Positions 1-34,656 of a stretch of DNA of 34,656 nt are shown in pieces; position 1 is the first letter of the stretch, and each line of letters begins with the position of its first letter. Where the stretch lies: positions 1-34,656 of IMG/VR virus record IMGVR_UViG_3300010412_000046, one strand, 5' to 3'. Below the pieces are notes generated by a model. That model saw nothing but the letters and a program-made list of their open reading frames with translations, was not told the DNA's origin and searched no databases. Source of the DNA: a virus. Both the position numbers and the translations under genes were made by a program.

Positions 1-381
1 AGATTTTTCAATGTGGCGTACTCAGAAACAACCACTATCGAATACTCCGCCGGACAAGGCTTACAGAACTGCACGCATTAGTTCCGAGTCATCTAACATT
101 GCGACACAACGTGTTATCGCAGGTTAACTACCTCCAACATATTGTGTATCTAGATTGAACATATATACTAATAACAGCCGAAGCTAGTTACAGTATGTTT
201 GTTTAGCATCAGCACAAAATCCTCCAACTATAAGTCTGGATGGTCGTCGTACTCATAAGTGCATAGCTAAACCGCATGATATGGGGTTTTGAATCCCGAA
301 TTGGTTGCTGTATCCATCCGCAGATTTGCTACGCTGGCTCTGCTAGGCCTCGATAGCTACTAATTGCTTAGTAGTCAAGTA
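1..381. other. Noncoding region with short hairpins
   Basis: I see no gene or intact tRNA. Short perfect hairpins are present: GAACT/AGTTC (66-84), GCGA/TCGC with an inner CAC/GTG (101-120), and CTACTAA/TTAGTAG (357-374). The last lies just downstream of the methyltransferase stop. On the minus strand it has a GCAA tetraloop but no U-run, so it is not a standard terminator. A T-arm-like GGATTCAAAACC near 285 on the minus strand has no matching acceptor stem. Confidence 0.5.
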
Positions 382-1050
382 TTAGACAAACTGTAACAAC
401 TCATCTTGAGCAGAAGGGTTATTAGGGCTATCTAATTGATGAGGTAACTCAATGTTTTGCAACTTGACATTGTTACTTGATGTAAAAGTCAGTTCTAACA
501 CTGTTGGCACAATACCGTTAGTAGTATGCACGTTACCATAATTATTAATATGTGTATGAACTAAACGCATATTGAGTTTAGACATAAAATCCATCAACAT
601 ACCAAATTTAATTGGGTTAGTTAACTCGTGGAACTCAAATACAGCACCTGTAAGCTTATGCGAATATGTGATAATAGCGTCTAGAATAGGATATTCGCCA
701 TTCTCAATATCGCATTTTAAAAACGTATTATCTGGGGCTGTACTAAGAATTGTGTAAATACTGGCCTCAGTATCCGTATCTGCTAAACCTACATACTTTT
801 GAAAGTGTTGGTGTTTATCACTAGCAAAAGCTCCTTCAACAGAGGCATCATAGGCGTGTAGAGGTACATCTTTGATAGAACAAAACTGTTCCTCAAAAGT
901 AATGTTATCTCCTACCCCAAAACTTAGTAAAAAGTCTGATTTTAAAATATCAGGGTGGTTTACTAAGTAACCACCATCATTATCATTGCCAACTCTAACT
1001 AAATCAGCACAGTAAAAAGGTCGTAAAACGCGGGGTAAGGAAATGGTCAC
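382..1050 (-). CDS. FkbM-like SAM methyltransferase
   Basis: 222 aa. The N-terminal motif VGNDNDGGYLV, followed by LSFGVGDNITFEE, matches a group of FkbM/class I methyltransferase-like proteins in which this glycine-rich stretch forms the SAM pocket. LKCDIENGEYPIL in the middle corresponds to the FkbM KxDxEGxE motif. The substrate is unknown; relatives methylate sugars or secondary metabolites. The start is GTG, overlapping the TGA of the upstream gene as GTGA, which implies translational coupling. It is the last gene of its leftward unit. No signal peptide or membrane segment is seen. Assignment to the methyltransferase fold is fairly sure; the substrate is not. Confidence 0.7.
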   Translation of the reverse strand: MTISLPRVLRPFYCADLVRVGNDNDGGYLVNHPDILKSDFLLSFGVGDNITFEEQFCSIKDVPLHAYDASVEGAFASDKHQHFQKYVGLADTDTEASIYTILSTAPDNTFLKCDIENGEYPILDAIITYSHKLTGAVFEFHELTNPIKFGMLMDFMSKLNMRLVHTHINNYGNVHTTNGIVPTVLELTFTSSNNVKLQNIELPHQLDSPNNPSAQDELLQFV

Positions 1051-1508
1051 AAAGTTGCCCAGTCTTGAATTTGTTGTTGTAAAGATTTCAGTTGCGGATT
1101 GTCCACCATAGCTTTTGTGTCTCTATCATAAATCTTTAACTGCATTTTATTGCTTCCATACTTAGCAACCATTGCTACTACACGCGGAATAATAAAAGCA
1201 ATAAATGTGTACTCATTTTCTGGTTTGCGCTTTTGCTCAACTGAGCAATACGCTTTACCAGCGATATAAGCTCGTGCTAGGAATGTTGCACGATTTTCAT
1301 TACGAACATCCCAACGACGATGTTTGTTCAGAGAACAATAGCTATTGAAAGCTGCATCGGTTGAGCTAGGATACATATCATTGTTTCCTGCCTTCAGGTA
1401 CTGGTTAAGCGACCACTGATACTGTTTGAGAAGCTTTTGCTCTTCAAAGCGAATGATGCTAGCTTCTACGCCAAGATGTTTAGATTTAATTTTTAGTTCT
1501 ATAGACAT
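1047..1508 (-). CDS. Phage protein of unknown function
   Basis: 153 aa, mixed charge, no membrane segment and no motif I recognise. It starts at ATG 1508 behind a strong Shine-Dalgarno (AAGGAG, about 8 nt upstream on the minus strand) and a good promoter at 1531-1559. Its TGA overlaps the GTG start of the methyltransferase, so the two form a two-gene unit. The C-terminal third (VVAMVAKYGSNKMQLKIYD) looks like a beta strand followed by a helix. No function is proposed. Confidence 0.75.
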   Translation of the reverse strand: MSIELKIKSKHLGVEASIIRFEEQKLLKQYQWSLNQYLKAGNNDMYPSSTDAAFNSYCSLNKHRRWDVRNENRATFLARAYIAGKAYCSVEQKRKPENEYTFIAFIIPRVVAMVAKYGSNKMQLKIYDRDTKAMVDNPQLKSLQQQIQDWATL

Positions 1509-1530
1509 TTGTCTCTCCTTGATTAAGTTA

Positions 1531-1559
1531 AATATAAAGTATAATTAAGCATGAATCAA
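1531..1559 (-). promoter_or_regulatory. Sigma70-like promoter
   Basis: On the minus strand, TTGATT (1559-1554), a 17-bp spacer and TATATT (1536-1531), about 23 nt before the start of the 1047-1508 gene. The spacer begins CATGCTTAA, similar to the promoters at 2930-2958 and 20075-20103. Confidence 0.65.
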
Positions 1560-1741
1560 GGCTAAGGTGGTTTCGTGATCTACAATTGCTTGTTCCTATG
1601 TTGTTATTGGTGGAGCAGTTTCATGTAAAACCTATTTCTGTCCCCGATGCCTTGGTTTAGGCGCCACATCGTCGAGAGGTGGGTGATAAGTTTCGAACCG
1701 GAGTTCGAAGGGGCTAGCGGCGTACCGTTTCGCGTTGTTAT
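1560..1741. other. Noncoding, tRNA-like debris
   Basis: No gene is seen. On the minus strand it holds T-loop-like GGTTCGAAAC (about 1698-1707) and a CTCCACCA end (about 1611-1618), but no arms that pair into a cloverleaf. A TTCGAA-CTCCGG-TTCGAA inverted repeat lies near 1697-1714. The sequence AATAACAAC occurs at both ends of the segment. It reads as degenerate tRNA or other structured RNA. Confidence 0.35.
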
Positions 1742-1824
1742 TAACTCAGGCAGGACTTGAACCTGCTTCAGCCGAAGCCTACCGAGCGTGTTGCAGCTCT
1801 GCATTTCCCCTTGCGGGCTGAGTA
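1742..1824 (-). tRNA. tRNA-like, class II shape, anticodon uncertain
   Basis: 83 nt. The minus strand shows an acceptor of six pairs (ACTCAG with CTGAGT), a 3-bp D stem (GCA/TGC) and a perfect T arm (GCAGG, TTCAAGT, CCTGC). A long variable region of about 17 nt is typical of Leu, Ser or Tyr tRNAs. The anticodon stem GAGC/GCTC encloses an 8-nt loop, TGCAACAC, one base too long. GCA (Cys) is the only triplet following a U33-like T. No CCA is encoded, unlike the neighbouring tRNAs, and position 1 does not pair. It begins 3 nt after the CCA of the suppressor tRNA. It may be a decaying tRNA or an unusual one. Confidence 0.4.
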
Positions 1825-1827
1825 TCT

Positions 1828-1902
1828 TGGTGGTTCTAGTAGGATTCGAACCTACGTCTTTCTGCTTTAGAGGCAGTTGCCTTGCCGCTAGGCGATAGAA
1901 CC
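1828..1902 (-). tRNA. tRNA-Sup(CTA), amber-decoding
   Basis: 75 nt with encoded CCA. Acceptor GGTTCTA/TAGAACC is perfect; D stem GCCT/AGGC; T arm GTAGG, TTCGAAT, CCTAC. The anticodon arm is CTGC, loop CTCTAAA, GCAG, with an A-A mismatch at 27-43. With U33 and A37/A38 in place the anticodon is CTA, which reads the stop codon UAG. The D-arm stretch TATCGCCTAGCGGCAAGGCA differs from E. coli tRNA-Gln at only two positions, so a Gln tRNA ancestor is plausible. However, discriminator A73 and pair G1-C72 are not classical GlnRS identity elements, so the charged amino acid is unknown. The gene starts 1 nt after the stop codon of 1904-2146, so it is probably cotranscribed with it. Confidence 0.85.
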
Positions 1903-1903
1903 G

Positions 1904-2146
1904 TTATTCATCATCAGGGACACAATCTCTGCACTCCCACTCACCAGCTTCTGACATTTCTGATACTGGAGACCACCAATTGCAGCAGTCACAACGAAAA
2001 ATTTCAATATCAAGAAAGTCTAGAAAAGGCATATGGTCTTGAAGCGGTTCTGCATCAAATTCTGCTAGTGCATGTTCGAGAGAATCACAAGTGCCATTGA
2101 GTCGGTATACAATCTGTTCCCAAAGGTCAATACTATTCAGGTTCAT
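1904..2146 (-). CDS. Small acidic zinc-ribbon protein
   Basis: 80 aa and very acidic. The N-terminus MNLNSIDLWEQIVYRLNGT is followed by two cysteine pairs, CDCC near residue 52 and CRDC near 72, that could bind one zinc. The CCNWWSPVSEM context is of a type I associate with small phage zinc-ribbon proteins of unknown role. No strong Shine-Dalgarno precedes the ATG. The TAA lies directly before the suppressor tRNA. Confidence 0.75.
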   Translation of the reverse strand: MNLNSIDLWEQIVYRLNGTCDSLEHALAEFDAEPLQDHMPFLDFLDIEIFRCDCCNWWSPVSEMSEAGEWECRDCVPDDE

Positions 2147-2516
2147 TTTTGATTTTCAAATCCATTATGAAAAAAGTTGTGTTGCGGAAATGAGCCTATT
2201 ATTCTTTGCAAGAGCGCTACTCTTGCTTTTACTACTGAGACTAGCAGTGCTAGAATCTAGGGATTGCCTACAGGCGTGCTGTGCAGGTTTTTTACCTAGA
2301 CTATTTGGCCCGCCCTATGCTTACCGCTACGCGGTACAGCATTATCTCTGCCTACGCCGACGGGCAGCGTAGTCGTTGCAACACTTACCAAATATGTGTT
2401 ATTTCACAATCAAGAGTAGCTATAGTGCTTCAAAAGCTACACTCTATTTACCACTATGCACATGGTAAAATATCCCGGCTAGAAACTACTAGCTATTACC
2501 CTCAGGCGGTATATAT
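2147..2516. other. Noncoding array of short perfect hairpins
   Basis: No credible gene. Nine short inverted repeats follow one another: GCAAGAG/CTCTTGC (2208-2226), CTAGCA/TGCTAG (2241-2253), AGGT/ACCT (2285-2297), TACCGC/GCGGTA (2322-2336), CTACGC/GCGTAG (2352-2372), GTAGCT/AGCTAC (2416-2440), TTTACCA/TGGTAAA (2447-2469), GCTAG/CTAGC (2478-2493), plus a competing CTGCC/GGCAG at about 2348-2367. This density looks like structured RNA, but the family is unknown. Direction is probably minus, between tRNA-Pro and the zinc-ribbon gene. Confidence 0.5.
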
Positions 2517-2595
2517 TGGTCAGGGTGAGAGGACTTGAACCTCCGAAACCTCTCCGTCCCAAGCGGAGCGCTCTACCAAACTGAGCTACACCCTG
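2517..2595 (-). tRNA. tRNA-Pro(TGG)
   Basis: Complete cloverleaf on the minus strand. Acceptor CAGGGTG/CACCCTG, D arm GCTC..GAGC, anticodon arm CTCCG, loop CTTGGGA, CGGAG giving anticodon TGG, T loop TTCAAGT, and encoded CCA (2517-2519). It would read CCA and other CCN codons. Confidence 0.9.
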
Positions 2596-2754
2596 ATATT
2601 CGTACTGCGAGGGTCTGAATCTCGCTAGCCGAGAAAGAGTGGGAATAGTCTTCGCAGCCATTACAGACAATAGGCTCAGACCAGTGCGCATCTCTTTCTA
2701 ATCTAGTTTCAGCTACAATAATAGACGCTTTAAACCACTAAGCTACCTGCCAGC
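2596..2754 (-). other. Fragments resembling a broken tRNA
   Basis: On the minus strand a D-arm-like stretch, TA-GCTT-AGTGGTTTA-AAGC (2745-2727), is well formed. The next T-arm-like element, GCGAG-ATTCAGACC-CTCGC near 2620-2602, lies about 105 nt away and has a 9-nt loop. The acceptor strands do not match. This is either a tRNA relic or part of a longer structured RNA. Confidence 0.35.
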
Positions 2755-2923
2755 ACTCTCGATATGGCCATTGGCGGGAATCGAACCCAATCTTCGATTA
2801 TTGTATGTGAAAATAGATGTTCGGCTTGTCGCTGACACCGAAAAACAGCTTCAGATGGTCTCTACTAGCCACAGCACAACCTGTGTATCCTCTCGGACGC
2901 TACACCCTCGTTCTCATCTTCTA
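2755..2923 (-). ncRNA. Candidate structured noncoding RNA
   Basis: It lies immediately downstream of a promoter (2930-2958) and has no ORF. The minus-strand transcript would fold into successive hairpins: GTGTA/TACAC with inner TCC/GGA and a GAGA loop (2905-2883), CACAG/CTGTG (alternative, 2885-2870), and TTCGG-TGTC/GACA-CCGAA (2842-2820). A T-arm-like element follows, GGG-TTCGATT-CCC enclosed by TTGG/CCAA (about 2792-2771). The T-arm resembles a tRNA but no cloverleaf can be drawn. The RNA type is unknown; a tRNA relic is the alternative. Confidence 0.4.
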
Positions 2924-2929
2924 TAATTC

Positions 2930-2958
2930 AATATAACTGATTCTCAAGCATTAAGCAA
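2930..2958 (-). promoter_or_regulatory. TTGCT-type promoter for noncoding RNA and tRNAs
   Basis: Minus strand: TTGCTT (2958-2953), 17 bp beginning AATGCTT, TATATT (2935-2930). It reads toward the structured region, tRNA-Pro, the zinc-ribbon gene and the suppressor tRNA. Confidence 0.65.
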
Positions 2959-2992
2959 GGATAATATTGCAATGAGTACGTACCATGCCTAC

Positions 2993-3364
2993 TTATAGTT
3001 TTGTACTATACTGTTTTTTTAACAGCCATCGTAGTTTTTTCGGGACGTACATCCACTCCCCGTATTTTGCTTGTTTCCAAGGTACTATTGACATAACCCA
3101 AGAAGGTCCGTCAAAATACATAGTAGGAAACATCTCTACTAATTCTTTGGCTATTTCCCGTAGCATCTTCCATTCAATACATTTGACTGCCCATCTCAGT
3201 TTAATATATTCTTGGCAAGCAGCATGCATGTGCTCGTAATAAAAGTCTTTTGCTTTCTGGTTATCTGAAGCTAAGTATTCATTATCAATATCAATAGGCT
3301 CAGATTTGTAATTATATCGCTCAACACGCATTTGAGTTGGGCCAGCAATAATTTTATATTTCAT
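2993..3364 (-). CDS. Basic phage protein of unknown function
   Basis: 123 aa, rich in Lys, Tyr and Trp, with predicted helices in the middle (KAKDFYYEHMHAACQEYIKL). No motif recognised. The start at ATG 3364 is about 10 nt from the expected transcription start of the promoter at 3381-3409, so the leader is very short (GGATG context). Confidence 0.65.
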   Translation of the reverse strand: MKYKIIAGPTQMRVERYNYKSEPIDIDNEYLASDNQKAKDFYYEHMHAACQEYIKLRWAVKCIEWKMLREIAKELVEMFPTMYFDGPSWVMSIVPWKQAKYGEWMYVPKKLRWLLKKQYSTKL

Positions 3365-3380
3365 CCAGATTTTATACCAA

Positions 3381-3409
3381 ATAATAGTTGATTATGAATC
3401 AGAAAGCAA
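3381..3409 (-). promoter_or_regulatory. TTGCT-type promoter
   Basis: Minus strand TTGCTT (3409-3404), 17-bp spacer, TATTAT (3386-3381), just upstream of the 2993-3364 gene. Confidence 0.65.
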
Positions 3410-3776
3410 GAATAAAGTTAATTATAGTTGCCGATGTACACCCTCACGGCTGGTCTCCTAGCTATCTATAACTGCTATAAAGCCGCAGGTTTCACTATGT
3501 CTAGGACGTTGGCTTTTAAACTACAGAGTCTGGAACCACAACATTTCCAGCATTATGCACATATTTTGGGCCCTGTGCTTCATCGAATTGACTTCGAAGT
3601 AGGGTACGTTATTGCAGTTACTTGATGGGTTGGCGCCATGCCTCGCCATTTCTATCACAGGAGCAACCCTGTTGCACTTTCACTTACTAACACTCTGTAT
3701 TCGTATCAGGATAACATAAAGATGAATTACAAGTTCATTGCTTTTTAAGCGTAAATTGCTGTAGTTATCCTATTAT
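3410..3776. other. Noncoding region with several hairpins
   Basis: No credible gene; a 65-codon plus-strand ORF here lacks a ribosome site and opposes its neighbours. Short inverted repeats recur: CTGGAA/TTCCAG (3530-3550), TCGAA/TTCGA (3583-3597), TGGCG/CGCCA (3631-3648), GCAAC/GTTGC (3663-3675). The style is the same as the 2147-2516 hairpin array. Confidence 0.45.
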
Positions 3777-3852
3777 TGGCACCGGAGGAAGGACTCGAAC
3801 CCTCAACGCGCAGTTTTGGAGACTGCCGCTCTAACCCTTGAGCTACACCGAT
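3777..3852 (-). tRNA. tRNA-Trp(CCA)
   Basis: Cloverleaf on the minus strand with one acceptor mismatch (T6-T67). D stem GCTC/GAGC. Anticodon arm GCAGT, loop CTCCAAA, ACTGC gives anticodon CCA. T arm GAGGG, TTCGAGT, CCTTC. Discriminator G and encoded CCA, as usual for Trp tRNAs. Confidence 0.88.
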
Positions 3853-3885
3853 ATTATAAATTTATGGCCCTACCTTCGTATTCAG

Positions 3886-3995
3886 GCGACTTAGCTGCAT
3901 TTCAAGTAGCAGTACCGAGTTGTTTTAGGCTCTACTAACCGATGCCCGTTAGCGATTTAACTGCATTTATGCTTAAGCCGCTCTTATGCAGTACC
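3886..3995. repeat. Two imperfect direct repeats, each hairpin-forming
   Basis: Copy 1 (3886-3916) and copy 2 (3952-3995) share GCGAyTTArCTGCATTT at the left and GCAGTACC at the right. The interior differs (6 and 19 nt). In each, CTGC pairs with GCAG. They lie between tRNA-Trp and tRNA-Asn and may be duplicated relics of a structured RNA. Confidence 0.55.
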
Positions 3996-4001
3996 TTAAT
4001 T

Positions 4002-4077
4002 TGGCTCCTAGTGCAGGGCTCGAACCTGCGACCCGCTGATTAACAGTCAGCTGCTCTACCAACTGAGCTAACTAGAA
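4002..4077 (-). tRNA. tRNA-Asn(GTT)
   Basis: Complete cloverleaf: acceptor TTCTAGT/ACTAGGA, D arm GCTC..GAGC, anticodon arm GCTGA, loop CTGTTAA, TCAGC (anticodon GTT), T arm GCAGG, TTCGAGC, CCTGC, discriminator G, encoded CCA. The acceptor follows the style of bacterial tRNA-Asn. Confidence 0.92.
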
Positions 4078-4094
4078 ATAATCTTTATTCAATA

Positions 4095-4123
4095 TTTATA
4101 TCATAAACTTTACCAGGTGTAAA
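4095..4123 (-). promoter_or_regulatory. Promoter upstream of tRNA-Asn
   Basis: Minus strand TTTACA (4123-4118), 17 bp, TATAAA (4100-4095), ending about 18 bp before the tRNA-Asn 5' end. Confidence 0.55.
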
Positions 4124-4151
4124 GTTGATTTTCAAAATAACCGTAGTTGCC

Positions 4152-4304
4152 CTAGCGTTTATATTGATTTGTTTTAGCTATATCTTCTAACAGTACAACA
4201 ATCTGTGTAGCTAAGGTGTTAGATGATTCATCGCAGTAAGCATCTACATTATAAGCTGCTAGCAATTGTATTAACTCTTGCTTTAAACGCAGCTTATTTT
4301 TCAA
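4152..4304 (-). CDS. Small protein, TTG start and amber stop
   Basis: 50 aa, MKNKLRLKQELIQLL at the N-terminus, helical and amphipathic. The TTG start overlaps the TGA of the 4301-4606 gene as TTGA, the same arrangement that couples the HNH nuclease to bS21 at 19810. It ends in TAG (4154-4152), one of only four amber stops in the window. Readthrough by the phage amber tRNA would add 14 residues (the amber residue plus 13) before a TAA. Function unknown. It is too short for many gene finders, but the frame is clean and the gene coupled. Confidence 0.55.
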   Translation of the reverse strand: MKNKLRLKQELIQLLAAYNVDAYCDESSNTLATQIVVLLEDIAKTNQYKR

Positions 4305-4606
4305 TCATACTCTCTCCAAGCTCGAATCCATTCAAGCTTTTTTTCTTTAGTCCAGCCACTGAGATAAGCGTTCTCAAAATCAAAAAGAGTAAGAACATCT
4401 TCTTCTTCATGTACTGATACGTCACCTACAACTTCGCCAAGATGAGTTTGAGAAAATTCTTTAACTTGCCCGCTCGACAGGTAGTCAATCAGTTGTTGCT
4501 GATCTAGCGGTTCTTTGAAACCTAGAGCGTCAAAATCTTCACGAGGAATAGCGTATTTTAGCTTGAAGTGTGATAGGGTGGTAATTAGTACGTATTCATC
4601 AGACAT
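4301..4606 (-). CDS. Acidic phage protein of unknown function
   Basis: 101 aa and acidic. [21 protein letters not shown] suggests an N-terminal beta region; the C-terminus, KLEWIRAWREYD, is helical. ATG 4606 lies inside the end of tilS (8-bp overlap), so it is translated in the same operon. No family recognised. Confidence 0.7.
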   Translation of the reverse strand: MSDEYVLITTLSHFKLKYAIPREDFDALGFKEPLDQQQLIDYLSSGQVKEFSQTHLGEVVGDVSVHEEEDVLTLFDFENAYLSGWTKEKKLEWIRAWREYD

Positions 4607-5192
4607 TGGTTATCACTTTTTTAAGAATTGTTTTATATAGACCAGGATTGACCCGCAGAGCGTGAGGCATTAACTCTTTACGAATGTAATTACGAGTTAG
4701 TGATAAATTGTTATTAGACTCATCTTCAACCCAAGACAATTGATTACGTTTAGCATACTCGATAAAATCTTGTTTACGGGTAGCGAGAAATGGTCGAACT
4801 ACATTATCGTTAGCAAAAGGGATTAATTTACTATTACCGTGTAAGCTAGACCACAACCAGGTTTCTACACAATCATCAAGGGTATGTGCTGTAACAACCG
4901 TCTGTGGAATTTGATGGAATAAGTTATAACGCTCATTACGCCAAAACTCCTCTGGAGAGACTCCTGTAGGACGAGTACTAGTAATACGTTTAGTAATAAT
5001 AGTACACTCGTATTTTTGAGCAAGCGCTCGTACAAAAGTAGCTGAGGTATCAGAGTTACCTTCATTATGGTCTACATGTACGATAGTAACATTATGATTA
5101 CGAGATAAAAAATGCAAAGCTGCAACAGAATCTATACCGCCACTAACAGCAACTGCAAGTGTTCTTGGCAATTTAAGTGATAGTTTAATCAT
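4599..5192 (-). CDS. tilS: tRNA(Ile)-lysidine synthase, N-terminal catalytic core
   Basis: 197 aa. TilS uses ATP and lysine to convert C34 of tRNA-Ile2 (anticodon CAU) to lysidine, changing decoding from AUG to AUA. Seen here: PP-loop SGGIDS near residue 17, HVDHN near 40, the TilS signature [13 protein letters not shown] in the middle, and [20 protein letters not shown] followed by RVNPG. Bacterial enzymes have 300-430 residues; this one keeps only the N-terminal ATPase domain. I chose ATG 5192, which overlaps the HNH TGA as ATGA; ATG 5201 is the alternative. A CAT-anticodon tRNA with TilS-type acceptor pairs lies upstream in the same operon, which strongly supports function. Confidence 0.9.
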
Positions 5193-5794
5193 TTCCACCA
5201 TTCTTCGCTGATATGATAATTACTTTTACGAATATTATCTTTTGCTGGTAGGTATTGTAAGTTCCAAGGTACATGTAGACCGCACACGTACTTACCCTGC
5301 AACGGTACTATATGGTCTACATGATAGTCTGGTGGTCTATTCTTATATATATCTTTTAATTCTGCTAAAAACTTAAAAGCAATCGGTATCTGTTTTTTAG
5401 CTCTACGCATAGCCATATAAGCAGCTATAGCTTCTTTAGTATTTTGTTGTTCTATGTGCCTACAATTTTTGCAAAAGGCTTGAATAGCGCATTTTTTACT
5501 AGTATTTTTACCAAACTCTTGCTTTGATAAAATTAAACCACACTTGGTACATATTTTTTTATCAAAGGTATCTAAAAGAGTTGTAACATAATGTTTTCCT
5601 GATACGTGATTATAAAAATAGTGAGTTAGGATATTCGATAATTTTTTGGCATTTTTGTACGAAGAATTTATACGAACATAGTCACTTACACCCTGCTCTA
5701 GTATAAGGGCTTCAATTATTAAGTCTTTTATATAGAAGGTATCTTCTACATTTTTGAAATATTCATAAACATAGTACTGTATGCTAGTACTCAT
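5189..5794 (-). CDS. HNH endonuclease with zinc ribbon
   Basis: 201 aa. The C-terminus carries an HNH motif, [20 protein letters not shown], followed by AKDNIRKSN, the classical beta-beta-alpha metal nuclease. Midway, CTKCGLI.. and CKNCR form a likely zinc ribbon. A paralogue with the same layout lies at 19121-19813. It sits between tRNA-Ile2 and tilS and its TGA overlaps the tilS start. Free-standing HNH genes of this kind are often homing endonucleases. AAAGGAG precedes ATG 5794. Confidence 0.85.
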
Positions 5795-5869
5795 AATGTC
5801 TCCTTTAAGACTATAAGCCTAGTTAGTGTAAAGGCACTAACAGGGGAGCTACCCTTTTCGGCTTCTATA

Positions 5870-5946
5870 TGGTAGTCCTACCCTGACTCGAACAGGGAAC
5901 CTTTCCCTTATGAGGGGACTTCTCTAACCAATTGAGATATAGGACC
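5870..5946 (-). tRNA. tRNA-Ile2(CAT), likely lysidine-modified
   Basis: Cloverleaf with acceptor GGTCCTA/TAGGACT, anticodon arm TCCC, loop CTCATAA, GGGA, T arm CCCTG, TTCGAGT, CAGGG, discriminator A and encoded CCA. Anticodon CAT could mean Met or Ile2. The acceptor has C4-G69 and C5-G68, the pairs known to favour E. coli TilS recognition over elongator Met, and a tilS gene lies in the same operon. Ile2, reading AUA, is therefore preferred. Confidence 0.85.
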
Positions 5947-5961
5947 AAACTCTATAGTTAC

Positions 5962-5990
5962 AATATAGAGTAAAAAACAGTAACTAGCAA
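5962..5990 (-). promoter_or_regulatory. TTGCT-type promoter for tRNA-Ile2/HNH/tilS unit
   Basis: Minus strand TTGCTA (5990-5985), 17 bp, TATATT (5967-5962). The expected transcription start is about 10 nt before the tRNA. Confidence 0.7.
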
Positions 5991-6051
5991 GAGTAATATT
6001 ACTTTGCGTACTACAGTAAGACTAACTGGTTTTGGTAATTAGCCTAACAGT

Positions 6052-6069
6052 AGTACCCTATCGGGTACT
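6052..6069. other. Hairpin after membrane-protein gene
   Basis: AGTACCC-TATC-GGGTACT, a perfect 7-bp stem directly after the TAA of the 6069-6284 gene. In the direction of that gene no U-run follows, so termination is uncertain. Read on the plus strand it is followed by TATTTTT. Confidence 0.45.
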
Positions 6070-6284
6070 TATTTTTGATTGTTAATTAGATTATTTAGCT
6101 CTACAGCATCTGCTAGTTCTTTTTCGCGAGTAGTTCCTAGAACTAGTAGTAGCAGGGTGGAAAATAGCCCGAATACAAAGCCACCAATCGCCCAACCAAT
6201 CGCGTTTCGACCACGACGTGTAGCTAAGTAATGATTAAGCCATCCTACCAGTGCGCCACCAATAAGAATAAAAAGTAAATCCAT
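6069..6284 (-). CDS. Small two-helix membrane protein
   Basis: 71 aa. Two hydrophobic helices, about residues 2-18 and 28-50, are separated by a basic turn, LATRRGRNAIGW. The tail, KELADAVELNN, is charged. The glycine-rich pattern IGGALVGWL..GWAIGGFVFGLF resembles small Gly-zipper membrane proteins, but I assign no function. It lies 13 bp after the 6298-6498 gene. Confidence 0.65.
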   Translation of the reverse strand: MDLLFILIGGALVGWLNHYLATRRGRNAIGWAIGGFVFGLFSTLLLLVLGTTREKELADAVELNNLINNQK

Positions 6285-6297
6285 TATGTTCTTATAA

Positions 6298-6498
6298 TTA
6301 AGCAGCTAGCTGCTGTTGTTGAAGATATGCGTGATAGTCTACCACAATACCGTTTAAAACGTCAGCTACTTCGGTAGCTGCTTTCATAGTGTCAAAAGTC
6401 AAAGGTACAACATCCGTATCACGATATAAGATTGAGTTGTTTTTAAACACTATGTGGTTAACCAGCGAGCCGTTACGCTCAATTGCGAATTTAGTCAT
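6298..6498 (-). CDS. Small phage protein of unknown function
   Basis: 66 aa, MTKFAIERNGSLVNHIVFK.., beta-rich at the start with a helical end, AYLQQQQLAA. AAGGAG lies about 8 nt upstream of the ATG. First gene of a two-gene unit with the membrane protein, downstream of tRNA-Leu. Confidence 0.65.
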   Translation of the reverse strand: MTKFAIERNGSLVNHIVFKNNSILYRDTDVVPLTFDTMKAATEVADVLNGIVVDYHAYLQQQQLAA

Positions 6499-6540
6499 GC
6501 AATTCTCCTTGCGGTTTTCCTATACAAGGATTGTATTAAT

Positions 6541-6623
6541 TGGTACCCCCTGCCGGACTCGAACCGGCACTCCGAAGAAGCAAATTTTAAGTCTGCCGCG
6601 GCTACCTATTTCACCAAGGGGGC
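6541..6623 (-). tRNA. tRNA-Leu(TAA)
   Basis: Class II cloverleaf: acceptor GCCCCCT/AGGGGGT, anticodon arm GCAGA, loop CTTAAAA, TTTGC (anticodon TAA), variable arm with a TTCG loop, T arm GCCGG, TTCGAGT, CCGGC, encoded CCA. It would read TTA, a frequent codon in this AT-rich genome. Confidence 0.92.
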
Positions 6624-6630
6624 GTTATCA

Positions 6631-6690
6631 GTTTCTTTAAACTAACATAATGCAAAGCAGTTAGCAACCATAAAATTACTTTAAAGAAAC
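6631..6690 (-). promoter_or_regulatory. TTGCT-type promoter inside an 11-bp inverted repeat
   Basis: Minus strand TTGCTA (6667-6662), 17 bp, TAGTTT (6644-6639), reading into tRNA-Leu. The promoter is bracketed by GTTTCTTTAAA (6631-6641) and TTTAAAGAAAC (6680-6690), a perfect inverted repeat that could be an operator or a stem between tRNA-Arg and tRNA-Leu. Confidence 0.6.
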
Positions 6691-6694
6691 TAAT

Positions 6695-6771
<77 letters not shown>

Positions 6772-6780
6772 CATATTAGT

Positions 6781-6809
6781 ATCTTATACTACTTTTTACG
6801 AACAAGCAA
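6781..6809 (-). promoter_or_regulatory. TTGCT-type promoter for tRNA-Arg
   Basis: Minus strand TTGCTT (6809-6804), 17 bp, TAAGAT (6786-6781), just upstream of tRNA-Arg. Confidence 0.6.
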
Positions 6810-6817
6810 GCGTAAAG

Positions 6818-7012
6818 TTATTCTGGAATATAGTAACCGAGTCCACGTAGCCACATATTAAAATGGTATTCAATATCGGAACGGGCTAGTCCGCGAGATA
6901 AAGTAACATCTTCTGGAAGAGTAAAAGTATGAGTTACTTCAGGCTCGATAAGCGTTACGTCTTTTTCGTTTTGTTCATAGCTAGGATTGTAAGAGAAAGT
7001 AATTTGTGCCAT
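6818..7012 (-). CDS. Small phage protein of unknown function
   Basis: 64 aa, beta-rich (MAQITFSYNPSYEQNEKDVT..), with a C-terminal helix ending LRGLGYYIPE. No motif recognised. Single-gene unit with its own promoter at 7040-7068. Confidence 0.65.
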   Translation of the reverse strand: MAQITFSYNPSYEQNEKDVTLIEPEVTHTFTLPEDVTLSRGLARSDIEYHFNMWLRGLGYYIPE

Positions 7013-7039
7013 TTTGTTTTTCCTATTTTGTATATAAAC

Positions 7040-7068
7040 AATATAACAGCTAGTTCACTAAAAAGCAA
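7040..7068 (-). promoter_or_regulatory. TTGCT-type promoter
   Basis: Minus strand TTGCTT (7068-7063), 17 bp, TATATT (7045-7040), about 28 bp before ATG 7012. Confidence 0.7.
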
Positions 7069-7108
7069 GAGCGAAACCAATTTCTTAGCCCCGCTCTTAC
7101 CTATTAAA

Positions 7109-7246
7109 TTACGCTTTAAATCCACGTAGTTGCAACTCTTTTTGTCTGCGTTCTAAATCAGCTAAACTAACCGATTGCGATAGATATTCTTCAATTCGCT
7201 CTGCTTCTGTCTTAAACAGACCGCTAAATAGTCGTTTAAGCATCAT
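7109..7246 (-). CDS. DUF3563-like small protein
   Basis: 45 aa, start MMLKRLFSGLFKTEAERIEE. The segment EEYLSQSVSLADLERR matches the conserved core of DUF3563 proteins (EAYLxxSxDLxDLExR), small proteins of unknown role common in Proteobacteria. ATG 7246 overlaps the TGA of the preceding gene as ATGA. Confidence 0.7.
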   Translation of the reverse strand: MMLKRLFSGLFKTEAERIEEYLSQSVSLADLERRQKELQLRGFKA

Positions 7247-7407
7247 TTTGAACTACTCATAAAGTACTGTTCTTGCTGTCTCATTGCTTCGTTAAAAGCA
7301 GCATCAACATCAGAAGGTCTGTACTCGATTCTACAATAGTCCATGATTCGGTGCTCAATAGAACGTTTATGTAAGTTCCAACTCAGTTTCTTTAGTATAT
7401 ATGTCAC
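7243..7407 (-). CDS. Small phage protein, GTG start
   Basis: 54 aa, basic N-terminus MTYILKKLSWNLHKRS and helical C-terminus AAFNEAMRQQEQYF. GGGAG lies 8 nt before the GTG. It is coupled to the DUF3563-like gene. Part of its ribosome site lies in the hairpin at 7417-7436. Function unknown. Confidence 0.6.
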   Translation of the reverse strand: MTYILKKLSWNLHKRSIEHRIMDYCRIEYRPSDVDAAFNEAMRQQEQYFMSSSK

Positions 7408-7416
7408 AGTGTATCT

Positions 7417-7436
7417 CCCATTGATAATCCAATGGG
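7417..7436 (-). promoter_or_regulatory. Hairpin overlapping a ribosome-binding site
   Basis: Perfect 7-bp stem, CCCATTG/CAATGGG, between hsp20 and the 7243-7407 gene. On the minus strand its 3' arm ends in GGG of the GGGAG Shine-Dalgarno (7419-7415), so folding could limit initiation on the GTG. No U-run follows, so it is not a simple terminator. Confidence 0.45.
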
Positions 7437-7445
7437 ACTCTAGCC

Positions 7446-7877
7446 TTATTGACCAGTACGGCGATTATCAGATTTAATTTTGATACGTACAGGTGCTTTT
7501 TCTTCTGGTAGTTTGACCTCTAGACTAATGCTCAAAATACCGTTGTCAAGACTAGCTCCAGCAACTTCAGTATACTCACTTAACCTAAAGCTTTTAACAA
7601 ATTTGCGAGTTGAAATACCTCGATGCACGTATTGAGTTTCGGGTCTACGCATTGGACGCTCGCCAGAAACTGTAAGCACATTATCTTTAAGGTCAATAGA
7701 TAAATCGTCTTGAACAAAACCAGCAATAGCTAGCTCAATTTCATACAACTTATCATCAATCTTTACCACGTTATGTGGTGGATAAGTGTCTTTGGCGTGG
7801 TTAGATACTTGTTCTAACTGACTCAAGATATGGTCAAAACCAATAAAAGCTGTTTTAGGTAGGAATGTACCTGTCAT
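7446..7877 (-). CDS. hsp20: Small heat shock protein, Hsp20/IbpA family
   Basis: 143 aa. Hsp20 proteins are ATP-independent holdases that form oligomers and prevent aggregation. The alpha-crystallin domain spans about residues 35-130: KIDDKLYEIELAIAGFVQDDLSIDL, then LTVSGER, then RGISTRKFVKSFRL, ASLDNGILSISL. The C-terminal APVRIKIK resembles the I-x-I anchor. Length is as in bacterial IbpA. Several marine phages carry Hsp20, probably as capsid-assembly helpers. AAGGAG precedes the ATG, and the promoter at 7939-7967 is a full consensus. Confidence 0.92.
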   Translation of the reverse strand: MTGTFLPKTAFIGFDHILSQLEQVSNHAKDTYPPHNVVKIDDKLYEIELAIAGFVQDDLSIDLKDNVLTVSGERPMRRPETQYVHRGISTRKFVKSFRLSEYTEVAGASLDNGILSISLEVKLPEEKAPVRIKIKSDNRRTGQ

Positions 7878-7938
7878 GTTTATCTCCTTTAAAAAGCAAG
7901 AAAAATTTGTAGACCGTAATTACGCATCTACTCTGGGT

Positions 7939-7967
7939 ATTATATATTGTTCACCACCTGTTGTCAA
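7939..7967 (-). promoter_or_regulatory. Perfect consensus sigma70 promoter for hsp20
   Basis: Minus strand TTGACA (7967-7962), 17 bp, TATAAT (7944-7939): six of six matches at both boxes, the strongest promoter in the window. The roughly 55-nt leader contains GTAGA/TCTAC with an inner CGTAATTACG. Confidence 0.85.
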
Positions 7968-7975
7968 GTGTAATT

Positions 7976-8224
7976 TTATTCATCTTCGTCATCTTCATCT
8001 TGCATGGCAGAATCCATATAGTCACTGAAGTCAATATAGAATCTAAAATCAGCTAAGATGAATGATAGTATCATTGTTAGAGCTGAGTACTCTGCCTGAA
8101 AATAATAAGTAATAAGCCAACTATATAACAAAAATCTTAGTTGAACAATACCATACGTAAATAATAACGAATTTGGTACTGAGTATTTAAGGCCGCCTGT
8201 AAAATAAATGATTACCGATTTCAA
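7976..8224 (-). CDS. Small membrane-associated protein with acidic tail
   Basis: 82 aa. Hydrophobic stretches at about 14-40 and 47-60 suggest one or two membrane helices. The last residues, MQDEDDEDE, are strongly acidic. It starts inside the end of the SleB-like gene (38-bp overlap, different frame). Its neighbour suggests a possible lysis role, but nothing in the sequence proves it. Confidence 0.55.
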   Translation of the reverse strand: MKSVIIYFTGGLKYSVPNSLLFTYGIVQLRFLLYSWLITYYFQAEYSALTMILSFILADFRFYIDFSDYMDSAMQDEDDEDE

Positions 8225-8684
8225 TAGTTAGCTCCGAACGCTTGGCCCATCTAGGCTGTACGTAGTTTGCGTGAAAAAATAAAGCACCGTTGGTGATGTC
8301 TGGTGATTTATATAAAAGCAAGAAGCTTGCTATAAGCTTAGCTTTATTAGCTTGTAGGTTATTCGGTAAAACGTCAGTTTTACCATCGCAGTACCAACTA
8401 AACTGACAACCATGTCTAGTTTGCTGTACTACTCCACATATAGACGTAGGAAATCTGCTATCCTTACTTCTATTTAATACGACGTGACCAACTGCAAGCT
8501 GACCAATAATAGGTTCCCCTTTAGCTTCAAAATAAATTGCTTGTGCTAAACAATAAGCTTCTGAGGAATCTGTATACATCTGTTTAGGAATATACGCCTG
8601 GGAAGGGGTGGCGGATAATGTCAGACTCAATACAGTCGTCGCCAAACTGTATTTCAATAATTGATAAAATTTCTTTAGTTTCAT
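8187..8684 (-). CDS. SleB-type cell wall hydrolase, secreted
   Basis: 165 aa. The N-terminal signal peptide has a basic head (MKLKKFYQLLKY), a hydrophobic core and an SQA-like cleavage site near residue 30. The Hydrolase_2/SleB domain follows: AYCLAQAIYFEAKGEP, GQLAVGHVVLNRSK, FPTSICGVVQQ, CQFSWYCDGK, GALFFHANYVQPRW. E53 is the expected catalytic acid. Such enzymes cleave peptidoglycan glycan strands; here this suggests an exported endolysin or entry enzyme. The start overlaps the upstream gene by 101 bp, but the signal peptide supports it. Confidence 0.88.
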   Translation of the reverse strand: MKLKKFYQLLKYSLATTVLSLTLSATPSQAYIPKQMYTDSSEAYCLAQAIYFEAKGEPIIGQLAVGHVVLNRSKDSRFPTSICGVVQQTRHGCQFSWYCDGKTDVLPNNLQANKAKLIASFLLLYKSPDITNGALFFHANYVQPRWAKRSELTIEIGNHLFYRRP

Positions 8685-9378
8685 TGGATAATCTATGCCA
8701 TTTCTCTAAAGGAATTATAAATACATCATTCTTATAAAGAGTTTTTTTAGCAATATTATTATCAACTTCATCAGAATAATGTACTGTAGCAGTACCTTCG
8801 CGAACAAACCATACTTCAGCCCTGTGATGGTGCATTTGCCAAGAAAGAGATTCTTTTGGATTTACTACTAATTCCTTGATTTTAGTTGTGTTGGGTGAAT
8901 ACTTATGAAGAACTTTCCACATACCCCAATCACGAATAGTAGAGTCAATCTTCCAACTGTCGAGCAGCGTGGAGGAAGAATTCATCTTGTTGCTACCCCC
9001 TAAAGTATCATCTAAAGCAATATCATTGCTCAAACAATAGTCTAGTTCAGGATAACATGCATTGGAACGGTCTCCACCGTTACCAAAAGTAAGTTTATAA
9101 CTAGGATAGCTTTTTTTACAGTATGCTAATAGGTCGCGTGCTGTACCATCTGTGTCATCAAAACTTAAAACTGAATCTATATATTTAATAGATTCAAGTA
9201 CTGTCTTACGAGCGTAGTAAGACATAAAAGGCTTGCCTTTTTTACGAGCAAGCCAATCATCGGAATTTAACCCGACTATCACTGTATCGTATTTATTCTT
9301 TGCTTCACGAAACATAGCAATATGACCTTCGTGTACGGGGTCAAAACCGCCAGATAGAATTACTATGTTAGGCGACAT
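8584..9378 (-). CDS. Nucleotidyltransferase fused to ManC-type cupin
   Basis: 264 aa in two domains. Residues 4-130 are a cytidylyltransferase-like Rossmann fold with LSGGFDPVHEGH (the HxGH nucleotide site) and VIVGLNSDDWLARKKG, as in TagD and RfaE/HldE. Residues about 165-255 form a cupin resembling the C-terminal mannose-6-phosphate isomerase part of ManC: VNPKESLSWQMHHHRAEVWFVREG, then PLEKWHRLSN and IEIQFG. The cupin histidines suggest a metal site. It probably makes or isomerises an activated sugar for a surface glycan; the substrate is unknown. It overlaps the SWIM-like gene by 11 bp. Confidence 0.8.
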   Translation of the reverse strand: MSPNIVILSGGFDPVHEGHIAMFREAKNKYDTVIVGLNSDDWLARKKGKPFMSYYARKTVLESIKYIDSVLSFDDTDGTARDLLAYCKKSYPSYKLTFGNGGDRSNACYPELDYCLSNDIALDDTLGGSNKMNSSSTLLDSWKIDSTIRDWGMWKVLHKYSPNTTKIKELVVNPKESLSWQMHHHRAEVWFVREGTATVHYSDEVDNNIAKKTLYKNDVFIIPLEKWHRLSNETKEILSIIEIQFGDDCIESDIIRHPFPGVYS

Positions 9379-9601
9379 TTAATGTTCCGATATGCTCAGC
9401 TTCATCATTATAAACGAAACCTGCGACTTCTCCGGCTTTTTGCCAGGCAGTTAGAATTTTAGTATGTTTGCACCCACGGCGACCAGCGGGGCAAGTGCAC
9501 CCTCGTTTAGTAAATTTATATACGGCTGTAGAGTCATCTGAGTCCTCAAACTTAGCAAGCTCATAAAAATGAATTCCTTTTCTTAGGAGATATTGTGCCA
9601 T
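9368..9601 (-). CDS. Small SWIM-like zinc-finger protein
   Basis: 77 aa. CTCPAGRRGCKH near residues 35-46 follows the CxC..CxH pattern of SWIM zinc fingers, usually nucleic-acid or protein binding. The whole protein is little more than this domain. First gene behind the promoter at 9626-9654. Confidence 0.65.
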   Translation of the reverse strand: MAQYLLRKGIHFYELAKFEDSDDSTAVYKFTKRGCTCPAGRRGCKHTKILTAWQKAGEVAGFVYNDEAEHIGTLNVA

Positions 9602-9625
9602 GTCTATATCCTGATATTATAGTTA

Positions 9626-9654
9626 ATAATAACAAAAGTATTAGTAGTTAGCAA
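9626..9654 (-). promoter_or_regulatory. TTGCT-type promoter
   Basis: Minus strand TTGCTA (9654-9649), 17 bp, TATTAT (9631-9626). It drives the SWIM-like, nucleotidyltransferase-cupin and SleB genes. Confidence 0.7.
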
Positions 9655-9678
9655 GAAGTTTATCAATGTCGCTACTAT

Positions 9679-10194
9679 TTAGTAACTTGAAAATCTCTTA
9701 TTCAGGACTCGTACATAATTATTATATTCTTCAGCAAGCGGTTTTTGCTCTGGTAGTAAAGGATTTACAAACCTATCACGAAGCATCTTGTAGTACGATT
9801 TAAATACCGGGCCATGAGGTTTACATCTGGTACCTAGCACTTTGTATGAATGATACTGTATAGCATGAGCTACTTCGTGAGCTATCAAAGCTCTGAGTTT
9901 AAGATAAGGGTCAGTAGCATAAAAACCGCCAATATCTTTATCATTATGATACGATGGGTATTCATTAAACAAATAAACTTCACTCTTATTATCAGGAAAA
10001 GACCAGTACATTGCCATATTAATGCCAGGCCCGTTTTTATACATGCCTCCGCGAGAGCTTCTGCGTGAAGGCTTCCAATCTAACTCTACAGTTAAAGTGA
10101 AGTCAGAAAATAAATGCTTACGTACCCAGGCTCGCAACTCGTCAGAGAAACTTAGGGCATATGCATTAGCTGTTACCTGTGTCTTGGTTAGCAT
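9679..10194 (-). CDS. SprT-like zinc metalloprotease
   Basis: 171 aa. ALIAHEVAHAIQYH holds the HExxH zinc site (His and Glu near residues 105-109), and PHGPVFKSYYKMLRD is the usual SprT third-ligand region (HGxxF). Length fits bacterial SprT. SprT/Spartan relatives act on DNA-bound or regulatory proteins; several phages carry them with unknown targets. The start overlaps the TAA of the 10188-10472 gene (ATGCTAA). Confidence 0.8.
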   Translation of the reverse strand: MLTKTQVTANAYALSFSDELRAWVRKHLFSDFTLTVELDWKPSRRSSRGGMYKNGPGINMAMYWSFPDNKSEVYLFNEYPSYHNDKDIGGFYATDPYLKLRALIAHEVAHAIQYHSYKVLGTRCKPHGPVFKSYYKMLRDRFVNPLLPEQKPLAEEYNNYVRVLNKRFSSY

Positions 10195-10472
10195 CGACGT
10201 TTTCCAGTTGCTGGGTCAGAGGCTTCTTGCTCTGACAAAACTACGTAATTTCCTTTGTTATAAGCAAGCCCAACAATATGTTTGCCAGAACCGGTATACT
10301 GGTTTGCTGCTTTTTTAAAACCATTACCAACTGAATTTGATGTAGGAACTGCTTTACTTACTGAGTAGTCAGGGATAGAATAAATTCCTTTAGGCTTCTT
10401 AGGCTTAGAAGTACTTACACCCATTTTTGCTAGCCACTTATTATGCTGCTCTAGTGCTTGCTTACGATTCAT
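10188..10472 (-). CDS. Basic phage protein of unknown function
   Basis: 94 aa, basic. MNRKQALEQHNKWLAKMGV is helical, then a Pro/Lys/Ser-rich linker, then VGLAYNKGNYVVLSEQEA and a conserved-looking DPATGKRR end. Proteins of this shape occur in many phages without known role. GGAG lies before the ATG; the promoter is at 10495-10523. Confidence 0.65.
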   Translation of the reverse strand: MNRKQALEQHNKWLAKMGVSTSKPKKPKGIYSIPDYSVSKAVPTSNSVGNGFKKAANQYTGSGKHIVGLAYNKGNYVVLSEQEASDPATGKRRC

Positions 10473-10494
10473 ACTTATCTCCGTTATTTAATAT

Positions 10495-10523
10495 AAAATA
10501 ACAGAAGTGTAACCTCAGAGCAA
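10495..10523 (-). promoter_or_regulatory. TTGCT-type promoter
   Basis: Minus strand TTGCTC (10523-10518), 17 bp, TATTTT (10500-10495), overlapping the end of the upstream gene and serving the 10188-10472 / sprT unit. Confidence 0.6.
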
Positions 10524-10736
10524 GTAGGCAGTTATATCTTTAGCAAGCTGAATAGATGATGGACTAACATTGCTTCGTAGCTCTAGTAACCCAATTACAA
10601 AGTTAGAGCCAGTATACGACTGATTGCAGTCTACACATAACATCTCATCTTTAGGGACAACTTTACTTTTATGAAACCATATTTCAGTTTCATAATTGCA
10701 TCGTGGGCAGCAGCTTATCGCTCGCTGAACACTCAT
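10515..10736 (-). CDS. Zinc-ribbon protein
   Basis: 73 aa. CPRC near residue 10 and CVDC near 34 form a treble-clef or ribbon zinc site. The C-terminal half is helical. ATG 10736 overlaps the previous TGA as ATGA. Function unknown. Confidence 0.65.
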   Translation of the reverse strand: MSVQRAISCCPRCNYETEIWFHKSKVVPKDEMLCVDCNQSYTGSNFVIGLLELRSNVSPSSIQLAKDITAYLL

Positions 10737-10987
10737 GTATCTTTACGGTACTGTCGAGTTTTAGCAGCTACTTTACTAGGTTGTTTAACAAACTGTTTAC
10801 CTTGTTTAGTACCCTCACGTTTAGCTCTATTAGTGGCTGCTTTCTCCTCAGGAGATAGGTTCTCCCAAGCTTGCTTTGGTAAGTATCTTCCTCGTTCAGC
10901 ACGAGGCTTGTCTTGCTCTTTTTCGCTTGAGTACTGCCAATCCTGCTTTGTCCATTTAACGAGACTTTGTTGTGGTTTTTTTAACAT
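10733..10987 (-). CDS. Basic protein resembling DUF5872
   Basis: 84 aa and very basic. RGRYLPKQAWENLSPEEKAATNRAKREGTKQGKQFVKQP matches the pattern of small DUF5872-like proteins common in aquatic phages (RYLPxxAxxxLSxxExxATxxxKRxxxKxGKQ). Probably nucleic-acid binding from its charge; the role is unknown. It overlaps the next gene's end by 32 bp in another frame. Confidence 0.65.
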   Translation of the reverse strand: MLKKPQQSLVKWTKQDWQYSSEKEQDKPRAERGRYLPKQAWENLSPEEKAATNRAKREGTKQGKQFVKQPSKVAAKTRQYRKDT

Positions 10988-11102
10988 TGATTTTCTTCTT
11001 TGTAACTACTAGTTTACCTGCTTTTTCAGTAACTAGCATACCAGCTGCCTCAGTTTGTTGTTTAAGTGAGGTATACTTTTCTGCAGTAGATAGTTTTTTC
11101 AT
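10956..11102 (-). CDS. Short basic protein
   Basis: 48 aa, MKKLSTAEKYTSLKQQTEAAG then VTEKAGKLVVTKKK, and a Lys/Thr-rich end. ATG overlaps the preceding TGA as ATGA, and its 3' end overlaps the DUF5872-like gene. The coupling on both sides supports it. Function unknown. Confidence 0.55.
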   Translation of the reverse strand: MKKLSTAEKYTSLKQQTEAAGMLVTEKAGKLVVTKKKINVKKTTTKSR

Positions 11103-11275
11103 TTTTTATAACCACCCCCAGCTTTTTTATACTCTGTGGCTAGAAATTGGCTTTTTCTAGCACTCCACTGACCTGGAGCACCGCCCTTACTTCCTGCTTT
11201 GATTTTTTCAAATAGTTGTTTTCTCAAAGTAGGCTTAGTGTAAACACCTGCTTCATTAACTCTAGAGTTTTTCAT
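11099..11275 (-). CDS. Short basic protein with KGGxPGQWSARK motif
   Basis: 58 aa. LRKQLFEKIKAGSKGGAPGQ followed by WSARKSQFLATEYKKAGGGY matches a recurrent small-protein pattern of phages and bacteria (KGGxPGQWSARKxQLLxxEYxxxGGGY). Its role is unknown. ATG overlaps the TGA of the 11272-11493 gene, and its TGA overlaps the next ATG: a tight chain of tiny genes. Confidence 0.6.
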   Translation of the reverse strand: MKNSRVNEAGVYTKPTLRKQLFEKIKAGSKGGAPGQWSARKSQFLATEYKKAGGGYKK

Positions 11276-11493
11276 TTTTTAGCTGCACGGGCCTTCATCA
11301 TGGCAGCCGCTGCTACTTTTTGGCCTATCTCTTTACTTCCGTATTCTTTTGCAGCAGCTTCAGCAACTTTGCCAAAGTTTTTGCCTTTTTTGCCGATATC
11401 TTCTCCAGCTACTGCTTGTTTAGCTAGAGCACTACGTTGTTTTTTGGTTAAACTCTTCATTCCAGCGTGTTTAACTTTTGGTTCTTTTGCCAT
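11272..11493 (-). CDS. Small Lys/Ala-rich basic protein
   Basis: 73 aa, about one quarter Lys and one quarter Ala. GEDIGKKGKNFGKVAEAAAKEYGS resembles small phage proteins of unknown role. AAAGGAG lies about 9 nt before the ATG, directly after the U-run of the hairpin at 11514-11541. First gene of the small-protein operon. Confidence 0.65.
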   Translation of the reverse strand: MAKEPKVKHAGMKSLTKKQRSALAKQAVAGEDIGKKGKNFGKVAEAAAKEYGSKEIGQKVAAAAMMKARAAKK

Positions 11494-11506
11494 TGTAGTC
11501 TCCTTT

Positions 11507-11541
11507 AAAAAAATTAGGGGTGTAATTGCTTACACCCCTAA
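11507..11541 (-). terminator. 12-bp hairpin with U-run, also a 5' leader hairpin
   Basis: Minus strand TTAGGGGTGTAA, GCAA tetraloop, TTACACCCCTAA, then seven Ts: a textbook intrinsic terminator after uvdE. It lies downstream of a promoter whose -10 box touches its arm, so the same hairpin would form the 5' end of the next mRNA. Confidence 0.85.
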
Positions 11542-11568
11542 GTATACATTACTGAATTTATTTGTCCA
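11541..11568 (-). promoter_or_regulatory. Promoter abutting the terminator
   Basis: Minus strand TGGACA (11568-11563), 16 bp, TATACT (11546-11541). The expected start lies in the GGGG of the hairpin, so the transcript would begin with the stem. Confidence 0.55.
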
Positions 11569-11570
11569 TT

Positions 11571-12650
11571 TTATTTTTGCATAGGCTGTGCCGTGATTAA
11601 TTCACCAGCAAAATACTCTTCTTGTTTGATAAAATTATAAAAATGTTGCACAGCAACCTCTTTGTTCTTTGCCTCGATGTCAAAGTCTGCATACTCTAGC
11701 ATAGGTACGTGATTAGCCATTAGCTCTTCGTCCCAGAACACTTCGCAATGTGCATTTGGTTTCATCCAATAGTCTGCATTATCAGGATGAAAAGACTGTG
11801 ACACGTGAAACAAAGGTCTAATATTTTTCCAGCTCTTTACAGCTTCTTTAAAAAAGTCACTAGTATGAGTAATGTGCTGCACGTCACGTACTTTACGATT
11901 TACAGTTTTACCATTTTGTGTAACTCGCTCTGTATCTGTCATACGATGACAAGCGTAGTGATGAGTATCAAGAGTACAACGCGTAGGAATACGTTGCGCT
12001 AGTTCAATAACATGCTCAATATCATAGCCATTAGGCTTATCTTCATTTTCTACAGCTAAACACTGTTGAGCATAATCAGATAGATAATGAAAGTTGGTAG
12101 CGAAACGACTAATTCCGTCTTCTCGTTTTCCTCCGTAAAGTCCTTGCAAATGAATATTCATTACAAAATCGCGTGCAGGCAGCTTCATCAGCTGACCGTA
12201 CAAAGCATGATATTCTAAATCTTCAATAGACTTTTGTACTACTTCGGCGTTATTAGAGCCTAGCACAGTAAATTGGCCAGGATGCACACTTAAGCGTACT
12301 TCATGTTGTTTAGCTTGTTCACCTGCACGCTCAAGAATATTAGATAGGGTATCCCAGATTTCTGCGTACCAATCACGAGTGAAATCTAGCGTATAGCAAG
12401 GAAATAGCTCTGAAGAAATGCGAAAACTACGTAAATTCCTAGGTTGAGTAGGAAAATACGTAGTTAGAATGTCTAGCAGTTTGCGACAGTTTTCAATCGC
12501 CTTAGCTTGAACTTTTGCTTTTCCGCCGTCTTTAAGAGCGTACGTCTTGGTGGTAGTTCCAAGGTTGTAACGTTTCGCTAGCTTACTTTCGTGAAACTGG
12601 CAGCACTGGCTAATGCGCCAATCAGTCTGTGTTTTATTAAAATATCCCAT
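11571..12650 (-). CDS. uvdE: UV damage endonuclease
   Basis: 359 aa from ATG 12650. UvdE is a TIM-barrel, metal-dependent nuclease that nicks 5' of UV photoproducts and starts excision repair independent of UvrABC. Seen: NCRKLLDILTTYF, then FRISSELFPC, SVHPGQFTVLGSNN, MNIHLQGLYGGKREDGISRF, LAVENEDK, CTLDTHHY and the C-terminal HVSQS, the usual metal-ligand motifs. The start at 12650 has GGAG 7 nt upstream; an 18-residue extension to 12704 would run through the promoter. A terminator follows. Phage use is probably repair of its own sunlight-damaged DNA. Confidence 0.93.
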   Translation of the reverse strand: MGYFNKTQTDWRISQCCQFHESKLAKRYNLGTTTKTYALKDGGKAKVQAKAIENCRKLLDILTTYFPTQPRNLRSFRISSELFPCYTLDFTRDWYAEIWDTLSNILERAGEQAKQHEVRLSVHPGQFTVLGSNNAEVVQKSIEDLEYHALYGQLMKLPARDFVMNIHLQGLYGGKREDGISRFATNFHYLSDYAQQCLAVENEDKPNGYDIEHVIELAQRIPTRCTLDTHHYACHRMTDTERVTQNGKTVNRKVRDVQHITHTSDFFKEAVKSWKNIRPLFHVSQSFHPDNADYWMKPNAHCEVFWDEELMANHVPMLEYADFDIEAKNKEVAVQHFYNFIKQEEYFAGELITAQPMQK

Positions 12651-12672
12651 ATAAACTCCATTGCTTTTACAT

Positions 12673-12701
12673 AGAATATAATAACTCAAACTATCAGTCA
12701 A
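12673..12701 (-). promoter_or_regulatory. Promoter for uvdE
   Basis: Minus strand TTGACT (12701-12696), 17 bp, TATTCT (12678-12673); an alternative -10 TATATT has a 15-bp spacer. It supports the downstream start at 12650. Confidence 0.6.
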
Positions 12702-12714
12702 CACAAAAGTAACT

Positions 12715-13020
12715 TTATCTACTCATATATGCAGTAGCTCCGAAATAAAAACCTATGATAGAGGCGCAGGCTAAATAATACATACCTATTAGGTTGTCTA
12801 AAGCTGCAACTCTAGCATCACTTATAAATGGGGAGAATAGTAAAGCTGTTACTATAATCATACTTATAAGAGCTACCCAACTAATTAGTTTTTGAGCTTG
12901 AGCTTTTTCTTCTCTCAACTCAAGTTCTAGTAATTCAGTAGATTTTTGTAGCTCGTCGTTACTCACTTCACCATCTTCGTTTAAATCATACTCCGAGTTA
13001 CCTCGTAGTTGCTTTATCAT
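12715..13020 (-). CDS. Membrane protein with EF-hand-like loop, holin candidate
   Basis: 101 aa. DLNEDGEVSNDEL near residue 12 fits a calcium-binding EF-hand loop (D-x-N-x-D-G..E). A charged helix (residues 24-42) precedes two membrane helices, about 45-65 and 78-96. Small two-helix proteins beside spanin genes are often holins; this one follows the spanin pair by one gene. Role inferred from position and topology only. Confidence 0.6.
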   Translation of the reverse strand: MIKQLRGNSEYDLNEDGEVSNDELQKSTELLELELREEKAQAQKLISWVALISMIIVTALLFSPFISDARVAALDNLIGMYYLACASIIGFYFGATAYMSR

Positions 13021-13023
13021 TTA

Positions 13024-13221
13024 TCACTTCTTTACAGAAGCTACTGGCTCTTCTTTTGGTTTAGGTGCTTCTACAACTTTAGGAGCTACCACAGGCTTTG
13101 CAGCTTCTGGAGCTTTCCATTCAGCTTTTATAAGCGCGATTTGTGCTAAGCCGTAACCATGACGAGCTAACCAAATTTCTGCCTCTTCCCAAGTTTTTAA
13201 ATCTTTGATTTCAGGTACCAT
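13024..13221 (-). CDS. Small protein with Pro/Ala/Lys-rich tail
   Basis: 65 aa. A short folded head (WEEAEIWLARHGYGLAQIALIKAEWK) is followed by a repetitive low-complexity tail of AP/KP/VV units. No known family. GGAG precedes the ATG. It lies between the spanin-like and holin-like genes. Confidence 0.6.
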   Translation of the reverse strand: MVPEIKDLKTWEEAEIWLARHGYGLAQIALIKAEWKAPEAAKPVVAPKVVEAPKPKEEPVASVKK

Positions 13222-13232
13222 TGTACTCTCCT

Positions 13233-13535
13233 TTAATTTGCTGTTACAGCTTCGTAGTATTTAATTATATTTTTTTGTGCAGCTAGATAGCGTTTAATCT
13301 CTTGCATATTAACAGACAAGGCTTCGTAGTCTTTTACTGTTAAACCATAATATATAATATCAGATTCGTTAATAATTTTCCACTTAATGTCTTTAAGTAC
13401 AATTGGGCTAGGGTTACTAGGTTTTGCTACAGCAACTGTTACGGGCGCTGTAGCAATCTCTACAGGTTTTACTGACTGGCTACAGCTACTGAGTGCTAAG
13501 ACGCTCAAAATCATTAAAAACTTGTGCGGTGCCAT
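13233..13535 (-). CDS. Outer-membrane lipoprotein, o-spanin candidate
   Basis: 100 aa. Signal sequence with lipobox LALSSC (Cys near residue 18), so probably lipidated. A Val/Pro-rich linker and a helical end, LAAQKNIIKYYEAV, follow. Its start lies inside the 3' end of the i-spanin candidate in another frame, the usual Rz/Rz1 arrangement. o-Spanins join the i-spanin across the periplasm and fuse the membranes in the last step of lysis. Confidence 0.72.
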   Translation of the reverse strand: MAPHKFLMILSVLALSSCSQSVKPVEIATAPVTVAVAKPSNPSPIVLKDIKWKIINESDIIYYGLTVKDYEALSVNMQEIKRYLAAQKNIIKYYEAVTAN

Positions 13536-13860
13536 TGTTTATAACCTTTTCTACTAATCTGGGTTTATACCTGCTTAGCTCTTCTAAATCATGCTCAGAT
13601 AGCTTAGAGATTAATCTATCTTTATCCTCTGTTAGCTGCTTATTAGCTTCTGCTAAGCTTATTAAAGCTGTTATTTGAGCTTTGTATTTAGACTCTATAA
13701 CAGCTATAGTTTGCTTTTGCTCTGATACCGCAACTTCCAGTGCGACTACTTCTGAGCTAAGTCTATGTATAGTACGATAAGCATAGGTAATGTAACTGTA
13801 CATACCTAATCCTACAAACGTACTAATGGCTAAAGCTGCTAGAGATAAATTCCATCTCAT
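13486..13860 (-). CDS. Inner-membrane i-spanin candidate (Rz-like), amber stop
   Basis: 124 aa. One N-terminal membrane helix (about residues 6-26) is followed by a long coiled-coil periplasmic region rich in Glu, Gln and Lys, as in Rz proteins. The 3' end overlaps the lipoprotein gene by 50 bp. It ends in TAG, and the next in-frame codons are CTG and a second TAG, so any product made by the amber tRNA would need two or more suppressions. ATG overlaps the preceding TGA as ATGA. Confidence 0.72.
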   Translation of the reverse strand: MRWNLSLAALAISTFVGLGMYSYITYAYRTIHRLSSEVVALEVAVSEQKQTIAVIESKYKAQITALISLAEANKQLTEDKDRLISKLSEHDLEELSRYKPRLVEKVINNGTAQVFNDFERLSTQ

Positions 13861-14204
13861 GATTTTCTATCTATACCGCGCACATACTTTTGACTCTTTG
13901 GTGGCATCTTTTTAGAGCCACCTTCTCCTGCCCAAAGTACTTTATCAGCCCAATAAGCTGCGCTCATCTTACCTTTTGCAATATTTTTTGCATGACGAGC
14001 TTTGAAAGCGGCCCTTGCTTCTGGAGAATAGTTATGTCCCATAGAAGCATCACCAAAGTGAATTACTTTCACTTTATCGCCTTCTTTGGCTAGCACCATT
14101 CCTTTTTTATCTGGGTTAGTTGACCTACGAGGTTTATTATACCCATCAAAAGTAGTACCTCTATATTCAATCTTACCACTAGGTAGTCGTTTAGGCTCAC
14201 TCAT
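13857..14204 (-). CDS. Basic protein of the DUF6321 type
   Basis: 115 aa from ATG 14204, which overlaps the end of the upstream gene by 8 bp. KPRRSTNPDKKGMVLAKEGD, then KVKVIHFGDASMGHNYSPEA and ARAAFKARHAKNIAKGKMSA with AYWADKVLW, matches the DUF6321-type pattern common in phages. Very basic and rich in His and Lys; probably nucleic-acid or virion associated, but unproven. A 10-residue longer form from 14234 is less likely. Confidence 0.72.
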   Translation of the reverse strand: MSEPKRLPSGKIEYRGTTFDGYNKPRRSTNPDKKGMVLAKEGDKVKVIHFGDASMGHNYSPEARAAFKARHAKNIAKGKMSAAYWADKVLWAGEGGSKKMPPKSQKYVRGIDRKS

Positions 14205-14370
14205 TATTATGCCTCTCTTTAATTTCCAGTACAATTTGCCATTGTCTACTGGTTAGCTGAGGGTATTCCTCTTGAAATGCTATACAACCAAGTATAAAAT
14301 TTCTCTCTGCGAGTGTCAAAGGTTTACTTTCAAAAAACTCTTTTAGCTGTTTCTTAATTCTGCGAGTCAT
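14197..14370 (-). CDS. Small basic phage protein
   Basis: 57 aa from ATG 14370 (MTRRIKKQLKEFFESKPLTL..). An extension to 14421 gives a hydrophobic head, MLLTLLASLNN, that might be a signal-anchor; I prefer the shorter form because the extension has no ribosome site. Helical, function unknown. Confidence 0.55.
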   Translation of the reverse strand: MTRRIKKQLKEFFESKPLTLAERNFILGCIAFQEEYPQLTSRQWQIVLEIKERHNNE

Positions 14371-14481
14371 AGTACCACGGATAGATAGGTTGTTTAGACT
14401 CGCTAGTAGAGTCAGCAGCAAGTAGCAGAGTTTGTCTGCTATTTCTTAATTTTATACACCATAACAAGTATTTTAGTAATT

Positions 14482-15138
14482 TCAAGTGTATAACCTATCA
14501 AATTCTGCTCTACGGTTTTTAAACTCATATAAAAAAGGTACAACTGATTTTTCAAATATCTGAGGTTCTCCAGATTCGTTAGTAATAGCTACAACACAGT
14601 CTCTAATATTAGTACCAAACAACTCATTGTGTGCTAAAGCATAAAAGCAACATTGCAAAAAGTAATCACGGATCTGTGTTACTTGTTTTGTTTTTTTAGA
14701 AGTTTTGAAGTCGATGATGGTAGGTTTACCCTTCCAAACACCGACCATATCTGTTCTACCGGCAGCTCTATACTTATTGCTCCATAGAATCTGTTCTTGA
14801 CCGTAAATTTCTTCTAAGCCAGGTTCTACAACAGAAATTAAGTCTCTAGTCATTTTTCTAATGTCTAAAGGTTCAGACCTGAGCTCTTCCCAAATTGATT
14901 CTTTATTAAAATGACGCTCAGCATATGAGTGAATCAAAGTACCTCTATCTGTGGCTTCTTTTGATACTCTCGCAGCTTCTTCTTCTCCTACCCGCTCTTT
15001 CCATTTTGCTAACCACGGATTATTAGCAGTTTTGCCTAAGATAGTGGTTATAGAAGGATAAGCTCCGTCTGGTGTAAAATAAGTGCGGCCTGTCGGTAGC
15101 GTATCAACAGGCATATCAGTTAAATAATTAAATTTCAT
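14482..15138 (-). CDS. PD-(D/E)XK exonuclease, RecB/Cas4-like
   Basis: 218 aa. YRAAGRTDMVGVWKGKPTII followed by DFKTSKK gives the catalytic D..DxK core near residues 130-150, followed by the QCCFYALAHNELFG helix (the RecB motif QxxxY). HSYAERHF upstream fits the family's leading His. Length and domain order resemble phage RecB-type exonucleases used in host DNA breakdown or recombination. ATG overlaps the preceding TGA as ATGA. Confidence 0.87.
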   Translation of the reverse strand: MKFNYLTDMPVDTLPTGRTYFTPDGAYPSITTILGKTANNPWLAKWKERVGEEEAARVSKEATDRGTLIHSYAERHFNKESIWEELRSEPLDIRKMTRDLISVVEPGLEEIYGQEQILWSNKYRAAGRTDMVGVWKGKPTIIDFKTSKKTKQVTQIRDYFLQCCFYALAHNELFGTNIRDCVVAITNESGEPQIFEKSVVPFLYEFKNRRAEFDRLYT

Positions 15139-16316
15139 AGTGGCTCGCTTATTATTATTGGTTGTTGTTCTGCAGCTAGCAAGTTAAGTACTCTAGTTAA
15201 ATAAGCACTAGAGCTAGAAGATACAGTAAACACTCGTAATTGTTTAGGAAACCAAGGTATTGCGCAATTAGACAGTATATGCCCTGTATGATGCTCACTT
15301 TTACTTGTAAAATAAGATGAATAAGCTTCTTGTGTACACAAAAATACACTATCTAAGGACACGTTTTGTAAAGCTTGTTTAGTAGGTAGCTTTAACATAT
15401 TACGGTTTAATATGTTAGTATCTGCAAACTCTTGTTTGTCTGCGCAATATACCAGGCTATTCGTTTTGAGCAACTGGTCAACCATCTGTTCTGTAGAGCA
15501 AGAGTGGCCGGCATCTGTTCCTATGCAAATATTTTTCCAACTAGCGTTACCTAGCAAACAAGCTGCACCAATAGCAGTAGACGCAGCGCCGCTTTTTGGA
15601 GAGAAAGCGATATCAGTAAAATCACTATCAAGTAGCACTGAGTTGGTAATGAAGTTTGCAGCTCCGCGCCCTACTACAACTAGGCGCGTTAGTGTGGTCT
15701 GACTACTAAGCCAATTGGCTAAATGTAACAGTATGGTTTTATATACTTCTTGGACAGAACAAGCTATATCTGGAGAAGCGTAAGTAGAGCCGACTCCATA
15801 TTCAAGGTTGTGCAATAGTTGATAACCTTTTTCTGTTTTTTGTACTAAATTGTCTAAAATCCAGTCGCTAAAAACAGGACGACCGCGCAGAGCTAGAGCT
15901 CTGACGCGGTGTTCTTCAGTAGCAGGGTCATAGCCTAGCAATCTGGTAGCAGCGCTGTAAAATAGTGCTAGCGAGTTGGGATACTCAAACTCAGATAACC
16001 AATGCACCATAGAATCAGCCCAATACCCTAAACCAGTGTATATTGAATCAAGCATAATAACTGCGCAATTATTCCAACCTCTAGTAGCCACAGCAGCAGC
16101 TACTAGCGATTGTCTATAGTCAACTAGTTCAAAATTCTTTAGCTTAAACTGATTCTTGACTCGTTTATCCCAGGACACAACTGTGTCAAACAAGTTAGAT
16201 TGGTTGGCTAAGCTAATAGCATCATCACCAATAAATCCTGCTCTTACTCGGTTATTCTCAACAATAGCAGCGCTTTGCTGTTCTTGTAGATTAACTCCGA
16301 GTATTTTTACTGACAT
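15135..16316 (-). CDS. Carbamoyltransferase-like (NodU/TobZ, ASKHA fold) protein
   Basis: 393 aa. The start MSVKILGVNLQEQQSAAIVE matches the first ASKHA phosphate loop of carbamoyltransferases. Then LALFYSAATRLLGYDPATEE and HRVRALA fits the family's FYxxxTxxLGF..E.K.MxLA segment. LVVVGRGAANFITNSVLL and SPKSGAASTAIGAACLL fit the adenylate-binding GGxAxN and GDxGxAxGAA regions. The family transfers carbamoyl groups to sugars, antibiotics or, in phages, possibly DNA bases. It is shorter than NodU (about 560 aa) and several residues differ, so activity is uncertain. Coupled to the nuclease gene by ATGA. Confidence 0.65.
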   Translation of the reverse strand: MSVKILGVNLQEQQSAAIVENNRVRAGFIGDDAISLANQSNLFDTVVSWDKRVKNQFKLKNFELVDYRQSLVAAAVATRGWNNCAVIMLDSIYTGLGYWADSMVHWLSEFEYPNSLALFYSAATRLLGYDPATEEHRVRALALRGRPVFSDWILDNLVQKTEKGYQLLHNLEYGVGSTYASPDIACSVQEVYKTILLHLANWLSSQTTLTRLVVVGRGAANFITNSVLLDSDFTDIAFSPKSGAASTAIGAACLLGNASWKNICIGTDAGHSCSTEQMVDQLLKTNSLVYCADKQEFADTNILNRNMLKLPTKQALQNVSLDSVFLCTQEAYSSYFTSKSEHHTGHILSNCAIPWFPKQLRVFTVSSSSSAYLTRVLNLLAAEQQPIIISEPL

Positions 16317-16546
16317 AAGTCAACATACTCTTTAATTGTTTCCCATTTTTCTTGCTCTTCTTGCAAGTTCTGTTTTCGCAGAATCGTAGCTACTTTGGTA
16401 ATTGTGGCTACAGGAATGTCATAGTTTGTTTTAATGTCTTTTTTCAGTTCTGCAATGCTTTCTCGTAGCGAATCCATTTGAATCATCATATCTACGATAC
16501 GATTAATTTCTCGTTTAATTTCCGTTTTTAGTGCTGCTTCCATCAT
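16307..16546 (-). CDS. Small helical protein, DNA-binding type
   Basis: 79 aa. A long helix, KTEIKREINRIVDMMIQM.., is followed by LKKDIKTNYDIPVATITKVA, a pattern loosely like T4-type DsbA double-strand DNA-binding coactivators (DI..xYxIPxxxxxKVA). Resemblance only. It overlaps the carbamoyltransferase start by 10 bp. Confidence 0.5.
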   Translation of the reverse strand: MMEAALKTEIKREINRIVDMMIQMDSLRESIAELKKDIKTNYDIPVATITKVATILRKQNLQEEQEKWETIKEYVDLCQ

Positions 16547-16721
16547 AGTCTCTGATTATAATACGTTCACGCATAGCAGGGTGAACAATAAAAGTTGCGG
16601 TTATTTCTACGGTTGAGCTTGGTAGGCTATCAACTCTGATACTTGTAAGCCCCGGTATGCTAACTCCGTTAGCAGTTAGCACAAGCTTTCCGTGTTTATT
16701 GAGTTCTAAATAAAAATTCAT
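16515..16721 (-). CDS. Small beta-rich phage protein
   Basis: 68 aa, MNFYLELNKHGKLVLTANGV.. alternating hydrophobic residues in beta-strand style, and a charged tail, RDYDGSSTKNGN. It overlaps both neighbours by a few bases. Function unknown. Confidence 0.6.
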   Translation of the reverse strand: MNFYLELNKHGKLVLTANGVSIPGLTSIRVDSLPSSTVEITATFIVHPAMRERIIIRDYDGSSTKNGN

Positions 16722-17038
16722 ACAGCCCTAAACTGTTCTCTAACCTTGCTAGGCAGTTTACGAATTAGTTTTTGCGTAGCCAGCTGTTCTAACACAGCTT
16801 TATACTCAGCTAAGTAGTCTGAATCCCTAGTAGCTGGGTCTGCCATCATTTTTAAATGTAAGAGGTTGTAGGCTGATACAATGTTAGCCGTGCCAATAAC
16901 ACGGCTACCAATATAGTCTCCTTCAGTTCGAGGAGTCACAAGTTCCCACGTTTCAGAATGAAGCACCATATGGTTGTCTACAATTTCAATAGGAATCGCA
17001 GACAAAATTCTCCACACCAAAGCAGAATATTCGTTCAT
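16718..17038 (-). CDS. Phage protein of unknown function
   Basis: 106 aa, helical at both ends (MNEYSALVWRILSAIP..; LEQLATQKLIRKLPSKVREQ). No motif recognised. ATG overlaps the previous TAA by one base and the end overlaps the next ATG. Confidence 0.65.
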   Translation of the reverse strand: MNEYSALVWRILSAIPIEIVDNHMVLHSETWELVTPRTEGDYIGSRVIGTANIVSAYNLLHLKMMADPATRDSDYLAEYKAVLEQLATQKLIRKLPSKVREQFRAV

Positions 17039-17427
17039 TAATCGTTAATCCAGTCATCACGATGCTCTGTAGCGTAAAACCACGCAAGAGCACGAGAAAT
17101 TGCGTTTGAGCTCTCATGGCTACCCAGCGTTTGAACTTCGTTCAAAGCTTGTTCAAACTCACGTTTGAATCGAATCCAAGGATTGTTAGCAGTGGTCACA
17201 ACTCGGATAGAGCTGATATCACGCTGGTTCCAGTGTTCACAGCGTTTAGAGAAAGCTGGAGAAGAGTTGAGATTACGCTCGTTCTCTTGTAGACGAGGAG
17301 AGAGCAGAGCGTATAGACTCGTATAGTCCTGCATCTTAGTTTGAGCAGTTCCGCCGCTTAATGCAATTTTACGAGCATTACGAACAAAATCACGAAAAGC
17401 GTTACGAGAAGATAGTTTGAAAAACAT
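17038..17427 (-). CDS. Phage protein of unknown function
   Basis: 129 aa, rich in Arg, Asn and Trp, with a basic start (MFFKLSSRNAFRDFVRNARK) and an acidic end. No motif recognised. The expected transcript start is about 8 nt before the ATG, with AGGT as a weak ribosome site. Confidence 0.65.
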   Translation of the reverse strand: MFFKLSSRNAFRDFVRNARKIALSGGTAQTKMQDYTSLYALLSPRLQENERNLNSSPAFSKRCEHWNQRDISSIRVVTTANNPWIRFKREFEQALNEVQTLGSHESSNAISRALAWFYATEHRDDWIND

Positions 17428-17441
17428 TTATTTACCTATGT

Positions 17442-17470
17442 ATATTAGCAGAAAAAATTTAAACGAGCAA
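17442..17470 (-). promoter_or_regulatory. TTGCT-type promoter
   Basis: Minus strand TTGCTC (17470-17465), 17 bp, TAATAT (17447-17442), upstream of the leftward run from 17427 through the nuclease gene at 14482. Confidence 0.65.
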
Positions 17471-17478
17471 GCACTTTT

Positions 17479-17796
17479 TTATAGTGGGTCGGTAGTGCTT
17501 TGAATCGGAGTGGGTTCGTAGGTTTCACCGTCTAGTTTCCAAAACTCTGCAGAATCAAACCAACGCTGACGAGACATAAACTCCCAACGAGCGTTAATTC
17601 TAGATACCGCTGCATCATACTCAGAGAAGAACGGACGTTCTAAACTCAGCTCATTGCGAGCTTCTTCCATCCAAGCATGAGCAAGCCAAGGATTCCATCG
17701 TGCTACATTTTCCGCCTCTCTAATTGTTCGTCTCACTTCCCAGACAGCATAGCCTACTGCGCTATACTTGGCTGGTAGAGTTCGTTTTTTTGCCAT
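17479..17796 (-). CDS. Trp-rich basic phage protein
   Basis: 105 aa with nine Trp, including WEVRRTIREAENVARWNPWL. A helical, nucleic-acid- or protein-binding character is possible, but no family is recognised. It starts inside the end of the 17762-18232 gene (35-bp overlap). Confidence 0.6.
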   Translation of the reverse strand: MAKKRTLPAKYSAVGYAVWEVRRTIREAENVARWNPWLAHAWMEEARNELSLERPFFSEYDAAVSRINARWEFMSRQRWFDSAEFWKLDGETYEPTPIQSTTDPL

Positions 17797-18232
17797 TCAG
17801 TATTTCCTTTAAAGTGTTGATAGCAAATTGTGGGTCAGCTAGGTCTGTGTCGGTATAACCAACTGTAGAACTATCTGTCTGTGATAAAATATAAGGTTGC
17901 AGAGCTGAGGGTAGTATATTTCCAACAGCATATGCAAAATAAGGCTTTACGCCAGGGTTTACATAAAAGCAATGTAATTGCACATCGTTGGGTAGCAGAT
18001 AGATAGATTTTAACAGCTTGTCACTAGCTCTCTCTGCATAAGCTTCAAAGTGTTCTCCGCTGATAGGCCGTGTTACTCCTGTGCGAGTTGTGAGAGTATA
18101 GAACACGGTGCCTTTGATTAGAGTAGCGGTAATAGTTTGTCCTGAATATAGGTTGTGTTGTAAGATGTGTGTAGCGGCATCTTGCTGCAACACATATTTA
18201 AATGTAGGAGCTAATACATAGTGATTAGACAT
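17762..18232 (-). CDS. Phage protein of unknown function, amber stop
   Basis: 156 aa, mixed alpha/beta, with no signal or membrane segment. It ends in TAG; readthrough would continue through the overlap with the next gene to another TAG. ATG overlaps the TAA of the 18225-18428 gene. Confidence 0.65.
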   Translation of the reverse strand: MSNHYVLAPTFKYVLQQDAATHILQHNLYSGQTITATLIKGTVFYTLTTRTGVTRPISGEHFEAYAERASDKLLKSIYLLPNDVQLHCFYVNPGVKPYFAYAVGNILPSALQPYILSQTDSSTVGYTDTDLADPQFAINTLKEILNGKKTNSTSQV

Positions 18233-18428
18233 ATGCTAGCCCTTTACTACCCATTGCATGATAATAGTGGTCTACAATATCTACTACCATACGAGCTGCT
18301 TGAAACTCGTTTGTAGTTTTTAGAGTATCATAGTCTTGTAATGCAGTTGTAGCATCTTCGTTAGAATATTTTGTAGACAGAGTAGTTAGAACTTGAATAG
18401 CTTCTTTTAGCCCTGGACGACGATGCAT
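18225..18428 (-). CDS. Small helical phage protein
   Basis: 67 aa from ATG 18428, chosen because AAGGA lies 6 nt upstream; a longer form to 18464 would begin inside the leader. MHRRPGLKEAIQVLTTLSTK.. is helical. First gene of the leftward arm, with its own promoter. Function unknown. Confidence 0.62.
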   Translation of the reverse strand: MHRRPGLKEAIQVLTTLSTKYSNEDATTALQDYDTLKTTNEFQAARMVVDIVDHYYHAMGSKGLAYV

Positions 18429-18472
18429 GGTATTCCTTGTGATAAGCATTGAAGGTGAAAACAATATTTTTA

Positions 18473-18501
18473 TTGACTCATTAAGATAATTATACTATAC
18501 A
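18473..18501 (+). promoter_or_regulatory. Rightward promoter of the divergent pair
   Basis: TTGACT (18473-18478), 17 bp, TATACA (18496-18501). The expected start (about 18507-18508) falls on the ATG of the first rightward gene. Confidence 0.65.
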
Positions 18502-18517
18502 TATATAATGTATGCAA
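18489..18517 (-). promoter_or_regulatory. Leftward promoter of the divergent pair
   Basis: Minus strand TTGCAT (18517-18512), 17 bp, TATAAT (18494-18489). It overlaps the rightward promoter almost completely, so polymerases should compete. Confidence 0.7.
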
Positions 18518-18693
18518 CTGAAAAATATCTTAAACTGGAAGTAAAAGAGCTATTAAGTCAAATCCAAGCGGTCGCCGCTGACCTTGGAGGTGATATTCAG
18601 TATTTGAATCAACGAATACTAGAACAACAAGAACAAATAGCTTTATTACAACAAGAATTACAAAGTTTAAAGGAACAAAACTCTAATGTTTAA
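18508..18693 (+). CDS. Small coiled-coil protein, possibly leaderless
   Basis: 61 aa. The second half (LNQRILEQQEQIALLQQELQ) is a heptad coiled coil rich in Gln. No Shine-Dalgarno is seen, and the predicted transcript start falls at the ATG, suggesting a leaderless mRNA. It overlaps the next gene by 8 bp. Function unknown. Confidence 0.6.
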   Translation: MYATEKYLKLEVKELLSQIQAVAADLGGDIQYLNQRILEQQEQIALLQQELQSLKEQNSNV

Positions 18694-18958
18694 ATTATTA
18701 GTAGTGACTCCAACTATGTTTCCTTCTTTAACAGAATATGTTACCGAGCAGATAACAGCAATTTCTGTTTTGTTTCCGAATCTAGTAATAGAGCAAGTAA
18801 ATGAAACTGATGAGCGCTACGTTATGTTTTCTCCGTCAAACAATAGATTTCCTGCTTTTTTATTGTTTGAACGTGGAGTTTTTAGAACTGAGTTTATTGG
18901 TAAAGTAGAAACTATAGTTTTAGTAGATTGGTTAAACAGTTGTTCGGTTAACGAATAA
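18686..18958 (+). CDS. Phage protein of unknown function
   Basis: 90 aa, alpha/beta (MFKLLVVTPTMFPSLTEYVT..), with a flavodoxin-like feel but no decisive motif. AAAGGAACAAAAC upstream offers a distant ribosome site. Coupled to the coiled-coil gene. Confidence 0.6.
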   Translation: MFKLLVVTPTMFPSLTEYVTEQITAISVLFPNLVIEQVNETDERYVMFSPSNNRFPAFLLFERGVFRTEFIGKVETIVLVDWLNSCSVNE

Positions 18959-18984
18959 TTAGCACGGATTTTAACAAACAGCAA
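18956..18984 (-). promoter_or_regulatory. Possible leftward (antisense) promoter
   Basis: Minus strand TTGCTG (18984-18979), 17 bp, TAATTA (18961-18956), a weak -10. It would run antisense to 18508-18958. Its upstream side is the left arm of the 18-bp inverted repeat. Confidence 0.4.
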
Positions 18985-19088
18985 GAATTATTTCACTTTA
19001 TATACTGTTTAGAGAGATTTGAGGTGATTTATATTCATTCAGTGTTTCTGTTGATAACGAGATACTGTTCAAAGTGAAATAATTCTTG
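18982..19088. repeat. Perfect 18-bp inverted repeat around a divergent control region
   Basis: CAAGAATTATTTCACTTT (18982-18999) and its exact complement (19071-19088) flank 71 bp. Each arm runs outward into the TTG of a -35 box, rightward for the HNH gene and leftward at 18984. Inside, ATACTGTT occurs twice as a direct repeat (19002-19009, 19062-19069). This fits a divergent operator or UP-element pair; a long RNA stem is the alternative. Confidence 0.7.
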
Positions 19089-19113
19089 TATATAAACAAA
19101 AATATGGTATTAT
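19086..19113 (+). promoter_or_regulatory. Promoter for HNH/bS21 unit
   Basis: TTGTAT (19086-19091), 16 bp, TATTAT (19108-19113). The expected start is about 19120, at the ATG, so this mRNA may also be leaderless. Confidence 0.55.
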
Positions 19114-19120
19114 AAATTTA

Positions 19121-19813
19121 ATGACTGATGATTTTGATTTAAGTAAATACAAACTATATATTAGAAGTAAACTTAAAAATAAAGTAAAATACCGTAGCAC
19201 AGACGTTACTGAGCAACTACTAGAAGCTTTAGAACAGTTTAGAGTTCCACCATCTAAATATATAACGTTTATGTCGCAGGCTAGTATTTCTCAAAAATAC
19301 TGTCTTATGTTTGATTTATCGCAAAAATTTGATGCTATACCATTAAACCGATGGTTTTTATTACAGTTTGGGTTTAATTATTGTAATACCTGTAATGAGA
19401 TTAAAAATCTCTCCTACTTTGGAAAAGACAATAGAAAAAGCAATAAAACTCAAAATAAATGTAAGCGTTGTTGTGTAAACAAAAACAAAAAATGGCAGCT
19501 AAACAATGTTGATAAGTTAAAACAATACAAAAAAGAGTACAGGCTAGCTAACTTACCTAAATATGCAGCGCTTGAAGCCAAAAGACGTGCTAATAAAATT
19601 GCTGCAACTCCAAAATGGTTAAGTATTGCACAAACTACTGAAATACAATCATACTATATAACAGCAACTCTACTAACAAACAATACGGGAATAAAATACG
19701 AGGTAGACCACATAGTACCTTTACGAGGCAAAAATGTGTGCGGACTACATGTTCCTTGGAATTTACAAGTTATATCCGCAGAAGATAATAGAAGAAAGTA
19801 TAATAAGTTTTGA
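19121..19813 (+). CDS. HNH endonuclease with zinc ribbon (paralogue of 5189-5794)
   Basis: 230 aa. C-terminal [23 protein letters not shown] then NLQVISAEDNRRK. A zinc ribbon, CNTC..CKRCC, lies near residues 90-120, followed by a basic linker. The layout equals the HNH protein beside tilS, so the two are paralogues, possibly homing nucleases. It stands in front of bS21, whose TTG start overlaps its TGA as TTGA. No Shine-Dalgarno is seen. Confidence 0.85.
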   Translation: MTDDFDLSKYKLYIRSKLKNKVKYRSTDVTEQLLEALEQFRVPPSKYITFMSQASISQKYCLMFDLSQKFDAIPLNRWFLLQFGFNYCNTCNEIKNLSYFGKDNRKSNKTQNKCKRCCVNKNKKWQLNNVDKLKQYKKEYRLANLPKYAALEAKRRANKIAATPKWLSIAQTTEIQSYYITATLLTNNTGIKYEVDHIVPLRGKNVCGLHVPWNLQVISAEDNRRKYNKF

Positions 19814-20082
19814 AAATATACGTAAAAAACAATGATATATCAAAAGCACTACGAGTGCTAAAAAAGAAGTTAAACGACGAAGGTGATCTAAAAAAACTGA
19901 GAGAACAAGAGCATTTTGTGTCAAAATCTCAGCAAGCTCGTTTAGATGAAAAAGCTGGTCGCAAGCGTTGGTTGAAAAAACGAGTAATGATTGAGCAAAA
20001 ACGAGTTCGAGCTGAACAAGCTGCCTTCAATCAAAGTCGTCGTAAGAAACAAGCAGAACAAAGAAACAAACACGTTGCTTAA
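19810..20082 (+). CDS. rpsU: Ribosomal protein bS21 homologue
   Basis: 90 aa. bS21 sits on the 30S platform near the anti-Shine-Dalgarno end of 16S rRNA and aids initiation. The N-terminus fits: MKIYVKNNDISKALRVLKKK (bS21 core: V..N..IxxALRxLKKK), then L..EGDLKKLRE and a long, very basic C-terminal helix (ARLDEKAGRKRWLKKRV..). It is longer than typical bacterial bS21 (65-75 aa) by its basic tail. The TTG start is inferred from the TTGA overlap with the HNH gene. bS21 occurs in some marine and large phages and may bias host ribosomes toward phage mRNAs. Confidence 0.8.
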   Translation: MKIYVKNNDISKALRVLKKKLNDEGDLKKLREQEHFVSKSQQARLDEKAGRKRWLKKRVMIEQKRVRAEQAAFNQSRRKKQAEQRNKHVA

Positions 20083-20103
20083 TGCTTAAACTCTTGTTAA
20101 TAT
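20075..20103 (+). promoter_or_regulatory. TTGCT-type promoter before WYL_2-like gene and tmRNA
   Basis: TTGCTT (20075-20080), 17 bp beginning AATGCTTAA, TAATAT (20098-20103). GTTAATA/TATTAAC (20096-20114) overlaps the -10 and could be an operator. Confidence 0.65.
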
Positions 20104-20124
20104 TAATTATTAACGGAGGTAAGT

Positions 20125-20373
20125 ATGAAAGCGTTTAAAGGCACTTTTAGAAAAAAGAATGGCGAAATTCGTGAAATGCTGTTTGCACATCTACGAGATT
20201 TGCCTGATTCATTTCTTGATGCAAAAATTGTAGGCTCTGGGTCTGAAAAAACCTATCCTGAAGGCATGGAACTAGTCTGGGATATTGAAGAAGATAACTT
20301 TCGTATTTTCAACTGGAATACTCAGACTGGTCCTGTAGAACAGGTAAAAATTGACTCGAACTACTATAACTGA
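20125..20373 (+). CDS. SH3-barrel protein, WYL_2-like
   Basis: 82 aa. FKGTFRKKNGEIREMLFAHL and EGMELVWDIEEDNFRIFNWN resemble small Sm-like/SH3-barrel WYL_2 proteins of phages, thought to bind nucleic acid or small ligands. Excellent ribosome site (GGAGGT). Role unknown. Confidence 0.65.
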   Translation: MKAFKGTFRKKNGEIREMLFAHLRDLPDSFLDAKIVGSGSEKTYPEGMELVWDIEEDNFRIFNWNTQTGPVEQVKIDSNYYN

Positions 20374-20542
20374 ACATTATGTGCTTGTAGAAACTGACGA
20401 TATAGATTTTTCTGTATTACGAGCGGCTGTGCAAGCATATGAACAAACACAGCTAGCATATTATATTAATGAGTTGCCATTAGAGTTAACTGAACTACTT
20501 GTAACAGAGTTACAAAAAACTATAGACGACGAAGAGCTCTGA
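20351..20542 (+). CDS. Small acidic protein, TTG start
   Basis: 63 aa from TTG 20351 with AGG 6 nt upstream; GTG 20381 is an alternative. Acidic, helical (LRAAVQAYEQTQLAYYINEL). It ends next to the tmRNA 5' part and overlaps the previous gene by 23 bp. Function unknown. Confidence 0.5.
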   Translation: MTRTTITEHYVLVETDDIDFSVLRAAVQAYEQTQLAYYINELPLELTELLVTELQKTIDDEEL

Positions 20543-20595
20543 TTACGTAAATCGGATGCAGCATGGACCCGGTTTCGATACCGGCGGCTCCACCA
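20543..20595 (+). ncRNA. tmRNA acceptor piece
   Basis: Contains the 5' strand of the post-tag helix (GTAAAT), the 3' strand of P2 (CAGCATG), the T arm CCGG-TTTCGATA-CCGG, the acceptor 3' strand CGGCTCC and encoded ACCA (20592-20595). The T arm is slightly irregular: five pairs with a 6-nt loop or four with an 8-nt loop. No 5' acceptor strand lies upstream, which rules out an ordinary tRNA. Confidence 0.9.
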
Positions 20596-20699
20596 CAGAT
20601 ACATCATAATAGTCTCTGAAAAGAGATGGGCGGATTTAAACCTATACAGGTTGCAGCCTAAAATAAGGCGAGTTTAAGGTAGGTTGGTGTATCTTTGAT
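20596..20699 (+). other. tmRNA intervening segment, four-way-junction fold
   Basis: This segment must be removed to make two-piece tmRNA. AGATACA (20597-20603) pairs with TGTATCT (20688-20694). Inside are TCTCT-GAAA-AGAGA (20613-20626), AACCT-ATAC-AGGTT (20639-20652) and GCCT-AAAATA-AGGC (20656-20669). Together they make a cloverleaf-like junction that could guide processing. Confidence 0.7.
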
Positions 20700-20852
20700 G
20701 GGGCCGAAAGGGATTCGACATGTTGAGCATGAGGAAACCAGGAGCCAGTGAGCAAGCGACTGAAACCGCAAGACAATCAATAAGTGCCAACGACAACGTA
20801 GCACCTGTTAAATTAGCTCTAGCAGCTTAATTTACATCGGTATGGCTCCACC
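20700..20852 (+). ncRNA. tmRNA coding piece
   Basis: Starts with acceptor strand GGGGCCG and the D-loop-like AAAGGGATTCGAC, then the P2 strand CATGTTG and a pseudoknot-like region (CAGT..ACTG). Resume codon GCC at 20786 follows AATAAGT. The tag ends TTAGCTCTAGCAGCTTAA, i.e. ..LALAA, a ClpXP-type degron. Downstream, CGGT/ACCG (20838-20853) forms a hairpin; the true 3' end is unknown. Confidence 0.88.
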
Positions 20853-20898
20853 GCGAAACAGAACGGGCCGTTTCACATCACATTACATAGGAGTCTAA

Positions 20899-21666
20899 AT
20901 GACCATAACTACAACACATACAATACCTACTTATACTATACCAAGCGTTACTTCAAAAAATCGGCTAGGCGAAGCTTTTAAACCTAAACGCGCTGGTACA
21001 AAATCTGCTCACATCGTTTTTCTTCTAGACGATTCTGGTTCGATGCAGACCTGTAGAAAAAGCACAATCGAAGGCTTTAATGAATACGTAAAAAGCCAAA
21101 AAATTCACTCTGTTGAAACAGGTATACCCACGTTTGCCTCACTATACAAGTTCGATGGCCGAAGTGTAATCTGCGTATACGACCGTAAAGATATAGCTAA
21201 TACTCCCCTTCTCAGTGAAGAAACATACAATCCTCAAGGTTGGACTAACCTATACGACGGAATTGGCGGAGTTATGATGCAAGTTAATACTGCTCTTGCA
21301 CAACATAAAAAAGCAGACCGGGATTCTATTATCATCAACATTCTAACTGATGGTCAAGAAAATTCCTCGCGCACTTTTAGTAACTTTGACATTAAAATCA
21401 TGGTAGAAAAAGCTGAGAGTAAGAACTGGGGATTCATGTTCCTTGGTGCAAACATTGATGCTTTTGCAGTCGGTTCCACAATGGGGTTCTCTGCACAAAA
21501 TACCATGCAGTATGATACTAGCAACATGCTTAATACTATGAAAACTGTAGCTCGTCGCAGTAACGATATGAAAACTGCATACGCTAGCGGTTTGGGTACA
21601 TCAGCTGTTTATGCTTCTACTGCATTCACAGAAGAAGAACTTACTTCGGTTAGAGATAAAAAATGA
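20899..21666 (+). CDS. VWA-domain protein
   Basis: 255 aa. A von Willebrand A domain starts near residue 37: IVFLLDDSGSM holds the metal site DxSxS, GWTNLYDGIG gives the conserved Thr, and IINILTDGQENSS the final Asp. VWA proteins bind partners through a metal ion, often with an ATPase; no MoxR-type ATPase gene is in this window. No signal peptide is seen, so it is cytoplasmic or virion associated. Good ribosome site (AGGAG). Its TGA overlaps the next ATG. Confidence 0.87.
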   Translation: MTITTTHTIPTYTIPSVTSKNRLGEAFKPKRAGTKSAHIVFLLDDSGSMQTCRKSTIEGFNEYVKSQKIHSVETGIPTFASLYKFDGRSVICVYDRKDIANTPLLSEETYNPQGWTNLYDGIGGVMMQVNTALAQHKKADRDSIIINILTDGQENSSRTFSNFDIKIMVEKAESKNWGFMFLGANIDAFAVGSTMGFSAQNTMQYDTSNMLNTMKTVARRSNDMKTAYASGLGTSAVYASTAFTEEELTSVRDKK

Positions 21667-21905
21667 GCAAAACTCCTTTTGAAATCAGGCTAGACGTCTT
21701 GAAAATGGCACAAGAGATGCTTGATAAAGAAAAGAGTCTAGAAGAAACTGCTTATCTTGCGCAAATTGAAGCGCTCAAAACTACAAATATTTCAGCAGTC
21801 GCTGACTTTATTACTACTCATCAACCAAGAGGCTATACTCCTGAAGAAGTTGTAAAACGTTCTCAAGCCTTGTATAGTTTCGTGACTGATAAAACAACCA
21901 AATAA
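21663..21905 (+). CDS. Phage protein coupled to VWA gene
   Basis: 80 aa. The start MSKTPFEIRLDVLKMAQEML is of a type seen in many T4-like and other phages, with unknown role. Helical. The ATGA overlap with the VWA gene implies linked function or dosage. Confidence 0.7.
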   Translation: MSKTPFEIRLDVLKMAQEMLDKEKSLEETAYLAQIEALKTTNISAVADFITTHQPRGYTPEEVVKRSQALYSFVTDKTTK

Positions 21906-21917
21906 GGATATTTATAA

Positions 21918-22247
21918 ATGAAGAATCTACTAATCGCAACTATTGCTGCCCTAACTGTAACTACTGCAGCTTCTGCTCAGGAGCTAACCTGGGGTGGATA
22001 TGGTGAGTATCAAATTGAAGCACAAGCTCTAGAGTTCGGTGTCAACACATCGTATAACATCAACAAAGTAACTCTTAGTGCTGAAGCTGTAGTTGCAAAG
22101 CCAAACGGTGCTGATATTGACCTTGATAGCGTGACTCTAGGAGCAGCTTACGCTGTGCATGATAACGCTAGCCTATATACAGAAGTTGAGTTTGATAGCG
22201 ATTTAACCTATCAAGAAACTACTGTTGGGGCCTCTTTTAAGTTCTAA
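21918..22247 (+). CDS. Secreted small outer-membrane-type beta protein
   Basis: 109 aa. Signal peptide with core LLIATIAALTVTTA and ASA cleavage near residue 20. The mature part, about 89 aa, consists of alternating-residue strands (WGGYGEYQIEAQALEFGVNT, SYNINKVTLSAEAVVA, SVTLGAAYAV, SLYTEVEF, TTVGASFKF) and ends in Phe, the usual BAM-recognition residue of outer-membrane barrels. That is enough for about six strands. It could change host surface or permeability during infection, e.g. superinfection exclusion. A strong terminator follows. Confidence 0.72.
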   Translation: MKNLLIATIAALTVTTAASAQELTWGGYGEYQIEAQALEFGVNTSYNINKVTLSAEAVVAKPNGADIDLDSVTLGAAYAVHDNASLYTEVEFDSDLTYQETTVGASFKF

Positions 22248-22265
22248 TATTAGAAAAACTTGAGT

Positions 22266-22293
22266 AGGGCCGTGAGTGTTCACGGCCCTTTTC
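22266..22293 (+). terminator. Intrinsic terminator
   Basis: AGGGCCGTGA-GTGT-TCACGGCCCT, a perfect 10-bp stem, followed by TTT, 18 bp after the outer-membrane-type gene. Confidence 0.92.
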
Positions 22294-22312
22294 TATTAAA
22301 AAAAGATTAAGT

Positions 22313-22912
22313 ATGATTATCTTGGGAAACGATGTTTTTGCATCGACTATAGCAAAAACTCTTGTAAAAAATGTCGAAGGTTTTGTTACCTTTTATAAAG
22401 ATGCAGCCCTAATAGTTACCGATTTGGGCGTCGAACCGTTTATCCCTAAACAATCTGACCAATATGTTTTAGGCGATTTGTCTGTACGTACTAGGCGCAA
22501 ATATCTTAGCTTCATAAGCCAATACGTCAACGTAACTGCTGAAAATTTTCCAAATATTGTTGCGCCGTCTGTTAATACTGACTGCCTAGCTATAATAGGA
22601 TACGGAAACGTAATATCACATAATGTTACTATTCAAGAAGTGTCGATTAACAACTTTAATTATTTTGGTACGGGAGCAGTAGTGAATAGTTGGTCTATTA
22701 TAGGCTCCCACAATGTAATGCGCGAATATATCTCTATCGGATATAACTGTGCAGTAGGCGATTTGAATATACTAGACCCTAAAGCAATCATTACTGACAA
22801 CATATCAATCGGAAATTCTAATATAATCTCACATGCTGAGTGTTTGTTCGAGCCGTTACACAATAATGAGCTGTTTAGGTCAGGAATAATCGAACAAATT
22901 AAGTGTGAATAA
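22313..22912 (+). CDS. Left-handed beta-helix acyltransferase-like protein
   Basis: 199 aa. The N-terminal Rossmann-like part (MIILGNDVFASTIAKTLVKN) and the C-terminal hexapeptide-like turns (NVISHNVTIQEVSINNFNYF, GTGAVVNSWSIIGSHN, SIGYNCAVGDLNIL) resemble PglD/NeuD-type sugar acetyltransferases. The hexapeptides are imperfect. First gene of the surface-sugar cassette, which continues to 25605. Confidence 0.7.
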   Translation: MIILGNDVFASTIAKTLVKNVEGFVTFYKDAALIVTDLGVEPFIPKQSDQYVLGDLSVRTRRKYLSFISQYVNVTAENFPNIVAPSVNTDCLAIIGYGNVISHNVTIQEVSINNFNYFGTGAVVNSWSIIGSHNVMREYISIGYNCAVGDLNILDPKAIITDNISIGNSNIISHAECLFEPLHNNELFRSGIIEQIKCE

Positions 22913-22922
22913 AGGAAACACT

Positions 22923-23624
22923 ATGACTAAAATAACAAAAGAATTTATTGCAGCTGCTTTAGAGCTGGCAGATATCGGACAGTCTAAACTAACTGAACGT
23001 GAAAGAGAGATATTTGGCCTCAGCTCTGTGCGTTTAAAAGCATTTTTAAATAATATCTGTTCAAAGCCGGATACAAAATATCTAGAACTAGGTGTATACA
23101 AAGGGTCTACTATAATTAGTGCCGTATTCGGAAACCCTACATGCAAAGCTATGGGGGTTGAAAACTTTAAGTACGACGAGCGTGAGCCAAAGAAACTTGC
23201 TCCAGAAGGTACTATTTGGACTAATATGAAAAGCCAACTAGAAGATAACATAAGTAGATATGTATCTAGTGAAAAAATAAAAGCCGACGCCATCACAATA
23301 ATCGAATCTGATTTTAGGGATTTAGAACTCGAGAAGTCACAAAAATTCGATGTGTGCTTATTTGATGTATCACCTTCTACAGCTGAAATGTATGATGATT
23401 TTTTTACGAAAATTTATCCACATATGGCTCTAGAAAGCGTAGTGATTTTTATGAACTACTCAAATGAGACTACTGCTAGAATGATTCAATCAGCTGTGGA
23501 AAAGTATTCGGACAAGTTTACAATCACAGCTTCGGAAAGCAGAATTTCTTCTGGACTCAGCGACGCTACTAAATACTACTCAGGTATATTAGTACTAGGA
23601 ACAAAAAAGAAAATCACAAAATGA
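22923..23624 (+). CDS. Class I SAM methyltransferase
   Basis: 233 aa from ATG 22923, which has AAAGGA 7 nt upstream; a GTG at 22905 would give six more residues. YLELGVYKGSTI near residue 52 is the SAM motif I (E-x-G-x-x-x-G), and FDVCLFDVSPSTAEMYDDF fits the acidic motif of Methyltransf_24-type enzymes. Probably a sugar or small-molecule methyltransferase. ATGA overlap with the next gene. Confidence 0.78.
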   Translation: MTKITKEFIAAALELADIGQSKLTEREREIFGLSSVRLKAFLNNICSKPDTKYLELGVYKGSTIISAVFGNPTCKAMGVENFKYDEREPKKLAPEGTIWTNMKSQLEDNISRYVSSEKIKADAITIIESDFRDLELEKSQKFDVCLFDVSPSTAEMYDDFFTKIYPHMALESVVIFMNYSNETTARMIQSAVEKYSDKFTITASESRISSGLSDATKYYSGILVLGTKKKITK

Positions 23625-24451
23625 TAAAAAAAAGTGTTATTAGTTTAATTAGCTATGACGCTCATTATTTAGCTGATAGCATTAAGCGTTATTATAACTA
23701 TGTAGATGAAATTATACTTGGATTAGACGAATCAAGAGTTACCTGGAGCGGTAATTCTTTTAGTTTTGATGAGTCAACTCTGTGGAATGAGCTTAATAAC
23801 ATAGACGGAGATGGAAAAATCTCCGTCATCGAAGGTAACTTCCACCAATCTAAAGTTGCTATTGAAAATGATAATTATGAGCGTAATTACCTAAAAGCAC
23901 ATTGCGACCATGATTGGATTCTTAGCATTGACGCAGATGAATATTTGCTAAACGCAAAAGAATTTTTCTATGACTTTTGCCCATTAGTAGAGCGCTATAG
24001 AAATTCTGTGGATGTTAGTATGACTTGGGCTATGCCCTACAAAATTATAGACGATACTGCGCTAGTGTTAGTTAATGATAACGGAACCACGTTTTTTGGT
24101 GAGAACCAAGGAGTGCTGACTAGCAAAGATAGTACGTATGTGTATTCACGATGGACTAATAAAAGCGCAGATGGACCTAATCGAGTTCTATCTCCTTTAG
24201 TAGCACTTCATTGGAGTATATGCAGAAACCCTGATGAACTGTATCAAAAACTACATAATACTGGTCATTCTGATATTGCGGCTACGGACCCAACGTATAG
24301 TACCTGGAGTCAAGTAACCTTAGAAAACTATAACAGTCTGCATAATTTTAAGACTTCAGGATTGGGTCTAGCACAATGGCCCAGGTTAAAAGCTATACCT
24401 GCTGCTGATGTAGAAAAATACTATACAGACAATTTAAAAAGGGCTTACTAA
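23621..24451 (+). CDS. Family 2-like glycosyltransferase
   Basis: 276 aa. The N-terminus, SVISLISYDAHYLADSIKRY, and DWILSIDADEYLL (DxDE metal/nucleotide-sugar site near residue 105) match GT2-type GT-A enzymes. HWSICRN near residue 200 is similar to these proteins' His motif. It probably adds a sugar to a glycan; donor and acceptor unknown. It shares one base with the next gene (TAATG). Confidence 0.82.
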   Translation: MIKKSVISLISYDAHYLADSIKRYYNYVDEIILGLDESRVTWSGNSFSFDESTLWNELNNIDGDGKISVIEGNFHQSKVAIENDNYERNYLKAHCDHDWILSIDADEYLLNAKEFFYDFCPLVERYRNSVDVSMTWAMPYKIIDDTALVLVNDNGTTFFGENQGVLTSKDSTYVYSRWTNKSADGPNRVLSPLVALHWSICRNPDELYQKLHNTGHSDIAATDPTYSTWSQVTLENYNSLHNFKTSGLGLAQWPRLKAIPAADVEKYYTDNLKRAY

Positions 24452-25605
24452 TGTTAATAGAAATCTTAGGTAAATTTTATGATAATCATTCTCTTAGCAT
24501 AGTTAATCGAAATATTGCTCTAGCTCTATCTAGTATCGCTCCTGTACAAATTATAGCTGTAGACAGGCCTAATCCTGTATATAAACTAGACTCAAATACT
24601 ATTGATACCTTGATTGCGTTAGAGACTCAAAATGGTATTCCCGATATACAGCTTAGGCACTATTATCCGCCAATGTTAACTTGGCCTGAGTATAAACAAA
24701 CTAAAGTAGTTTATATACAGCCATGGGAATTTGTTAAAGTGCCTACAGAATGGCAGTATAAGTTTGAAACATTTGCAGACGCATTAATAGTACCTAGTAA
24801 CTTTAATAGGGAAGTGTTTGTTAACAGTGGCATGAACCCAGAAAAGCTTTTTGTAGTACCTAATGGATACGACCATAAAGTATTTAATAATGAAAATACT
24901 ACAGTAACCTTACCAGAAGTAACAGAGTCTAAATTCACTTTTACATTTGTAGGGAATACTCAGTGGCGTAAAGGATTAGATATTCTGTTGGCTGCTTGGC
25001 CTAAAGTTTTTGCACGAGCAGATAGAGTACGGTTAATTATAAAAGATAATCCTGGCATATATGGTAAAACTAACATTCTGTCTAATATTCTTAAAATGCA
25101 ATATGTAGAGCAGTGTGCTGAGATTATATATATTGACAGAGATTTATCAGACAAAGAAATGGCTGCGCTGTATAAAAGCACGGACATACTAGTACATCCT
25201 TATAGGGCGGAAGGATTCGGTATGCATGTTCAGGAAGCTATGGCTTGTGGTGCCGTACCCATGGTGTCAGCTAATGGCCCAACAGATGATTTTGTTTCGG
25301 ACTCGCAGGGTATTAAAATACCTGTAGAGCAAAGACTAGTTAATCTTACTGATGAATCTATATTTGCCGTTAAACCAGGCGAGTCTTTATCGCTAATGGG
25401 TAGCTATGCTTACATTTTTGAGCCAAAAATACGAGATTTAGCATCATTAATGTATAACACATATCATAGCCATGACCGTAAAGAGTATTTAGCCCAGTTC
25501 AAAACAGATTATGTTCCTAATACATGGGACCATGTCGCTAGACAGTATCTTAAAGTACTAGAAACCGTGAATGATATACCTTTTGTTCAACGGTACAAAA
25601 CATGA
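24451..25605 (+). CDS. Family 4-like glycosyltransferase (GT-B)
   Basis: 384 aa. VPSNFNREVFVNSGM and VVPNGYD, then TFVGNTQWRKGLDILLAAW (start of the C-terminal Rossmann domain near residue 170) and HPYRAEGFGMHVQEAMACGA, with the EX7E motif. Retaining GT-B enzymes of this kind use nucleotide sugars. With the GT2, acyl- and methyltransferases it forms a small glycan cassette. Its TGA overlaps the next ATG. Confidence 0.9.
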   Translation: MLIEILGKFYDNHSLSIVNRNIALALSSIAPVQIIAVDRPNPVYKLDSNTIDTLIALETQNGIPDIQLRHYYPPMLTWPEYKQTKVVYIQPWEFVKVPTEWQYKFETFADALIVPSNFNREVFVNSGMNPEKLFVVPNGYDHKVFNNENTTVTLPEVTESKFTFTFVGNTQWRKGLDILLAAWPKVFARADRVRLIIKDNPGIYGKTNILSNILKMQYVEQCAEIIYIDRDLSDKEMAALYKSTDILVHPYRAEGFGMHVQEAMACGAVPMVSANGPTDDFVSDSQGIKIPVEQRLVNLTDESIFAVKPGESLSLMGSYAYIFEPKIRDLASLMYNTYHSHDRKEYLAQFKTDYVPNTWDHVARQYLKVLETVNDIPFVQRYKT

Positions 25606-25865
25606 ACATAGATTTCGGAACAGCATTTCATAAACCTAACGGAAATGCAGTAAAAGTTACAGTTAGCGAGTTTAGAGACTTATTGTACTTACACATACGT
25701 GAGTATTCGATGGATGGTGATACAGGTCAATGGTACCCTACAAAATCCGGCTTCTCTTTTCCCGCTGACGAAGTTAGCTCTCTAATACCTTTGTTAGAGG
25801 ATGCAGCTACAGCAGTAGCACAAAAATATGTGTGGGATACACAACTTGAGTTAGACTTGGAGTAA
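25602..25865 (+). CDS. PC4/p15-like transcriptional coactivator-type protein
   Basis: 87 aa. VKVTVSEFRDLLYLHIREYS followed by GQWYPTKSGFSFPADEVSSL resembles the PC4 (p15) fold, which binds single-stranded DNA as a dimer and acts in transcription or replication. Length fits the family. It opens the DNA-metabolism run. Confidence 0.65.
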   Translation: MNIDFGTAFHKPNGNAVKVTVSEFRDLLYLHIREYSMDGDTGQWYPTKSGFSFPADEVSSLIPLLEDAATAVAQKYVWDTQLELDLE

Positions 25866-25867
25866 GA

Positions 25868-26194
25868 ATGAGCATAAAAACATGGAGCGATGAGCAAGAA
25901 AAAGAGTTAATTTATTTATATACAGTAGATAATATGCATAATGTACATGAATTAGCTGAACATTTTGGTAAAGGGTACCGAAGCGTTATTAGTAAGTTAG
26001 TACAGCTCAAAGTATATATAAAACCTGAAGTAGATGATAATAAAACGCAAACAGTTAAAATTATGTTAAGAGAGTTGGAAAATATGCTAGATATAGAGAT
26101 AGATGGTACGAACCTTAACAAGAAAGAGAACTTAGTACGACTGGTTGATGCTCTAAAAATAAAGCTTGGATATGAGACAGATATCGCACAATGA
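25868..26194 (+). CDS. SANT/Myb-like HTH protein
   Basis: 108 aa. WSDEQEKELIYLYTVDNMHN then VHELAEHFGKGYRSVISKLV is a three-helix HTH unit of the kind repeated in the 28686-29378 protein (RRSVTAKLRKLG). The C-terminal half is helical. DNA binding is inferred. Confidence 0.65.
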   Translation: MSIKTWSDEQEKELIYLYTVDNMHNVHELAEHFGKGYRSVISKLVQLKVYIKPEVDDNKTQTVKIMLRELENMLDIEIDGTNLNKKENLVRLVDALKIKLGYETDIAQ

Positions 26195-26198
26195 TTTT

Positions 26199-26735
26199 AT
26201 GAGGTTCGGTGACAGATATGCAACTAAAAAGCCGAAACTGTTAATAATAGGTCATGGTAGGCACGGAAAAGACACCGCTTGTGAAATGATTACTAAAAAT
26301 TTTAACCTTTCTTTTGCTAGTAGCAGCCGGTTTATCTCTGAATTGCTAATGTTTGACTTGCTAAAAGATAAATACGGCTACAAAACATCTGAAGAGTGCT
26401 ACTTAGACCGTTTTAATCGTCGAGCAGAATGGTTTACTGCTATTTCTAACTATAACCGCCCGGATGCTGCTAGGTTAGGTAAGGAAATATTTAGAGAGCA
26501 CGATATTTATTGTGGGTTACGTGATAAACGTGAGTTTCACGCTATGAGAAATACTGGAGTATTTGATTATTGTATTTGGGTCGATAGGTCAGACCATCTA
26601 CCAAAAGAAAGCCCAGATAGTATGACTCTCGAACCCTGGATGGCAGATTTTGTAATAGACAACAACGGCAGCCTTGAGGAGCTTGAGTACAATACAAATG
26701 CTTTAGTTAAACATATTATGACTCTAGTACTATAA
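26199..26735 (+). CDS. Deoxynucleoside monophosphate kinase
   Basis: 178 aa from ATG 26199. LLIIGHGRHGKDT near residue 14 is the P-loop in the form GxxxxGKD typical of phage dNMP kinases (T4 gp1 type). FASSSRFISE and NRRAEWFTAI with RLGKEIFREHDIY fit the NMP-binding and lid parts. It would raise dNDP pools for phage DNA. ATG 26172 is an alternative start; neither has a clear ribosome site. Confidence 0.82.
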   Translation: MRFGDRYATKKPKLLIIGHGRHGKDTACEMITKNFNLSFASSSRFISELLMFDLLKDKYGYKTSEECYLDRFNRRAEWFTAISNYNRPDAARLGKEIFREHDIYCGLRDKREFHAMRNTGVFDYCIWVDRSDHLPKESPDSMTLEPWMADFVIDNNGSLEELEYNTNALVKHIMTLVL

Positions 26736-26750
26736 AAAGCGAATCTATAC

Positions 26751-26779
26751 TTTACTAATGCTTATTTTGCTCGTATACT
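26751..26779 (+). promoter_or_regulatory. Promoter for ligase gene
   Basis: TTTACT (26751-26756), 17 bp beginning AATGCTTA, TATACT (26774-26779). Confidence 0.65.
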
Positions 26780-26804
26780 TAATCAAGTTATAGGGAAATA
26801 TTAA

Positions 26805-28541
26805 ATGACTTATGAAGAACTTAAAGAATTAGTAAAGCTGCATTGCAAGCAATATTATGATTTGAGCGCTCCGCTAATCTCTGACGCAGAATTTGATAAG
26901 CTATACGATAATTTAGAGAAAATCGAGGCTGCCCAGGGATGGGTAGCCCATGATTCGCCTACTATTAAAGTAGGTGGAGCAGCCGGTAAGGTTACGCATC
27001 CTTACAAGCTATACTCGCTTAAAAAAGTTTATGACGCTGAGGAAGTGGATACGGCGTTTGATATTAAAACGCCAAAAATTGATGGCGCTAATCTTACCTT
27101 GGTTTATATCCGAGGTAAGCTCTCATTAGCACTGACTCGTGGTAATGGCGAAACTGGTGACAATGTTATTCACTTAGCAAAGGGTATTGCTAATGTGCCT
27201 TCGTCTATTATTACAGACTTGGATAGAGTTGTAATTAATGGCGAGTGTGTAACTGATAACTCTGTAGAAAACTTTCGGAACTATGTCAGCGGAGCTCTTG
27301 GTCTAAAATCAGTAGACGAGTTCAAAGAACGTAATATTAAGTTTATTGCACACGATATGCTCGGAGTTGCAATGAACTATATTACTCGTATGACTGTAGT
27401 CAAGAACATGGGGTTTACTACCGTATTAGATTCTGATATTGGTAAATACCCAACAGATGGGGTAGTATTCCGTCTAAACGATTATAAACGTAGCATGGTG
27501 CTTGGCTACACTTCAAAATATCCTCGATTTGCAGTAGCTCTTAAGCCAAGAGGTGAGAATACTGTAATTACCACTCTGCAAGGTGTAGAATGGTCTGTAG
27601 GACGTACAGGTACTGTAAACCCAACAGGAGTTATCGAGCCTGTAGTAATTGATGATGCGACAATCTCTAGGGTAACGCTGCATAACCTTGGCATTATTGA
27701 AGAGCATAATCTAGGGCTTGGCGATACGATCGAGATTGAGCGTGCTGGCGGCGTAATTCCTAAGTTTATTCGCGTAATCAAACACGCAGAGCATAATATT
27801 AAGATTGATCAGTTGCATGCGGAGATTGCAGTTGGTGTGAAGACTAAACGCGACGGTCCACGTCTAGTTGTAGAAAATAAGAGCGATTCCAGCTCGTTCA
27901 AACTACTAGAGTATTTCGTAAAGACCATGGAGATTAAAGGTCTTGGTCCAGCGAATCTAGAGAAAATGGGTTTTATGCACCCTAGCGAGCTATTTCAAAA
28001 TCCAGACTGGTCTATTCTTGGCGCAAATGGTTATAAAATCGAAGATGAAATTGAAAAAGCCAAAACCAAACCATATGAACTAGTCCTAGCTGCGTTTGGT
28101 ATTCCTGGAGTAGGTAAATCAGTTGCCAAGCTGATTGTTCAGAAAATTCCTAAATTTAGTAATCTAGCCGACATCGCTGTTACTGATATTAAAGGAATTG
28201 GCCCATCGACTATTAGGTCAGTCACTGAATGGTTAGAAGTGAATGAAGAATGGGCTAGCAAACTACCGCTCCAACTAGAGCAGTCTGTTAGCGTTAACAG
28301 TTACCTAACTAAAAGCCAAAAAGTATGTATCACTGGGAAAATGGATATGACTCGTAATGATTTGGCAGAAATTCTAGAGTCTAAGGGTTTTACTGTTACG
28401 TCTACTGTGACTAAAGACTGCTATGCATTGATTACTGGAGGGGATACTACTTCGTCAAAGTACGTTAAAGCGACTCAGCTTGGGATTCGTGTAGTTGATT
28501 ACTGGTCAAATAAAAAAGAAGTATTAGCTGGGAATTTTTAA
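26805..28541 (+). CDS. ligA: NAD-dependent DNA ligase lacking the zinc finger
   Basis: 578 aa. LigA seals nicks using NAD+. Domain Ia lies at the N-terminus (YYDLSAPLISDAEFDKLYD). Adenylation site KIDG is at K91, followed by RGNGETGDNV and the OB fold (RTGTVNPTGVIEPV; LGLGDTIEIERAGGVIP). HhH repeats follow (IKGLGPANLEKMG; FGIPGVGKSVAKLI; IKGIGPSTIRSV) and a BRCT domain ends the protein (about 497-578). The four-cysteine zinc finger that normally lies between the OB fold and HhH is replaced by a Cys-free stretch near residues 345-365. Bacterial LigA has about 670 aa. Ribosome site AGGGA. Confidence 0.95.
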   Translation: MTYEELKELVKLHCKQYYDLSAPLISDAEFDKLYDNLEKIEAAQGWVAHDSPTIKVGGAAGKVTHPYKLYSLKKVYDAEEVDTAFDIKTPKIDGANLTLVYIRGKLSLALTRGNGETGDNVIHLAKGIANVPSSIITDLDRVVINGECVTDNSVENFRNYVSGALGLKSVDEFKERNIKFIAHDMLGVAMNYITRMTVVKNMGFTTVLDSDIGKYPTDGVVFRLNDYKRSMVLGYTSKYPRFAVALKPRGENTVITTLQGVEWSVGRTGTVNPTGVIEPVVIDDATISRVTLHNLGIIEEHNLGLGDTIEIERAGGVIPKFIRVIKHAEHNIKIDQLHAEIAVGVKTKRDGPRLVVENKSDSSSFKLLEYFVKTMEIKGLGPANLEKMGFMHPSELFQNPDWSILGANGYKIEDEIEKAKTKPYELVLAAFGIPGVGKSVAKLIVQKIPKFSNLADIAVTDIKGIGPSTIRSVTEWLEVNEEWASKLPLQLEQSVSVNSYLTKSQKVCITGKMDMTRNDLAEILESKGFTVTSTVTKDCYALITGGDTTSSKYVKATQLGIRVVDYWSNKKEVLAGNF

Positions 28542-28584
28542 AGATTTTGTAGGCACCAAGTTACCAGCCCCCGCCAAATTCTAG

Positions 28585-28613
28585 TTGCTTACTATTAAAC
28601 TTTTAACTATATT
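28585..28613 (+). promoter_or_regulatory. TTGCT-type promoter for the HTH-repeat protein
   Basis: TTGCTT (28585-28590), 17 bp, TATATT (28608-28613); the leader is about 65 nt. Confidence 0.72.
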
Positions 28614-28623
28614 ATAAACACAG

Positions 28624-28645
28624 GCAAGAGAGAAAAAGCTCTTGC
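28624..28645 (+). other. 5' leader hairpin GCAAGAG/CTCTTGC
   Basis: A perfect 7-bp stem at the predicted mRNA 5' end (transcript start about 28620). The same stem sequence occurs at 2208-2226 with a different loop. It may stabilise the mRNA. Confidence 0.5.
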
Positions 28646-28685
28646 AAAACAATTTAACAACCAACCTGATCGAAAGGATCATTAT

Positions 28686-29378
28686 ATGTCAAAATTTGAA
28701 TACACTGAAGAAATGGTAGAACGTATGAATGCAGTAGCTGCTGCAGGCATCACGGAAGAAGCAATCGAAGGCCTAATGGCTGAGTTTGATTTTCCTCGCC
28801 GTTCAGTAACCGCAAAACTACGTAAGCTAGGCCACGATGTGCCTAAAAAGCCAGGTGAAGCTCCTGTCTTCTCCGCTGATGAAACTGCTGCTCTCGCTGA
28901 GTTCCTAGACGACAACGCTGGTGAACACACTGCAGAAGAAATCGCTGCTCACTTCTCAGAAGTTTGGGGCCGTGAAATCAATGCTCGCCAAATCAACGGT
29001 AAGGCACTTTCTCTAGAAAAAACTGGCGCTATCAAGCCAGCTGAGAAGAAAGTTGCAGTTCGCACTTACACCGAAGCTGAAGAAGCTCAAATCACCGAAA
29101 TGGTAGAAGCTGGTAAATTCCTAGAAGATATCGCTGCTGCTGTCGGCCGTGAAGTTAATTCTGTTCGTGGTAAGCTTCTGTCTATGGGACTTAAAGCTAC
29201 TCAGCGCGACAAAAAAGGCGCTAAGAGCGACCCATACGAAGGCATTGAAGATATGCTAGATAAATCAGTAGAAGAAATCGCTGCTGCTTTTGATAAGACT
29301 GTTCGCGGAGTTAAAACCGTTCTAACTCGTCGTGGTCTAGCATGTGCTGACTACACTCCAAAAGCTGCTGCTGAGTAA
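28686..29378 (+). CDS. Abundant DNA-binding protein with repeated HTH units
   Basis: 230 aa. About four copies of an HTH-like unit: EEAIEGLMAEFDFPRRSVTA, EEIAAHFSEVWGREINARQI, LEDIAAAVGREVNSVRGKLL, EEIAAAFDKTVRGVKTVLTR, each with acidic helix 1 and a basic recognition helix. Linkers are Ala/Glu/Lys-rich. Codons are GC-richer and more regular than in neighbours (many GCT, GAA, CTA, GGC), it has AAGGA before the ATG, its own promoter and a strong terminator: all signs of high expression. A nucleoid-like or genome-coating role is inferred. Confidence 0.72.
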   Translation: MSKFEYTEEMVERMNAVAAAGITEEAIEGLMAEFDFPRRSVTAKLRKLGHDVPKKPGEAPVFSADETAALAEFLDDNAGEHTAEEIAAHFSEVWGREINARQINGKALSLEKTGAIKPAEKKVAVRTYTEAEEAQITEMVEAGKFLEDIAAAVGREVNSVRGKLLSMGLKATQRDKKGAKSDPYEGIEDMLDKSVEEIAAAFDKTVRGVKTVLTRRGLACADYTPKAAAE

Positions 29379-29400
29379 TCTATAGATTATCAGCAATATG

Positions 29401-29428
29401 GGGACGGTGGAAACACCGTCCCTTTTTT
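29401..29428 (+). terminator. Intrinsic terminator with GAAA tetraloop
   Basis: GGGACGGTG-GAAA-CACCGTCCC followed by six Ts, 22 bp after the HTH-repeat gene. Confidence 0.95.
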
Positions 29429-29442
29429 ATTGGGAGAAGTAA

Positions 29443-29742
29443 ATGTTTGTATTAGGAGAACTGTCCGACGAATCGTTAGACACAGTTTTAAATATGTCGT
29501 TAGCTGAAAAATCTTCGTATTTTTCAAATTTAATAGCTAAATTATATCCAAAAATAGAAAAGGGTAGTACTGAATTTGAGGATTTAGTAGCTACTTATCT
29601 AAGTAGTTATTATGTAGAAAAGATATATAGAACAAATCGCTTCTTTAACGAAAAATTTACGCCGGTATATACTTCTACAGGATTAATCCGTAATATCATA
29701 GCTGATATGTATTATGCAGACGACGACCTCATAACTCACTAA
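29443..29742 (+). CDS. Phage protein of unknown function
   Basis: 99 aa, acidic and helical, rich in Ser and Tyr (LSSYYVEKIYRTNRFFNEK). GGGAGAAG precedes the ATG. It lies just after the terminator, so it may depend on readthrough. No family recognised. Confidence 0.65.
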   Translation: MFVLGELSDESLDTVLNMSLAEKSSYFSNLIAKLYPKIEKGSTEFEDLVATYLSSYYVEKIYRTNRFFNEKFTPVYTSTGLIRNIIADMYYADDDLITH

Positions 29743-29750
29743 AATTTAAG

Positions 29751-29779
29751 TTGCAAGGTGGTCAAATTGTTGGTATATT
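29751..29779 (+). promoter_or_regulatory. Promoter for replication operon
   Basis: TTGCAA (29751-29756), 17 bp, TATATT (29774-29779), 23 bp before the 29803 gene. Confidence 0.68.
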
Positions 29780-29802
29780 TAAACATAACTTATGAGTAGT
29801 AA

Positions 29803-30567
29803 ATGACAAGCACAGAAATTTCAGAAGCAAAGATACGAAATGCTATTTGGTATATCAAAACCGGAAAAACCAAAAAGTTTGTTTGTGACTATTTAAATAT
29901 ACCATATAGCCCTAAAAAGCTAGACTCCATAATTGCTGACTTTCAAAAACGTGCTGAGAGAGAAAGCGAGCTGAAACAGAGAGCCAAAACAAAAGTTTTT
30001 TCAGCTACCGAAATCCAACAAATCGCTAAACAATATTTAGAAGGAGCTTCTCAAGCGTCCTTAGCGAAAGAGAATTTCATATCTACAGCTAAGCTCAAAA
30101 AGCTTCTAATAGAGGCTGGCACGCCAATTCGTTCTAGAGGAAGTAAAAAGCAGACACAAGTTAGTCATATTCTACAGGATTTTGATACGAAGTTAACAGT
30201 AGGCAGTAAAGTATTTTTCACGGTTAATAGTTGTTTTGGCACTATTACAAAGGTTTATGACGAAGAGTATTTAAACTATTTAGAAGGCGGAAGACAACGG
30301 TTTGTAGAAACATACCCGTTTAGACCAAATCCTAAAACAGGGCTTAGCGGGAAGTACTCAGAGCCAACTGAAGGTATACATTATGAGATATACTACAGTT
30401 TTTCAGACGGCGTAGAAATGAAAAAATCTGCCGTGGTCGCACTAAGAAGTAGAATTTTAAAAAACTTAGAACAAACAGGACGTGAGATGTATGAGATATG
30501 GAGAACTGATGAGTTTTCTTGTTTCTATTTTGCTCACAGAAACCATTTGTATCCAGTAAAGGTATAA
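29803..30567 (+). CDS. HTH-containing phage protein
   Basis: 254 aa. FSATEIQQIAKQYLEGASQA then SLAKENFISTAKLKKLLIEA is an HTH-like unit near residues 66-105. The C-terminal half is beta-rich (VGSKVFFTVNSCFGTITKVY) and of unknown fold. As first gene before the helicase it might be a regulator or helicase accessory; this is inference from position. Confidence 0.6.
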   Translation: MTSTEISEAKIRNAIWYIKTGKTKKFVCDYLNIPYSPKKLDSIIADFQKRAERESELKQRAKTKVFSATEIQQIAKQYLEGASQASLAKENFISTAKLKKLLIEAGTPIRSRGSKKQTQVSHILQDFDTKLTVGSKVFFTVNSCFGTITKVYDEEYLNYLEGGRQRFVETYPFRPNPKTGLSGKYSEPTEGIHYEIYYSFSDGVEMKKSAVVALRSRILKNLEQTGREMYEIWRTDEFSCFYFAHRNHLYPVKV

Positions 30568-30569
30568 AT

Positions 30570-31961
30570 ATGGCAATAGACCTACAAAAACTTGCTCTGC
30601 GAAGATTGCTTGATTCGCAGAGCAATGAACTTTATTCTAAACTAATGAATCAGTATTTTACTGGGGTTAATAGTTTATTATATGATAAAATCAAAGCATT
30701 CTATAAAGCTAATACCAAACTCCCTTCTATGGAAGAAATGTTAGCTATCCGTAAAGATTATGGACTCCAAGAGTATCTAGAAAACCAGATTTGTGCAGAG
30801 GACAATCAGTGTTCTCCTCTCAATGACGAGTTTATTATTGCACAGCTGCAAGATTTCTTCGTAAGAGAAGAAACTATTTCTTTTATGGATAAGTTAGTAG
30901 ACAGTCTCGACGGTTTAGAGAAAGTCGAGATTGTTGATAAGCTACAAAACCACTTATTGTATCTTAACAAAGCAATCCCTCAAGATGATGAATTGTTTGA
31001 CGTAGCAGAGCTTGACTTCTTTCCAAATGAAGAAGATTTCAAAATCTATCCGTCTGGTCTGTCTGCTGAGTTCGATAGTACAAACGGTGGATTTGCTACT
31101 CAAGAACTAATTCTACTAGGTGGTAGACGCGGGTCTGGTAAATCTATTATTTCACTGAACCTTGCTCTGAATCGTTTTCTGCAGGGTAATACGGTATCTT
31201 TCTTTACTATTGAAATGCGATACAAAGAGGTATATGACCGAGTACTGTCAATTATCTCAGAAGTACCATTTCTTGACATCTTCAGAAATCAGCTGACTGA
31301 CGCTCAAAAAATTCAGATTGCCAAAGCCAAGTTTAATGCGTTTTACGAACCAACAGACTTAGTAACAAATCTACTAGGTGATCTCGAAAGATCTAAAGAC
31401 TTTAAGAAGTTTGAAGCTAGGGTAAAAAATGAAAAACCCAAGCTGAAAGAACATAGATTATTCATGATTGATGATGAGAGTCTAACTCTTAATCGCATCG
31501 ACCACTACAATAATATGTTCTCAGCTAAGTATCCAAACTATAATATGAGCGTGGTTGATTATATCAATATTATCAAACACGAAGATCAAAAAGATTGGAA
31601 GACGCAGATTACGATTGCTGATAGCTTGAAATCGCAATCCCGTAAGTATGATTTGACTATGATTTCTCCATACCAGATTGACGCTAGCGGTGAAGCTCGT
31701 TTCGCAAAAGGTATTCTAGATAGCGCAGATAGAAGCTTTAACTTCTTCCCGCCACCAGAAAATGAAGACAGGTCACTAAATAACAAGCTGACTATTCATA
31801 CCACAAAAATGCGAAACGGTAAACACATGAGCTTTGATGTATTAATGGATTGGGCTTGTGTCAAGATTAATCCTAATATGTCTTCCTTAGTTAATGAGAA
31901 GCCTCACGGAGCTGCTAAGTATGGCTCAGATAACGAGGTACAGGGGCCCAGAGACTTATGA
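30570..31961 (+). CDS. DnaB-type replicative helicase
   Basis: 463 aa from ATG 30570 (AAAGG 8 nt upstream); a 17-residue extension would lie in the previous gene. RecA-like core: Walker A GGRRGSGKS near residue 185, FFTIEMRYKEVYDRVLS (motif typical of DnaB and T4 gp41), Walker B-like MSVVDYINII, and SPYQIDASGEARF. The N-terminal helical domain is diverged. It unwinds DNA at the fork and pairs with the primase encoded two genes on. Its TGA overlaps the next ATG. Confidence 0.9.
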   Translation: MAIDLQKLALRRLLDSQSNELYSKLMNQYFTGVNSLLYDKIKAFYKANTKLPSMEEMLAIRKDYGLQEYLENQICAEDNQCSPLNDEFIIAQLQDFFVREETISFMDKLVDSLDGLEKVEIVDKLQNHLLYLNKAIPQDDELFDVAELDFFPNEEDFKIYPSGLSAEFDSTNGGFATQELILLGGRRGSGKSIISLNLALNRFLQGNTVSFFTIEMRYKEVYDRVLSIISEVPFLDIFRNQLTDAQKIQIAKAKFNAFYEPTDLVTNLLGDLERSKDFKKFEARVKNEKPKLKEHRLFMIDDESLTLNRIDHYNNMFSAKYPNYNMSVVDYINIIKHEDQKDWKTQITIADSLKSQSRKYDLTMISPYQIDASGEARFAKGILDSADRSFNFFPPPENEDRSLNNKLTIHTTKMRNGKHMSFDVLMDWACVKINPNMSSLVNEKPHGAAKYGSDNEVQGPRDL

Positions 31962-32155
31962 TAACTGATGAACTTTTTATAAAACAGATGACTACGGCTA
32001 GGCAGTCTATGGCTAGCAAAGTCTATCTCTCATACCCTATAGAGGTAAAAAACCTACTACTAAAGTTGTATGCTTACTCTGATTTTATGACTGCTGATGA
32101 TACGCAGTTCGTAACGAGTTCTATGACCATTGTAGAAAAGGCGTTGAAAAAATAG
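31958..32155 (+). CDS. Small protein between helicase and primase, amber stop
   Basis: 65 aa, helical, no motif. Coupled to the helicase by ATGA. It ends in TAG 1 nt before the primase ATG; amber readthrough would add 15 residues inside the primase start. Helicase-loader or primase-helicase adaptor is only a positional guess. Confidence 0.65.
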   Translation: MITDELFIKQMTTARQSMASKVYLSYPIEVKNLLLKLYAYSDFMTADDTQFVTSSMTIVEKALKK

Positions 32156-32156
32156 C

Positions 32157-33014
32157 ATGGACTTACAAGAGCTACTATCAAAACGGGGTATTCCTTATGA
32201 AAAAACTAACAACCCAGAAGAAATTCTAATTAAATGTACAAGCGGATTACACGACGATAAAAACGCTAGTTTGTCATATAATCTGGATAAGCATATTTTT
32301 AACTGCTGGAGTTGCGGTTTTAAAGGTGGATTACCTAAATTCCTGAAGTCTATAGGAGAAACCTTACCTATAGATTTTACTAGCAAACAGCCTTATCGAA
32401 TCAAAAAGTTGAAAGATAAGATTAAAGCAAAAATAGAAGTAACAGATCTAAAGCTACCTGATGATCGTCGAATTTACTTAGACGAGTATAGAGGAATAGA
32501 TGCTGCCGTATACCGAGAGTTCGGTGCTTTTACTACTAATGAGATGGGATTGACAGATTATTTATGCATCCCAGTATATCAGCACGGTAAGTTAAAGTTT
32601 ATTGAGGGTAGACTTCTTCGTTATTTAGAAAACCAACCTAAATACTTCCGTAGACCCGCAAAAGCAGTAACTAGTGATTGTATGTTCCCGCTTGATAAGT
32701 TAAAGAACACTAACTACGTAATCTTAGTAGAAGGTATCTTTGATGCAATTAACATGTGGAAGAATGGTTTCACTAATACTCTGTGTATCTTTGGTGCAAC
32801 TAACTTTAATAAGACTAAAGTAGAGATTCTAGATAATATGGGTGTAACGCGAGTCGATATTATGATGGATTCCGATGTAGCTGGTCAAAATGCAGCAGCT
32901 AAGATTAATGAATTATTGGATTCTCGTAATATTTTCTCTAGAATTATAGCACTACCCCCAGGCATAGACCCAGGGGAACTAACTAAACAACAAGCAGAAA
33001 GGCTTCTAAGATGA
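32157..33014 (+). CDS. DnaG-type DNA primase
   Basis: 285 aa. N-terminal zinc-binding part, CTSGLHDDKNASLSYN..FNCWSC (near residues 27-53), with CHCC-like ligands; a TOPRIM domain follows: YVILVEGIFDAINMWKNG (Glu of motif I) and DIMMDSDVAGQNAA (DxD). Compact, as in many phages, and without the bacterial helicase-binding tail. It makes RNA primers for lagging-strand synthesis. Its TGA overlaps the polymerase ATG. Confidence 0.9.
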   Translation: MDLQELLSKRGIPYEKTNNPEEILIKCTSGLHDDKNASLSYNLDKHIFNCWSCGFKGGLPKFLKSIGETLPIDFTSKQPYRIKKLKDKIKAKIEVTDLKLPDDRRIYLDEYRGIDAAVYREFGAFTTNEMGLTDYLCIPVYQHGKLKFIEGRLLRYLENQPKYFRRPAKAVTSDCMFPLDKLKNTNYVILVEGIFDAINMWKNGFTNTLCIFGATNFNKTKVEILDNMGVTRVDIMMDSDVAGQNAAAKINELLDSRNIFSRIIALPPGIDPGELTKQQAERLLR

Positions 33015-34656
33015 AAGATGTGTGTTTTGTATTTCCTAGCACTATCGAGAAATCGCCTAAGAACACTATTAATAAGTATCTAAATGGCGTAGACTATGAC
33101 ATTAAATATCTATGCTCGTCAGATAAAGAAAAAATTCTAAAGAAAGATATTGATTTAGACTTCGCTGAGCTTGCAGATTATAAGATTGTTTGCCCTATTG
33201 GCGCAGACAGTCTAAAGTATACTGCCGGAACAACTGGTATCCAAAAGTACAATGGCGTATTTTTGGAAAAAAAGTATCTCCCAATTATGCACCCAAATAT
33301 CATCCTAATTAAACCTCAACTAGAGGATGATATTAAAAAAGCTTTTGCCCAAATTCCTAAGATTCTGGGCGGTAATGAAGCTGGTGTTCAGGTAGAAAAA
33401 GACTACTGCTTTGTTGAAACTGAAGAGCAATTCCAACAGTATAAACAGCAAATCGAAGACGCGCCTATTATCGTTGCGGATATTGAGACTACCAGTGTTT
33501 CACCACGCACCGGGTCTATTCTAGGTATTGCTATTTCTACTAAGCCACATCAAGGTATTTATATCTCTGCTCTTATTGTGCAAAAACACAGAGAGTGGTT
33601 TAAGATTATTTTTAAAACTAAGACTGTGGTTTTCCATAACGCAAAGTTCGATATGGGCTTTATGCAGTATGAGTATGGGTTCTCCTTCCCTGACTTTGAA
33701 GACACTATGTTGTTGCACTACTGCTTGGAAGAATCAGTAGGTACACATGGTCTAAAACCTTTGGCTATGCGGTTCACTGACTTGGGTGACTATGAACGTG
33801 AGCTAGATGAGTATAAGAAAACATGGGCTAGAAAGAATAAGATTAAACTAGAAGATTTCAACTACGGTATGCTTCCTAGTGAGATTCTAGCGCCATATGC
33901 CTGTAAAGACGCAGATGCTTCTTTTCAGCTATTTAACAAATTTAAGCCTTTGGTCGATAAAAGTCCAGAGTTTACTAAGTTATATACTACTATCCTTAAA
34001 CCCGCTACCCGTGCTCTCATGAAGCTTGAGAGCAACGGCGGTCCTCTAGATAAAGCTCAAGTAGAGCTGATTACAGACCAGTATCAAATTGATATTGAAG
34101 AATGTCTAGCTGAGATTAGTTTGTCTGAGCCTGTAAAGCGTTTTGAGCGTATTCATGGCAAGCTATTTAATCCTAACTCAACTATGCAACTGCGCGAACT
34201 GTTCTTTAATATCCTAAATATTCGTCCGACCAAGAAAACCGAGAGCGGCGCTTGGTCTGTAGATAAAGAGGTATTAAAAGAGATGAATCACCCCTTGGCT
34301 GAAGCTATTCTTGACTTACGTGAGAAGTCAAAAATGGCTGGTACTTACTTGGCTAATATTAGGGATGGTGTAGACTTTGATAACCGTCTGCGTAGTGGCT
34401 TCAACATCCATGGTACTACGTCCGGTCGTCTATCTTCAAGCGGTACACTAAACTATCAGAATATTCCGCGAGATAATAAAGACATTAAAAAGCTGTTCAA
34501 AGCACGCCCTGGATATAAAATTGTTCAGTGTGACCTTGGTACGGCTGAAGTGTACTATGCTGCTGTTCTCAGCGGCGACAAGTTCCTACAACAGGCGTTC
34601 ATCGACAAGCTAGACTTCCACTCATATGTTGCAAAGCAGATGTTCAATCTGCCTTG
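33011..34656 (+). CDS. Family A DNA polymerase with 3'-5' exonuclease, partial
   Basis: First 548 codons; the gene runs off the window. An unusual N-terminal extension of about 150 residues (MKDVCFVFPSTIEKSPK..) precedes the exonuclease: VADIETTS (ExoI), VVFHNAKFDMGFM (ExoII), YACKDADASFQLF (ExoIII), so proofreading residues are intact. The polymerase part has HGTTSGRLSSSGTLNYQNIP and motif A, VQCDLGTAEVYYAAVLSGD (usually DYSQIELR), with the catalytic Asp present but the rest diverged. Main replicative polymerase, coupled to primase by ATGA. Confidence 0.93.
   Translation, partial: MKDVCFVFPSTIEKSPKNTINKYLNGVDYDIKYLCSSDKEKILKKDIDLDFAELADYKIVCPIGADSLKYTAGTTGIQKYNGVFLEKKYLPIMHPNIILIKPQLEDDIKKAFAQIPKILGGNEAGVQVEKDYCFVETEEQFQQYKQQIEDAPIIVADIETTSVSPRTGSILGIAISTKPHQGIYISALIVQKHREWFKIIFKTKTVVFHNAKFDMGFMQYEYGFSFPDFEDTMLLHYCLEESVGTHGLKPLAMRFTDLGDYERELDEYKKTWARKNKIKLEDFNYGMLPSEILAPYACKDADASFQLFNKFKPLVDKSPEFTKLYTTILKPATRALMKLESNGGPLDKAQVELITDQYQIDIEECLAEISLSEPVKRFERIHGKLFNPNSTMQLRELFFNILNIRPTKKTESGAWSVDKEVLKEMNHPLAEAILDLREKSKMAGTYLANIRDGVDFDNRLRSGFNIHGTTSGRLSSSGTLNYQNIPRDNKDIKKLFKARPGYKIVQCDLGTAEVYYAAVLSGDKFLQQAFIDKLDFHSYVAKQMFNLP

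Follow-up and report, generated by a model that had tools for sequence, protein, structure and literature searches.

A phage-encoded, circularly permuted ssrA gene that very probably yields a two-piece tmRNA

A circularly permuted tmRNA gene is present in the window, that is, the whole 34,656-base stretch analysed here, which constitutes a complete IMG/VR record, a linear virus fragment of 34.7 kb. With high confidence, we interpret it as a phage-encoded ssrA gene giving a two-piece tmRNA for host-assisted ribosome rescue. The gene anatomy, the pairing and its covariation, the intact tag, the conserved locus and the lack of SmpB in related records were all observed directly.

Anatomy of the permuted gene

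ARAGORN reports a permuted tmRNA at 20504-20921 with the tag ANDNVAPVKLALAA. The Rfam family RF04321 (tmRNA_permuted) matches 20535-20830 with 100 bits (E 1.5e-18; cut-off 47), and RF01849 (alpha_tmRNA), the covariance model that an earlier note on this DNA had named as a check of its reading, matches 20495-20872 with 60.3 bits against a cut-off of 50. These signals are far above chance, and the claim of that note, a phage-encoded permuted two-piece tmRNA, is borne out at the gene level, the overall model being of the alpha type. The conserved RNA features extend from ~20536 to ~20872 on the + strand; the original placement at 20543-20852 thus identified the right locus but fell slightly short at both ends.

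The acceptor piece lies 5′ of the coding piece (all coordinates of the gene are on the + strand). Its 5′ part, GCTCTGATTACGTAAATCGGATGCAGCAT (20536-20564), begins at the putative 5′ end of the RNA and overlaps the last codons of a 63-aa ORF (20351-20542, +), the TGA stop of which is located inside the conserved acceptor-piece motif GCTCTGATTACG, as is also the case in the related locus L025 (L numbers denote loci of the comparative set described below). According to the RF04321 alignment, GGAC, the T-arm, the 3′ acceptor strand (20585-20591), an A and the encoded CCA (20593-20595) occupy 20565-20595. A 104-nt non-coding spacer (20596-20699), the ends of which pair with each other and which is expected to be excised, leads to the start of the coding piece, with the 5′ acceptor strand (20700-20706) and the D-loop AAAGGGATTCGAC (20700-20719). 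As the earlier note had claimed, the acceptor strands GGGGCCG and CGGCUCC form seven of seven pairs, including G3:U70, which we take to be the alanine identity pair; the encoded CCA and the clean tag frame stand as well. The P2 strand (20719-20725) opens the region that runs to the resume codon (20719-20785), a segment similar to those of L003, L004, L025 and L080. The tag frame, found by both ARAGORN and Rfam, starts with an alanine resume codon, encodes ANDNVAPVKLALAA (20786-20827) and ends with TAA, together spanning 20786-20830; the identical tag is encoded in L003 and L004. The coding piece ends near 20872, where the RF01849 match stops, shortly after a 3′ hairpin, GGCUC..GGGCC, around the GAAACAGAA motif (20844-20869). 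Among the matches listed, 74 of the 88 relatives have this motif, flanked by a helix of 5-10 bp. The T-arm is unusual: it can be read as a 5-bp stem with a U-A closing pair and a 6-nt loop or as a 4-bp stem with an 8-nt loop; its sequence recurs in four other phage contigs (L003 and three more).

For comparison, pattern scans of IMG/VR, in which the main scan required a GGCRGTA T-loop and CTCCACCA, were combined with related loci, and at least 95 genes, at least 88 of them distinct and nearly all from public viral contigs, were parsed. Because of this selection, and because the parser fixes most acceptor positions, counts at those positions do not constitute independent evidence. The freely variable pairs, 5 and 6 in the acceptor and 49-51 in the T-stem, covary among the matches listed, with several standard pair types and no broken pair. 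The spacer ends likewise form a covarying helix: among the matches listed, they pair over a mean of 10.2 bp with their own partner vs 5.6 bp with that of another phage, and in the window the helix comprises 10 bp (20597-20606 with 20685-20694). The two further inter-piece helices proposed earlier fare less well. The 7-bp P2 helix (CAGCAUG, 20559-20565, with CAUGUUG, 20719-20725) is present, but the excess of own over cross-partners is only modest (4.61 vs 4.08), pointing to weak covariation in the relatives. The six post-tag pairs (GUAAAU, 20547-20552, with AUUUAC, 20830-20835) can be drawn too, but an independent helix is unsupported, given that the 88 relatives among the matches listed pair equally well with their own partner (5.80 bp) and with an unrelated one (5.73 bp), without covariation.

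Apparent exchange of the tRNA-like domain

Comparison of the segments of the gene across the related loci reveals a mosaic. From GGAC through CCA (20565-20595), the window is identical at 31 of 31 positions to L003, L011, L017 and L021, and the same four loci match it at 20 of 20 positions from the start of the coding piece through the D-loop (20700-20719). The adjoining segments have other affinities: the 5′ acceptor segment (20536-20564) is 90-100% identical to L003, L004 and L080, 83% to L025 and ~33% to L011, L017 and L021, and the segment from P2 to the tag (20719-20785) is 85-96% identical to L003, L004, L025 and L080 and 33-39% to L011, L017 and L021. Across the two adjoining segments, identity is 83-93% for L080, L004 and L025 and 96-100% for L003. 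L003 also shares the tRNA-like domain of the window, whereas those of L004, L025 and L080 differ from it (75-80%).

In the permuted gene, the T-arm, acceptor, CCA and D-arm are contiguous on the DNA, and a single exchange of ~155 bp therefore explains the mosaic. The tRNA-like domain of the window was thus probably swapped as one block between related phages; to judge from their sequences, the spacers between the exchanged halves have diverged since. The alternative, that the T-arm and D-arm converged on a canonical TTCGA T-loop, appears rather unlikely. It could draw on the permuted tmRNA of L022, which has the same kind of T-loop and a similar D-loop; however, the complete identity to L011, L017 and L021 extends over freely variable stem pairs and sits between segments that are only 33-39% identical. 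Among the matches listed, the D-loop tracks the T-loop, with AGG(A/T)TCGAC in 81/81 GGCRGTA genes and GGATTCGAC in 6/6 TTCGA genes. By eye, the spacers of L080 and L021 are nearly alike and their tRNA-like domains differ, which suggests that spacers also move between genes.

Relationship to known tmRNAs and origin of the gene

The earlier note described phage tmRNAs as mostly one-piece, which overstated the novelty of the permuted form. A two-piece tmRNA has been reported in the Methylophilales phage Melnitz, along with 53 two-piece structures in sequenced phages, 50 of these 53 from aquatic phages (PMC9004378), and dozens more came from our scans. Matching sequences are present in isolated Ruegeria, Rhodobacter, Phaeobacter and Mesorhizobium phages and in the Sinorhizobium phage Phosso; complete permuted genes were parsed in Melnitz, V10, RcXuper, EliS-L02 and Phosso. 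Given the published structures and these further isolates, the window gene belongs to a known kind. Like the tmRNAs of Melnitz and the aquatic phages, it is phage-encoded, permuted and alpha-type, with a tag ending in LAA, but it differs from them in its TTCGA-type T-loop. Melnitz, moreover, is a myophage of another lineage, whereas the window is T5-like in its DNA polymerase and helicase, and the Melnitz spacer carries an ORF whereas that of the window does not. Phosso, a Sinorhizobium jumbo phage (PV764938), harbours an unannotated permuted tmRNA (108 bits with RF01849) that resembles the window gene in matches within the coding piece; unlike the latter, it has a 410-nt spacer, a GGCGGTA T-loop and the tag ANDNVSTKVALAA, and no proteins of the window were found in its neighbourhood.

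With alphaproteobacterial RF01849 tmRNAs, the window gene shares the permuted order, the acceptor, the D-arm, the resume region and the 3′ ACAGAA motif; it lacks their consensus T-loop, GGCGGUA, and scores 60 bits, compared with 98 for L004. Comparison of the tag with bacterial genes yielded no exact or relaxed match to ANDNVAPVKLALAA in the genomes of ~85,000 species of bacteria and archaea. Together with the conservation of the locus in the phage clade and the TTCGA rather than GGCGGTA T-loop, this leaves the suggested simple transfer from the host lineage unsupported.

Genomic context in the phage

The tmRNA gene sits among phage genes, both in the window and in related phages. Nearby are genes for a DnaB-type helicase, a primase, a family A DNA polymerase and an NAD-dependent ligase. 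The nearest isolate homologues of the polymerase, at 37-41% identity, belong to phages that we take to be T5-like; on sequence comparison, the polymerase and helicase of the window phage resemble those of such phages. A helicase search recovered 51 related viral loci. RF04321 scored above its cut-off in 9 of 48 records, mostly fragments (7 of 46 helicase-derived records plus the same-tag contigs L003 and L004). L025 and L080 share this locus: the genes flanking their tmRNA on both sides are those of the window.

Several other features of the region and the record can be mentioned. Close 3′ of the tmRNA, a small porin-like protein is encoded (21918-22247, +; Pfam Porin_4, under the cut-off), homologues of which lie close to the tmRNAs of L011 and L017, with a similar-looking ORF in L003 and L004. 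A CUA-anticodon tRNA (1828-1902, −), named Pyl by ARAGORN, probably acts as an amber suppressor. Among the 78 chosen ORFs, TAG is the least frequent stop (11, some of these spurious), yet it terminates some likely genes, and amber recoding is not established. A PP-loop protein (4599-5201, −; Pfam ATP_bind_3, TilS-like) is encoded near a CAU-anticodon tRNA (5870-5946, −), possibly a lysidine-modified tRNA-Ile accompanied by its own enzyme. The phage also encodes an Hsp20-family protein (7446-7877, −) and a carbamoyltransferase N-terminal domain (15135-16316, −).

Small protein genes in the spacers

Among the matches listed, spacers of at least 130 nt contain an ORF of a length beyond the dinucleotide-shuffle expectation (p<0.05) in 16 of 24 cases (combined p 1.8e-14; the sequences are partly non-independent). 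Such ORFs, many of which begin directly after AAGGA or GGAG, were found in L025, L006, L084, L143, L082, L094, L095, L132, L148, L150, L163, L207 and others, and several homologous pairs bear the mark of purifying selection. Two families were searched by protein only, ignoring the tmRNA. Family A1 (HWISW motif) comprises 57 loci, of which 47 fall between the acceptor CCA and the coding piece by pattern; in L214, L216 and the partial L222, nesting in a tmRNA was found by Rfam. Differences at the three codon positions of this family number 310/416/978, with a mean dN of 0.10 and dS of 0.59. The copies in L218 and L220 lie outside a tmRNA; their terminal GAGGGGGTCGAACG resembles, by eye, the remnant of a coding-piece start. 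Family A2 (MSEEKKN) is nested in 8 of 25 cases and free-standing in 17, four of the latter a few hundred bases 3′ of a complete permuted tmRNA. Overall, these sequence patterns indicate that long spacers in the permuted tmRNA genes of phages frequently code for small proteins subject to purifying selection.

In Melnitz-1, an unannotated ORF (MZ577095, 44844-45008) begins in the spacer and extends into the coding piece; the predicted protein starts with MFKWLSKTRLVV and has a homologue in L163. Within the clade of the window, at the same locus, a 70-aa ORF fills the 225-nt spacer of L025. A hidden protein gene in the 104-nt spacer of the window is ruled out (longest ORF 11 aa, p 0.72); given the ORFs in its relatives, spacer protein genes thus characterize the family rather than the window. 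No PHROGs family matched any of the eight spacer proteins scanned, nor did the one compared with isolate phages find a match there. In the literature searched, mostly without subscription papers, no publication on genes inside the spacer of a permuted tmRNA was found.

Proposed function

The likely function of the window tmRNA, as its sequence suggests, is trans-translation with the SmpB of the host. SmpB was not found in 49 + 21 related records (~70, fragmentary), although positive controls worked, so that the RNA would have to rely on the protein supplied by the host. We infer that the gene is transcribed and that its product is cleaved, charged and used for ribosome rescue and proteolysis. 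In the folded transcript, the spacer-end helix would lengthen the acceptor stem, and host RNase P, acting at the 5′ end of the coding piece, and a 3′ nuclease, acting at the CCA, would remove the spacer, a route deduced from tRNA-like precursors, the case of permuted tRNAs having been reviewed (PMC3978253). The acceptor stem and P2 would hold the resulting two pieces together, and this tmRNA would be charged by host AlaRS. Host SmpB and EF-Tu would then bring it to ribosomes that have stalled on broken mRNA of phage or host origin, and tagging with ANDNVAPVKLALAA would direct the product to host proteases.

It is very unlikely that the gene is instead a passive relic, either a host ssrA copy acquired through imprecise prophage excision or a leftover attachment site: tmRNA genes are preferred targets of integration, and prophage exchange was raised by the authors of the Melnitz study (PMC9004378), but the two pieces are intact, as is the tag, relatives have kept the gene in the same position and show compensatory changes, the tag is without a counterpart in the species genomes searched, and inspection of the window by eye revealed no integrase. 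Just as improbable is a decoy, in which the tRNA-like domain would titrate SmpB and inhibit trans-translation in the host, the role suggested for the domain-only RNA of mycobacteriophage DS6A (PMC4131195; PMC11915505), because that RNA has no tag reading frame, whereas the window and its relatives maintain an intact frame and stop that a pure decoy would not need.

Implications

As a two-piece tmRNA gene in a further phage clade, the window extends the published observation. Its mosaic structure suggests that, as a result of permutation, the tRNA-like domain recombines as a single block, a notion not found in the literature searched. We consider it likely, from sequence comparison, that the phage permuted tmRNA gene is a composite locus in which the tRNA-like domain and the spacer make up one contiguous, exchangeable module and the spacer, whose removal by tRNA-processing enzymes is expected in any case, is a niche for the gain, loss and exchange of small protein genes. 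The window would then be an empty-spacer member of this family, with the 70-aa gene of L025 in the same place and an unannotated one in the cultured phage Melnitz. The comparison also suggests that the spacer to be cut out can harbour protein genes, in which case one transcript could yield both a ribosome-rescue RNA and an mRNA.
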